Origin: Gammaproteobacteria bacterium
GTDB taxonomy: Bacteria; Pseudomonadota; Gammaproteobacteria; Poriferisulfidales; Poriferisulfidaceae
DNA length: 52,060 nt
Reading direction: 5' to 3'
Assembly: GCA_026713705.1 (NCBI GenBank)
Contig: JAPONY010000092.1
Location: 1-52,060, forward strand
The notes under the pieces were generated by a model. It saw only the letters and a list, made by a program, of their open reading frames with translations, did no database searches and was not told where the DNA came from. The translations under genes and the position numbers were made by a program. Below, piece after piece: positions 1-52,060 of this stretch. Numbering within the stretch: position 1 is the first letter of the stretch; each line of letters begins with the position of its first letter.

Positions 1-209
1 AAAAGCCTCGAAAATCAGCTCGAGCTTGCGCCGGCGGCCAGAAAATCCATGCCCGGGCGCGGAGCCGCGTATGAAAACCTCTCTGCGGACGCCTTCCGGT
101 CCCCCAAAATCGCCAGAATCGTGTTAGCTCGGAGATCGGGGTACCCCGCGCAGATAAAGTCCATAAGGAACTGTCGGGCAACCCAAAACCACCGTGGGTT
201 TGTAGTTTG
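1..209. other. No supported gene at the left edge
   Basis: No convincing reading frame. A weak inverted repeat (AACCCA near 180, TGGGTT near 195) lies just past the stop of the leftward endonuclease gene. It could be a poor hairpin, but it has no T-run, so I do not call it a terminator. Confidence 0.4.
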
Positions 210-1160
210 TCACCCGTCATGAGGGCCAAGAAAACGAGTGCCATTGAAATGCATCAGGTGGGACGGAGAATCAGCCACCCAAGCTTCTGTTTCCCAAGCA
301 ATTTCAGGCAGAAACTTGCGCATGGAAGAACGGTCAGGAAAGGCCGTTACATATACCAGATCAGCCTTGCCCCCAGAACAGAGTTCGGCTAATTCTTCAT
401 AACGCTTGCCGTTCACCGGTCCGTGGCTGGTGACGGCTTCGACCAAAAACAGCCAATTCTTTTCAGCATAGTGCAACATCACGTCAGGCATCTTGCCGTG
501 CAAATCAACATCAATACCGAGTTCGCCCATAAGGGCGGTATCGCAATAAGCCCACTTGTTGCCAGTGTCACCGGCGTAAACCAAAACACTTCCTGGCGCA
601 AAACGTGGGGCAAATTCCTCTATAACATCTCGAATGAGCTTGCTGTGATTGCCTGGGCTGAAAATTACCTCTTGGTTTGCTGAAATTTTGACGGGGACAA
701 GATTTTGTTTGCGCTTTTTCTCATAGCGACTTATGAGCGTTGGGTGCTTGTCCAGATAGGATACAAGAGCATCATCCCACGCAGAAGTTTCATACAAGCG
801 CAGCAAGTTCAAAGCGGCTGGCGCAACCTGATAGACGGCTTTAGGGCTATTCACCGGACGATCAGGGTCATCCGGGTTATACAGGGCGATTCCCGCATCG
901 CAAAACTGATGCATCGTTTCACGTCGAAATGTCTCCCGAGTGTTCGGCGCATAGTCTTTACCATAATGTTTCCTCACCCAGTCCATGATGGGAGTAATGC
1001 CCATGCACGGACTTTCCGCTTCGACCCACGTCTTATCCGGGGTCAAATTCAACAACGCCAACAAGCATAATGCTGAACGCTCGTTCTGCTGAGCTTTTGG
1101 CAAACCTAGGAAGATGATGATTTCCTGCGCTGCCTGAATATGGCCGTTTTTACTCCTCAT
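210..1160 (-). CDS. BsuBI/PstI-family type II restriction endonuclease
   Basis: A 316-residue type II restriction endonuclease. The N-terminal half looks like the helical BsuBI/PstI domain. The C-terminal half (about residues 165-315) matches the family catalytic domain, with LVYAGDTGNKWAY and then MPDVMLHYAEKNWLFLVEAV, which fits the acidic/E-x-(V/K) core of a PD-(D/E)XK-like nuclease. Founding members cut CTGCAG, so that is the first guess for the site, but specificity cannot be read from sequence. The ATG overlaps the stop of the methylase gene by 4 bp (ATGA), so the endonuclease is translated after its protective partner. Full length, no disruption seen. Confidence 0.9.
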   Translation of the reverse strand: MRSKNGHIQAAQEIIIFLGLPKAQQNERSALCLLALLNLTPDKTWVEAESPCMGITPIMDWVRKHYGKDYAPNTRETFRRETMHQFCDAGIALYNPDDPDRPVNSPKAVYQVAPAALNLLRLYETSAWDDALVSYLDKHPTLISRYEKKRKQNLVPVKISANQEVIFSPGNHSKLIRDVIEEFAPRFAPGSVLVYAGDTGNKWAYCDTALMGELGIDVDLHGKMPDVMLHYAEKNWLFLVEAVTSHGPVNGKRYEELAELCSGGKADLVYVTAFPDRSSMRKFLPEIAWETEAWVADSPSHLMHFNGTRFLGPHDG

Positions 1161-2662
1161 GTGAAGAGCGTATGTATCCGGTTATCGATCATGGTTTGAG
1201 TGATTTTCCTATTCCGCATAGCCCACTTGCCAAGCTTAAGCAACATGCCTCGACTCGGGTATTTCATGAACTTCAAATCCGTGGCATTGACTTGGGTGTG
1301 TCCGCTGAAACGTCTGAAATAGTCATCGACAAGAGTCGAGTTCAGGAATACGGTCAAACCATGTGCAAGAGCCTGCGGCAGACTGCGCTTGTTTTCATGG
1401 AACAGGTTCAGATGGTTCTCAAAGCCGAGTGCTTCCGCATCGCCAAATGGACTAGGGTCGACCACACTGGCCACGACTCGACGTTTTTCTTCCTTGGATG
1501 AAAAGCGCCTGACCACACAATAGAATCCGCAGGGATATAGCCATTTTTCAGTATCTGCGCTGCGCCTAATCGCATTGAGTTTCTTCTCTCCGGTAGCAGG
1601 CCATGTGATGCTGCCGTTGCTGAAGTGGCCGGGATAGAGCAAGGGGGCACAACCCGGGCCTGGCATTTCGCGTAGATGCTCCCTCAGGCGAAAATCCACT
1701 ACGGGTCCAGTGGAAACCTTGATGCCCAAATCATCCAGCGTGTGGTGGACGGTCGGCGGGAGACCCGCGGCCGCGGCGGAAGAAGTGGGAATATGGATAA
1801 ATCCCTCGGGATTATCTGGCTGCACGATTTGCTCAAATGAATAAGTGTGTTCGGTCAAGTCGGCAAAAGTGTTGTCGGTTGAAGTAGAAACCGTTACGGG
1901 CCCTTGTTCGGCCTGTCGTTCGAGCCGAATGATTATCGTCTCCTGAAGCACATCATCATCCCTGAAAGCCCTATCTCGGGATGCGAATAGGTGTATATGC
2001 CGGATGGCAGTGTGGGCAAAAATGAATTCACGGAAAGGACGGTAGTAAGGCCCGTTGCAGAAACTGCGAGGGATAATTGCCACGACCTGTCCATTCGGTT
2101 GGGTCAACGCGATGGCCAAAGCCACAAATGTGGAATAAAGGTTGACGGCCTCAATCCCGACTTGACGCGTAAGTTCTCGGCATCTGGAATCACTGCGGAC
2201 TTTCTTGTAGGGAGGATTCAGAATAGCGTGGGTGAAATCGCATTTTTGAAACTGGATCGAATTGACTGCTTCCTCTACAAAATCTTCACCGATGATTTCA
2301 TAGGATAGAGGGCATTTTTCGGTGTAGTAGGACAAAGAACGCTGCAGTTCATCTCGGATAGCAGGGTCAATTTCAAACGCTGCAATCCGGATTGCATCGA
2401 ATTTCATTTCTCCATTTGCGCATCTTTCCAAAAATGCACTTGAGAGAGAGCCGATTCCGGCTCCAGCGTCAAGCAGGCGGCATTCCCCTTGAGACCGGGG
2501 GAAAAGTCCCGCCATAAATGCAGCGGTGCTCGCAGGTGTAAGAAATTGTCCGAGACATGATTTCTTTTCTGCACCAGTACGTCTTGACACTTCTAGACGG
2601 GTTCGGTCCACTACTGATAATGGAGCCGTATTTTCTGTTTGAAGCCTAACTTCAGCGGTCAT
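1157..2662 (-). CDS. BsuBI/PstI-type N6-adenine DNA methyltransferase
   Basis: The modification partner of the downstream endonuclease. It shows the SAM-binding motif LLDAGAGIGSLSSAFLERC near the N terminus and the adenine-methylase catalytic motif ILNPPYKKV (NPPY), in the gamma-class order. The C-terminal half is probably the target-recognition region. The frame is open to a TTG at 2728, but the ATG at 2662 has an upstream AGGG-type ribosome site and gives 501 residues starting MTAEVRLQTENT, so I prefer it. It presumably methylates the adenine in the endonuclease site and protects the host. The 4-bp overlap with the endonuclease indicates one transcript. Confidence 0.88.
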   Translation of the reverse strand: MTAEVRLQTENTAPLSVVDRTRLEVSRRTGAEKKSCLGQFLTPASTAAFMAGLFPRSQGECRLLDAGAGIGSLSSAFLERCANGEMKFDAIRIAAFEIDPAIRDELQRSLSYYTEKCPLSYEIIGEDFVEEAVNSIQFQKCDFTHAILNPPYKKVRSDSRCRELTRQVGIEAVNLYSTFVALAIALTQPNGQVVAIIPRSFCNGPYYRPFREFIFAHTAIRHIHLFASRDRAFRDDDVLQETIIIRLERQAEQGPVTVSTSTDNTFADLTEHTYSFEQIVQPDNPEGFIHIPTSSAAAAGLPPTVHHTLDDLGIKVSTGPVVDFRLREHLREMPGPGCAPLLYPGHFSNGSITWPATGEKKLNAIRRSADTEKWLYPCGFYCVVRRFSSKEEKRRVVASVVDPSPFGDAEALGFENHLNLFHENKRSLPQALAHGLTVFLNSTLVDDYFRRFSGHTQVNATDLKFMKYPSRGMLLKLGKWAMRNRKITQTMIDNRIHTLFT

Positions 2663-2750
2663 CTGCCCTGTTCCAGCACGATTGGCGAGTCTATGCAAAG
2701 GCACGGAACACATTGTAGAACACGCCAAATTCTTTGAACGCTAGTAGTGG

Positions 2751-3113
2751 TTACCCGTGTGCGCATCCTATGCCGTCTGCCATGGTCGCAAGCCGCTGGT
2801 CCCGCGTCCACAGCCGCATCGGCGGCGCCAGGGCCACCGCAGCCAGCAGGTGCAGGTCGACGTAACCGACGCCAAGCCCTGCCAACCGGCTCCGCTCCAG
2901 AAAGAATAGTACTTCGGAATGCATTGCCACCGGTATCGAGGGAAGTTGCTGGAGCCCTGACAGGATCTCCTTGCGGTCCTCGAGATTGCCGCAGGCGATC
3001 TCGCCGATCACGAAAGGGTGGATCCACACCTGGTGGGCATCGAGCAGTCGCGACAGCGTCTCGTTGCCGACGCGGAAATGCTCGATCCAGACGGACGTGT
3101 CAACCAGGATCAT
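2751..3113 (-). CDS. vapC: VapC-family PIN-domain toxin
   Basis: A 120-residue PIN-domain ribonuclease, the toxin of a type II toxin-antitoxin pair. The four acidic positions of the PIN fold are visible in order: VDTSVW near the start, GEIACG, GYVDLHLLAA and the TRDQRL segment. The frame is open to 3185, but the ATG at 3113 begins MILVDTSVW exactly where family members start and overlaps the antitoxin gene by 14 bp, as is usual for vapBC. VapC toxins cleave structured RNAs such as tRNA; the target here is unknown. Codon use is GC-rich like the core genome. Confidence 0.9.
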   Translation of the reverse strand: MILVDTSVWIEHFRVGNETLSRLLDAHQVWIHPFVIGEIACGNLEDRKEILSGLQQLPSIPVAMHSEVLFFLERSRLAGLGVGYVDLHLLAAVALAPPMRLWTRDQRLATMADGIGCAHG

Positions 3114-3303
3114 CGGCGAGGCGTCGGCGCGGAATGTCCGAGAGCCCCGGCTGGCTGCCGCCCAGCCGCGCGAGCCGGCGCGCACTCTCCCGCTCCACCA
3201 GCGCCGCCAGCGCCTCGCGGACCAGTTTCGACTTCGATTCGATATTGGTGAGAAGCCGTGCCTGCGCCAGGAGGGTCTCGTCGATGTTCAGGGTCGTCCT
3301 CAT
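3100..3303 (-). CDS. vapB: VapB-family ribbon-helix-helix antitoxin
   Basis: A 67-residue antitoxin that starts MRTTLNIDETLLAQARLL, the typical beta strand and first helix of the short VapB/DUF2191 group, followed by SKSKLVREALAALVERE. The N-terminal half should dimerise and bind DNA, and the C-terminal half should mask the downstream PIN toxin. It is the first gene of the pair. A strong dyad and TATAAT box lie 27-54 bp upstream of its start, which suggests autorepression. Confidence 0.88.
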   Translation of the reverse strand: MRTTLNIDETLLAQARLLTNIESKSKLVREALAALVERESARRLARLGGSQPGLSDIPRRRLADDPG

Positions 3304-3329
3304 ACGGGTTCCAGCTTGAAATGATGTGA

Positions 3330-3357
3330 TAATTATACATCATATGATGCGTAATTA
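3330..3357 (-). promoter_or_regulatory. vapBC operator dyad overlapping a -10 box
   Basis: A 28-bp inverted repeat: outer arms TAATTA and TAATTA, inner arms CATCAT and ATGATG, symmetric at 24 of 28 positions, centred between 3343 and 3344. Read leftward, TATAAT at 3337-3332 is a good -10 box for vapB and lies inside the dyad. A VapB dimer bound here would cover the promoter. The role is inferred from position and symmetry. Confidence 0.65.
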
Positions 3358-3471
3358 GATGCAGATAGCCCGGTTTAGGCTAAAAGGCTCCACATGTCCG
3401 GGGCCGCACCCGCCGGGCGTTATGGCTCATAATATGTCTTTCTACGCACTGTTTCCGACCCTGCCTGTCCC

Positions 3472-4242
3472 ATGCCTGTCACCATCAAGACCCCCGATGA
3501 AGTGGAGAAGATGCGCACCGCCGGGCGCCTTGCCGCGGAAGTGCTGGAAATGATCGCCGAGCATGTCAAGGTCGGGGTCACCACGGATGACCTCAACGAC
3601 CTGTGCCACCGCCACATCACGGAGGTGCAGGACGCCATCCCGGCCCCGCTCAACTACCTGGGCTTCCCGAAGTCCGTCTGCACCACGCTCAACCACCAGG
3701 TATGCCACGGTATCCCCTCCGACCGCAAGCTCAAGCGCGGCGACATCCTCAACATCGACGTCACCGTGATCAAGGACGGCTTCCACGGCGACACCAGCCG
3801 CATGTTCCTGCTCGGCAAGCCGTCGGTGCAGGCCCGCCGGCTGGTCGACCTGACCTACGAAGCGATGCATCGGGCCATCTGCATGGTGCGCCCGGGCATC
3901 CGCCTCGGCGACCTCGGCCATACCATCCAGAGTTTCGCGGAAGGCCGGAACCTGTCCGTGGTGCGCGAGTACTGCGGCCACGGCATCGGCCGCGAATTCC
4001 ACGAGGAGCCGCAGGTCCTGCACTACGGCACGGCCGGCACCGGGATAGCGCTCAAACCCGGCATGACCTTCACCATCGAGCCCATGATCAACGCCGGGCT
4101 GCCGCAGGTGAGGCTGCTGCCGGACCAATGGACCGTCGTCACCTGCGACCACAGCCTGTCGGCCCAGTGGGAGCACACCATCCTGGTCACCGAGGACGGC
4201 TTCGAGGTACTGACCGCCCGGCCCGACGAAAACTTCCCGTGA
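3472..4242 (+). CDS. map: Methionine aminopeptidase, type I
   Basis: Cytosolic metalloprotease that removes the initiator methionine from nascent proteins. The 256-residue length is typical of type I enzymes. Family segments are clear: NHQVCHGIPS, ILNIDVTVIKDGFHGDTSRMF (two Asp metal ligands), YCGHGIGREFHEEPQV (His ligand) and FTIEPMIN (Glu ligand). The start is an ATG giving MPVTIKTPDEVEKM. Its TGA overlaps the GTG of glnD, and map-glnD neighbourhood is common in gammaproteobacteria. rpsB, often divergent from map, is not present; the vapBC pair and restriction genes lie there instead. Confidence 0.97.
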   Translation: MPVTIKTPDEVEKMRTAGRLAAEVLEMIAEHVKVGVTTDDLNDLCHRHITEVQDAIPAPLNYLGFPKSVCTTLNHQVCHGIPSDRKLKRGDILNIDVTVIKDGFHGDTSRMFLLGKPSVQARRLVDLTYEAMHRAICMVRPGIRLGDLGHTIQSFAEGRNLSVVREYCGHGIGREFHEEPQVLHYGTAGTGIALKPGMTFTIEPMINAGLPQVRLLPDQWTVVTCDHSLSAQWEHTILVTEDGFEVLTARPDENFP

Positions 4243-6881
4243 GTGCCCGCCTGGTCCGCGCCTGCCTGGACGCGCACCCCCTGCCGCAGGGCTCCGACCC
4301 CGCAGACTGGAAGCGGTGGACCGAAACCACCCAGCAGTTCCTGTCGGAACAGTTCCCGGAGCGCGATGTCTCCGACCTGGTGCATGCGCGGTCCGATCTC
4401 ATCGACCGGATGCTGCAGACGCTCTGGCATGCGCACCGGCTGGACGAGGCGGAAGACCTCGCCCTGCTCGCGGTCGGCGGCTACGGCCGCGGAGAACTGC
4501 ATCCCTACTCCGACATCGACATCCTGGTGCTGTACCGGGGGCGGCGCGCCCCAAAGAAACTCGGTCCGTTCTTCCAGGCCCTGTGGGACGGCGGGCTGAA
4601 GCTCGCGCAGAGCGTGCGGACGGTCCACCAGTGCCGCCAAGACGCCCGGGACGACATCACCTTGATGACCAGTTGGCTCGAGATGCGGCACCTGTGCGGG
4701 AATCCCAAGCTCGCCCGCGACCTGGAGGGCAACCTGACCCCGCGGGTCGGACTGTTCCGGGCGCCCCTGTGGACCAAGGAGCAGTTCTTCCTCGGCAAGG
4801 TCGAGGAGCAGGAGTTCCGCCACCTGCAGTTCGGCGGCAGCAACTACCGGCTGGAGCCCAACATCAAGGAAGGGCCCGGCGGGCTGCGCGACATCCAGAC
4901 CCTCCACTGGATTCTGAAGCGGCACGAGGACATCGAGAGTCCGTCGGACTTCTGCGAACCGGAAGAACTGGAACTGCTGCGCGAGGGACGGGAGTTCCTG
5001 TGGAAAGTGCGCTTCGCCCTGCACGAGGCCAGCGGCCAGGCCGAGGAGCGTCTGCTGTTCAACTACCAGTGCCCGATCGCCGAACAGTTCGGCTACCGCG
5101 GCGACACCGTCAACGACACTGTCGAGGCGTTCATGCAGGACTTCTACCGCACGACCAGCGAAATCGACCGTCTTGCCGAAGTCCTGAGCCAGCAGTACCG
5201 CGAGAGCCTGCAACCCCCCAGCCGGAATGCCCCGAGACCCCTGAACGCCTACTTCCAGGTCCTCGACGGCTACCTGGAAGCCCGCGACGAGAAGGTCTTC
5301 GAGCGGCATCCGCAGGGCCTGCTGGAGTTGTTCCTGCTCCTGCAGCAGCACCCCGACGTCAGGGGCGTCCGGGCGCGCACCATCCGGGCGGTCCGCGCCA
5401 ACCTGCACCGGATCGACGACGCCTTCCGCGACCGGCTGGCCTCCAAGACCCTGTTCATGGAAATCCTGCGCCAGCCCCAGCACGTCGCCCGGGAACTGCG
5501 CCGCATGAACCGCTACGGCGTCCTGCGCCGGTACTGGCCCGACTTCGCCAAGGTGGTCGGCATGATGCAGTACGACCTGTTCCACATCCATCCGGTGGAC
5601 GAGCACACCCTGCGGGTGCTGACCGAATTGCGACACGTCACCAAGCCGGACCAGGAAGGCGAGAACCCGCTCTACCACGAGCTGTTCCTGCAGTTCCCCA
5701 AGCCCGAGCTGCTGTATCTCGCCGTCCTGTTCCACGACATTGCCAAGGGGCGGGACGGGGACCATTCCGACCTCGGCAGCACGCTCGCCCGGGACTTCTG
5801 CCTAGACCACCACCTCAGCGCCTACGATGCCGGCATGGTCAGCTGGCTGGTCGAGCACCACCTGAAGATGTCGACCACCTCTCAGAAACGCGACATCAGC
5901 GACCCGGACGTGGTGCGAAATTTCGCGAGGCTGGTCGGCAACGGGGTCCGCCTGCGCGGCCTCTTCCTCCTGACCGTCGCCGACCTGCGCGGCACCAATC
6001 CCTCGCTGTGGACGCCCTGGCGCGAAGCGCTCCTGTACCAGCTGTACATTGCGACCGACCAGCAGTTGCAGCGCGGGCTGGACGAGCCGGTCGACGCGGC
6101 CCGGCAGATCGAGGACCTGAAGACTTCGGCGCTCGCGAAAATCCCCCGCGGCGACCCGGCCGCCTGCCGGCAGTTCTGGGACTCCCTGCCGGACAGCGAC
6201 CTTCTGCACTACACCGACGACGAACTGGCCTGGCAGACCGAATGCATTGCCGGGCGCAGCCCCGAGACCCCGACCCAGGTATTCGTGCGCCACCAGGGAG
6301 AACACCACTGCACGGAAGTGTTGGTCTACGACGAGAGCCACGAGCGCATGTTCGCCCCGCTGACCGCGGCGCTGGCCCGGCTCGGCGCGAACGTGCTGTA
6401 CGCACGCATCACCGAGACCCGCGACCGCAACATCCTGCAGACCTTCCTGGTGACCGACACCGAGGGCCAGCCGATCAGCAAACGCTACGCGCTGGAGGAA
6501 CTGCGCGAGACCCTGCAGAGCGTGACCCGGTCGCCGGGGGAGTTCGACCGTCCGGTACTGCGCCAGCCGAAGCGGCGAACCCGGCACTTCGACCTCCCGA
6601 CCGAAATCGAGTTCGTGCAGCGCAAAACCCCACCCGAGACCCGGATCAACCTCTCGACCTCCGACCATCCGGGCCTGCTTTGGACCGTCAGCCGGGCCCT
6701 CGACTCGTGCCAGGTCCGGATCACCCAAGCGCGGATCACGACCCTGGGCGCGCAGGTGCAGGATGTGTTCACCGTCACCGACGCCGAATCCCGCCCGATC
6801 CAGGACCCCGAAACGCAGAAGCGGATCGCCGACACCCTGCACCAGCACATCGAACAGCTCGGCAACGCCCTGCGCGAATAG
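4239..6881 (+). CDS. glnD: Bifunctional PII uridylyltransferase / uridylyl-removing enzyme
   Basis: Nitrogen sensor that adds UMP to PII proteins when glutamine is low and removes it when glutamine is high. Domains in order: nucleotidyltransferase (VGGYGRGELHPYSDID, about residues 79-95), a GlnE/GlnD-type linker with GPGGLRDIQTLHW, an HD phosphohydrolase domain (LFHDIAK, His-Asp near 499-500), and two C-terminal ACT domains (about 690-770 and 800-875) that sense glutamine. The frame is open far upstream inside map; the GTG at 4239, forming a GTGA overlap with the map stop, gives 880 residues, the usual family length. All signature residues seem intact. Confidence 0.95.
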   Translation: MSARLVRACLDAHPLPQGSDPADWKRWTETTQQFLSEQFPERDVSDLVHARSDLIDRMLQTLWHAHRLDEAEDLALLAVGGYGRGELHPYSDIDILVLYRGRRAPKKLGPFFQALWDGGLKLAQSVRTVHQCRQDARDDITLMTSWLEMRHLCGNPKLARDLEGNLTPRVGLFRAPLWTKEQFFLGKVEEQEFRHLQFGGSNYRLEPNIKEGPGGLRDIQTLHWILKRHEDIESPSDFCEPEELELLREGREFLWKVRFALHEASGQAEERLLFNYQCPIAEQFGYRGDTVNDTVEAFMQDFYRTTSEIDRLAEVLSQQYRESLQPPSRNAPRPLNAYFQVLDGYLEARDEKVFERHPQGLLELFLLLQQHPDVRGVRARTIRAVRANLHRIDDAFRDRLASKTLFMEILRQPQHVARELRRMNRYGVLRRYWPDFAKVVGMMQYDLFHIHPVDEHTLRVLTELRHVTKPDQEGENPLYHELFLQFPKPELLYLAVLFHDIAKGRDGDHSDLGSTLARDFCLDHHLSAYDAGMVSWLVEHHLKMSTTSQKRDISDPDVVRNFARLVGNGVRLRGLFLLTVADLRGTNPSLWTPWREALLYQLYIATDQQLQRGLDEPVDAARQIEDLKTSALAKIPRGDPAACRQFWDSLPDSDLLHYTDDELAWQTECIAGRSPETPTQVFVRHQGEHHCTEVLVYDESHERMFAPLTAALARLGANVLYARITETRDRNILQTFLVTDTEGQPISKRYALEELRETLQSVTRSPGEFDRPVLRQPKRRTRHFDLPTEIEFVQRKTPPETRINLSTSDHPGLLWTVSRALDSCQVRITQARITTLGAQVQDVFTVTDAESRPIQDPETQKRIADTLHQHIEQLGNALRE

Positions 6882-6885
6882 ATCA

Positions 6886-6900
6886 CCGGCCCCTGGCCGG
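6886..6900 (+). other. GC-rich hairpin between glnD and dapD
   Basis: Perfect inverted repeat CCGGCC, loop CCT, GGCCGG, five bases past the glnD stop. There is no T-run after it, so it is not a standard intrinsic terminator. It may stabilise the glnD mRNA end or weakly attenuate read-through into dapD. Confidence 0.35.
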
Positions 6901-6958
6901 ACCCCCCGGCGCGGCTTCCTGTTAACATACGCGCCATGCTTTTAACCGGGCCTCTCCC

Positions 6959-7786
6959 ATGAGTCTCCAGTCCACCATCGAGCAAGCGTTCGAAGAGCGC
7001 GCGCAACTGACCCCGGACTCCGCTCCCGAGCCCGTCCGCAGCGCCGTGCAGGAAGCCCTGCAGGGTCTCAACGACGGACGCCTGAGGGTCGCCGAACCCG
7101 GCGACGGCGGCTGGATCGTGCACGAATGGCTCAAGAAGGCCGTGCTCCTCTCGTTCTGCATCACCGACAACGAGATCATCGACGGGGGGCATACCCGCTA
7201 TCGCGACAAAGTAGCGGGCCGCTTCGCTCTGGGCAGCGCAGAGGAACTGGACCGCGGCGGGGTCCGCATCGTGCCGCCGGCGACCGCGCGCTTCGGCAGC
7301 TTCATCGCCCCCGGCGTGGTGCTGATGCCGAGCTTCGTGAACATCGGGGCCTACGTCGACTCCGGAACCATGGTGGACACCTGGGCGACGGTCGGCTCAT
7401 GCGCCCAGATCGGCAAGAACGTGCACCTCTCCGGCGGCGTCGGTATCGGCGGCGTGCTGGAACCGCTGCAGGCCGCTCCCACCATCATCGAGGACGACTG
7501 CTTCATCGGCGCCCGCTCGGAAATCGTCGAGGGCGTGATCGTCGAACAGGGCGCAGTCATCTCCATGGGCGTGTTCATCGGACAAAGCACCCGCATCTAC
7601 GACCGCACGCGGGACGAAGTCTCCTACGGGCGGGTTCCCGCCGGCGCCGTGGTCGTGCCGGGCTCCCTGCCCGCCTCCGACGGACGCTACAGCCTGGCCT
7701 GCGCGGTCATCGTCAAGCAGGTCGACCAGAAGACCCGCAGCAAGGTCGGCATCAACGCCCTCCTGCGCGAGGCCGCCGACGGTTGA
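6959..7786 (+). CDS. dapD: 2,3,4,5-tetrahydropyridine-2,6-dicarboxylate N-succinyltransferase
   Basis: Cytosolic acyltransferase of the succinylase branch of lysine and diaminopimelate synthesis; it succinylates tetrahydrodipicolinate. The 275 residues match the family length. An alpha-helical N-terminal domain is followed by a left-handed beta-helix of hexapeptide repeats ([40 protein letters not shown]) and the family segment [19 protein letters not shown]. The ATG lies 77 bp after glnD. It heads a three-gene run with the yffB-like gene and dapE, so two pathway enzymes are encoded together. Confidence 0.96.
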
Positions 7787-7788
7787 TC

Positions 7789-8136
7789 ATGGTGACCGTC
7801 TATGGCATCCCCAACTGCGACCGGGTCCGGGCAGCACGCAAGTGGCTGGACCGGCAGGCCGTCGACTACCGCTTTCACGACACCCGGGCGGACGGGCTGA
7901 CGCGCGCCCAGCTGGAGGGCTGGATCGCCCGGCTCGGCACGGACACGCTGCTGAACCGCCGTTCCACGACCTGGCGGCAATTGCCGGAAGGTCAGCGCAC
8001 CGGCCTGACCGACACGACCGCCGTCGATCTCCTCCTGGCCCATCCGACCCTGCTGAAGCGCCCGCTGCTCGACAGCGACGGCACACTGAGCGCGGGTTTC
8101 GACGAGGCGGCGTGGGCGCAAGCGCTGGAGCCATAG
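7789..8136 (+). CDS. ArsC/Spx-family reductase-like protein (YffB type)
   Basis: A 115-residue thioredoxin-fold protein starting MVTVYGIPNCDRVRAARKWL. A single N-terminal Cys (residue 10) lies where ArsC-like proteins keep the nucleophile. RRSTTWRQL and LLAHPTLLKRPLLD match the ArsC/YffB pattern. True arsenate reductase activity is uncertain: the YffB group next to dapE is generally of unknown function. The ATG at 7789 starts two bases after the dapD stop, and dapE begins one base after this stop, so the three genes are likely cotranscribed. The frame is open much further upstream, but that part overlaps dapD and is not coding. Confidence 0.85.
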   Translation: MVTVYGIPNCDRVRAARKWLDRQAVDYRFHDTRADGLTRAQLEGWIARLGTDTLLNRRSTTWRQLPEGQRTGLTDTTAVDLLLAHPTLLKRPLLDSDGTLSAGFDEAAWAQALEP

Positions 8137-8137
8137 C

Positions 8138-9265
8138 ATGTCGGACGTCCTCGACCTCGTCTGCGCGCTGATCGAACGCCCCTCGATCACCCCGGAAGAT
8201 GCAGGCTGCCAGGCGCTCGTCGCCGAACACCTGGCGCCTCATGGGTTCAGCGCCGAACCCATGCCGTCCGCAGACGTTGAGAACCTGTGGCTGCGCCACG
8301 GCGAAGGCGAACCGCTGCTGATGTTCGCCGGGCACACCGACGTCGTGCCGACCGGCCCGCTCGAGCAGTGGAGCAGCGACCCCTTCAGCCCGACCCTCCG
8401 CGACGGGCTCCTGTACGGCCGCGGCGCGGCCGACATGAAGGGCGGCGTCGCCGCGATGGCCGTCGCCTGCGCCCGCTACGTCGCCAAGCGGCCCGACCAC
8501 AACGGCTCCCTTGGCCTGCTGCTGACCAGCGACGAGGAAGGCCCGGCCGTGCACGGCACCCGGGTCGCGATCGAACGTCTGCGCGAGCGCGGGGAAGTGC
8601 CCGCCTGGTGCGTCGTCGGCGAGCCGAGCTGCCGCGAACGATTCGGCGACGTCATCAAGAACGGCCGTCGCGGCTCGCTGTCCGGGCGGTTGACGGTGCG
8701 CGGCATCCAGGGACACATCGCCTACCCGGCCCTGTGCGACAACCCGATCCATCGCTTCGCCCCCGCCCTGCTGGAGCTGACCGGCGTCACCTGGGACGAA
8801 GGCAACGAGGACTTCCAGCCCACCCAGTTCCAGGTCTCCAACCTCAACAGCGGCTGCGGCGCCGCCAACGTCGTCCCGGGCGAGTTGACCGCGGACTTCA
8901 ACCTGCGCTATTCGACGGAAGTCACCGCCGAACAGCTGTGCGAGCGGATTACCGAAATCCTCAAGAACGCCGGCCTCGACTACCAGGTCGAATGGCAGGG
9001 AGCGAGCCTGCCCTACCGTACGCCGCCCGGCACCCTGAGCCAGGCCTGCCAGGATGCCGTGTCGGAAGTCCTGGGGACGGATGCGGAACTCAGCACCGAG
9101 GGCGGCACCTCGGACGGACGGTTCATCCGCCCGACCGGCGCCGAAGTCGTCGAGTTCGGGCCGATCAATCGCAGCATCCACAAGATCGACGAGCACGTCG
9201 CCGTCGAGGACCTCGACCGGCTGGCCGAGGTCTATCTCGCCATCATCGAAAAACTGCTGGACTGA
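8138..9265 (+). CDS. dapE: Succinyl-diaminopimelate desuccinylase
   Basis: Dinuclear zinc M20 hydrolase that removes succinate from N-succinyl-LL-diaminopimelate in lysine and cell-wall precursor synthesis. The 375 residues are full length. Metal-binding segments are visible: FAGHTDVVPTG (His66), GRGAADMKGG (Asp99) and LLTSDEEGPA (catalytic and bridging Glu 133-134), with a late His in NRSIHKIDEHV. The dimerisation domain holds GIQGHIAYP. The gene ends 3 bp before the convergent exonuclease gene, leaving no room for a terminator. Confidence 0.96.
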   Translation: MSDVLDLVCALIERPSITPEDAGCQALVAEHLAPHGFSAEPMPSADVENLWLRHGEGEPLLMFAGHTDVVPTGPLEQWSSDPFSPTLRDGLLYGRGAADMKGGVAAMAVACARYVAKRPDHNGSLGLLLTSDEEGPAVHGTRVAIERLRERGEVPAWCVVGEPSCRERFGDVIKNGRRGSLSGRLTVRGIQGHIAYPALCDNPIHRFAPALLELTGVTWDEGNEDFQPTQFQVSNLNSGCGAANVVPGELTADFNLRYSTEVTAEQLCERITEILKNAGLDYQVEWQGASLPYRTPPGTLSQACQDAVSEVLGTDAELSTEGGTSDGRFIRPTGAEVVEFGPINRSIHKIDEHVAVEDLDRLAEVYLAIIEKLLD

Positions 9266-9268
9266 CGC

Positions 9269-10072
9269 CTAGCTGACCGGATCGCCCGCGCGGTCCCACC
9301 GCGCCAGGAAATCGCGGAAATGATCCTTGTCCTCCTCCTCCAGGTAGGACTGCAACTGGTCGCATAGCTCGATGTACTCTTCCCGCATCAGGTTGCCGCG
9401 AAAGAATTCGAAGCGCAGGAACACCAGGTAGGTGCTGAGCGCGTCGGTCTCGCAGTACTCGCGGATCTCGGCCAGCCGCCCCTCCCGGTAGGCCGGCCAC
9501 ACCTCGCCGCCCGACATCCCTTCCGGCTTGCCCGGGAAACCCAGCATGGTCGCGAAATCGTCCAGCCCGGCCGAGGCGCGGGGGTTGTAGCGCGACATCA
9601 CGTCCATCAGGTCCAGGTGCCGCTCGTGGTAGCGGCTGATGTAGTTGTTGTAGCGGAACTCCCGCTCGTTGTCCCCCGTCTCCCAGTAGCGTGGCGCGGA
9701 GATCCCGTGGTACATGGCCCGGTAGTTCAGCACCGCGAGGTCGAAGCCGTTGCCGTTCCAGGTCACCAGCCGCGGAGCCGCGCGGTCGATGCCGTCGAAG
9801 AAGTTGCGGATGATCGTGCGCTCGTCCGCCTCGATGTCCTCCAGGGACTTCGCGACCAGCACCGACTCCGTGTGGTACACCACCGAGATGCAGACGACCT
9901 TCTGCAGGTAAAGCGGCTGGAACAGGTGTCCGCCGGTCTTTTGCATGCGCAGCTGCTCCATGGCGCGCACGACGTCCTCGTCGGGGATATCGTCGGTCAG
10001 GCCGTGGATCCGCCGGCCCAACTCCGCATCCGGAATGGTTTCGATGTCGAATGCCAGCACGTCTCCGATCAC
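9269..10072 (-). CDS. Predicted 3'-5' exonuclease of the DNA polymerase B exonuclease type
   Basis: A 267-residue DEDD-type exonuclease. Exo I is AFDIETIPDAELG (Asp and Glu), Exo II is LVTWNGNGFDLAVL, and the C-terminal motif is YCETDALSTYLVF. It matches the stand-alone PolB-like exonuclease family of unknown cellular role. The frame is open to 10483 inside cysM. I choose the GTG at 10072 because it forms a GTGA overlap with the cysM stop. A second GTG at 10060 is possible. Last gene of the lepB to cysM run, so probably cotranscribed. Confidence 0.85.
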   Translation of the reverse strand: MIGDVLAFDIETIPDAELGRRIHGLTDDIPDEDVVRAMEQLRMQKTGGHLFQPLYLQKVVCISVVYHTESVLVAKSLEDIEADERTIIRNFFDGIDRAAPRLVTWNGNGFDLAVLNYRAMYHGISAPRYWETGDNEREFRYNNYISRYHERHLDLMDVMSRYNPRASAGLDDFATMLGFPGKPEGMSGGEVWPAYREGRLAEIREYCETDALSTYLVFLRFEFFRGNLMREEYIELCDQLQSYLEEEDKDHFRDFLARWDRAGDPVS

Positions 10073-10962
10073 GACGGGTACACCCCCGAGGACAGGTACC
10101 GGTCGCCGCGGTCGCACACGATGACGGCGATCACCGATCCCGGCGCGGCCACCGCCGCAACCTGCAATCCCGCGTGCATGCAGCCGCCCGACGAGATCCC
10201 GGCGAAGATCCCCTCCCGCTTGGCCATTTCGCGCATGGTGTCTTCCGCATCCGTGCGCGTGACGTCGATCTCCCGGTCGACCACCTCCCGCTCCAGGATC
10301 TTCGGCACGTACTCCTCCGCCCAGCGGCGGATGCCCGGGATCGCGGAGCCGTCCGCCGGCTGCACGCCGATCACCTCGATCTCGGGGTTCTGCTCCTTCA
10401 GGTAGCGCCCGGCCCCGCTGATGGTCCCGGTGGTGCCCATGGAAGAAAGGAAATGCGTCAGTTCGCCGCCGGTTTCCCGCCACAGCTCCGGGCCGGTGCC
10501 CCGGTAGTGAGACTCCGAGTTGTCCGGGTTGTCGAACTGGTTCAGGATGTACGCGTCGCCTGCGCGGTTCATCTCCAGCGCCCGGTCGCGCGCACCCTCC
10601 ATGCCCTCGGCCTCGGTGACCAGGATCAGCTCGGCACCGTACGCCGCCATAGTCTGGCGCCGCTCCAGGCTCATGTTCTCCGGCATGACCAGGATCATCC
10701 GGTAGCCGCGGATCGCCGCCGCCAGCGCCAGCGCGATCCCGGTGTTGCCGCTGGTGGCCTCGACCAGGGTGTCGCCGGGACGGATGTCCCCGCGCGCCTC
10801 GGCGGCGTTGATCATGTTGATCGCAGGGCGGTCCTTGACCGAGCCGGCCGGGTTGTCCCCCTCCAGCTTGGCCAACACCGTGACCCCCTCAGGCGCCATG
10901 CGCTGCAGGCGGACCAGCGACGTGTTGCCGATGCAGGCTTCGATGGTCGGGTATTCCCTCAT
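10069..10962 (-). CDS. cysM: Cysteine synthase B (O-acetylserine sulfhydrylase)
   Basis: PLP-dependent enzyme that makes cysteine from O-acetylserine and sulfide; the CysM form can also use thiosulfate. The 297 residues include the PLP lysine in [11 protein letters not shown], the substrate loop [13 protein letters not shown] and the phosphate-binding [13 protein letters not shown]. The substrate-binding region ([19 protein letters not shown]) has the shorter CysM-type spacing. Its ATG overlaps the pdxJ stop by 4 bp and its stop overlaps the exonuclease start, so it is translationally linked on both sides. Confidence 0.93.
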
Positions 10963-11681
10963 GTTGCCTCCATGGCCTCGCGCATCTCGCGCACGGCCGC
11001 TTCCAGGCCCACCATCACCGCCCGGCAGACGATGGCGTGGCCGATGTTGAGTTCGTTCATCCCCGGGATCGACGCGACCGGGCCGACATTGTCGCGGTGC
11101 AGGCCGTGGCCGGCATTGACCGTCAGCCGCTCGCGGGCGTACTGGGTGACGGAGGCGAGCCGCTCGAGTTCCGCCTCGCGCGCCTCCGGCTCCGCCGCGT
11201 TGGCATAGGGGCCGGTGTGCAACTCCACGATGGACGCGCCCAACTCGGCCGCGGCGTCCATGACCTCGCGCGCCGGCTCGACGAACAGCGATACCCGGAT
11301 TCCCGCCTTCTTCAGCCGCGTGCAGGCTTCCCGGATCCGGTCCGCGCCCCCCACGACGTCCAGTCCGCCTTCGGTGGTGAGCTCCTCGCGCCGCTCGGGC
11401 ACGAGGCAGCAGTAGTCCGGGCGGATGCGCTCCGCGATGTCCAGCATCTCCTCGGTCGCGGCCATTTCCAGGTTCAGGGTCCCGCGCACCTGCCGGCGCG
11501 CCTGTTCCACGTCCTCCAGCTGGACATGCCGCCGATCCTCGCGCAAGTGCATGGTGATGCCGTCCGCCCCGGCCGCCTCCGCCCGGTGGATCGCCTCGTT
11601 CAAGTCCGGGTAGTCCGTATGGCGCTGCTGGCGCAGGGTCGCTATGTGGTCAATATTCACGCCTAGTCGTACGTTCGTCAC
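10959..11681 (-). CDS. pdxJ: Pyridoxine 5'-phosphate synthase
   Basis: TIM-barrel enzyme that condenses 1-deoxyxylulose 5-phosphate with aminoacetone phosphate to form pyridoxine phosphate. Family segments: [15 protein letters not shown] at the N terminus, [24 protein letters not shown] and [11 protein letters not shown]. The frame is open to an ATG at 11765, but the GTG at 11681 gives 240 residues starting [13 protein letters not shown], the normal PdxJ start. Neither start has a strong ribosome site. Follows recO, a common gammaproteobacterial order. Its product feeds the PLP needed by neighbouring cysM. Confidence 0.94.
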
Positions 11682-11785
11682 GATATTACGGAATAGTTTT
11701 TGCTGCGAACACTCTACCACGTTAAACGTTCTTGGGAACTCCCCGGATTGCCGCAGTTCTGGCACCGCGCGAACGTCTCGGAAAG

Positions 11786-12484
11786 TCAGCCTGCCAGCGC
11801 CTGCATGATGCTCCGCGACCGGATTACGCGCGGCGCAATGTAGTAGTCCAGCACCTGCCGCATCAGTCGGCGCGCCTCGCGCCGCGTGCGCTCGTCCATC
11901 TCTTCGCGCCCCTGCAGGGCCAGCAGGGTCTGCCCACTGATCCCGTCGGTCGTCTCGCCCTCCGGCAACTCCACCGGCCCGGCTCCCGGGTGGTAGCGAT
12001 AGTGTCGGCCCGGCTCGACCTTCCTCTGTTCGGTGTGATCCAACTGCAGCGGATGCCCGGCCAGTTGCAGTAAATCCATCTCGACGCCGCGCAGTACGAA
12101 CTCCGGGTCCGGGGCATCGTCCAAGCGGGCCAGCGCCTCGTGATACAGCGGGTAGATCTCGTCCGAATAGCGATCGTCCGGCAACAGGTAGCTGATGATC
12201 TCGTTGACGTACAGGGCATAGACCTGCCGTTGCGGGTCCCGCACCGCCATCGTGCCGCTCACCTCGGCATGGCGCAGGGTGTACAGGCTGCCGCGCCCGC
12301 CCCAGGACACCCGCACTGGAGTCAGCGTCGGCAACGGCCGGTCGCGGCGGCTGTTGCGCGCCCCTCGATGGATCAGGCTGATCCGGCCATGATGGTGCGC
12401 AATCACCTTGTACAGCAGGCTGGTCTCGCGCCAGGGGCGAGCCTGGATCACGTACGCCGGGACCATCTCGTCCTGCCGCATCAA
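11786..12484 (-). CDS. recO: DNA repair protein RecO
   Basis: A 232-residue recombination mediator that works with RecR (and RecF) to load RecA on SSB-coated single-stranded DNA. The N-terminal OB-fold is visible ([21 protein letters not shown] and [17 protein letters not shown]), followed by the helical C-terminal part with [12 protein letters not shown]. No zinc-finger cysteines are seen, as in many gammaproteobacterial RecO proteins. The ATG overlaps the era stop by 4 bp. Confidence 0.92.
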
Positions 12485-13371
12485 ATGCCCCCGCGGTAAC
12501 TGGCCAGGATGTTCGGGTCCCGCTGCCAGTTCGGCTGCACCTTGACGTGCAGCTTCAGGACCACCGGCAGGTCCAGGAGCTCGCCCATGCGCAGCCGCGC
12601 CGCCTGCCCGACGGCACCGATACGCGAACCGTTCTTCCCCAGCAGGATCTTGCGCTGCGATTCGCGCTCCACCAAAATCTGCGCCGAGATGTGCACCCGC
12701 TCTCCCTGGTGCTGGAAGTCGGTCACCTGGACGTGCATGGCATAGGGCAGCTCCTTGTCCAGCTGGACCAGCAGCTGCTCCCGGATCAACTCCTCCGCGA
12801 AAAACCGCTCGTGGCGGTCCGTCAGCGCGTCCGCCTCGAACAGGTGCTCCCGCTTCGGGATGTACTTCGCCAAGCTTTCCTTGAGAACTGCGCAGCCTTC
12901 CCCAGAGCGCGCACTGACCGGGAGGTATTCAAGGAACTCGTGTTCGGCCAGCTGCGCAAAATACGGCAGGATCAGCGCCTGATCGGGAAGCCGGTCGATC
13001 TTGTTGGCGCACAGCATGACGGGAATCTTTGCGTCGCGCAATTCCTCCAGGACCTTCTCGTCGCGCGCGTTCCAGACCCCGACCTCCACCACCAGCATCG
13101 CCACGTCCACTTGGCTCATCGCGTCGAAAGCGTTGGCGTTGAGCAGCCGCGAAAGCGCCCGGGTCCGGCCGGAATGGATGCCGGGCGTGTCCACGAAAAC
13201 GAACTGGTTGCTCTGCTCGGTCAGGATGCCCTTGATGTTGTGCCGGGTCGTCTGCGGCTTGCCGGTGGCGGCGGACAGCGGCCGCTCCAGCAGGCGGTTG
13301 AACAGCGTCGACTTGCCGACGTTGGGCTTGCCGCAAAATGCCACGAAGCCGCAGCGGGTCACAGTGTCCAT
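12481..13371 (-). CDS. era: GTPase Era
   Basis: Essential GTPase that binds 16S rRNA near its 3' end and assists 30S assembly. The 296 residues show G1 [10 protein letters not shown]3 DTPG and G4 NKID, followed by a C-terminal KH RNA-binding domain ([20 protein letters not shown]). It overlaps rnc by 13 bp. The rnc-era-recO order is the standard ribosome/RNA-processing block in gammaproteobacteria. Confidence 0.97.
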
Positions 13372-14036
13372 TCGGGCCTCTGTCTCCGGATCTCATCGAG
13401 TGCGGCTTCCGCCGCGTTCTGCTCCGCCTCGCGGATGCGCTCGCCCGTCCCCCGGGCCTGCACCTCGGGATCCTTCACTTCGCACAGCACCTCGAAGCGC
13501 GGAGACTCTTGCGGGCGTTCCTCCAGAACCGTGTAGCGGGCGCGCTCGCGGCCCCTTGCCTGCAGCAGTTCCTGCAGGGAGTTCTTGGCGCTGCGCAGGG
13601 ATTCCGGGGACGGCAATTCCTCTAGGATCCGGCCATACAGGCGGTGGATGAACGTACGCGCCTCCTCGATGCCGCACACTTCGTAAACCGCCGCGATCAC
13701 CGCCTCCAGTGCATTCCCTTCCATTGCGCGCCGGGCGCGCGGGCGGGCCGACGACGAGGCTTCCGCGATCAGCACTTCGCCCAGTTCGGCCGACTCCGCC
13801 AACCGGGCCAGCATGGTCCGGCAGACCAGATACGCACGCAAACGGGTCAGGTCCCCCTCCGAAAGGTCCGGGAAGCGCCGGTACAGGAACTCCGAGATCA
13901 CCAGGTCGAGCAGCGCGTCCCCCAGGAATTCCTGCCGCTCGTTGTGCGGCGAGCCGGCGCTGCGGTGCGTACGGGCGGTCCGGTATTCGGGGCTGTCCAG
14001 TACCACCTTCGGCAGCCAGTCCTCGATCTGCGCCAT
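13359..14036 (-). CDS. rnc: Ribonuclease III
   Basis: Double-strand-specific endoribonuclease that processes rRNA precursors and many mRNAs. The 225 residues hold the catalytic signature NERQEFLGDALLDLVISEFL near the N terminus and a C-terminal double-stranded-RNA-binding domain (about 155-225). It begins 8 bp after lepB and overlaps era at its end, so it lies in the same transcript. In many bacteria this mRNA is cleaved by RNase III itself; I see no obvious target hairpin here. Confidence 0.95.
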   Translation of the reverse strand: MAQIEDWLPKVVLDSPEYRTARTHRSAGSPHNERQEFLGDALLDLVISEFLYRRFPDLSEGDLTRLRAYLVCRTMLARLAESAELGEVLIAEASSSARPRARRAMEGNALEAVIAAVYEVCGIEEARTFIHRLYGRILEELPSPESLRSAKNSLQELLQARGRERARYTVLEERPQESPRFEVLCEVKDPEVQARGTGERIREAEQNAAEAALDEIRRQRPEWTL

Positions 14037-14044
14037 TCAGCGAT

Positions 14045-14833
14045 TCACTGGATCTTGCCGAGACGGGAGAGCAGCGAGACCTCCGAGTGAATCAGCGACG
14101 CCACCAGGAAGTCGATGTTCATCCAGACCAGGAACGCCCGCCCCACCAGGTGGTCCTCCGGCACGAACCCCCAGACCCGGCTGTCGCTGCTGTGATCGCG
14201 GTTGTCTCCCATCACCAGGTAATGGCCCGGCGGCACCGTGAAGGTGCGGGCGACGCCCTCGTACAGGGAGTCGCGGAGGATTTCGTGCCGGCTCTCGTGG
14301 ATGCTTTCCGTGTACTGCGTGTGATGCGGGCGCGGCAGGCCGCTGAGTTCGTCGAGGAACGGGCGCGGGTTCTCCTGGGGATAGACCTCCCCGTTCACCC
14401 TCAGCTGCTTCCCGGTGTAGACCACCTCGTCTTCCGGCAGCGCCACCACCCGCTTGATGTAGTCCAGGCTGGGATTCTTCGGAAAGCGGAACACCGCCAC
14501 GTCGCCCCGTTCGGGCTGGCCGACCTCTATGACGCGGGTATGCCACACCGGGAGCCTGAGACCGTAGCTGTACTTGTTGACCAGAATCAGGTCGCCGATC
14601 AACAGCGTCGGCATCATGGAGCCGGAGGGAATCCGGAACGGCTCGACCACGAAGGTGCGCAGCACCAGCACCAGCAACAGCACCGGGAACAGCGCGTGCG
14701 ACCATTCGGCGAGCCAGAACCGGCGTACCGGCGGCGCCTGGCGACGCAGGCGGTACCACAGGGAATGTCCGTAATGGATCAGGCCGGTGGCGGCGGTGGC
14801 CACCACCAGGATCAGTTCCAGGTCCCAGGACAT
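14045..14833 (-). CDS. lepB: Signal peptidase I
   Basis: Inner-membrane serine protease that cleaves signal peptides from exported proteins. Two N-terminal hydrophobic segments (LILVVATAATGLI and ALFPVLLLVLVLRTFVV) anchor it, with the catalytic part in the periplasm. The serine is in PSGSMMPTL and the lysine in DYIKRVVAL; the later box is YLVMGDNRDHSSDSR. Length 262 residues. The usual upstream partner lepA is absent; the tRNA-Pro gene lies there instead. Confidence 0.95.
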   Translation of the reverse strand: MSWDLELILVVATAATGLIHYGHSLWYRLRRQAPPVRRFWLAEWSHALFPVLLLVLVLRTFVVEPFRIPSGSMMPTLLIGDLILVNKYSYGLRLPVWHTRVIEVGQPERGDVAVFRFPKNPSLDYIKRVVALPEDEVVYTGKQLRVNGEVYPQENPRPFLDELSGLPRPHHTQYTESIHESRHEILRDSLYEGVARTFTVPPGHYLVMGDNRDHSSDSRVWGFVPEDHLVGRAFLVWMNIDFLVASLIHSEVSLLSRLGKIQ

Positions 14834-14866
14834 GGTCAGGCCAACATCGGGTCTTCACGGCCGGAC

Positions 14867-14943
<77 letters not shown>

Positions 14944-14999
14944 TCCCATATCCGTATGCCGCAGGAGCTCGCTCCCGCCCGACCTTGTCAACACCTACG

Positions 15000-15347
15000 C
15001 TACTCCTTGAGCATCTCGACGACCCGCTCGAGTTCCGACACCGCCTGCCGAATGGCTTGGGTCTGCGGCGTGTCCTGCGGAACCGAAGATCGCCCTTGGA
15101 GCTTCTGCCGGGCTCCTTCCAGCGTGTACCCTTCCTGCATCAGGGCCCGAATCTCACGGATCAGGTACACATCCTCGCGTTGATAGTAACGCCGTCCTCG
15201 CCGGCGTTTCGGGTTCAGCGCCGGGATCTCTTTCTCCCAGTACCGCAGCACATGGTCCTTGACCTGGCACAGGTCGCTGACTTCCCCGATCGTGAAATAC
15301 CGCTTGTTTGGCAGGACGGCTAGATCGCCCCGGCCGTTTTCATTCAT
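15000..15347 (-). CDS. MerR-family transcriptional regulator
   Basis: A 115-residue regulator with a winged helix near the N terminus (YFTIGEVSDLCQVKDHVLRY, then RRRGRRYYQREDVYLI) and a short coiled-coil tail (VSELERVVEMLKE). It has no metal-binding cysteine cluster, so the effector is unknown. A small MerR gene directly after ihfA and before tRNA-Pro is a conserved gammaproteobacterial arrangement. It overlaps ihfA by 8 bp and is probably read from the same transcript. Confidence 0.88.
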   Translation of the reverse strand: MNENGRGDLAVLPNKRYFTIGEVSDLCQVKDHVLRYWEKEIPALNPKRRRGRRYYQREDVYLIREIRALMQEGYTLEGARQKLQGRSSVPQDTPQTQAIRQAVSELERVVEMLKE

Positions 15348-15617
15348 GGCCTTCCACTTGCTTGCGCAATTTCTGCCCGGGGCGGAAGGTCACCACGCGC
15401 CGGGGAACGATGAGCGTCTCCTCGCCGTTGCGCGGGTTGCGGCCCGGCCGGGCCGCCTTGTCGCGCAGGATGAAATTGCCGAAGCCCCACAGGCGAACGT
15501 CCTCGCCGGCACACAGCGCCGCACTGATCTCGTTCAGCAAGGCATCCACCAGTTCGCGGGACTCCGCCCGGTTGAGGCCTATCTGATCGACCAGGCGGGC
15601 AGCCAGATCGGTTTTGG

Positions 15618-15633
<16 letters not shown>
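15340..15633 (-). CDS. ihfA: Integration host factor subunit alpha
   Basis: A 97-residue DNA-bending protein of the HU/IHF family that acts as a heterodimer with IhfB in replication, recombination and transcription control. The N terminus TKTDLAARLVDQIGLNR and the beta-arm segment GRNPRNGEETLIVPRRVV (with the intercalating Pro in the NPR tip) are typical. It overlaps the end of pheT by 16 bp. The pheT-ihfA link is a known gammaproteobacterial feature. Confidence 0.96.
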
Positions 15634-18673
<3,040 letters not shown>

Positions 18674-19039
18674 TCAGGAACTTGCGGACAACCGGGCCTT
18701 GGCCTGATCCGCCAGCTGCGCAAAGGTATCGAACTCGTTCATCGCGAGGTCTGCCAGCATCTTGCGGTCGATCTCGATTTCCGCCTGAGCCAGGCCGTGC
18801 ATCAGGCGACTGTACGACAGGCCGCACATCCGGGCTGCCGCATTGATACGCACGATCCACAACCGGCGAAAGTCCTGCTTCCGCGCCCGGCGGTCACGGT
18901 AGGCGTACTGTCCGGCGCGAATCACCGCCTGGTTGGCGGAACGGAATGTCCGGCTGCGCGCACCGTAATAGCCGCGCGCCTGCTTGCGCACCTTGCGGTG
19001 GCGGGCATGCGTGGTAACGCCGCGTTTTACTCGAGGCAT
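18674..19039 (-). CDS. rplT: 50S ribosomal protein L20
   Basis: A 121-residue 23S rRNA-binding protein needed early in 50S assembly. The start [17 protein letters not shown] and the segment [20 protein letters not shown] are diagnostic. It lies 6 bp after rpmI in the infC-rpmI-rplT operon. In E. coli L20 represses its own operon by binding the mRNA; no such structure was evident by eye here. Confidence 0.97.
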
Positions 19040-19045
19040 GGTCGG

Positions 19046-19243
19046 TCAGGCGTAGGGCAGCATTCGCCGCGCCAAGGCGGTGTCTGCAGCGTCGAGATGG
19101 TCCGGCGAGCGCAGGGCGCGCTTGCGCTTGGTGCTCTTCTTGGTCAGGATGTGGCTACGGTGCGACTGGCGGCACTTGAACTTGCCGCTGGCCGTCTTGC
19201 GGAACCGCTTGGCCGCACCCCGGTTGGTCTTGAGCTTGGGCAT
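19046..19243 (-). CDS. rpmI: 50S ribosomal protein L35
   Basis: A 65-residue basic ribosomal protein: [20 protein letters not shown], then [22 protein letters not shown]. It sits 29 bp after infC and 6 bp before rplT, the standard order. Confidence 0.97.
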
Positions 19244-19272
19244 GATCGTTGTTCAGTGAGTCAGTGGCAGAA

Positions 19273-19791
19273 TCAGCGGCGGCGAGGTGCTAGCACCATC
19301 ACCATCTGGCGGCCTTCCATTTTCGGATGCTGCTCGATTTCGCCGTATTCCTGAAGATCTTCCTCGATTCGGCTGAGCTTGCGCTCGCCCAGTTCCCGGT
19401 GGTGCAATTCCCTTCCGCGGAAGCGGATCGTCACCTTGGCCTTGTCTCCATCGGTCAGGAACCGCACTAGGTTGCGAAGCTTGACCTGATAGTCACCTTC
19501 CTCGGTGCCGGGCCGGAATTTGACTTCCTTGATCTGAATCTGCTTCTGCTTCTTGCGGGCCTGTTGCGCCTTCTTCTTGCGTTCGAAGCAAAATTTCCCA
19601 TAATCCATGACCTTGCACACGGGGGGCTCGGTGTTGGGGGAAATCTCGACCAGGTCCATTTCGGCATCGGCGGCCAGTTGACGGGCCTCGTGCAGACCTA
19701 TGACGCCCCGGTTGACGCCGCCATGGTCGATCAACCGCACGCGCGGCACGTTGATGTCCTCATTGAGGCGAATCTCTTTCTCTGCGCTGAT
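19273..19791 (-). CDS. infC: Translation initiation factor IF-3, probable AUC start
   Basis: Binds the 30S subunit, checks start codons and prevents premature 50S joining. Segments IRLNEDINVPRVRLIDHGG, CKVMDYGKFCFERKKK and the C-terminal IRFRGRELHHRELGE are typical. The frame has no ATG at its head. A TTG at 19797 overlaps the thrS stop but sits only two bases from the GGAGG ribosome site at 19803-19799. ATC at 19791 is seven bases from that site, so I place the start there (172 residues). IF-3 genes commonly use AUU or AUC so that IF-3 represses its own translation. Confidence 0.9.
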   Translation of the reverse strand: MSAEKEIRLNEDINVPRVRLIDHGGVNRGVIGLHEARQLAADAEMDLVEISPNTEPPVCKVMDYGKFCFERKKKAQQARKKQKQIQIKEVKFRPGTEEGDYQVKLRNLVRFLTDGDKAKVTIRFRGRELHHRELGERKLSRIEEDLQEYGEIEQHPKMEGRQMVMVLAPRRR

Positions 19792-19793
19792 AC

Positions 19794-21719
19794 TCAATCC
19801 TCCATCAGATTTGATCGGCGAGCGCGAATTGTAACAGCAAACCGCTCAGCCAGTTCATCCAGCGGCACCGGGCCGAGGTCCGCGCCGTCCCGCGCACGCA
19901 CCGCAACTTCCCGGTTTTCCCGCTCCCGATCGCCCACCACCAGCAGATACAGGACGTGCGCGAGCGTGTGCTCGCGTATTTTAAAAGAGATTTTCTCGTT
20001 CCTCAGGTCGCTGTGCGCCCGCACTCCGGCCGCCTGCAGCCGTGCCGTCACCTCCCCGGCATAGTCGGCCTGGGCGTCGGTGATGTTCAGCACCATTGCC
20101 TGGCAAGGCGCCAGCCACAACGGCAGGTCTCCGGCGTAGTGTTCGACCAGGATTCCGATGAATCGCTCCAGCGAACCGAATATGGCGCGGTGAATCATGA
20201 CCGGCACCACCTTCTCGCTGTGCTCGTCCACGTACCGTGCGTCCAGCCGGTCCGGCATGGAGAAATCCAGCTGGATCGTGCCGCACTGCCACTCGCGCCC
20301 GATGCAATCGGTCAGGGTGAACTCGATCTTCGGACCGTAGAACGCGCCCTCGCCCGGATGCACGGCGAACTCCAACCCGGTGGCGGTCAGCGCCTCGTCC
20401 AGCGCCTCTTCGGCCCGGTCCCACAGGGCATCCTCGCCGATCCTCCGATCGGGCCGGGTCGACAGGCCCAGGATGATGTCTTCGAACCCGAAGTCGCGGT
20501 AGGTCGTGCGCGTCAGTTCGATCAGGTCCGCAATCTCGTCCTGCAATTGCGATGGCGTGCAGAAGATATGTGCGTCGTCCTGCACGAAGCGGCGTGCGCG
20601 CATCAGCCCGTGCAGGGTGCCGGACGGCTCGTTGCGGTGCACGGTGCCGAACTCGGCCATGCGCAACGGCAGGTCTCTATAGCTCTTTAGGCCTTGGTTG
20701 AACAACTGCACGTGACCCGGGCAATTCATCGGCTTGACTGCGTACTCGCGGCTTTCGGACTCGGTGGTGAAGATCATCTCGCCGAACTTGTCCCAGTGCC
20801 CGGATTGCTCCCACAGGGTGCGGTCCAGGATCTGCGGCGTGTGCACTTCCTGGTAGCCTGCCTGGTCCAGCCGTTCGCGGATATAGTTCTCCAGCTGGCG
20901 GTACAGGGTCCAGCCGTTGGCATGCCAGAACACCATGCCCGGCGCTTCTTCCTGGAAATGGCACAGGTCCATCGCACGCGCGAGTTTGCGGTGATCGCGC
21001 TTCTGTGCCTCCTCCAGCCGGTGAAGGTAGGCCCGCAGCTGCTTGGCGTCCGCCCAGGCGGTGCCGTAGATGCGCTGCAGCATTTCGTTGCGTGAGTCGC
21101 CCCGCCAGTAGGCGCCCGCCAGCTTGGTCAGCTTGAACGCCCGCAGGTGGCGAGTGTTCGGAACGTGCGGGCCGCGGCACATGTCCACGTATTCCTGGTG
21201 GTGGTACAGCGCGATCTCCTCGCCTTCCGGAATCTCGTCGACGATCTGCACCTTGTAGGTCTCGCCGCGTTCCTCAAACACCTCGCGGGCGCGCTCGCGG
21301 GTCACCACCTCGCGCAACACGTCGTAGTCCTGCGCGATCAGTTCCTGCACCTTGGCCTCGATTTTCTCAAGGTCTTCCTCGGTGAAGGATTCCTCGCGGG
21401 CGATGTCGTAGTAGAACCCTTCCTTGATAACCGGGCCGACCGCCATCTGGGCATCCGGGTACAACTGCTTGACCGCCTGGCCCAGCATGTGCGCCAGCGA
21501 ATGCCGCAAGATCTCGACGCCTTCTTCGTCGCGGCTGGTGATGATGGCGACTTCGGCATCCTGCTCCACTTCAACGCAGGCATCCACCAGCCGTCCGTCG
21601 ACCCGGCCGGCCAGTGCCGCCTTGGCGAGACCCGGTCCGATGTCCTCGGCGATCTGCATCACCGTGACCGGCTGGGCGAACTCGCGGGCGGAGCCGTCAG
21701 GAAGTGTAACGACAGGCAC
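19794..21719 (-). CDS. thrS: Threonine-tRNA ligase
   Basis: A 641-residue class II synthetase. Domains in order: N-terminal TGS domain ([20 protein letters not shown]), an editing domain with the zinc-type motif [17 protein letters not shown] (about 92-108), the catalytic core ([10 protein letters not shown], motif 2 [18 protein letters not shown]) and the C-terminal anticodon-binding domain ([13 protein letters not shown]). The start is GTG at 21719. It is the first gene of the thrS-infC-rpmI-rplT-pheST-ihfA run, and the accessory island begins upstream of it. Confidence 0.96.
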
Positions 21720-22048
21720 TGAAAAATCGTGTAGCTAAAGAGGCGCGGAAAGTATAGCGTATGGGTCGAATTGGGAGTGCACCGCCATGCGCGCAGTACC
21801 ATATCACCGAAAGATTGCCCGCAAGAAAGTCTCTATGGATACTGGCGTGGTTGTTGCCTCCATGAGAACTTCAAACAGCTTCCGTATCTATGGTCGGCAA
21901 TCCAACTGTACACATTAGTCCTGCAGGCCCCAAATTCTTAATTCTTATCAAGCACGTTTAGCCTGAACTTTGTGCCCTTTAAACAGCCAAAATATATTAA
22001 GCCATTTACGCTTATTCTGATCTAAACACATCTTTCGCCTTATCAAAA
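21720..22048. promoter_or_regulatory. thrS upstream region at the core/island junction
   Basis: No gene supported over 329 bp. Reading leftward, TATACT at 21756-21751 could be the thrS -10 box; I see no good -35 at 16-18 bp. The right half (about 21900-22048) is AT-rich and holds the end of the island. No tRNA or other obvious attachment site was seen. Confidence 0.35.
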
Positions 22049-23320
22049 CTATATGGAAAGAACTTCTTGTAAATATTTCTTCCAGCCCCTGATGGTCTGG
22101 ATTCTTCTGTAGAAGGTGCTGTTTTTCTTAAATCCATTCCGCTTTCTAATGTCTTCTCGAATGTCTGGATCATCAGATGAAATGAACTGATTGCAGAGAT
22201 CATTCGAAAAAATAATTTTGGCCATTTTCTGGAGAATCTCTCTTTCCGACTTTTGTGCAATACGTTTCCCTTCGGATGTCAGGCGACACAACCCCTTTCC
22301 TCTGCCCGCAATTTCTGCTAGCCCCATCCAGCGAAGTGTGTTCACGTAGTAGTCGTGCTGGCGCGGCACTATATTGTATGAAGAAAACAATCTTTCTTTC
22401 GTAATGGCGCCAACCTCGGACAGCTTCAAAAAGAGAGCTAATACCTTGTCGAACCTATCTGCTTGAGGAAACGGAGCCCCATACCCTGTTTTATCTATAT
22501 CCACTTCAACTGCATGCAGATCATCCCAAGAGAAATTAGAAGAAAAATCTACCTCAAGTGCACAGCGCCGGTAGTCAGAAAACCGAAGATGGCCATGCTC
22601 TGTATTGAATCTGTAAAAATGAAAATATCCTCTCCCTTGCTCATAAAACATCACGTATGTCTTCACATCTTTCTGCCCTTTAAACAGATCGCTGTAATGA
22701 AGTTGAGGATAGAGCAACTGCCTGAGGTTCATGTTGTCACTTAGTGCCAACTTAGCCTCAAACAGATGAAGCCCGGCCTGACCCTCATAACCACCATCTA
22801 CTTCCAACTGTACTTTTTCAATCGCATATTTCACAGGCCGATCACTCTCTCTATCTGGCAGCGAGAAGCCAATGCGCTTGCAATACTCACGCCCTCTCAA
22901 AACAGGAGACAATCTGTCTCCGACCACATCGTTGAGCATCCCGGAAACAAAAGCGGCATCCAATGCCTTAGATTCACTACTGATGTTCCTCGGCGTGAGC
23001 ACTTGTATGTGCTCTGGGATCGAGAAATGATCTGGGTGTCTGGTATCCCTACACTGTTTCTGATTAATGTTGATAAATGGATCAGTTCGGGCGAGCCTGT
23101 AACACCCATTCCTAATTGCCAAAACAGATAGTTTTTCTTTTTTTAGTGGGTCCGGGGTATTCTGTCGGTAATCAATTTTACAAGCCAAACGAGGCTCTCG
23201 ATATTTTTTAATTGTCTGACTTTCAATATCATAATGCCCCCTCCTATCGATCTCCGCCTCGACAGCGGTTATCTCCTCAAGTATCTTCTCCCAAGCGAGG
23301 TCATTCGCGCTTTTACTCAT
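22049..23320 (-). CDS. Putative type II restriction endonuclease
   Basis: A 423-residue protein paired with the Dam-type methylase. A probable PD-(D/E)XK core is in VQLEVDGGYEGQAGLHLFEA followed by KL (about residues 170-192), with Asp, Glu and the E-A-K triad. The last part (about 305-375) looks like a winged helix: ERLFSSYNIVPRQHDYYVN and LCRLTSEGKRIA. It resembles uncharacterised methylase-linked proteins annotated as restriction enzymes; the cleavage site is unknown. The start overlaps the methylase stop by 4 bp (ATGA), implying translational coupling. AT-rich codon use differs sharply from thrS. Confidence 0.75.
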   Translation of the reverse strand: MSKSANDLAWEKILEEITAVEAEIDRRGHYDIESQTIKKYREPRLACKIDYRQNTPDPLKKEKLSVLAIRNGCYRLARTDPFININQKQCRDTRHPDHFSIPEHIQVLTPRNISSESKALDAAFVSGMLNDVVGDRLSPVLRGREYCKRIGFSLPDRESDRPVKYAIEKVQLEVDGGYEGQAGLHLFEAKLALSDNMNLRQLLYPQLHYSDLFKGQKDVKTYVMFYEQGRGYFHFYRFNTEHGHLRFSDYRRCALEVDFSSNFSWDDLHAVEVDIDKTGYGAPFPQADRFDKVLALFLKLSEVGAITKERLFSSYNIVPRQHDYYVNTLRWMGLAEIAGRGKGLCRLTSEGKRIAQKSEREILQKMAKIIFSNDLCNQFISSDDPDIREDIRKRNGFKKNSTFYRRIQTIRGWKKYLQEVLSI

Positions 23321-24195
23321 CGGTAATTTCTCACGATGATCTCAGTTACCCCACCTCGACCCTCGGATTTGCAATTAACCGAGCGGCGCGCGCGTACCTT
23401 CTCGACGGCAAACTCCTTTTCTTTCCGGTAGAGATCCACCACCCATGGCGCAGAAGAATTTGACAGCATGAACAGGGCGCCTCGTTCGTGCAGACTCAAG
23501 CAGAAATCTTTCAAGCGGTTTTGTTCCGGTTTGCCAAAACCCTTGGAAGTGTAGGACGTGAAACTCGACGTGCGGGAAACCGGCGCATAAGGAGGATCCA
23601 TATACACAAAATCGAACGGCGACACTTGTTTCAAGGTCTGAGCAAAATCGGCTACAGAAATCCGGACATCCTTCAGAAAAGCGGAACAGGCCCGGAGATT
23701 TCCCGCATCAAGAATCTTTGGCTTGGGATACTTTCCATAGGGAACGTTGAATTTCCCTTCGGCATTAACACGATACAGCCCGTTGTAGGCTGTTTTGTTG
23801 AGGTAGATGAACCGGCTGGCCCGGTTCAAATTGGTTCGGCGCGAATAGCCTAAGGAACGATCCCAAGCTCTAATTTTGTAAAAGTAATCCTTATCAGTTT
23901 TGTGGCTGGACAAACTTTTGATAAGGTTCTCAACGTCATCTCTGATTACGCAATAAGCGTTGATCAGTTCTTCATTGCTGTCGCTGAAATGAAGTTTGCG
24001 ACATACTTCGTTTTTGTCTAGTGAAAAGAGTAATGCCCCCCCCCCCCCGAAAACTTCAAAGTAATTCATACACTTATACTTGCCTGACTTTGGCAGGCGT
24101 CGGGTCAATTCTTTCAGCAGCTGGCGCTTTCCACCTGCCCATTTCACGAATGGCCTTGGGTTGTCTCTGGAGACAACATCATTTCCAGCCTTCAT
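23317..24195 (-). CDS. Dam-family N6-adenine DNA methyltransferase with a homopolymeric tract
   Basis: A D12-class adenine methylase of 292 residues. Motif X is FVKWAGGKRQLLKEL; motif I is NYFEVFGGGGALLF; FSDSNEELINAY and FNVPYGKYPKP are Dam-like; the catalytic motif is FDFVYMDPPYAP. Many relatives methylate GATC, but specificity is uncertain. Motif I glycines are encoded by 13 consecutive G on the coding strand. Gain or loss of one base would stop translation within about 5-20 codons. The downstream endonuclease start overlaps this stop, so slippage could silence both. Full length as given. Confidence 0.9.
   Translation of the reverse strand: MKAGNDVVSRDNPRPFVKWAGGKRQLLKELTRRLPKSGKYKCMNYFEVFGGGGALLFSLDKNEVCRKLHFSDSNEELINAYCVIRDDVENLIKSLSSHKTDKDYFYKIRAWDRSLGYSRRTNLNRASRFIYLNKTAYNGLYRVNAEGKFNVPYGKYPKPKILDAGNLRACSAFLKDVRISVADFAQTLKQVSPFDFVYMDPPYAPVSRTSSFTSYTSKGFGKPEQNRLKDFCLSLHERGALFMLSNSSAPWVVDLYRKEKEFAVEKVRARRSVNCKSEGRGGVTEIIVRNYR
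24036..24048. repeat. 13-bp C/G homopolymer in the methylase motif I
   Basis: Thirteen C on the plus strand (G on the coding strand) within the Dam-type methylase. At 13 G the frame is open and codes four glycines plus the first base of Ala. With 12 G the reading meets TAG after CAT TAC TCT TTT CAC. With 14 G it meets TGA about 20 codons on. This is the classical layout of a slipped-strand phase-variable tract. A sequencing length error is also possible. Confidence 0.8.
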
Positions 24196-24368
24196 GAAAA
24201 CTTTTGTTGCCGGCAGCCATACTCGGCTTACCTTTTCACCTCAATCCTTCGGGATCAGCGATCATACCGATCTATACCGGAATGGCAAACCGCTAATAGA
24301 CACCCTTTCCAGGAATCATCGGCCCAGGAGATATTGAAAGGCTTTATGCCTACAGTCCTGACAAAAGA

Positions 24369-24611
24369 TCAGTAGCGATGCCCCTCATGGCGCGCCTGAA
24401 TTATCTCCTCGACCGACATCCCGACCGGCTCCAATTTTTTACGGCGGCGCCGAAAGCGGGCAACCGCCTGGCTGTAATCCTCGTGCACCGGAACCATACA
24501 CGCCACTGCCCGCCCATAGCGGGTAATCATCACGGTCTCCCCACGCTCAACCTTTCGAAGTAATGAGGCAAAACAGGCTTTTGCCTCGGTAATCGAATAG
24601 CGTACAGACAT
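24369..24611 (-). CDS. Phd/YefM-family antitoxin
   Basis: An 80-residue protein with the Phd/YefM start MSVRYSITEAKACFASLLRK followed by VERGETVMITRYGRAVACMV. These antitoxins bind DNA with the N-terminal half and a toxin with the C-terminal tail (here MSVEEIIQARHEGHRY). It begins one base after the fic stop and no classical RelE, Doc or YoeB toxin follows, so the Fic protein upstream may be its partner. The usual order places the antitoxin first, so the pairing is inferred from spacing. Confidence 0.8.
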   Translation of the reverse strand: MSVRYSITEAKACFASLLRKVERGETVMITRYGRAVACMVPVHEDYSQAVARFRRRRKKLEPVGMSVEEIIQARHEGHRY

Positions 24612-24612
24612 T

Positions 24613-25896
24613 TCAACCCCTCTTGATTCCGATAAGGTCCTCGGACCGCAACCGGTAGCGTATCACGTTGCCCTCATGCAACCCACGAAACTCATTGCCG
24701 ACATAATCAACGACCTGCTCGCGGTCGGCTTCGGGGATGCCAGCCTCATCCGCCATCACCCTGACACGGTCCGGATAGAAACCTTTCCATTCGAGCACGC
24801 AGCACCGGACGGCCTGGCGCACGAAATCGCGATAGGCAAGCGCCGCCTTGTCGAGTGATTCCAGCTCCGCGCGCAGTGTTCGGTAATTCTCGGCCGAGGT
24901 GATGTAAGCATCGACATATGCCTCGCGCAAGAGTGAGACATTGTTGAGTTCATAGACGCCAAGCAGGCCGTCGATATAGGCGGTGTCATCCATGGTCAGA
25001 AAGGACATGGGCGCCAGACCAGCCTTCAGGAGCGGGATATTGGAGGCAATGCGCGAGGTCCGCTTGTTGATGTCTTCAAAAGCCTGCAAGTAGGGAATGT
25101 GGACGAGGAGGAAGAAAGACTGCTCGAAGGGGTCGGCAATCGCTGCCGCCTTCTCGACGAGGACACCAAATTCTTCCTCGATGACGAAAGGATTATCCAG
25201 CGGCCGGTAGCTCGAACGGACGATGCCCACAGGCGTGCGCCGCAACCTCCCTGCCATCGCCGGATCACTCAGAAGGCCGCCGGCCAGCAGGGCGTGGATG
25301 TCAAACAGGTCCGGCCGACTGATCGTGACCTCGGGGAGGTGGTCGACGACATGCTGGATGGCCTCCTTGTGGTTGAGAATCATGACCGCCTCCTTGCGGT
25401 CTTTGCCGGAGACCTCCTCCCCGAAGCGGATCAACCTCTCGGTCTCCAGAAGACTGTAAGTGTTCCCCTCCATGCGCGAGGATGCCCAAGACAAGTCAAC
25501 GAGAAGCCGCTCCAGGATGCGCCGCGCATAGGTCCCGGCCGGCAGAGGCGACACCAGCCTCCCGGTCTCATGCAGGCGCTGCCGGTCGGCTTCGCCAAGA
25601 TAGAAATCCTTGTCCGGAACATAGCGGTCGACAAATTCCTTCTGATAGACAGCAAGCCTCCGCTGGTTGTACGGCGTCTTCAGGTGAGCATGCACTGCAA
25701 TCGCGCCCGCCAGGCTGTAACCTGTGGCCCGGGCTTTGCCCGAAACCTCAAGCCGACCCTCATCCACCAGTCGCTTCAGGGCACGCCAGACCGTCGTCGA
25801 ACCGGCTCCGGGTGCGACGTTGCGACGCACCTCCTCCCGCTTGGCTCCAGGATGGGCCGAGATGTAGTCCAGGATGACTTGGTCGGTGTTTTCCAT
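24613..25896 (-). CDS. Fic-domain protein with N-terminal winged helix and altered Fic motif
   Basis: A 427-residue protein. Residues 1-65 form a winged-helix DNA-binding domain (AGSTTVWRALKRLVDEGRLE). An inhibitory-helix motif S-x-x-x-E-G lies at 139-144 (SSRMEGN), as in self-inhibited class II Fic enzymes. The Fic core motif at 271-282 reads QAFEDINKRTSR instead of HPFx(D/E)GN(G/K)R: the catalytic His is Gln and the first Gly is Ile, while Phe, Asp, Asn, Lys and Arg remain. Canonical AMP transfer is therefore doubtful. It may be a regulator or use another chemistry. An AT-rich region with a palindrome lies upstream. Confidence 0.85.
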   Translation of the reverse strand: MENTDQVILDYISAHPGAKREEVRRNVAPGAGSTTVWRALKRLVDEGRLEVSGKARATGYSLAGAIAVHAHLKTPYNQRRLAVYQKEFVDRYVPDKDFYLGEADRQRLHETGRLVSPLPAGTYARRILERLLVDLSWASSRMEGNTYSLLETERLIRFGEEVSGKDRKEAVMILNHKEAIQHVVDHLPEVTISRPDLFDIHALLAGGLLSDPAMAGRLRRTPVGIVRSSYRPLDNPFVIEEEFGVLVEKAAAIADPFEQSFFLLVHIPYLQAFEDINKRTSRIASNIPLLKAGLAPMSFLTMDDTAYIDGLLGVYELNNVSLLREAYVDAYITSAENYRTLRAELESLDKAALAYRDFVRQAVRCCVLEWKGFYPDRVRVMADEAGIPEADREQVVDYVGNEFRGLHEGNVIRYRLRSEDLIGIKRG

Positions 25897-25970
25897 GAAA
25901 CGAAATAGGGAATATTTGGAACGATTATATTACTAATATATAACATATTTTTATAATTTCAAATATATCG

Positions 25971-25987
25971 TTTCAATGATATTGAAA
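25971..25987. promoter_or_regulatory. Perfect palindrome upstream of fic
   Basis: Inverted repeat TTTCAAT-GAT-ATTGAAA in a very AT-rich stretch (about 25910-26000) upstream of the fic ATG at 25896. It is a candidate operator for the winged-helix domain of the Fic protein or for the Phd antitoxin. Function inferred only from position and symmetry. Confidence 0.45.
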
Positions 25988-26035
25988 TAATACTTCGATT
26001 GCCTCTTCAGGCTTCACCATCAGAAAATGTCTTAT

Positions 26036-26227
26036 TCAGTCACGGCGCATCTCATCAAGCGAACCATCCCAGCGTAGTTTCCCGCGCAGTTTTCGGACTC
26101 GTTCCTGTGACCGGGTATTCACAAGCAAACGCAGACCCTCCTCTATAGCGGCTTTCTTGGTTTTATGGCCGCCTGATTCCATGGCTTCCGCCAATAGACG
26201 GTCATTGATTTCGATGCGAATACGCAT
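26036..26227 (-). CDS. VapB-like antitoxin, apparently without a toxin
   Basis: A 63-residue protein, MRIRIEINDRLLAEAMESGG then HKTKKAAIEEGLRLLVNTRS, with the strand-helix-helix start of the VapB/DUF2191 group. The VapC toxin that should follow (leftward, below 26036) is missing: that stretch is AT-rich and leads into the fic promoter. It may be a decayed pair, or an antitoxin kept against a toxin elsewhere. Confidence 0.75.
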   Translation of the reverse strand: MRIRIEINDRLLAEAMESGGHKTKKAAIEEGLRLLVNTRSQERVRKLRGKLRWDGSLDEMRRD

Positions 26228-26299
26228 TGCCGTCTTCTCCCGAACTTGGGGTTAACCAGGAAACCATACCGCCCACCAGCAGCAGTATTTCGCGCATCA

Positions 26300-26548
26300 T
26301 CAGAACAGTTCCTCAATGCTTTTGGGAGCTTTCGACCGCTCCTGAATTACCGCTTCAAGTTCAAGTGCAACCATCACATCGATCAGCGTGTTCAGTCGCG
26401 TCCCAAGACTACCATTTTCCAAGGCTGAAATCGTCGCTTGGCGTAAACCCGCCATGGACCCCAGCCTGCTTTGACTTAATCCCAGAGCGCGTCGACGACG
26501 GCGGACCGCCACACCAACCTGCCCTACGGTTCGAGCAATCTGATTCAT
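26300..26548 (-). CDS. XRE-family helix-turn-helix protein, HipB-like
   Basis: An 82-residue regulator: RRRRRALGLSQSRLGSMAGL then RQATISALENGSLGTRLNTL is a typical XRE/HipB helix-turn-helix. The ATG at 26548 has a good AGGAG ribosome site; upstream codons in the open frame are not conserved-looking. No HipA kinase gene follows, so it is an orphan antitoxin or regulator. Confidence 0.8.
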   Translation of the reverse strand: MNQIARTVGQVGVAVRRRRRALGLSQSRLGSMAGLRQATISALENGSLGTRLNTLIDVMVALELEAVIQERSKAPKSIEELF

Positions 26549-26677
26549 TGCAGACTCCTGTTTCCAATCACTCTGGACACGCGCTTCCGTATAAATCCGC
26601 TTTATGCGACATGGCGTATTGCCAAGCATCCTGAAAAAACACTTGTTGATCCACATAGATTGAAAGACAAGGCTGGA

Positions 26678-27025
26678 TCAATCACCCCCACCAGCCTGCC
26701 GGTCAAGATAAGCATGTACGTAATCCGCATGTCCATCACGCACCAGCCAACTGGCGGTATGGCCTCCGTACCCGATGAGCGACTCTGAACGGAACCATGC
26801 GTAAGACGCGAGCGGCGAACCAGTGAATTGCACGACGCGACTGAGGATTTCCAGCATTTCACGCAATCGGGTCTGTGCCTTTCCCTCCCGCCGCCTCTTG
26901 GCGTGGGAAAACGCGCTCCGACTGAGACCCAGGGTTTTAGCAATATCGGCCTGGGTCGTAAAAAGCGCATCCGAAATCAATTTTGGAGAGAAGGCCCCTT
27001 CCTCAACATAATCCTGAATATTCAT
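26678..27025 (-). CDS. Xre/MbcA/ParS-type antitoxin-like protein
   Basis: A 115-residue protein with an N-terminal helix-turn-helix (TTQADIAKTLGLSRSAFSHA) and a C-terminal toxin-binding-like domain ending GHTASWLVRDGHADYVHAYL, the pattern of the Xre-MbcA-ParS antitoxins that partner RES-domain toxins. No RES toxin is seen downstream; the next gene is the HipB-like regulator. The ATG at 27025 is divergent from, and only 50 bp away from, the antitoxin/PIN pair. Open frame continues upstream to 27154 but overlaps that pair. Confidence 0.75.
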   Translation of the reverse strand: MNIQDYVEEGAFSPKLISDALFTTQADIAKTLGLSRSAFSHAKRRREGKAQTRLREMLEILSRVVQFTGSPLASYAWFRSESLIGYGGHTASWLVRDGHADYVHAYLDRQAGGGD

Positions 27026-27042
27026 GTCGAACCAAATTGTTA

Positions 27043-27064
27043 TATAATCCGGTAACGTTTCCGG
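27043..27064 (+). promoter_or_regulatory. Promoter -10 box and dyad for the antitoxin/PIN pair
   Basis: TATAAT at 27043-27048 is followed at 27049-27064 by an imperfect dyad (CCGG, AACGTT centre, CCGG; 14 of 16 positions symmetric), ending 11 bp before the antitoxin ATG. The -35 is weak. The dyad is a likely autorepression site. Confidence 0.45.
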
Positions 27065-27075
27065 TATCATATCAA

Positions 27076-27396
27076 ATGGGCAAACGATCTGCAAATGCGA
27101 AATCAAAGATGCGGGTCGCCCGGCATCGTGCCAAAGCAACCGCTCAAGGGGCACGGCGCATCGAAGTCACTGTGCCCACACGCGATGCATGGGCAATCAA
27201 GGCGGTTGCCAGCATCCTTCGGGACGGAGGCGAAAAGGCTAAGAAAGTACGCAAGACCCTCTCGTCTATGACGCCTGTGAAACCGGCGCGAACCGGTGTA
27301 GAACTAATCGATTTCTTTCGCTCGTCCCCGTTCGTCGGTGAAGACATTGTGATGGAGCGCGACCGCTCGACAGGCCGCCAGATTGATCTCGACTAA
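27076..27396 (+). CDS. Antitoxin of a PIN-domain toxin pair
   Basis: A 106-residue protein. After a basic N terminus (KRSANAKSKMRVARHRAKA) comes a possible ribbon-helix-helix segment ARRIEVTVPTRDAWAIKAVA, and a C-terminal tail (ELIDFFRSSPFVGEDIVMER) of the kind that inserts into a PIN toxin. The ATG at 27076 lies just after the dyad. Its stop overlaps the toxin ATG (TAATG), so the two are translationally linked. Confidence 0.78.
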   Translation: MGKRSANAKSKMRVARHRAKATAQGARRIEVTVPTRDAWAIKAVASILRDGGEKAKKVRKTLSSMTPVKPARTGVELIDFFRSSPFVGEDIVMERDRSTGRQIDLD

Positions 27397-27833
27397 TGCC
27401 TTACTTGGTCGACACCAACGTACTCAGCGAGACGCTCAAGCCTCGTCCCGACCCTAGCGTGACCGCCTGGTTTGCAAGCCAGAGTCCCGGAGACCTATTC
27501 CTCTCTGCAATCAGCCTCGGAGAATTAGTGCGCGGCGCATATCGTATGAAAGAAAAATCAAACAGGGAGCGCCTTGCACGCTGGGTCGAAGATGACCTGA
27601 CCGCTCAATTCCAGGATCGCATTCTTCCCTTCGACCAAGGTGCCTCAATGATCTGGGGAAAGATCATGGGAGATGGCGACAAAACAGGCCGTCCGAGGTC
27701 AATGGCTGACGCACAGATTGCCGCCGTGGCAAAACGGTACGGATTCATCCTCGTCACACGTAACACCAAAGATTTTAAGGATATGAACGTAACCCTTGTC
27801 AACCCGTGGGCTTTGCCCTCAGGCAGCCCTTAA
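27396..27833 (+). CDS. PIN-domain toxin (VapC/FitB type)
   Basis: A 145-residue PIN ribonuclease: LVDTNVLSETLKPRPDP at the start, SLGELVRGAYRMKEK, and RSMADAQIAAVA with VTRNTKDFKDM near the end give the expected acidic residues. It most resembles the FitB/VapC group. It converges with the helicase gene, with only 11 bp between stops. Confidence 0.88.
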   Translation: MPYLVDTNVLSETLKPRPDPSVTAWFASQSPGDLFLSAISLGELVRGAYRMKEKSNRERLARWVEDDLTAQFQDRILPFDQGASMIWGKIMGDGDKTGRPRSMADAQIAAVAKRYGFILVTRNTKDFKDMNVTLVNPWALPSGSP

Positions 27834-27844
27834 ACTGCAATCAC

Positions 27845-30748
27845 TTAGTTCCGTGGCCGGGGCTGCGCAATGTTTCGAGTGTAATCACAAGAAGGCCAAT
27901 TCGAACAACCAAGGAAAGGGCCATACTTGCTTACCCTTTTTCTCAGCCAGCCATCGCAGCTGGGGCAACTCTTCGCAGGCTGGCCACAGTCGTTACAACG
28001 AAAGGCGTCGTCCTCTTTGGCCAGCAGTCCTGTCCCACAACTGGGACAAGCAGGTTGCCTATACTTGCAATAGGGCCAGTTCGAACAGCCGTAGAAGACT
28101 CTCCCATTTTGAGCGTTTTCACGGCGCTCCAAGCGACCCTCGGCGCACCTCGGACAAGGAACATCATTTTCTGGCAGTCGGCCGAAGACAGCAACATCGT
28201 ATTCCCCGTCAATCAGTTCCTTGACAAAGGAAGAGGGCGCACCATCATCTGCAAGCAAGTAGACACAGCGCCTGGCACGCGTGATGGCGACATAGAACAA
28301 GCGACGTTCCTCAGCATTGGGGTGCCTTTCCGGCTTGGCAAGGACCAAGTCGAGAAGTGGATCATCATTGATTTCGGTTGGGAAACCATATTTCCCGGAA
28401 CACAGGCCGAGCACCACGACATAGTCGGCCTCCAACCCTTTTGAACGGTGCACGGTCATGTAGGAAAGTTGCAAGTCGGGATATTGCCGAATCAACTCGG
28501 ACATGTTCTCCGGCCGCATGTGCTTGTAGCGACCTAACAACAGAACGGTCGATCCCTCGTCATGACAAGCCACGTCAGCGGCAATCTTGTCAAGCGTCTC
28601 TCTCAACAAAGAGCATCTTTTATCGGGAAGGCCGATGTGGACACTCGTCCCGGTTGCTTGGCGTGTCGAATGGACAGCTTTCTCTATCTGCGCAGGATTG
28701 CTGAGAATGAATTTGGTTGCGACCGAGGTGATTCGATCGGCACAACGGAAGGTCGTCTCCAAATCAATGCGCTTGCTATACCCGAAATGAGTTTTGAACT
28801 CGCGCATGATGGCAGTATCCGAACCACTGAACCGGTATATGGACTGCCAGTCATCACCAACAGCGAACAGTTGAGCCGTTGGTGACTGGTCAAGCAACGC
28901 CTTCAACAGCTTGGCTCTCCCAGGTGAAATGTCTTGAAATTCGTCGATGAGGATATAGCTGAATGGGCTGTGGTAGCGGCCCGCTTTCACATGTTCTGTT
29001 GCTTTATTAATCATGTCATGAAAGTCTATCTCTCCCCGTTCTGAGAGGGCTTCCTTGTAACGCTGAAAAATTGGTTTGAAAACAGCCAGAAATGCCTCCG
29101 CCCTCAGCCGGCCCCTGACGTTTGTGGCCCGTCGGGCGACTTCCCGAAATGATAATCGGGCATCCTTGTAGTGCTGCAGGAAAGTCGCTACAAGACTTGT
29201 AAACGGATCAATCCGACCTTGTTCGTTTAAGACAGCGAAGACATCCGCTGAAGGAACCGGAGAAAGAGTCACACCGTGAGCCGCTAATTTCTCAGCCAGG
29301 TTATCGGTTAATCTCCCCGCGTCATGCTCGTGACTGAAAGTCTCAATGAGAGTGGTGCCATATTTGACATGGCACGATCGCTTCCACTCCATGTCTTGGA
29401 GGTATTCCTTCTTGTTGATGAATGGAGCCGGATCTCCCGATGCGTTGAGCCCGAAGTGCTCGATATAGTCTCCTGCCTCCGGGAGATAAAAATCGGGTTG
29501 ATACTGCCGCCTTTCCGGTGTCGCTGTTTTGTGCTCATAGATGGCTTCGTACTCGTAAGGGATGCCATTGAGGTAGAGAAAGTTTGCAATCACACACTCT
29601 TGGTAACTCTTGACCTTGTCGCCTTTCAGTGACCGGATGTCATGCTGGCGGACATAGTCCCAATATTCACCCATGCTCTGGAATTCATGTTCACTTCTGT
29701 AGGGCGCAAAGTGAGTTTGAAACCACTTCAATAAAATTCCTGCGAACGTGCGCTCGGTGCGGAGGTCATCAACAATGGCTTTCAGAAGGTCGGATAATGC
29801 CCTGCTGTCTTCAGCCACTCTGGCTAACGTCGGGCGCTCACCTTCAGCTTGGCCGATGATCGACATGCCCAAACTATGAAAGGTCCGAACTGTAAGGTCC
29901 TGCGCTGTTTCATCACCGAGTCGATGCTGGAGCCGTTCTTCCAATTCTTTCTGAGCGTCTCTTGCAAAAGCCAGCAGCAACAATTCGGATGGGCGCCGGT
30001 AGCCTCTCCAAGTAAGCCAACCTGCCTTGGCCACAATGACTGACGTCTTGCCGCTTCCTGCCGCAGCGACAACCAAATTACGGTCTTCGTCAATAATGAC
30101 TGCTCGGCGTTGCTCGGCGGTTAGCGGCCGCGCTTCCACCCCGTCGAGAAACTCGCGTGATTGGGTCAACTGATTGGCAACATAGATGTCGTTAGCCTTT
30201 GTGCGGAAACCATCAGGATCTTGCAAATACTCCTGTACCATTTTCAGCATCTTGATTTCCGGGCTGTTTGATAACGCATCCGGCCACCGGGAAGAAAATT
30301 GGCTGGCTACTGCCTCCGCATCACGCTCAAGGTCACGGCCGGAACTATAAGAGATATACCTTGCCGGGTTGCTGAAGTGCGCCAAGCGGTCGTGGACGGA
30401 ACGTAGAGATCTGATCTGCGTCGCGAACAGCCTACGCCACCAATCGACTCTAGTAGCCTCTAGTGTTTTTGCTAGTTCCTCGGCATCGCGTCGCGACAAT
30501 CCCGAAACAGTTGCTGCCCCGGAAGCATATCGAATCCGAACACTCCCCCATCGCCACCAAGTTTTTACTTCGCTCGCGTCAATTTTCCCGACGGGGATTT
30601 TCTTGAGTCGTATTGTGAACGTCAACCTTAAGACATTCGAGTTTATAGTGGCGGCCTTAGCGTCTCTTGGACGAATGACTGCAAACAGGAGTGAAGCGAA
30701 CCCAGTTCGCCTGAACGTGGAGTGAAACTCAACTTTCGGTACGTGCAT
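27845..30748 (-). CDS. Helicase IV-like UvrD/Rep helicase with inserted nuclease-like segment and zinc ribbons
   Basis: A 967-residue superfamily 1 helicase. It resembles E. coli HelD (helicase IV) but is longer. Motifs: Walker A VVAAAGSGKTSV (about 226-237), YILIDEFQDIS, FAVGDDWQSIYRFSGSD, TVHRSKGLEADYVVVLG and LFYVAITRARRCVYLL. Between the early motifs and motif II lies an insert with YQECVIANFLYLNG, YQPDFYLPE and YIEHFGLN, which looks like a PD-(D/E)XK nuclease. The C terminus has three Cys-rich units, two with the topoisomerase-like GCSNWPxC pattern. It follows the type III-like operon after 117 bp and may be part of it. Confidence 0.85.
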   Translation of the reverse strand: MHVPKVEFHSTFRRTGFASLLFAVIRPRDAKAATINSNVLRLTFTIRLKKIPVGKIDASEVKTWWRWGSVRIRYASGAATVSGLSRRDAEELAKTLEATRVDWWRRLFATQIRSLRSVHDRLAHFSNPARYISYSSGRDLERDAEAVASQFSSRWPDALSNSPEIKMLKMVQEYLQDPDGFRTKANDIYVANQLTQSREFLDGVEARPLTAEQRRAVIIDEDRNLVVAAAGSGKTSVIVAKAGWLTWRGYRRPSELLLLAFARDAQKELEERLQHRLGDETAQDLTVRTFHSLGMSIIGQAEGERPTLARVAEDSRALSDLLKAIVDDLRTERTFAGILLKWFQTHFAPYRSEHEFQSMGEYWDYVRQHDIRSLKGDKVKSYQECVIANFLYLNGIPYEYEAIYEHKTATPERRQYQPDFYLPEAGDYIEHFGLNASGDPAPFINKKEYLQDMEWKRSCHVKYGTTLIETFSHEHDAGRLTDNLAEKLAAHGVTLSPVPSADVFAVLNEQGRIDPFTSLVATFLQHYKDARLSFREVARRATNVRGRLRAEAFLAVFKPIFQRYKEALSERGEIDFHDMINKATEHVKAGRYHSPFSYILIDEFQDISPGRAKLLKALLDQSPTAQLFAVGDDWQSIYRFSGSDTAIMREFKTHFGYSKRIDLETTFRCADRITSVATKFILSNPAQIEKAVHSTRQATGTSVHIGLPDKRCSLLRETLDKIAADVACHDEGSTVLLLGRYKHMRPENMSELIRQYPDLQLSYMTVHRSKGLEADYVVVLGLCSGKYGFPTEINDDPLLDLVLAKPERHPNAEERRLFYVAITRARRCVYLLADDGAPSSFVKELIDGEYDVAVFGRLPENDVPCPRCAEGRLERRENAQNGRVFYGCSNWPYCKYRQPACPSCGTGLLAKEDDAFRCNDCGQPAKSCPSCDGWLRKRVSKYGPFLGCSNWPSCDYTRNIAQPRPRN

Positions 30749-30865
30749 AGATACGTCTAGCGAGTTATACGTGGAAACCTGATAATTCAGCGGAATCCGA
30801 AACCCTATGCCTCTAGAACACGCTTCTCCTGAACTAGCCTGTCAAAAGAAAACGTTTCCCCTCAT

Positions 30866-33676
30866 TTATACTCGCCCACTTATCTTTTCCTCTACATCGC
30901 CAGGATCAAATGAAACCTCGCTATGCCATTTCCCGAAACCACCATGCTCGTTAATTGCCAAAACCCACCTGTCGAGAAAATCTCTCTTCGCCTTATTTTT
31001 CTGATCATCTTGACCTTTTATTTCCAGAATTAGATGTTCCCCGTTGCTGAGCTTAAGAATAAAATCTGGATAGTATTTCCTCACTACACCGTTGTACACA
31101 TAATGGATTGAGAATCCCAGATGATCGTTTTTGACGAAAGAACTGACTAGGGCAGAACGATCCATGAAACGAGCCGCACTTGTCTCCCAAGTGCTGTCAT
31201 ACACACAATGGCTAATGTGAGATTTTTTCATCCATTCGCAGGGCTTGCTGGTATACCACGGCAAAACATCAATGGTTGACTTAATTGGTTGCTCCGAATC
31301 AAAAATAGGAACAAATTTTTCTACATTCTCTGACCGGATGGCCGACCATATATGTTGGACAACTTTATTCATAGCCAAAATCATCACGACTTTATGCTTG
31401 GTCTCATCCGAGCCCGCAGAAGAAAATTCAGTTTCAATCTTGTCCGAAGCTATAAATTTTTCGACCAGCCCAACCAACTGAGCCAAAAAATTTTCACGGC
31501 TTCCCTTCCACTCCGGAAGAGGCTCTGAGCCATAAATTAAAGAGGCGACCTGAAAGATAATAGTCTGCAGACGAGTTTCCTTTTCGACTTGCCTTACCCC
31601 AATGGTGGTTTCGTCTACAGGGTGAGGGGAACCATCGATAATGGCTTCGAGATCCGCCTCTGTTATAAGCTCATAAGCACTAATCACCAGAGGCTCAACC
31701 TTGTCAACATCCAAAGTGAGTACGGGCCTATAAATGCTGTCAATACGTATGACATTGGGCCATACAATCTCATACTTTGCTTTCTCTGAGACTGGTTCCA
31801 CCCTAGTCTTTGGCTTGGGCGGTGGAGGGGGACCATTTTCACTTTCTTCATGAGGTAAGAAAGTAAAAGGAACCCCAAAGATATTGACATATTCAGCCTC
31901 CAAAAAACCGTCTTCATTTGTGTCATACGAAACTCTACGCAACCCACGGCCAACGACCTGCTCACAAAGAAGTTGACTCGAAAAGGCTCGCAATCCCATA
32001 ATGTGGGTTACCGTCTTGGCGTCCCATCCTTCAGAAAGCATGCCCACTGATATTACGTTCTGAATCTGTTCCCCTGGCTCGCCTTTCTTGCCAACCGTAT
32101 CAACAATTTTTCGCAGAAATTCCGCTTTCTGCTTTTGGTTCAAACTGGAGCCGCCATTTTGGATAACTCCCGAAAAATCAAAAGCGAGCTCCTCTTTGGC
32201 AGATTCTGCTTCTTTCAGAATTTTGCTGTCGATCTGTAGTGTTTGATTCTTGTTGCAAAGTTCCTCTATCGGTATTTGGCCGTGATCGAAAGCATGTTTG
32301 ATCCTTGCTGAGGTTTCGGTGCGATTCGCCACTGTAATCATGACCGGCGGCACTTCATGTCCTGCTTTTCTCCATGCTTTTTTCGCCTCTCTCCAGTCTC
32401 CCCCAAGCAGATAGTAAGCTGTCTTAACTAGATCTGGCAAAGGTTCTTCCGCTTCAGCCTTTCTAGTTACATCATCCTTAACATCCGGGTCCATGTAAAT
32501 GTGATACAGACGTGATCTCAACTCTTTTGTTGCAATACTATCGTCGCGGACAACAACGCGCGGTGTTTTAACCAAGCCTGACTCAATGGCATCATTCAAC
32601 CCAAAATCTGAAACGATCCAAGGAAACAAAGTTTCCTCTGCGGCAGTTCCCCCAGATGGAGAAAAAGGGGTTGCAGATAAATCAAAGCACCTCAATATGC
32701 CAACCTGATCGTGAATCTTGTCTAAACCACCGACCCATACAGTTGCTTCTTCTGCGCTATCCCTATCAGAACCCATCCTCTGATATTTGCCTTTTGCTTC
32801 TGGATTTCGTCTCCATGCATGATGGGCTTCATCATTGATAACAATGAGATTATGGCTAGAGTCAATGTCCCCCAGTACATCGTGAACATAAGCGGCTTGA
32901 CTGACTTCTATGCGTTGCCTTTTGTCTACAGAACGCAGATACCCTTTTTCAATTCTTTTATCGATTTTCTCCTGCGAATCCCAAGAAAGAGCATGCCAAT
33001 TATGTATCAGCACTTTGCCTTGCCGCAACTTGTCCATCAGCGGAGCAGGAACAATATCGAATTCTTCGTAATAGTTGTGTGAGTGTGAGGGCTTAAGTAC
33101 CTGCAACCGGTTTTTCACTGTTAAGCCAGGAGAAACAACCAGCACATTTTTACTGAATCTAGGGTCCGCTGCATTCGCGACCTTGTTCAAAAAGTTCCAC
33201 GCAATAATCATTGACATGATTACTGTCTTCCCTGATCCCGTCGCCATCTTGCTGCACCAGCGTTCAAAATTGCCCCCATCTCCCCCGAGATCAAGGCCGG
33301 TTTTCTCCGAATCTGGAGCCTCAGTAAGCCAGATTAGGGTTTCAATAGCTTCTAGTTGGCAGAAGAAAAATCGATGCCCTCCCTTTTCTTCATGGTTTTG
33401 CCAATGCTCTAAAAGACGTTTTGTTACTCCCGTGACTCCAGGGTAGCAGTCCTCTCTCCATGATTTGACTCGTTGTCTGATCTTATTTACGAGCTTAATT
33501 TCGTGGAACACTCCGGGATCATCAAATCCTTTGAATTGGGGAGTCGCTTTTATGTAGCCGGCAGGACGCCGACCTTTTGCGCGTGTAAACCTTCGTCTTT
33601 CTCGATCGTAGCGCCAATACTCCTTAGGCTCCTGGTAAGGACTATTGATAATAAGTTTGTCTATGCCCTTGGTCAT
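30866..33676 (-). CDS. Type III-like restriction subunit: SF2 helicase with C-terminal nuclease
   Basis: A 936-residue DNA translocase and nuclease, the likely restriction subunit for the methyltransferase at the head of the operon. Walker A is MATGSGKTV (about 144-152), motif II is VINDEAHHAW (about 279-288), and VVGRGLRRV is motif VI. The last 70 residues hold YYPDFILKLSNGEHLILEIK, a PD-(D/E)XK nuclease core. This differs from classical Res in its long middle region. It is the last gene of the eight-gene run, after the DUF6527-like gene. Type III enzymes cut after ATP-driven translocation; the site is unknown. Confidence 0.87.
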   Translation of the reverse strand: MTKGIDKLIINSPYQEPKEYWRYDRERRRFTRAKGRRPAGYIKATPQFKGFDDPGVFHEIKLVNKIRQRVKSWREDCYPGVTGVTKRLLEHWQNHEEKGGHRFFFCQLEAIETLIWLTEAPDSEKTGLDLGGDGGNFERWCSKMATGSGKTVIMSMIIAWNFLNKVANAADPRFSKNVLVVSPGLTVKNRLQVLKPSHSHNYYEEFDIVPAPLMDKLRQGKVLIHNWHALSWDSQEKIDKRIEKGYLRSVDKRQRIEVSQAAYVHDVLGDIDSSHNLIVINDEAHHAWRRNPEAKGKYQRMGSDRDSAEEATVWVGGLDKIHDQVGILRCFDLSATPFSPSGGTAAEETLFPWIVSDFGLNDAIESGLVKTPRVVVRDDSIATKELRSRLYHIYMDPDVKDDVTRKAEAEEPLPDLVKTAYYLLGGDWREAKKAWRKAGHEVPPVMITVANRTETSARIKHAFDHGQIPIEELCNKNQTLQIDSKILKEAESAKEELAFDFSGVIQNGGSSLNQKQKAEFLRKIVDTVGKKGEPGEQIQNVISVGMLSEGWDAKTVTHIMGLRAFSSQLLCEQVVGRGLRRVSYDTNEDGFLEAEYVNIFGVPFTFLPHEESENGPPPPPKPKTRVEPVSEKAKYEIVWPNVIRIDSIYRPVLTLDVDKVEPLVISAYELITEADLEAIIDGSPHPVDETTIGVRQVEKETRLQTIIFQVASLIYGSEPLPEWKGSRENFLAQLVGLVEKFIASDKIETEFSSAGSDETKHKVVMILAMNKVVQHIWSAIRSENVEKFVPIFDSEQPIKSTIDVLPWYTSKPCEWMKKSHISHCVYDSTWETSAARFMDRSALVSSFVKNDHLGFSIHYVYNGVVRKYYPDFILKLSNGEHLILEIKGQDDQKNKAKRDFLDRWVLAINEHGGFGKWHSEVSFDPGDVEEKISGRV

Positions 33677-33707
33677 TAGTTTTCGCGGGAGATCTTCCCG
33701 GCAAAGA

Positions 33708-34076
33708 TTATAGTTTCTGGTTTTCTACTGGAACCAAGATGGATGGGAATTCCGCCCAAACCACTTTTCCATTTTTAATCCAGTAGTGGCAACGGCAGGA
33801 TGAATCCGTTACATGAATGGAAGGAGAAAACGACAACGTCCCGTCATGGTTTTCCCTAAATTTCCATCTCCTCTTGAACTCTGGAGAAATTTCCAAGTGA
33901 ATGGCTTTCTTGCATTTTTTCCGAGGGCACACAACAACTGCGTAGTATGGGTGTTCGCGTCCCCCCACAACATAAATCGTGTTCCGCTCCAGTGCCTTGG
34001 GCAAATCTTCTACCCATTGCGTCCGATAGCATCTGAAGTATTCAAATACATTCCGAACTTTAGCCAGTATTTTCAT
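33708..34076 (-). CDS. DUF6527-like small putative metal-binding protein
   Basis: A 122-residue protein with Cys50, Cys55 and His60 (CPRKKCKKAIH) and Cys94, Cys96 and His97 (SSCRCHYWIKNGKVVWAEF), a likely zinc site. The pattern LSFSPSIHVTDSSCRCHYWI fits DUF6527 proteins, which are found beside bacterial ubiquitin-like conjugation genes. Function unknown; it could be a target-recognition or ligase-like accessory. Its ATG overlaps the JAB-E1 gene by 17 bp. Confidence 0.72.
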   Translation of the reverse strand: MKILAKVRNVFEYFRCYRTQWVEDLPKALERNTIYVVGGREHPYYAVVVCPRKKCKKAIHLEISPEFKRRWKFRENHDGTLSFSPSIHVTDSSCRCHYWIKNGKVVWAEFPSILVPVENQKL

Positions 34077-35463
34077 CTTTCAATTTTTGAACAAGAAAAC
34101 TTTTATCACCCATCCCCGCATATTTAGTGAAAATGGGCGAGCGTTCGGTCCCCATTTTCGTGTTCATGTAACAACCGTGCACAAATCTAAAACGCTGCTC
34201 AGAAAACTCATCGTTATCATCCAGCCGGAAGCCATGTATACGAGCCAGAAAATCGTTGAAAGCCATGCACGCCGCCTGCATATTAATTGACATAACTGCC
34301 GGCTGGTCCTCTCCTACCGCAGCCAGATAGCCTGCCACGCGCTGTGTCTCATAGTGCTTTCTGTCTTTTCGATACCAGTTTTCGGCAGTCAACTGCTCAC
34401 TGGTATAGCTTCCCCTTAGCATTAAATCAGCATTTTCAGGGTGTATGTAATGAGACACGGCATCGGCTTGAGAAATCCCTCCGTCAGGACTCGCTTCTAA
34501 GTAAACTCCTACATCGAAGTATGGAAGAAAGTATGCCGAGGCAAGACACTCCAAATGATATCTTCCTTCTGCTGAATCGACACACCCAAAGATGACATCG
34601 CAGTCCCCCAACGCCTCAATCACCTGCTTGTCGAAAGTATGCGCTTGATATGTATCAACACACACATCCGTCCCCATTGCTTTTATAGTTCGCTGGAGCA
34701 CCAAAACCTTTGGGTTCCCCTCTTCCGCATCTTTGGAGGTAGCATTGACGATACGGTTGAGGTTTTTTTCCTCCACGCAATCCGGATCTACCAGTGTCAA
34801 TCTGCCAATACAATTTCGTGCCAAAAGTTCGACGACGATGCTCCCAGTTCCCGAACAACCAACCACTCCAACATGCATATTCCTAAAAAGCTTAAATGTC
34901 CCCTTGCCGAAAGCCTGTAAAACCCGAGCACCCGCACCAAGATCTGTATCCGGAATTGGCACCTGCTTCCAAATCAGAATATCCTCTCCTACCACTGCAA
35001 CACTCTGAACGGGTGTAAATTCCTTCTCACGACTTACTAGCCTTGCAATCACTTTTCCATCTGGCAGCATGATTGCAGAGCCATTGGGTCTGTCATCATC
35101 GAACCAACTGCCTACCGAATGAAATAGCTCTTTATCATTTCGGTCATCAATATCCGAAAACTGTTCATAGCCGCCAGGGTGGCTATGTATTGTCAGGACA
35201 GATAGACCTTTTTGGTCTATCTCTGTTATTTTTTCTGGAGGGAAAAACTCCGAAAAAGGCCAGGATATATGATCAGGTTCTCTTACTTCGTACGTACTAG
35301 GAGAAATAAGAATCAGGTCATTCGCGATCAAGCGAACACCAGACTTTGCTCTTCCATAATGGCATAGAACAACAGCAACTGCTTCCAAACCATCGCCGGG
35401 ATACAGGTGTTGGTAAAGCCTTCGGTGCTGGCTTGGAATTAGAGCCAGTGAATGATACGCCAC
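34060..35463 (-). CDS. JAB peptidase-E1 (ThiF-like) fusion protein
   Basis: A 467-residue two-domain protein. The N-terminal JAB/MPN domain has a JAMM zinc site: Glu27 candidate, HSHPGG (His93, His95) and S-x-x-D ending at Asp106. It could process or remove the ubiquitin-like protein. The ThiF/E1 domain follows, with the nucleotide-binding GVVGCSGTGSIVVELLARN (about 199-217) and LVDPDCVEEKNLNRIVNAT. It should adenylate the C terminus of the small ubiquitin-like protein upstream. Start is a GTG with AGGGA before it. No CxxC is found near residues 341-350, where many ThiF-like proteins have one. AT-rich, unlike the core. Confidence 0.86.
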   Translation of the reverse strand: MAYHSLALIPSQHRRLYQHLYPGDGLEAVAVVLCHYGRAKSGVRLIANDLILISPSTYEVREPDHISWPFSEFFPPEKITEIDQKGLSVLTIHSHPGGYEQFSDIDDRNDKELFHSVGSWFDDDRPNGSAIMLPDGKVIARLVSREKEFTPVQSVAVVGEDILIWKQVPIPDTDLGAGARVLQAFGKGTFKLFRNMHVGVVGCSGTGSIVVELLARNCIGRLTLVDPDCVEEKNLNRIVNATSKDAEEGNPKVLVLQRTIKAMGTDVCVDTYQAHTFDKQVIEALGDCDVIFGCVDSAEGRYHLECLASAYFLPYFDVGVYLEASPDGGISQADAVSHYIHPENADLMLRGSYTSEQLTAENWYRKDRKHYETQRVAGYLAAVGEDQPAVMSINMQAACMAFNDFLARIHGFRLDDNDEFSEQRFRFVHGCYMNTKMGTERSPIFTKYAGMGDKSFLVQKLKDENTG

Positions 35464-35470
35464 GTCCCTA

Positions 35471-35848
35471 TTATACTTTCGGGAGCTCAGATATAAGTTG
35501 ATTCTTCACATAGGTCATATGCGTAGCAATACTATCTACACTCGGGCGCCATGGATAGTGCCGGGACCATCGCTGCCAAGTACGTTCAAAATGACTCTCT
35601 GGAGCCAACGCGGCAATAGATGACCCATCTTCACGTAAGACTTCCGGGTCGAAGTAAAACATATCAATCATTCCGGTAGGATAATCACTTGGAATAAGCA
35701 AAAGCAAGTCAGATTTCTCAGGAGTGTAACCTCTAGGAAGCCGGTAGTTTTTGATAATCAACCCTTCTTTATCACCCTCGCTCACAGGTTTCCATCGCCG
35801 AGAGTACTCCGCCCTGAGGAATTCTATGTCTTCCTCCGGCAGATTCAC
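35471..35848 (-). CDS. E2/UBC-like protein without cysteine
   Basis: A 125-residue protein resembling the prokaryotic E2 family linked to bacterial ubiquitin-like genes: LLLLIPSDYPTGMIDMFYFD is the UBC core and FERTWQRWSRHYPWRPSVDS the conserved tail. The protein has no cysteine at all, so it cannot form a Cys thioester as a standard E2 does. The WSRH histidine may be functional, or it may act as a scaffold. Its GTG start overlaps the Ubl stop by 4 bp and it precedes the JAB-E1 gene by 7 bp. Confidence 0.75.
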   Translation of the reverse strand: MNLPEEDIEFLRAEYSRRWKPVSEGDKEGLIIKNYRLPRGYTPEKSDLLLLIPSDYPTGMIDMFYFDPEVLREDGSSIAALAPESHFERTWQRWSRHYPWRPSVDSIATHMTYVKNQLISELPKV

Positions 35849-36132
35849 AAGCCAAACATTCCTTGCTGGGCCTGCTTCTTCACTGTTTCGAAACGTTCAA
35901 TCTCTGGGTCCGTAATATCCACTTCTTGGTCAGGTTGTACTGGCTTACGTCGGCCGCCGCGAAACTTCTGATTCAGCGTCCACTCTGCATAGTCTTTTTG
36001 AACTAAGGCCAATATCTCCTCACCCTTTAGTCTTCCGTCATTCACGACAATCAACTTGTCATCGACCCTGATTTCATATTTTTTCTGCCCATCACAGACA
36101 TCGCCATCTGGTTTAACTTTCGATATGCTCAT
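35845..36132 (-). CDS. Ubiquitin-like (multiubiquitin-family) protein
   Basis: A 95-residue beta-grasp protein. KYEIRVDDKLIVVNDGRLKG, ILALVQKDYAEW and VDITDPEIERFETVKKQ follow the pattern of the bacterial multiubiquitin family, here as a single unit. The C terminus ends QQGMFGL, so there is no mature Gly-Gly; processing by the JAB domain would be needed if GG-type chemistry is used (an internal RGG is at FRGGRRK). It is likely the modifier of the cassette. The ATG has a GAGGTGA ribosome site, the best in the operon, consistent with high expression. Confidence 0.78.
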   Translation of the reverse strand: MSISKVKPDGDVCDGQKKYEIRVDDKLIVVNDGRLKGEEILALVQKDYAEWTLNQKFRGGRRKPVQPDQEVDITDPEIERFETVKKQAQQGMFGL

Positions 36133-36140
36133 GCTTCACC

Positions 36141-36710
36141 TCAAACTTGGTCATAGGCCTCCTCTGACGTAAGAATTCTCGCATGTTTCTTACTTGATTG
36201 TTTTGCCAACTTAAGCAATTTTTGTCGCCGTATTCCACGCCGATTTCCAGAATCAATTATATCCTGTCTATCGTTTGTGACAAGAATTCGGTCTGCGGTT
36301 ATAGCCGTGTATACAAATATTCGATCAGTTCCATTTCCGCTATTAACAATTTTCTTTATTGCCTTCATCAGGTTGTCTCCCTGATTGACAGAAATTTTCT
36401 TTTTTATGGTTTCTGGAAGAAGCCAATACCGAAGGATATCAATGTAATCTTGGTGAGTAATGTTTCCGAAACCATCTTGGATACTGAAGAAATAACCGAG
36501 TCGGTTTTCGTATTCGTGGGCTATACGGCCTTCTGTGTCACCAATCAACTTGACTCCGTCAGACCCTAGACGGGTCAGCAATGAGCCTATATGGTTCCTT
36601 ATATTTTTTTGTGGATTAAATAAATGCTCAAACACGTTCGTGTCTATGGCAACGAAATCGCTGATTAGGTTATTCTTTTTCACTGTCGGGGCCTTTGTAC
36701 TTTGCAGCAC
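36141..36710 (-). CDS. PIN-like nuclease
   Basis: A 189-residue protein with a PIN-like acidic pattern: DFVAIDTNVFEHLFN (Asp near 23), IAHEYENRL, NGTDRIFVYTAITADRILVT and NDRQDI. The product is a probable RNA or DNA nuclease. The start is GTG at 36710, overlapping the ATPase gene by 41 bp; another GTG at 36683 would reduce this to 14 bp. ATPase and PIN genes are thus tightly coupled and may form a toxin-like effector module of the system. Confidence 0.7.
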   Translation of the reverse strand: MLQSTKAPTVKKNNLISDFVAIDTNVFEHLFNPQKNIRNHIGSLLTRLGSDGVKLIGDTEGRIAHEYENRLGYFFSIQDGFGNITHQDYIDILRYWLLPETIKKKISVNQGDNLMKAIKKIVNSGNGTDRIFVYTAITADRILVTNDRQDIIDSGNRRGIRRQKLLKLAKQSSKKHARILTSEEAYDQV

Positions 36711-37977
36711 TCAGTTTCAATCCTTCCCTGATATCGGCCCCAAAAAATTCCATTGGTAATCCATCCCCAATAAACCCATCTTGATCAATATCCAAGTTTT
36801 TTACCACTGCTTTCCCTTCGTCAAGGTCAAAAAAAGCAATGGAAACATCGTCTGGTTTGAGACATCCGTCACCCTCCGCGATTAAATATCGCAATCTTAA
36901 GAGCAGATTACTGCTATGAGTCTCAACTATAGAGCTAACTTTTCTTTCTTGCCAAAGTCTCGCTATATAACCCCCAAGATCAAGTTGTGCCGTAGGATGA
37001 ACTTGTGCTTCAGGCTGTTCCACCATCAATGTTGCGCCTGGATGCATAATCGCCCCTTGCACAAAAATCGGTAGACACTGGCTTACCCCAAAGCCAAAAT
37101 TTGCTATGTTGGCGCGAGCTCCTGTTTTTGCATTGATTGCCTCGCACTGCACTAAATCTCCACCACGACCTAAGAAATTAATAGCCTCGATATCCAGTAT
37201 CTTCTGCAAATGTTCCAGGACAAATTTGTATTTCTCTCTCTGCCCTCCGGATTCACTATGCTGCTCCCACAGTGCAAACAAGTGGTGCAGAGCGTATCGT
37301 CCATCTGATCCGACATGAGTGATGGGAATACTCCTGCCAACATCAATGGTTCTTTTTGTCCCTGTCCTGCTCGGGGCAATGTGATCTATAGCATTAATGC
37401 TCTGTCCTATCAATTCGACACAATGCTGTATTGCCAAATTTAGAGCAGCAGAATCGGTGTTAGCAATTTGTTCTTGGCGCTCGCTTATAAAATCTAGAAA
37501 CTTGCTATTTTCAGTAATTGCAGCATGAAACTTTAAAGCCTTTTCACTGTTAGCAGACAACGTCATCCCCCAACTCTTCCCTTGAAATACACCTCGTTTG
37601 TTATACAAGATATCTGCGAAAACCTGGTATTGAGGCTTGTATACATAAGGGTCGATACCTTTTTGTTTTAGAAATTGTCCAACAACATCGGCTGGGCTTT
37701 CGCCCCCTTGCACACACAAATTGAATTTCAATCCCTTTTTTCGCGAGCGAGTGTTTTTAAGGTCAAAAAACCTATTGCCCAGATCAACATGCTCACCTTT
37801 AGTCGACAAAAAGGGGCCACCATGTGCGCCAATGGATTGCCGTAGCATAGACAAAAACTTAATAGCAGATGACTTACCTGCATTGTTTTTACCTATCAGG
37901 ACAGTAATCGGTCTGAAGCGTATAGTGACCTCATCATCAAAGATCCTAAAGTTAGCAAGTTTGAGTTCTGTCAACAT
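36670..37977 (-). CDS. AAA ATPase of the SMC/OLD-like ABC group
   Basis: A 435-residue ATPase: MLTELKLANFRIFDDEVTIR then Walker A LIGKNNAGKSSAIKF (residues 28-42), a Walker B-like TLMVEQPEAQVHP (about 318-330) and the switch His in SSIVETHSSNLLLRL. The C-terminal FFGADIREG segment matches the DUF3696-type ATPases. No TOPRIM domain is seen. It begins 6 bp after the methyltransferase stop. Relatives act in anti-phage systems as DNA-damage or DNA-end sensors, which is only a suggestion here. Confidence 0.85.
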   Translation of the reverse strand: MLTELKLANFRIFDDEVTIRFRPITVLIGKNNAGKSSAIKFLSMLRQSIGAHGGPFLSTKGEHVDLGNRFFDLKNTRSRKKGLKFNLCVQGGESPADVVGQFLKQKGIDPYVYKPQYQVFADILYNKRGVFQGKSWGMTLSANSEKALKFHAAITENSKFLDFISERQEQIANTDSAALNLAIQHCVELIGQSINAIDHIAPSRTGTKRTIDVGRSIPITHVGSDGRYALHHLFALWEQHSESGGQREKYKFVLEHLQKILDIEAINFLGRGGDLVQCEAINAKTGARANIANFGFGVSQCLPIFVQGAIMHPGATLMVEQPEAQVHPTAQLDLGGYIARLWQERKVSSIVETHSSNLLLRLRYLIAEGDGCLKPDDVSIAFFDLDEGKAVVKNLDIDQDGFIGDGLPMEFFGADIREGLKLSAAKYKGPDSEKE

Positions 37978-37983
37978 GATCTT

Positions 37984-40584
37984 TCATTCAGTCGGTCCAA
38001 ATCTTTCAACAATCTTCAAGCTTTCTATACCTCGATCATCAACAATCTTGACAGCGATTCGTTGCCTTTCGCCTAATTCAAAAGGTAGAGAAATAGTGCC
38101 AGCATAGGCACTAATCCGATCTTCGTCAATTTCAGCCCTGAGATTCTTCGCCAGCCTGTTCCACCCCCTTCTCAGGCTCGCCATTGGGAAAAACACTTGT
38201 CGAGGATACAGACTTCGCCCATCGTAATCAGTGTCCAACATCCACATGGTAATTCTCTTATCATTGCCAGATTCAACCTCTCCGGTTTTGGGGTTGAAAT
38301 AGTCAAACCCTCTGACAACGACCTGCCATTTATCGGTGTGTTCACCCCGGCGAATTTGCTGCAAATTTATATCTGGCTGCCCGACCAGCCAAAAGCTTTC
38401 ATTACTGGAGATTCTTTTTTTTAAGTCCTTAGTTTGCAAGTCCGTATTTGCTTGCACTTTTAGTAATGTGACTCCCGGCCATTCCGTTTCATCAATATCT
38501 TTGGCTGCCTCTGGATCAAACTGAAAAGCCACAAAAATAACAATTTCCGGTTTGGGGCGCAACGTGCCCGCTTCTTGCAGAGCAAGCTCTACTTGTCGAG
38601 GTTCTAAAGGGGCATGCTCCGGCCCAAAAGAAATTACAGCACGAGCTGCTCGTACATTGGTTGCTTGAGCTTTATTACTTCCGCTATCAGTTGTTTTGGT
38701 TGAATTAACTTCCGAGTCAGCCTGCAAATACTTGCAAGGCAATGGTTCAACCCGAATGAATTCAAGTCTTTGCCCGCCTTTTCCACGTACGCCGCATCGT
38801 AGCAATTCATCGCGCAATTCATTCTGCCGTAGGGTCTCACCCGATCGCACGACTGTAGGATCACCCACATCCTTTTCGAGTGATATGTCGTTTTTTAATT
38901 GGTCAATACTTATAGCGTTCTTCGCATAGGGCGCGGGAACAGCCTCCACAGTGAATGGACCAGTAATGCGAACCTTGCCACTTTCTACTGTAGGCTGGTC
39001 GTAGAGGTAAATCCTGTCCGGCGGGGCACCCTCGGCCAGTATCTTTGGAGAATAAGTTTCAACTGCTTTGTACGCAAAACCACTGCCTATCCCTTCATCC
39101 GGATGCGCCAATTTGTAATATTCAAAATTGGCGGTCATCAATCTTTGCTTGGCTAATGTTAGAGCGACTCTTGATGTATCGCACGTTATCCAGCGTCGGC
39201 CAAATTGTTCTGCGACATAGGCCGTAGTGCCACTGCCACATGTGATATCAAGGACCAAATCACCAGGATCCGTTGTCATCAACATACAGCGTTGAACTGC
39301 TTTAGTGGAGGTTTCTACGACATACCTCTTATTGCTTGGATACATCTGTGCGGGCCAGATATTGCTTATGCGGCGGCCAGGAACTTCTTCTTCATACTTT
39401 TTCCACATCAGTGACGTTTGTCCCTCAAGAGCTTCAAGCCGACCTAGTTCCCCAAGGCGACCCAGTCCTTCATGAGAAATCGACCAATGTCTTTTCTGGC
39501 CGCATTTAAACACTCTGCCATCCCATTCAAAAGGCTCAGAGCGTCCGGTCGTAGACACGCCCTGAGAATCTAAAGCCGTACGCCTATAGATTCTTGTTCC
39601 CTCCGGCAGATATTGATCAGGATCAAAGCGTTCTTCTCGAGTCAATCTTCTACACGTGCCATCCGCTAATTCAGCCATTACGTCCCAATTGAAATAGTCA
39701 ACCATTTCAGCACGAGTTAATTGCTCATATAATTGCCGATATTTCAATTGCTTTTTGTTCTTCGCATACATAAGAAGATAATCTGCCACCTGCGGCAAAT
39801 ATGCGGTAGAACTGCCACTAGTCGTGGCAAAAGAAATCGTTGCAATACGATTTTCAGCACCGAAGATTTCATCCAGAACCATACTTACTCTATGAACGTT
39901 TTCATCCCCAATCTGAACAAATACGCTCCCGCTTTCATGCAAGAGGCCGCGTGCCAGAGCCAATCGATCACGTAAATATTTAAGATAGGAATGAATTCCC
40001 AACTCCCAAGTATCTCGAAAAGCTTTGATCATTTCCGGTTCCGTCGATAGGTCTTCATCTTTACCGTCTTTTACATCAAGCTTGTTAACAAAAGGCTGGA
40101 AATTGCCTCCATACTTGATGCCGTAAGGTGGATCGAAATAAACCATCTGAACTTTCTCCGCCATGCTTTCTTTTTCCAGCAACGAATTCATTACGAGGAG
40201 GCTATCTCCCGCCACTAGGCGATTGCTCCAGTTGTCACTGTGCTTGTAAAACTCAACTGCTTCCCGCAATGGCTTCTGTTCTTCGAACAGACTTTTCTGC
40301 CCTCCATCATCATGGCTTTTTCTGACGGCCTCAATGATAGTTTTGGGATCTATGCGCTCATGCACGTGCAGGCTGACAGTCGGCACCTCCAAACTAGTTT
40401 GTTCGGCTTTGCCTGTCCACTGCAACTGCGGATCAAGGTGGGGGTCATGCTGCCAAATCCTCTTTTCGCCCCGGTCAGGGTCGGCTTCCGGCGTAACTAA
40501 TCCGACTTGCGGATTATTAACACGCTTTTGATCAGTATGTGCATACTGCTCAACCGGCTTTCTTTTTGCCTTTCTCTTTGCCAT
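37984..40584 (-). CDS. Type III-like site-specific DNA methyltransferase
   Basis: An 866-residue beta-class adenine methyltransferase. The catalytic motif VYFDPPYGIKYGGNFQPF is at about 148-165, then the target region, then SAM motif I VLDITCGSGTTAYVAEQFGR (about 444-463). Beta order (IV before I) is that of type III Mod subunits. The long C-terminal 350 residues are not a standard Mod part. First gene of the operon; the downstream SF2-helicase nuclease is its likely partner. The site is unknown. The N terminus is basic (MAKRKAKRKPVEQYAHTDQK). Confidence 0.88.
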   Translation of the reverse strand: MAKRKAKRKPVEQYAHTDQKRVNNPQVGLVTPEADPDRGEKRIWQHDPHLDPQLQWTGKAEQTSLEVPTVSLHVHERIDPKTIIEAVRKSHDDGGQKSLFEEQKPLREAVEFYKHSDNWSNRLVAGDSLLVMNSLLEKESMAEKVQMVYFDPPYGIKYGGNFQPFVNKLDVKDGKDEDLSTEPEMIKAFRDTWELGIHSYLKYLRDRLALARGLLHESGSVFVQIGDENVHRVSMVLDEIFGAENRIATISFATTSGSSTAYLPQVADYLLMYAKNKKQLKYRQLYEQLTRAEMVDYFNWDVMAELADGTCRRLTREERFDPDQYLPEGTRIYRRTALDSQGVSTTGRSEPFEWDGRVFKCGQKRHWSISHEGLGRLGELGRLEALEGQTSLMWKKYEEEVPGRRISNIWPAQMYPSNKRYVVETSTKAVQRCMLMTTDPGDLVLDITCGSGTTAYVAEQFGRRWITCDTSRVALTLAKQRLMTANFEYYKLAHPDEGIGSGFAYKAVETYSPKILAEGAPPDRIYLYDQPTVESGKVRITGPFTVEAVPAPYAKNAISIDQLKNDISLEKDVGDPTVVRSGETLRQNELRDELLRCGVRGKGGQRLEFIRVEPLPCKYLQADSEVNSTKTTDSGSNKAQATNVRAARAVISFGPEHAPLEPRQVELALQEAGTLRPKPEIVIFVAFQFDPEAAKDIDETEWPGVTLLKVQANTDLQTKDLKKRISSNESFWLVGQPDINLQQIRRGEHTDKWQVVVRGFDYFNPKTGEVESGNDKRITMWMLDTDYDGRSLYPRQVFFPMASLRRGWNRLAKNLRAEIDEDRISAYAGTISLPFELGERQRIAVKIVDDRGIESLKIVERFGPTE

Positions 40585-40633
40585 TTCAAGCCCGACAATC
40601 GGTTTTTCCCTTGGAATTTACCAAGTGGCACGG

Positions 40634-40639
40634 ATTATA
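40634..40639 (-). promoter_or_regulatory. Candidate -10 box of the type III-like operon
   Basis: Reading leftward, TATAAT at 40639-40634 lies 50 bp before the methyltransferase ATG. No good -35 is found at 16-18 bp. A small inverted repeat (CTTGG at 40610-40614 and CCAAG at 40621-40625) sits between this box and the start and might be an operator. Confidence 0.4.
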
Positions 40640-40687
40640 CCGGTCGAAGCCTGTGGAATTTTCTATTTTCCTCAACTTATGTCGAAT

Positions 40688-42097
40688 TCAATTCCTATTG
40701 CGCCCCAGAAACAATTCTGTTACCGTCCCTTCAACCACCTCGCTGGCCTGCGCCAGGGTCTCGGAGAATGTCGGGTGCGGATGGATCGTCCCGGCAATGT
40801 CTTCCGCTTCGCAACCGTTCTCGATCGCCAGCGCCGCTTCCGCAATCAACTCCCCGGCATGCACGCCCACCACGGCCACCCCGATGAGACGTTTCGTCTC
40901 CGAATCGAACAGCAGCTTGGTCATGCCTTCGACGCGCGAGGTCCCGACCGCCCGGCCGCTTGCCGCCCACGGGAAGATGCCGCGCTCGTAGGCAATGCCT
41001 TGAGACTTGGCCTCGCGTTCAGTCAGTCCCACCCAAGCAACCTCCGGGTCGGTGTAGGCCACCGAGGGAATCACCCTCGCCTCGTAGGCGGATTTCATGC
41101 CAGCCGAGACTTCCGCCGCGAGCCGGCCCTGGTAAGAAGCCCGATGCGCCAACATCGGCGCACCCGTCACGTCGCCGATGGCGAAGATGTGGGGAATGTT
41201 GGTCCGCTGCTGGTGGTTGACCGGGATCATCCCGGATTCGCCAACTGCAACCCCGGCATTTTCAAGTCCCAGATTCTCGCTGTTCGCCGCCCGCCCCACC
41301 GCGACCAGCACCGAGTCGAACGACTCCTCCCACTGGCGATCCGCACCTTCCAACTGTACCGCGATTCCGTCATCCTTCGCTTCGGCCTTCTGCACCTGGG
41401 TTCCCGTATGCACAGCGGCAAACCGCCCTGTATTACGCTTCAGGTACGCCCGCGCCACATCCTTGTCGGCCTCTCCCATCACCTGGTCCAACGCTTCCAC
41501 CACGGCCACCTGCGATCCCAGGGCACGGAACACCGTGGCCAACTCCAGGCCCAGGACGCCGCCCCCCACTACCAGCAACCGCTCCGGAATCTCCGTCAGG
41601 TCCAACGCAGAGGTGGAATCCAGAATTCGCGCATCCTCCGGAAACAGGCTGAGCTTGATCGGCCGGGACCCCGTTGCAATGACCGCTTGCCCGAAGCGCA
41701 CCTCTTCTCTCCCTTCCTCGGTCTCGACCGCCAAGGTATGTGCGGACACGAACTCCCCCCGGCCGGTCACCACCTCGACTTCACGGCGCTTGGCGAGCGC
41801 GCCGAGGCCGTCGGCCAGCTGCGACACGCCCTGCTCCTTCCAGGCACGCAATGCATCCAGATCGATCTTGGGCGGGTCGAACACCACGCCCCGGTCTCGC
41901 CATTCGGCCGCATCCTCGATCAGGCCGGCCGCGTGCAACAAAGTCTTGGACGGGATGCAGCCGACGTTCAGGCACACACCGCCGAGCCGCGAAAAACGTT
42001 CCACCAGCATCACCTTCATGCCCAGGTCCGATGCGCGGAACGCGGCGTTGTAGCCACCCGGGCCGCCGCCGATCACCACCAGGTCGATTGTCTTCAC
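40688..42097 (-). CDS. lpd: Dihydrolipoyl dehydrogenase (E3)
   Basis: FAD-dependent enzyme that reoxidises the lipoyl groups of the pyruvate dehydrogenase complex and makes NADH. The 469 residues show IGGGPGGYNAAFRASDLG (FAD), the redox disulfide in GGVCLNVGCIPSKTLLHAAG, the NAD-binding VVGGGVLGLELA, and the C-terminal catalytic HPHPTFSE. No N-terminal lipoyl domain. It starts 4 bp after aceF. The accessory island ends just beyond its stop. Confidence 0.96.
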   Translation of the reverse strand: MKTIDLVVIGGGPGGYNAAFRASDLGMKVMLVERFSRLGGVCLNVGCIPSKTLLHAAGLIEDAAEWRDRGVVFDPPKIDLDALRAWKEQGVSQLADGLGALAKRREVEVVTGRGEFVSAHTLAVETEEGREEVRFGQAVIATGSRPIKLSLFPEDARILDSTSALDLTEIPERLLVVGGGVLGLELATVFRALGSQVAVVEALDQVMGEADKDVARAYLKRNTGRFAAVHTGTQVQKAEAKDDGIAVQLEGADRQWEESFDSVLVAVGRAANSENLGLENAGVAVGESGMIPVNHQQRTNIPHIFAIGDVTGAPMLAHRASYQGRLAAEVSAGMKSAYEARVIPSVAYTDPEVAWVGLTEREAKSQGIAYERGIFPWAASGRAVGTSRVEGMTKLLFDSETKRLIGVAVVGVHAGELIAEAALAIENGCEAEDIAGTIHPHPTFSETLAQASEVVEGTVTELFLGRNRN

Positions 42098-42101
42098 GAA
42101 C

Positions 42102-43373
42102 TCACCCCTCTCCCCAGTCCAACTGCTCGGGATTTTCCAGCAGCGAGGCCAGCGCCATCACGAACCGGGCCCCTTCCACGCCATCGATGACGCGGTGGTC
42201 GTAGGACAGCGACAACGGCATCATCAATCGGGATTCGACCTGGTCTTCGATGCAGACGGGCTCGCGCGCCGCGCGCGAGATGCCCAGCACCGCCACCTGG
42301 GGCAGGTTGATGACGGGCGTGAAGTGCCCGCCCCCGATGCCGCCGAGATTCGACAGGGTAAAACCTCCTCCCTGCATGTCTTCGGCCGTCAGTTGCTGGG
42401 TCCGCGCGCGTTCGGCCAAGGCGGCAATCTCTCCGGCAAGGGCGGAAATCGGTTTCTGGTCGGCATCGCGGATCACCGGGACCACCAGTCCCTCGTCGGT
42501 GTTCGCCGCAAACCCAATATGAATGTATTCGCGCACTACCAACTCGCGCCCGTCTTCGCTCAGCGAGGCATTGACGCGGGGGAACTGCCCCAGCACCTGG
42601 GCGCAGGCCTGGAGCACGCAAGCCGTAACCGTCAGCGACTCGAATCCCTTCTGCCCGCGCAACTCCCGCTGGCGCCGATCCAGTTCCGTGATGTCGGCCT
42701 TGTGGTGCTGGGTGACGTGCGGGGCCAGCTGCCAGTTGCGCTGCAGGTTGGTTCCGGAGCGTCTCTGGATTCGGGTCAGCGGCTCGGTCCGGGTCGGGCC
42801 GAAGCGCTCGGCATCCACCGGCGGGCCGGACGGACGGGCGGCGACCACCGGCTCCTGCTGCCGGGTCAGGATCGCCTTGACGTAGAGCTGGACATCCTCG
42901 TGCGTAATCCGGCCTTTGCGCCCGCTGCCGGAAACCTGCTCCAGATCCACGCCGAGTTCGCGCGCGAAACGTCGCACGGCCGGTCCGGCATGGGGCAATG
43001 CGCCAAGACGGCGGGGCTCCGGGGCAACCGGCGGCGGAGCCGGGCTGACGGCCGGTTCGGCGGGTGCCTCGGCAACCGGGTCAGGAGACGGCGGGGATTC
43101 AGTCTCAGGCACCTCCGGCTTCGGGGCGGAGTCTTCCGGCCGGTCGGTCAGGGTCGCGACCAGCGAGCCCTCCGACACCATGTCTCCCACCTTGACGTGC
43201 ACTGCCTCAACCATGCCGCCGAACGGCGACGGCAGGTCCATGGCGGCCTTGTCCGATTCCAGGGTGATCAACGGCTCGTCCGCGGAGACCGACTGCCCGG
43301 CCTGCACGAAGGCCTCGATCACCTCCGCTTCTTCGACGTCCCCCATGTCGGGGACCCGGACTTCCCGACTCAT
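42102..43373 (-). CDS. aceF: Pyruvate dehydrogenase E2, dihydrolipoyl acetyltransferase
   Basis: The 423-residue core of the complex transfers acetyl groups to CoA. One N-terminal lipoyl domain (LITLESDKAAMDLP, lipoyl Lys42), a Pro/Ala-rich linker, an E1/E3-binding domain (AGPAVRRFARELGVDLEQVS), and a catalytic domain ending SYDHRVIDGVEGARFVMALA. E. coli has three lipoyl domains; one is common elsewhere. The frame is open far upstream inside aceE, but the ATG at 43373 overlaps the aceE stop (ATGA) and starts MSREVRVPDMGD. Confidence 0.95.
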   Translation of the reverse strand: MSREVRVPDMGDVEEAEVIEAFVQAGQSVSADEPLITLESDKAAMDLPSPFGGMVEAVHVKVGDMVSEGSLVATLTDRPEDSAPKPEVPETESPPSPDPVAEAPAEPAVSPAPPPVAPEPRRLGALPHAGPAVRRFARELGVDLEQVSGSGRKGRITHEDVQLYVKAILTRQQEPVVAARPSGPPVDAERFGPTRTEPLTRIQRRSGTNLQRNWQLAPHVTQHHKADITELDRRQRELRGQKGFESLTVTACVLQACAQVLGQFPRVNASLSEDGRELVVREYIHIGFAANTDEGLVVPVIRDADQKPISALAGEIAALAERARTQQLTAEDMQGGGFTLSNLGGIGGGHFTPVINLPQVAVLGISRAAREPVCIEDQVESRLMMPLSLSYDHRVIDGVEGARFVMALASLLENPEQLDWGEG

Positions 43374-46039
43374 GAGGCGAACGGGTCCGGCCGGTCGGGG
43401 TCCACCGCGCATTCGGCCGTGATCTTCTGCGCCGCCGCCGCGTCGATCTGCCCCGAAGCCTCGAGCGCCTGCGCCGCGGTGTGCAGGACGTGGTCGGCAT
43501 TGACCTCGAAGAACTCGCGCAGCTTCTCGCGCGTGTCGCTGCGCCCGAAACCGTCGGTGCCAAGCACCCGGTAGTCGCGCCCGGCAGGCAGGCACGAGCG
43601 GATCTGTTCGGCGTGCATGCGCACGTAGTCGCTGGCCGCGACGATCGGGCCGGGATGGTCGGCCAGGCATTGTTCGACCCACGAGGTCTGCGGGCTTTCG
43701 GGGTGCAGGCGGTTGTGCCGCGCCACCCGGGCACCATCGCGTGCCAGGAGCACGAAGCTGGTCACGCTCCACACGTCCGACTCCACCCCATGAGCGCGCA
43801 ATCGCTCGGCGGCCGCCAGGGTTTCGCGCAGGATGGCGCCGGAACCCAGCAGTTGCACCCGGGGCGCGTCCGGGTCCTGCGCCTGTGCGATTGGGTGGAG
43901 GCCCGCCAGGATCCCCTCCCGCGCGGATTCGGGCATGGGGGGGTGCACGTAGTTCTCGTTCTCGACCGTCAGGTAGTAGAAGCGGTTCTCCTGCTGCTCG
44001 CACATGCGCCGCAGGCCGTCCTCGACGATCACCGCCACCTCGTAGGCGTAGGCCACGTCGTACGGGTAGCAGTTCGGGACGCCGGCGGCCGCGAGATGGC
44101 TGTGGCCGTCCTGGTGCTGCAGTCCTTCTCCGGGCAGCGTGGTGCGCCCGGCAGTGCCGCCGATCAGGAAGCCCCGGGCCTGCAGGTCGCCCGCCGACCA
44201 GATCAGGTCGCCTACCCGCTGGAAGCCGAACATCGAGTAGAAGACGTAGAACGGGATCATCTGCAGGCCGTGCGTACTGTAGGAAGTCCCGGCCGCCACG
44301 AACGAACTCATCGCCCCCGCCTCGTTGATGCCCTCCTCCAGCACCTGCCCGGTCTTCTCCTCGCGGTAGTAGGCCAGCTTGCCGGCATCCTCCGGCTCGT
44401 ACAGTTGCCCGAACGGCGCGTAGATGCCGAGCTGGCGGAACATGCCCTCCATGCCGAAGGTCCGGGATTCGTCCGGCACGATCGGCACCACCCGCGGACC
44501 CAGTTCCGGGTCGCGCAGCAGGCGGGTCAGCACCCGCACCAGCGCCATGGTGGTGGAGATCTCGTGATCGTCCGTGCCGGCACACATCTTGTCGAAGATT
44601 CCGTCCGGGATGCGCAGCGGCGGGGCGGCAGTGCGCCGCACCGGGAGGTAGCCGCCCAAAGCCTCGCGCCGGGCCTTCAGGTATCGGATCTCCGGGCTGT
44701 CCTCGGCCGGGCGGTAGAACGGAATCCGGTCCTTGATCTCGTCGTCGCTGATCGGAATCTTGAAGCGGTCGCGAAACGCCTTCAGGTCGTCGATGTCCAG
44801 TTTCTTCTGCTGGTGCGTGATGTTGAGCCCCTCTCCGGCCGTCCCCATCCCGTAGCCCTTGATGGTCTTGGCCAGGATGACCGTCGGCTGGCCCCGGTGC
44901 GCGTCGGCCGCGCGATAGGCGGTGTACACCTTGTGCGGGTCATGCCCGCCGCGGTTCAGGCGCCACAGGTCCTGGTTGGCCATGTTGGCGACCATCGCCT
45001 CGAGCTCCGGGTACTTGCCGAAGAAGTGCTCGCGGATGTAGGCACCGTCACGCGCACTGTAGGTCTGGAAGTCCCCGTCCACGCACTCTTCCATCCGCTT
45101 GAGCAGGATGCCCTGGGTGTCGCGGGCCAGGAGCGGATCCCAGTACGAACCCCAGATCAGCTTGATGACGTTCCAGCCGGCCCCCCGGAACACACCTTCG
45201 AGCTCCTGGATGATCTTGCCGTTCCCGCGCACCGGGCCGTCCAGGCGCTGCAGGTTGCAGTTGACCACGAAGACCAGGTTGTCGAGCCGTTCGCGGCCGG
45301 CCACCGACAATGCGCCGAGCGATTCCGGCTCGTCCATCTCGCCGTCGCCGACGAACACCCAGACCTTGCGGTCGCCCGCGTCCAGCAGGCCGCGGTTGTC
45401 CAGATACTTCATGAAGCGCGCCTGGTAGATCCCCTGGATCGGGCCCAGGCCCATGGAGACGGTCGGGAACTGCCAGAAGTCCGGCATCAGGTACGGGTGG
45501 GGATACGAGGACAGGCCGCCGCCTTCGGTCTCGCGGCGGAAGCGGTGCAGGTGATCCTTGTCGAGCCGCCCTTCCAGGTAGGCGCGGGCGTAGACGCCGG
45601 GCGCCGAATGACCCTGGAAGAACACCAGGTCCCCGCCATGCTCTTCGCTCGGCGCACGCCAGAAATAGTTGAAGCCCACGTCGTACAGGGTCGCCACCGA
45701 CGCGAACGTGGCCACGTGCCCGCCGAGGCCGGGGTGGTCCTGGTTGGCCCGCACCACCATCGCCATGGCGTTCCAGCGGATCAGCGAACGAATCCGCCAC
45801 TCCAGGGCGGCATCCCCCGGGCAGCTTTCCTCCTGCGCTGCGGGAATCGTGTTGAGGTAGGCCGTGGCCGCGCTGTAGGGGATGGTCAGGCCGCAGCGCC
45901 GCGCCCGGTCCAGCAGGCGCTCGATCAGGTAGTGGGCGCGCGCCGGGCCCTCCTCCTTGAAGACCGAGTCCAACGCCTCCAGCCACTCCTGGGTTTCCAG
46001 CGGGTCGACATCCTGTTGTTCGGGGCGCGGCTGGGTCAT
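43370..46039 (-). CDS. aceE: Pyruvate dehydrogenase E1, homodimeric type
   Basis: Thiamine-diphosphate enzyme that decarboxylates pyruvate and acetylates the lipoyl arm of AceF. The 889-residue length is standard for the homodimeric type. Thiamine-diphosphate binding region: VGDGEMDEPESLGALSVAGR and VFVVNCNLQRLDGPVRGN; SYPHPYLMPDFWQFPTVSMG is a family segment. First gene of the aceE-aceF-lpd operon. No PdhR regulator gene is adjacent. Confidence 0.96.
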   Translation of the reverse strand: MTQPRPEQQDVDPLETQEWLEALDSVFKEEGPARAHYLIERLLDRARRCGLTIPYSAATAYLNTIPAAQEESCPGDAALEWRIRSLIRWNAMAMVVRANQDHPGLGGHVATFASVATLYDVGFNYFWRAPSEEHGGDLVFFQGHSAPGVYARAYLEGRLDKDHLHRFRRETEGGGLSSYPHPYLMPDFWQFPTVSMGLGPIQGIYQARFMKYLDNRGLLDAGDRKVWVFVGDGEMDEPESLGALSVAGRERLDNLVFVVNCNLQRLDGPVRGNGKIIQELEGVFRGAGWNVIKLIWGSYWDPLLARDTQGILLKRMEECVDGDFQTYSARDGAYIREHFFGKYPELEAMVANMANQDLWRLNRGGHDPHKVYTAYRAADAHRGQPTVILAKTIKGYGMGTAGEGLNITHQQKKLDIDDLKAFRDRFKIPISDDEIKDRIPFYRPAEDSPEIRYLKARREALGGYLPVRRTAAPPLRIPDGIFDKMCAGTDDHEISTTMALVRVLTRLLRDPELGPRVVPIVPDESRTFGMEGMFRQLGIYAPFGQLYEPEDAGKLAYYREEKTGQVLEEGINEAGAMSSFVAAGTSYSTHGLQMIPFYVFYSMFGFQRVGDLIWSAGDLQARGFLIGGTAGRTTLPGEGLQHQDGHSHLAAAGVPNCYPYDVAYAYEVAVIVEDGLRRMCEQQENRFYYLTVENENYVHPPMPESAREGILAGLHPIAQAQDPDAPRVQLLGSGAILRETLAAAERLRAHGVESDVWSVTSFVLLARDGARVARHNRLHPESPQTSWVEQCLADHPGPIVAASDYVRMHAEQIRSCLPAGRDYRVLGTDGFGRSDTREKLREFFEVNADHVLHTAAQALEASGQIDAAAAQKITAECAVDPDRPDPFAS

Positions 46040-46160
46040 GGGGCCAAACGCAAGTCCAAATTCTAACGCCAGCCCATATTATCAGCCCCGCCAGATTTCT
46101 CTTGATTTCTAACCAGAATTTCAGAGCCTCAATCTGTCCTGATGCACCACAATAAATTTT

Positions 46161-46200
46161 ATATTACTGTCCCTCATAAAATTATGAGATATGGTAATAT
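46161..46200. promoter_or_regulatory. 40-bp nested dyad upstream of the DUF4143-type ATPase
   Basis: Outer arms ATATTAC (46161-46167) and GTAATAT (46194-46200) and inner palindrome CTCATAAAATTATGAG (46173-46188) share one centre at 46180.5. The dyad ends 6 bp before the ATG at 46207, so it overlaps the ribosome-site region. It is a likely operator for the gene pair downstream. Confidence 0.55.
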
Positions 46201-46206
46201 ATTTTT

Positions 46207-47487
46207 ATGGAGACCTACAAAAGACCGAAATTATATGAACTCCTGTCGCTATTGGGCGAACGGCCGCGGGAGATAATTTTCATTACCGGGCCCCGTCAGG
46301 CGGGGAAAACCACGCTGGCGCAACAAGCCATGGAGCAAATTCGGATTCCATACCAATATGTTTTGCTTGATGAACCCGCTACGTCAGTACCTCCAAGTTC
46401 TACTGGCCCCATCGTGCGAGATTTCCCGCGAGACGGCGTTGGCCTTGGGAGAAGAGGGGATGCGGGCCATATCATTCGCTTGTGGGAAGACGCGCGAGCC
46501 CAAGCGATCAGGTCGGAGTCTGGATTCGTCCTGGTCCTGGACGAAATTCAGCAAATCCGGGATTGGTCTTCCACCGTCAAGGGCCTTTGGGATGCAGACC
46601 GGCGTAATCAAATTCCGCTTCATGTGATTCTTCTGGGCTCCGCCCCCTTGCTGATGCAGAGGGGGATGAACAAGGAAAGCATGTTAGGTCGATATATCAC
46701 CGTCCCGGTCTCCCACTGGTCGTTTCCGGAAATGCGGGACGCATTCGGCTTCGATTTGGAACAGTATGTCTATTTCGGTGGCTACCCCGGAGGAGCGGCA
46801 CACATCCATGAACAGAAACTATGGCGGCAATTTGTCTCGGGTTCCATCATCGCGCCGAATATTGAGAGGGACATCCTGGCCATGGAACGAGTCGACAACC
46901 CCACCTTGCTTAAGCGACTTTTTGAGTTGGGCGCAGCGTACTCAGGACAAATTCTTGCCTACAACAAAATGCTCGGGGAACTGCAAGGCAAAGGCAACGC
47001 GGCGACCCTGATTCGCTATCTGGACTTACTGTCGAAGGCCAGCTTGATTACTGGCCTGCAAAAATACAGCAATGCCCCGCACCTTCGCAAACAATCTCAT
47101 CCCAAGCTGAACGTGCTCAACACCTCGTTAATGTCTATTTCCACGGGAGCCACATTCGAAAAAGCAAAAGCCAATGAAAGCTTCTGGGGGCGGCTGGTCG
47201 AAAGCGCGGTTGGCGCACACCTGTACAACACGAAAGACAGTACCGACGAACTCTGTTATTGGAGAGACAACAAAACCGGTTTTGAGGTCGATTTTATTCT
47301 CAAGCGAGGTTTTGATCTCATCGCGATCGAAGTCAAGAGTCAAAAAGAGCCTTACCCGCCAGCGCTTACGGAGTTCAAGAGGCGCTTCGACAATGTGACT
47401 CCCGTACATGTCGGCGAGGGCGAGAGCGGAATTCCCGTAGGGGAATTTCTTTCGATTCCCGCCTGCGACTTGCCGGAAGAATTATGA
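46207..47487 (+). CDS. AAA ATPase with DUF4143 domain
   Basis: A 426-residue protein of the AAA_14/DUF4143 group. Walker A is FITGPRQAGKTTLAQQ (about 25-40), Walker B FVLVLDEIQQI (about 105-115). The C-terminal part has ELCYWRDNKTGFEVDFIL then FDLIAIEVKS, a PD-(D/E)XK-like fold typical of DUF4143. Such proteins are common but mostly uncharacterised. No ribosome site precedes the ATG; a nested dyad lies there instead. It overlaps the NACHT-like gene by 4 bp (ATGA), so the two should function together. Confidence 0.85.
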   Translation: METYKRPKLYELLSLLGERPREIIFITGPRQAGKTTLAQQAMEQIRIPYQYVLLDEPATSVPPSSTGPIVRDFPRDGVGLGRRGDAGHIIRLWEDARAQAIRSESGFVLVLDEIQQIRDWSSTVKGLWDADRRNQIPLHVILLGSAPLLMQRGMNKESMLGRYITVPVSHWSFPEMRDAFGFDLEQYVYFGGYPGGAAHIHEQKLWRQFVSGSIIAPNIERDILAMERVDNPTLLKRLFELGAAYSGQILAYNKMLGELQGKGNAATLIRYLDLLSKASLITGLQKYSNAPHLRKQSHPKLNVLNTSLMSISTGATFEKAKANESFWGRLVESAVGAHLYNTKDSTDELCYWRDNKTGFEVDFILKRGFDLIAIEVKSQKEPYPPALTEFKRRFDNVTPVHVGEGESGIPVGEFLSIPACDLPEEL

Positions 47488-50400
47488 GCCTCAAGGTTCC
47501 CCGGATGTGCGTCGAGATCGGAGCAAATGACTCCTCCCCGTTGCCTCGGCATCTGGATGAGTTCAGGGAAGTCTACGCCTATGTATTGCTTGGCGAGCCT
47601 GGCGCGGGGAAAACAACGGCCTTCAAGCAGGAGGCGGAAGAAACGAACGGTTGTTATGTGACGGCGCGCGATTTCGTGACGTTTAATGGAAAACCGGAAT
47701 GGAGCCAGACGACGTTATTTATTGACGGGCTGGACGAGGTCCGTGCCGGAGCCTCGGACCGACTGACTCCGCTCGACAAAATTCGCCGCAAGATCGACCA
47801 ATTCGTCCCCTCCAAATATCGCCTGTCCTGCCGGATGGCCGATTGGCTGGGGGCCAGCGACCGGAGTGCGCTTGAGGCCCTTTCGAAAGGTGACGAAAAC
47901 ATCAGAGTACTCGGGTTGGAACCGCTATCCCCAGAAGATGTGGAAGCGATCATAAGAGGGCAACCTGGCGTGGTGGATGCGGAAGCATTCATCGAGTCCG
48001 TCCGGCAAAATGGCCTTGACTACCTTCTACGCAACCCTCAAAGCCTAGAGATGCTGGCACTGGCGGTCGCCGAATCCGATGTCCGTTGGCCGGAGGACAG
48101 GAAGCAGACGTTCAATCTGGCCTGCAGGAAGTTGCTTGAAGAAGGAAATCCGGACCGCAAGCGCCTGCGTGCTGTAAGCGAGCCCGACCTGCTCATGGCG
48201 GCAGGAAAACTGTTCGCCATTCAACTCCTGACCGGCAGCGCGGGGTACCGTTTAGATGACGACGGAGATCACAAAGGATTCCTCTCATTGAACCAGATAT
48301 CTGGCGAAGATCCGAACGCCCTCTGCAATGTGATCGATAGCAAATTATTTCGGGGCCCGCAAGAGAGCCGGGCGGAGCCCTACCATCGCCACATCGCCGA
48401 ATTCCTTGGCGCAGAATACCTTGCTGAACGTGTCAAGGCAGGATTGCCTGTTGCGCGAATTCTCGCCCTGACGACGGGATTCGATGGGGGTGTGGTGCCG
48501 GAGTTCCGTGGGCTTTTGGCGTGGCTTGCGGCTCGCAGTTTGATAGGACGTACAGAACTGATCGAGCGCGACCCCTATGGAGTCGTCGAGTATGGCTGCG
48601 CCCGAGAGTTTTCGGCTGACGACAAGCACCGCATACTCGATGGACTTGAGCGTGAAGCCCGAATGAACCCGTGGTTTGCACTCTCGCTCTCACACGAACA
48701 CAGGCTAGGCGATCTCGCATCGGCCGACATGAAAAAATCTTTTCTGAAATACTTCGAGGCTTCGGACCCCGATGACGCGCAGCAATCTCTCGCGCATCTC
48801 TGCCTCCAAGCGTTAGTGTCGGGAACCGATGCACCAGACATGCCAGACACAGCCTTGGAGATGCTCAAAAATCCCAAGTGGGGACTGCCGGTCAGGCGAA
48901 CTGCCCTGGATTTGTTTCTCCTGCAAATGTCAAACGATGGGCAGATGTCTGATGCGCTTTTGGCACTGCTTGAAGAAGTGGAAGGAGGGATCATATTCGA
49001 CCCCGTCGACGACTTGGCCGGCCAGCTTTTGGAAGATGCTTATCCTGAAATTCTTTCACCACGACAGGTGCTTTTCTATTTACGCCCCCCGAAAAGAGCA
49101 AATTATTATGGGCCGTACTGCCATTTCTGGACTCGCAAAGTCACGGAGAAGTCGACTGGCAAACAACTTGGCGAACTACTGGATCTTCTGGTAGACCTCT
49201 TCAACCGGTCGCCAGAGGAATTTTCGCGGAAGTTCGACCAGTTCAATCATCTGCGCGACCTTCCGGAGCGATGGCTCGAGTATTACCTGACACATTTTCG
49301 AGATGAACTCGACCCATACCGCCTACTCCATTGGCTGGAAGCCATTTGCCCGAGCCGAAACCACGCCTCCAGAGGCAATGTCACCACATGGTTGTCAGGC
49401 CACCCTGACACGCTGTTGGAACTTTATGACTTGGGAATCAAACAGTGTGAAAAATCGGAGAAAAAGCCTGACGAAACTGACCTCTGCATGCACCGTGCAA
49501 TGGAGCGGTTTGCGGATGTCGGTTGGCCGCAAGACTTCGGCACCTGGTGCCTTAAGAGGGCCATCGCCACGAAAAACCCCGAAGTCGCCCGACACCTTAT
49601 ACGGCGGACAGCGTCTTGTGTACATGACCGCTTTTGCAATATCGGATTGTCTCGGGAAATCGTTGAGGATCGCTTATCCACAAGACCCGAACTTCTTGAG
49701 GAATTCATAAAGCATCAGACCGACGCGATCCCGAGCGATGTCTTGGCAAAACAGCGGCAAGACAAATACACCGCCGAACTTCTAGAGCGCCAGCAAAAAT
49801 GGCATGCCAAGATCAAGCCCATGGAGAAAAATCTGCGGGAAAATCGGTGTCGTCCTGGTGCCCTTCACGAACTGGCCGTCGCATATTATGGCGGCTACAG
49901 GGATGTCTCGGGCGACACGCCAGAAGAACGGCTGAAAGACCTCCTCGGCAAAGACGAGAGCTTGATCGAGGCAGTGTTGCAGGCATTCCGGATGTCGATT
50001 GATCGAGAAGACCTGCCGAGCGCCGGGGAAGTCATCCGCCTCGGAATTGAAAGAAAGGCCCACCTGCTATCTTATCCGTACATGGCGGGACTTCACGAAA
50101 TCAGCAAGGCATCTCAGGACAAGAGCCTCTCGATCGGTGAAGAACAAATGCGTCTGGCTCTCGCCATCCACTACATGGTGCCTCTATGGCCTCTCTCCTC
50201 TCGCACCGGAGACGAGACCCCGCAGTGGTTCCTTTCACTGTTGCGGGTCCGGCCCGATGTGGTCTCGGACATCCTCGTCGAGACCACACGCGAGAAATTC
50301 CAAGGCAATGCGGATTCCGTCAGCGGGCTTTACGAATTGGCGTATTCCCCTGACTACAGGAAAGTCGCCCGTACGGCATCACTGCCCTTGCTGAAAGCCT

Positions 50401-51557
50401 TCCCCGTACGCGGTCATAGCCGATGGTTGCAGAATCTGGATCACCTGTTCATTGCCGCCCTGCTCTATTGCGAGAAAGAAGCCCTACTCGACATCATCGA
50501 AAAAAAACTCTCCTACAGCAGCATGCATGTCGGGCATCGGATTCGCTGGCTTGCCGCCGGTCTTTTCACGGCTCCAGAGAAGTACCGGGAGCAACTGGAA
50601 TCCTATGTCGCCGGAAATGAGCCCCGAATCCGGGCTCTCGCGGAAATCATGACCAGCAGGTTTCTTGGCACCTTGCCCGACTCCCCGAGCGTTTCCGTCC
50701 TGTCCCTTCTGATTCGCCTGCTGGGGTCTTCGTATGGCCCGTACTATTACGATGCCGACGATTCCTCAATGATGGCATGCCCGGTCACGCTTGGCATGGA
50801 CGCCGCCCACAGCATCCGGTTCTTTTGCGAACAACTGGCCCAAATTCCAACATCAGAGGCAACCGAATCGCTTGAATCGCTTCTGGCGGAAGAGGAACTT
50901 CGTGCGTGGCATTCCAACCTGATTGATCTGACGTACCAGCAGAAAATTCTCCGGCGTGAAGCTGAATTTCTCCATGGCAATGTCAAGGAAGTCCTTCAGG
51001 TCATCGAAAATGCCTCCCCCGCGAATCCCACCGACCTGACGGCCGTCGCAATGATGAAACTTGAGGAAGCCGCGAAAGACATCCGCGACGGAAACACGTC
51101 CGACTGGAAAGCGTACTGGGCCGGAAAGGAAAGTGAAGCAACTCCACAGCATGAAGACTTCTGCAGGGACCGGCTGCTCTCCAAACTGAGGCCGTTATTG
51201 GCTCCTCTGGAGGTCGACGCGCAACCGGAAGGCCGCTACGCCAACGAAAAACGCTCAGATATCCGATTCTCCTGCAACGGATTCAACGTACCGATGGAAA
51301 TCAAGAAAAACAATAGTCGCGATTTGTGGACTGCGGTCCGGAATCAACTAATCGCGAAATACATCCGCGGCCCGGGAACCGACGGCAACGGAATCTACCT
51401 CGCCCTGTGGTTCGGAAAGGAGTTCTGCAAAGCAACCCCGTCCGGCATCCGACCGGAAAGCGCCAACCAACTCAAGCACTGCCTGCTTGAGACACTCTCT
51501 AGGGATGAACGGCGCAAGATCAAGGTTTGCGTGGTTGATGTCTCAAGACAGTCCTGA
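47484..51557 (+). CDS. NACHT/STAND-like NTPase with C-terminal PD-(D/E)XK-like segment
   Basis: A 1357-residue protein. The N-terminal NTPase has Walker A LLGEPGAGKTTAFKQ (about 35-49) and a NACHT-like Walker B LFIDGLDEVRAG (78-89). A very long helical middle (about 250-1200) may be a sensor with repeats. Near the C terminus ANEKRSDIRFSCNGF and VPMEIKKNNSRDLW (about 1252-1282) give an Asp and E-x-K pattern of a PD-(D/E)XK nuclease. Nuclease-tipped STAND proteins are known anti-phage sensors (Avs-type), but here the nuclease is at the C terminus. Likely a defence effector with the DUF4143 ATPase. I do not recognise a named family. Confidence 0.75.
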   Translation: MSLKVPRMCVEIGANDSSPLPRHLDEFREVYAYVLLGEPGAGKTTAFKQEAEETNGCYVTARDFVTFNGKPEWSQTTLFIDGLDEVRAGASDRLTPLDKIRRKIDQFVPSKYRLSCRMADWLGASDRSALEALSKGDENIRVLGLEPLSPEDVEAIIRGQPGVVDAEAFIESVRQNGLDYLLRNPQSLEMLALAVAESDVRWPEDRKQTFNLACRKLLEEGNPDRKRLRAVSEPDLLMAAGKLFAIQLLTGSAGYRLDDDGDHKGFLSLNQISGEDPNALCNVIDSKLFRGPQESRAEPYHRHIAEFLGAEYLAERVKAGLPVARILALTTGFDGGVVPEFRGLLAWLAARSLIGRTELIERDPYGVVEYGCAREFSADDKHRILDGLEREARMNPWFALSLSHEHRLGDLASADMKKSFLKYFEASDPDDAQQSLAHLCLQALVSGTDAPDMPDTALEMLKNPKWGLPVRRTALDLFLLQMSNDGQMSDALLALLEEVEGGIIFDPVDDLAGQLLEDAYPEILSPRQVLFYLRPPKRANYYGPYCHFWTRKVTEKSTGKQLGELLDLLVDLFNRSPEEFSRKFDQFNHLRDLPERWLEYYLTHFRDELDPYRLLHWLEAICPSRNHASRGNVTTWLSGHPDTLLELYDLGIKQCEKSEKKPDETDLCMHRAMERFADVGWPQDFGTWCLKRAIATKNPEVARHLIRRTASCVHDRFCNIGLSREIVEDRLSTRPELLEEFIKHQTDAIPSDVLAKQRQDKYTAELLERQQKWHAKIKPMEKNLRENRCRPGALHELAVAYYGGYRDVSGDTPEERLKDLLGKDESLIEAVLQAFRMSIDREDLPSAGEVIRLGIERKAHLLSYPYMAGLHEISKASQDKSLSIGEEQMRLALAIHYMVPLWPLSSRTGDETPQWFLSLLRVRPDVVSDILVETTREKFQGNADSVSGLYELAYSPDYRKVARTASLPLLKAFPVRGHSRWLQNLDHLFIAALLYCEKEALLDIIEKKLSYSSMHVGHRIRWLAAGLFTAPEKYREQLESYVAGNEPRIRALAEIMTSRFLGTLPDSPSVSVLSLLIRLLGSSYGPYYYDADDSSMMACPVTLGMDAAHSIRFFCEQLAQIPTSEATESLESLLAEEELRAWHSNLIDLTYQQKILRREAEFLHGNVKEVLQVIENASPANPTDLTAVAMMKLEEAAKDIRDGNTSDWKAYWAGKESEATPQHEDFCRDRLLSKLRPLLAPLEVDAQPEGRYANEKRSDIRFSCNGFNVPMEIKKNNSRDLWTAVRNQLIAKYIRGPGTDGNGIYLALWFGKEFCKATPSGIRPESANQLKHCLLETLSRDERRKIKVCVVDVSRQS

Positions 51558-52060
51558 CTCCTTTCAACCAGATAGGGCGAAATCTCCGTTAAGAAAATGT
51601 GTCTTTCGACAGACGGCGTATGATATGCCCCTTTGAAAGCGAAAAACTCCGTCGTGACCGAGACAAGTAAACAAACCCACACAAAGGCTCGGGAATCGAG
51701 ATCGCCTTCAATTCTCAATCCATGCTTCACCGGCTGGGAAGATTACCGGGAGCGATCCACCCGGCCCACAGGAGATTTCGTGGAGATCGTACTAGGACTT
51801 CGCCGCCACAACTTGCCCGTGGAGAAGCGCAAAGGTTTCGGCTGATGCGTGCCGCCCAACCACGGATTCGGGTAACCCGCCGGGCAAGTCGTGCAATCCC
51901 CGCACGGAAAAATCCTTGTCGGGTGTACGTCAGATTTGTTAGATTTTCCTTCATCAGGCCGCCTTTAGGGGTCGCGATTTCGGTTTGAGCCCGGTAGATT
52001 GGGCATTTTCGTCTGATAATGAATCCTCTATCAGATCGGTTGCCGGGCGGGCGCGGCGCG
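51558..52060. other. No supported gene at the right edge
   Basis: About 500 bp after the NACHT-like gene. A 70-codon frame at 51633-51845 has no recognisable features and no clear ribosome site. I see no tRNA, terminator or repeat that I can support. Confidence 0.4.

Follow-up and report, generated by a model that had tools for sequence, protein, structure and literature searches.

How could a cell survive the random loss of a DNA methylase while the gene for its partner nuclease stays intact? Most known phase-variable methylases belong to Type I, III, and IIG systems of animal pathogens, and a two-gene Type II system faces this problem directly. A 2026 review describes ON/OFF representation as limited in Type II (PMC13076061). 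The locus described here makes the question testable. It lies in a gammaproteobacterial contig of 52,060 nt (the window; contig C92 of the genome designated G000), and we consider it likely that it is a two-gene Type II restriction-modification (R-M) operon whose methylase is phase variable through a poly-G tract, with feedback on the promoter and reduction of the restriction enzyme as parts of the proposal.

The methylase and restriction genes

The methylase gene (M, 23317 to 24195, minus strand) encodes an N6-adenine DNA methyltransferase of the Dam/DpnII family with 292 amino acids. The product matched Pfam MethyltransfD12 (1.9e-57), TIGR00571 dam (2.9e-80; 269.8 bits versus a cut-off of 114.85), and the PADLOC models MTase_II and oMTase, and its nearest solved structure is M.DpnII (2dpm, 8.5e-64). 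Along with a score above the family cut-off, M has the SAM-binding motif I and the catalytic motif IV DPPY (residues 200 to 203; 23587 to 23598, minus strand), which is invariant in the homologue alignment. The residues through which E. coli Dam contacts GATC (K9, Y119, L122, R124, and P134; PMC10073500) are kept in the alignment as K18, Y137, L140, R142, and P152. These residues are conserved across the whole family and so are no proof of GATC specificity, and GATC is not avoided in the window (293 sites versus 292.4 expected). We infer that the recognition site of M is GATC, in part from promoter sites described below. M.DpnII and E. coli Dam share family, motifs, and GATC-contact residues with M; we know of no slippage tract in either of them, and by Pfam and PDB searches the restriction partner of M does not belong to the DpnII type.

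The restriction gene (R, 22049 to 23320, minus strand) encodes a predicted Type II restriction endonuclease of 423 amino acids that matched the PADLOC model REase_II PDLC03513 (3.3e-44) and three Pfam DUFs in the order DUF6996-DUF6997-DUF7226. A PDB search returned no sequence match for R, and an AlphaFold model built from three sequences was poor (mean pLDDT of 46.6). A PD-(D/E)xK-like signature, E173-x-D175-GGYEG...E188-A-K190 (22751 to 22804, minus strand), is invariant in five R homologues and appears as expected for a PD-(D/E)xK nuclease. The earlier note on this DNA, made from the sequence alone, had R starting inside the M stop codon, and this is correct: the R ATG (23320 to 23318) overlaps the M TGA (23319 to 23317) in an ATGA (23317 to 23320, minus strand) that is also ATGA in the congener G001 and is GTGA in the congener G002.

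Separate, adjacent M and R genes, the arrangement of a Type II R-M system, occur together in G000, G001, G002, the more distant G051, and a Syntrophomonadaceae MAG (L041). The genome of Candidatus Porisulfidus sp. TsSOB (G002; contig MRSX01000004.1) is, according to its title, a MAG derived from a sponge, and the genomes compared are MAG-type assemblies or drafts throughout. The pair is equally placed in G000 and G002, upstream of a threonyl-tRNA synthetase-like gene, and has different neighbors in G001.

A poly-G tract in methylase motif I

At 24036 to 24048 the plus strand carries 13 consecutive C, which read as 13 G on the coding strand and encode Gly50 to Gly53 (four GGG codons) and the first base of Ala54. 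The tract thus sits in the SAM-binding motif I (E47-V-F-G-G-G-G-A54; 24034 to 24057, minus strand; context YFEVFGGGGALLF), as the earlier note had it, and both its coordinates and codons 50 to 53 were confirmed. The same note held that slippage by one base in either direction would stop the protein early, and in silico frames bear this out. Tracts of 10, 13, or 16 G give a full-length methylase (291 to 293 amino acids), 12 G leads to a stop after 58 amino acids, and 14 G leads to a stop after 74 amino acids; the catalytic DPPY is missing from both stubs.

The window contains 223 G/C runs of 4 bases, 49 of 5, 12 of 6, one of 7, which is the second longest, and the one of 13. Under a first-order Markov model, the expected number of runs of at least 13 in the window is 0.004. 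Runs of 4 to 7 are rarer than the same model predicts, so the 13-base run stands apart. Pattern searches extended to the whole genome (1.94 Mb, 98 contigs) returned 19 G/C runs of at least 9 bases, 15 of which have at least 12 bases versus about 0.5 expected, and only 2 A/T runs of at least 9.

A tract is found at matching codons in both congeners. G001 has 15 G, out of frame and followed by a TAA in the upstream frame, and G002 has 16 G, also out of frame; the R open reading frame is intact in both. Given its position at the same codons and its different apparent lengths in three species, the tract is very probably a switch that turns the methylase, and perhaps R with it, on and off at random. 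The locus combines a long repeat within an open reading frame, a frame change that abolishes the product, and a length that differs between related genomes, three of the features by which slipped-strand contingency loci are recognized.

The tract could have become hypermutable by accident, if a GGG-rich run over obligatory glycines had drifted longer and OFF alleles were slightly harmful or lethal errors. Motif I does require consecutive glycines, and GGG is common in these genes, at 25% of the Gly codons counted across eight genes of the window. However, the tract has added a glycine where relatives have another residue: nine relatives with 35 to 49% identity have P48 and V, L, or I at position 50 (EPF[VLI]GGGA, with GGAA in one), and glycine codons are mixed in those whose codons were inspected. 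As judged from this alignment, the tract is derived in this genus, a conserved hydrophobic residue having been overwritten by Gly and all codons being GGG. The tract also occupies the same codons in three species although synonymous sites elsewhere are close to saturation. Between these species, only 34 to 50% of the conserved four- or sixfold-degenerate residues beyond the tract have an identical codon, and GGG is shared by all three at 1 of 15 conserved Gly columns, which makes it unlikely that an unbroken G run was kept by neutral inheritance. Together with the many such tracts at phase-variation-type genes of the genus (see below), these observations make an accidental origin quite improbable.

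A different objection is that the tract is stable in nature and differs in length only through assembly errors. Poly-G is error-prone, most other G000 tracts lie less than 300 nt from contig ends, and the sequence beside the tract is abnormal in both congeners. In G001, about 110 nt right after the tract (L122:3063-3170) diverge much more strongly than the remainder of M, which suggests poor sequence quality behind the homopolymer. In G002 (L139:4148-4163), 63 nt directly before the tract are absent relative to the window through a deletion or an assembly collapse, with R intact. Errors of sequencing or assembly at the poly-G could account for these anomalies, as could real lesions, and because of them the exact lengths of 15 and 16 G are unreliable; that all three assemblies have the tract is secure. 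Error leaves unexplained why each of three separate assemblies has at least 13 G at this position, and tracts of 9 to 13 G are also present in G004, a single-contig assembly, so that we regard a purely artefactual origin as very unlikely. The phase-variation tract proposed in the earlier note is thus well supported by the comparison of three species (13, 15, and 16 G, read as ON, OFF, and OFF), with the qualification that two of the lengths come from doubtful assemblies. From this pattern we infer slippage in living populations.

Promoter GATC sites and survival of OFF cells

A predicted sigma70 promoter of M (TTGCCA-16-TATGAT; 24261 to 24288, minus strand) lies approximately 65 to 93 nt upstream of the M start; it came from a consensus scan in which it was not significant alone, and it is conserved in the three species. 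Three GATC sites (24253, 24260, and 24269; together 24253 to 24272, minus strand) lie in and around its -10 box. Both congeners, G001 and G002, have kept these sites with almost no change in the surrounding sequence, while the G002 flanks diverge, and no such cluster was found upstream of the more distant homologues. It is the only cluster in the window with at least three GATC within 16 nt. Random spacing gives about one such cluster per window by our estimate, so clustering alone is weak evidence, and the weight of the cluster rests on its position and conservation. On these grounds, the conserved promoter sites suggest both GATC specificity of M and a methylation feedback on the operon. There is precedent for promoter-methylation control in CfrBI, where sites recognized by the methylase itself lie in the promoter region of M (reviewed in PMC12707154), as is predicted for M here. 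The CfrBI promoters are divergent and overlapping, whereas M and R are co-oriented and overlap in one operon, so the operon may at most work like CfrBI and does not belong with it.

In the mechanism that we propose, replication slippage would alter the tract one base at a time. Cells with 10, 13, or 16 G would make a working methylase, and other lengths would yield a stub of about 57 to 75 residues that lacks DPPY. Methylation of the GATC sites at the -10 box would damp the operon. In OFF cells, R would be reduced, most likely by transcriptional polarity over the 650 to 700 untranslated bases before R (700 nt from the early stop to the R start with 12 G, 654 nt with 14 G), and some translational coupling of R to M is possible besides polarity. 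Some cells of a population would then both restrict and methylate while others would do neither, which would vary their resistance to phages, their uptake of DNA, and possibly the expression of genes that depend on GATC.

The ATGA overlap and the lack of a clear second promoter make joint silencing of M and R plausible; a consensus scan returned no promoter-like site on the minus strand inside M. As to the route, polarity appears better supported than translational coupling. Direct tests on the overlapping C/R pair of PvuII, the only tested analogue that we found, showed that R is initiated independently of the gene before it, in which a frameshift nevertheless reduced R expression via transcriptional polarity (PMC2997769). 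RNA folding in three species gave no convincing occluding hairpin at the R start (z-scores of -1.3 to -1.6). GAGGAA precedes R in G001 and G002, with a weaker GAGAAA in the window, so that R may initiate independently. Silencing of R by polarity is our preferred, unproved answer. As a counterpoint, both assemblies with an out-of-frame M retain an intact R, and any expression of R in such cells would be dangerous.

M could also be phase variable without silencing of R, if OFF cells were protected by another Dam-family methylase that shares the specificity of M; switching would then affect only the promoter feedback or the methylation level. G000 does have a Dam-family gene without a tract in contig C32 (L158:2829-3620; TIGR00571, 1.2e-67) in which the contact residues K, L, R, and P are kept, and its product is a possible backup for host protection if it also methylates GATC. 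However, these residues are kept family-wide and so do not prove GATC specificity, and G001 and G002 have no comparable copy, only weaker and more distant matches, yet they carry the tract. We consider switching of M without silencing of R, under such protection, unlikely.

Known phase-variable systems and tracts across the genus

Phase variation has been described in Type I, III, and IIG systems, and methylases with poly-G tracts are likewise known. In Type III systems, R works only in complex with Mod. The M tract resembles those of Type III mod genes and their phasevarions in that poly-G lies in the methylase open reading frame and the frame sets methylation ON or OFF; unlike in Type III, R is here a separate Type II enzyme that is predicted to be able to cut unprotected host DNA. 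The phase-variable Type III mod M.Hpy99XXI, for example, has a tract of 10 to 12 G (PMC4490391). Homopolymer slippage in a Type II system is also shared with the Type IIG enzymes Cj0031 (PMC4889913) and JHP1272/HP1353 (PMC3936762), in which R and M are fused in one polypeptide and so are lost together, whereas M and R are two genes here. The CpG methylase of Mycoplasma agalactiae is a Type II-class methylase with a poly(G) tract of 6 to 11, the length variation of which has been measured in populations (PMC9465063). It is an m5C enzyme, listed as a pseudogene and without a restriction partner, and its tract directly precedes the conserved catalytic domain, whereas M is an m6A-family enzyme with R and its tract lies in motif I. 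New, as far as we searched, are the probable switching of a two-gene Type II pair within motif I, the promoter GATC sites, and the occurrence of both in a genus that includes a sponge symbiont.

G/C tracts of approximately 11 to 15 bases were also observed at L107, L123, L124, L125, L127, L128, L137, L140, L150, L151, and L155 in G000, G001, G002, and G004. The genes that have such a tract close to their start encode repeat-rich surface-type proteins (Calx-beta/LapA, fibronectin-III, and others), whose N termini look signal-like by eye, two N6_N4 methylases, one N6_Mtase, and one family-2 glycosyltransferase. G004 has three large genes with a common upstream sequence and tracts of 13, 12, and 11 G. 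In G000, the proximity of most other tracts to contig ends means that their genes are mostly cut off. Taken together, the genus tracts are a probable phasome that resembles those of Neisseria (PMC5953494) and Campylobacter (PMC6321876), and we found no report of a poly-G phasome in this genus in the open literature, most subscription journals being outside the search.

We put forward more tentatively, as possible but somewhat short of probable, that a sponge-symbiont genus has a poly-G/C phasome of surface proteins, a glycosyltransferase, and DNA methylases that includes a two-gene Type II operon switched as a unit, and that this switching is survivable via promoter feedback and polarity on R. 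If true, the operon would show survivable ON/OFF switching of a kind usually confined to systems in which R depends on M for its action, as in Types I, III, and IIG.

Loss of mutS was considered as a cause of the tracts and was rejected, as mutS was found in all six genus genomes. Several G000 tracts abut a common motif, AAGTCAATGCCATTG, or its reverse complement (L107:4009-4021, L108:2984-2994, L110:3012-3023, L117:2977-2986, L119:16-28, and L120:2994-3006). The motif flanks the tract on both sides in L119 and L117, and these sites are mostly near contig ends. In the window itself, a Phd/YefM-type antitoxin gene (80 amino acids) adjoins a gene for a Fic-domain protein (427 amino acids) at 24369 to 25896, just upstream of the R-M operon and on the same strand.
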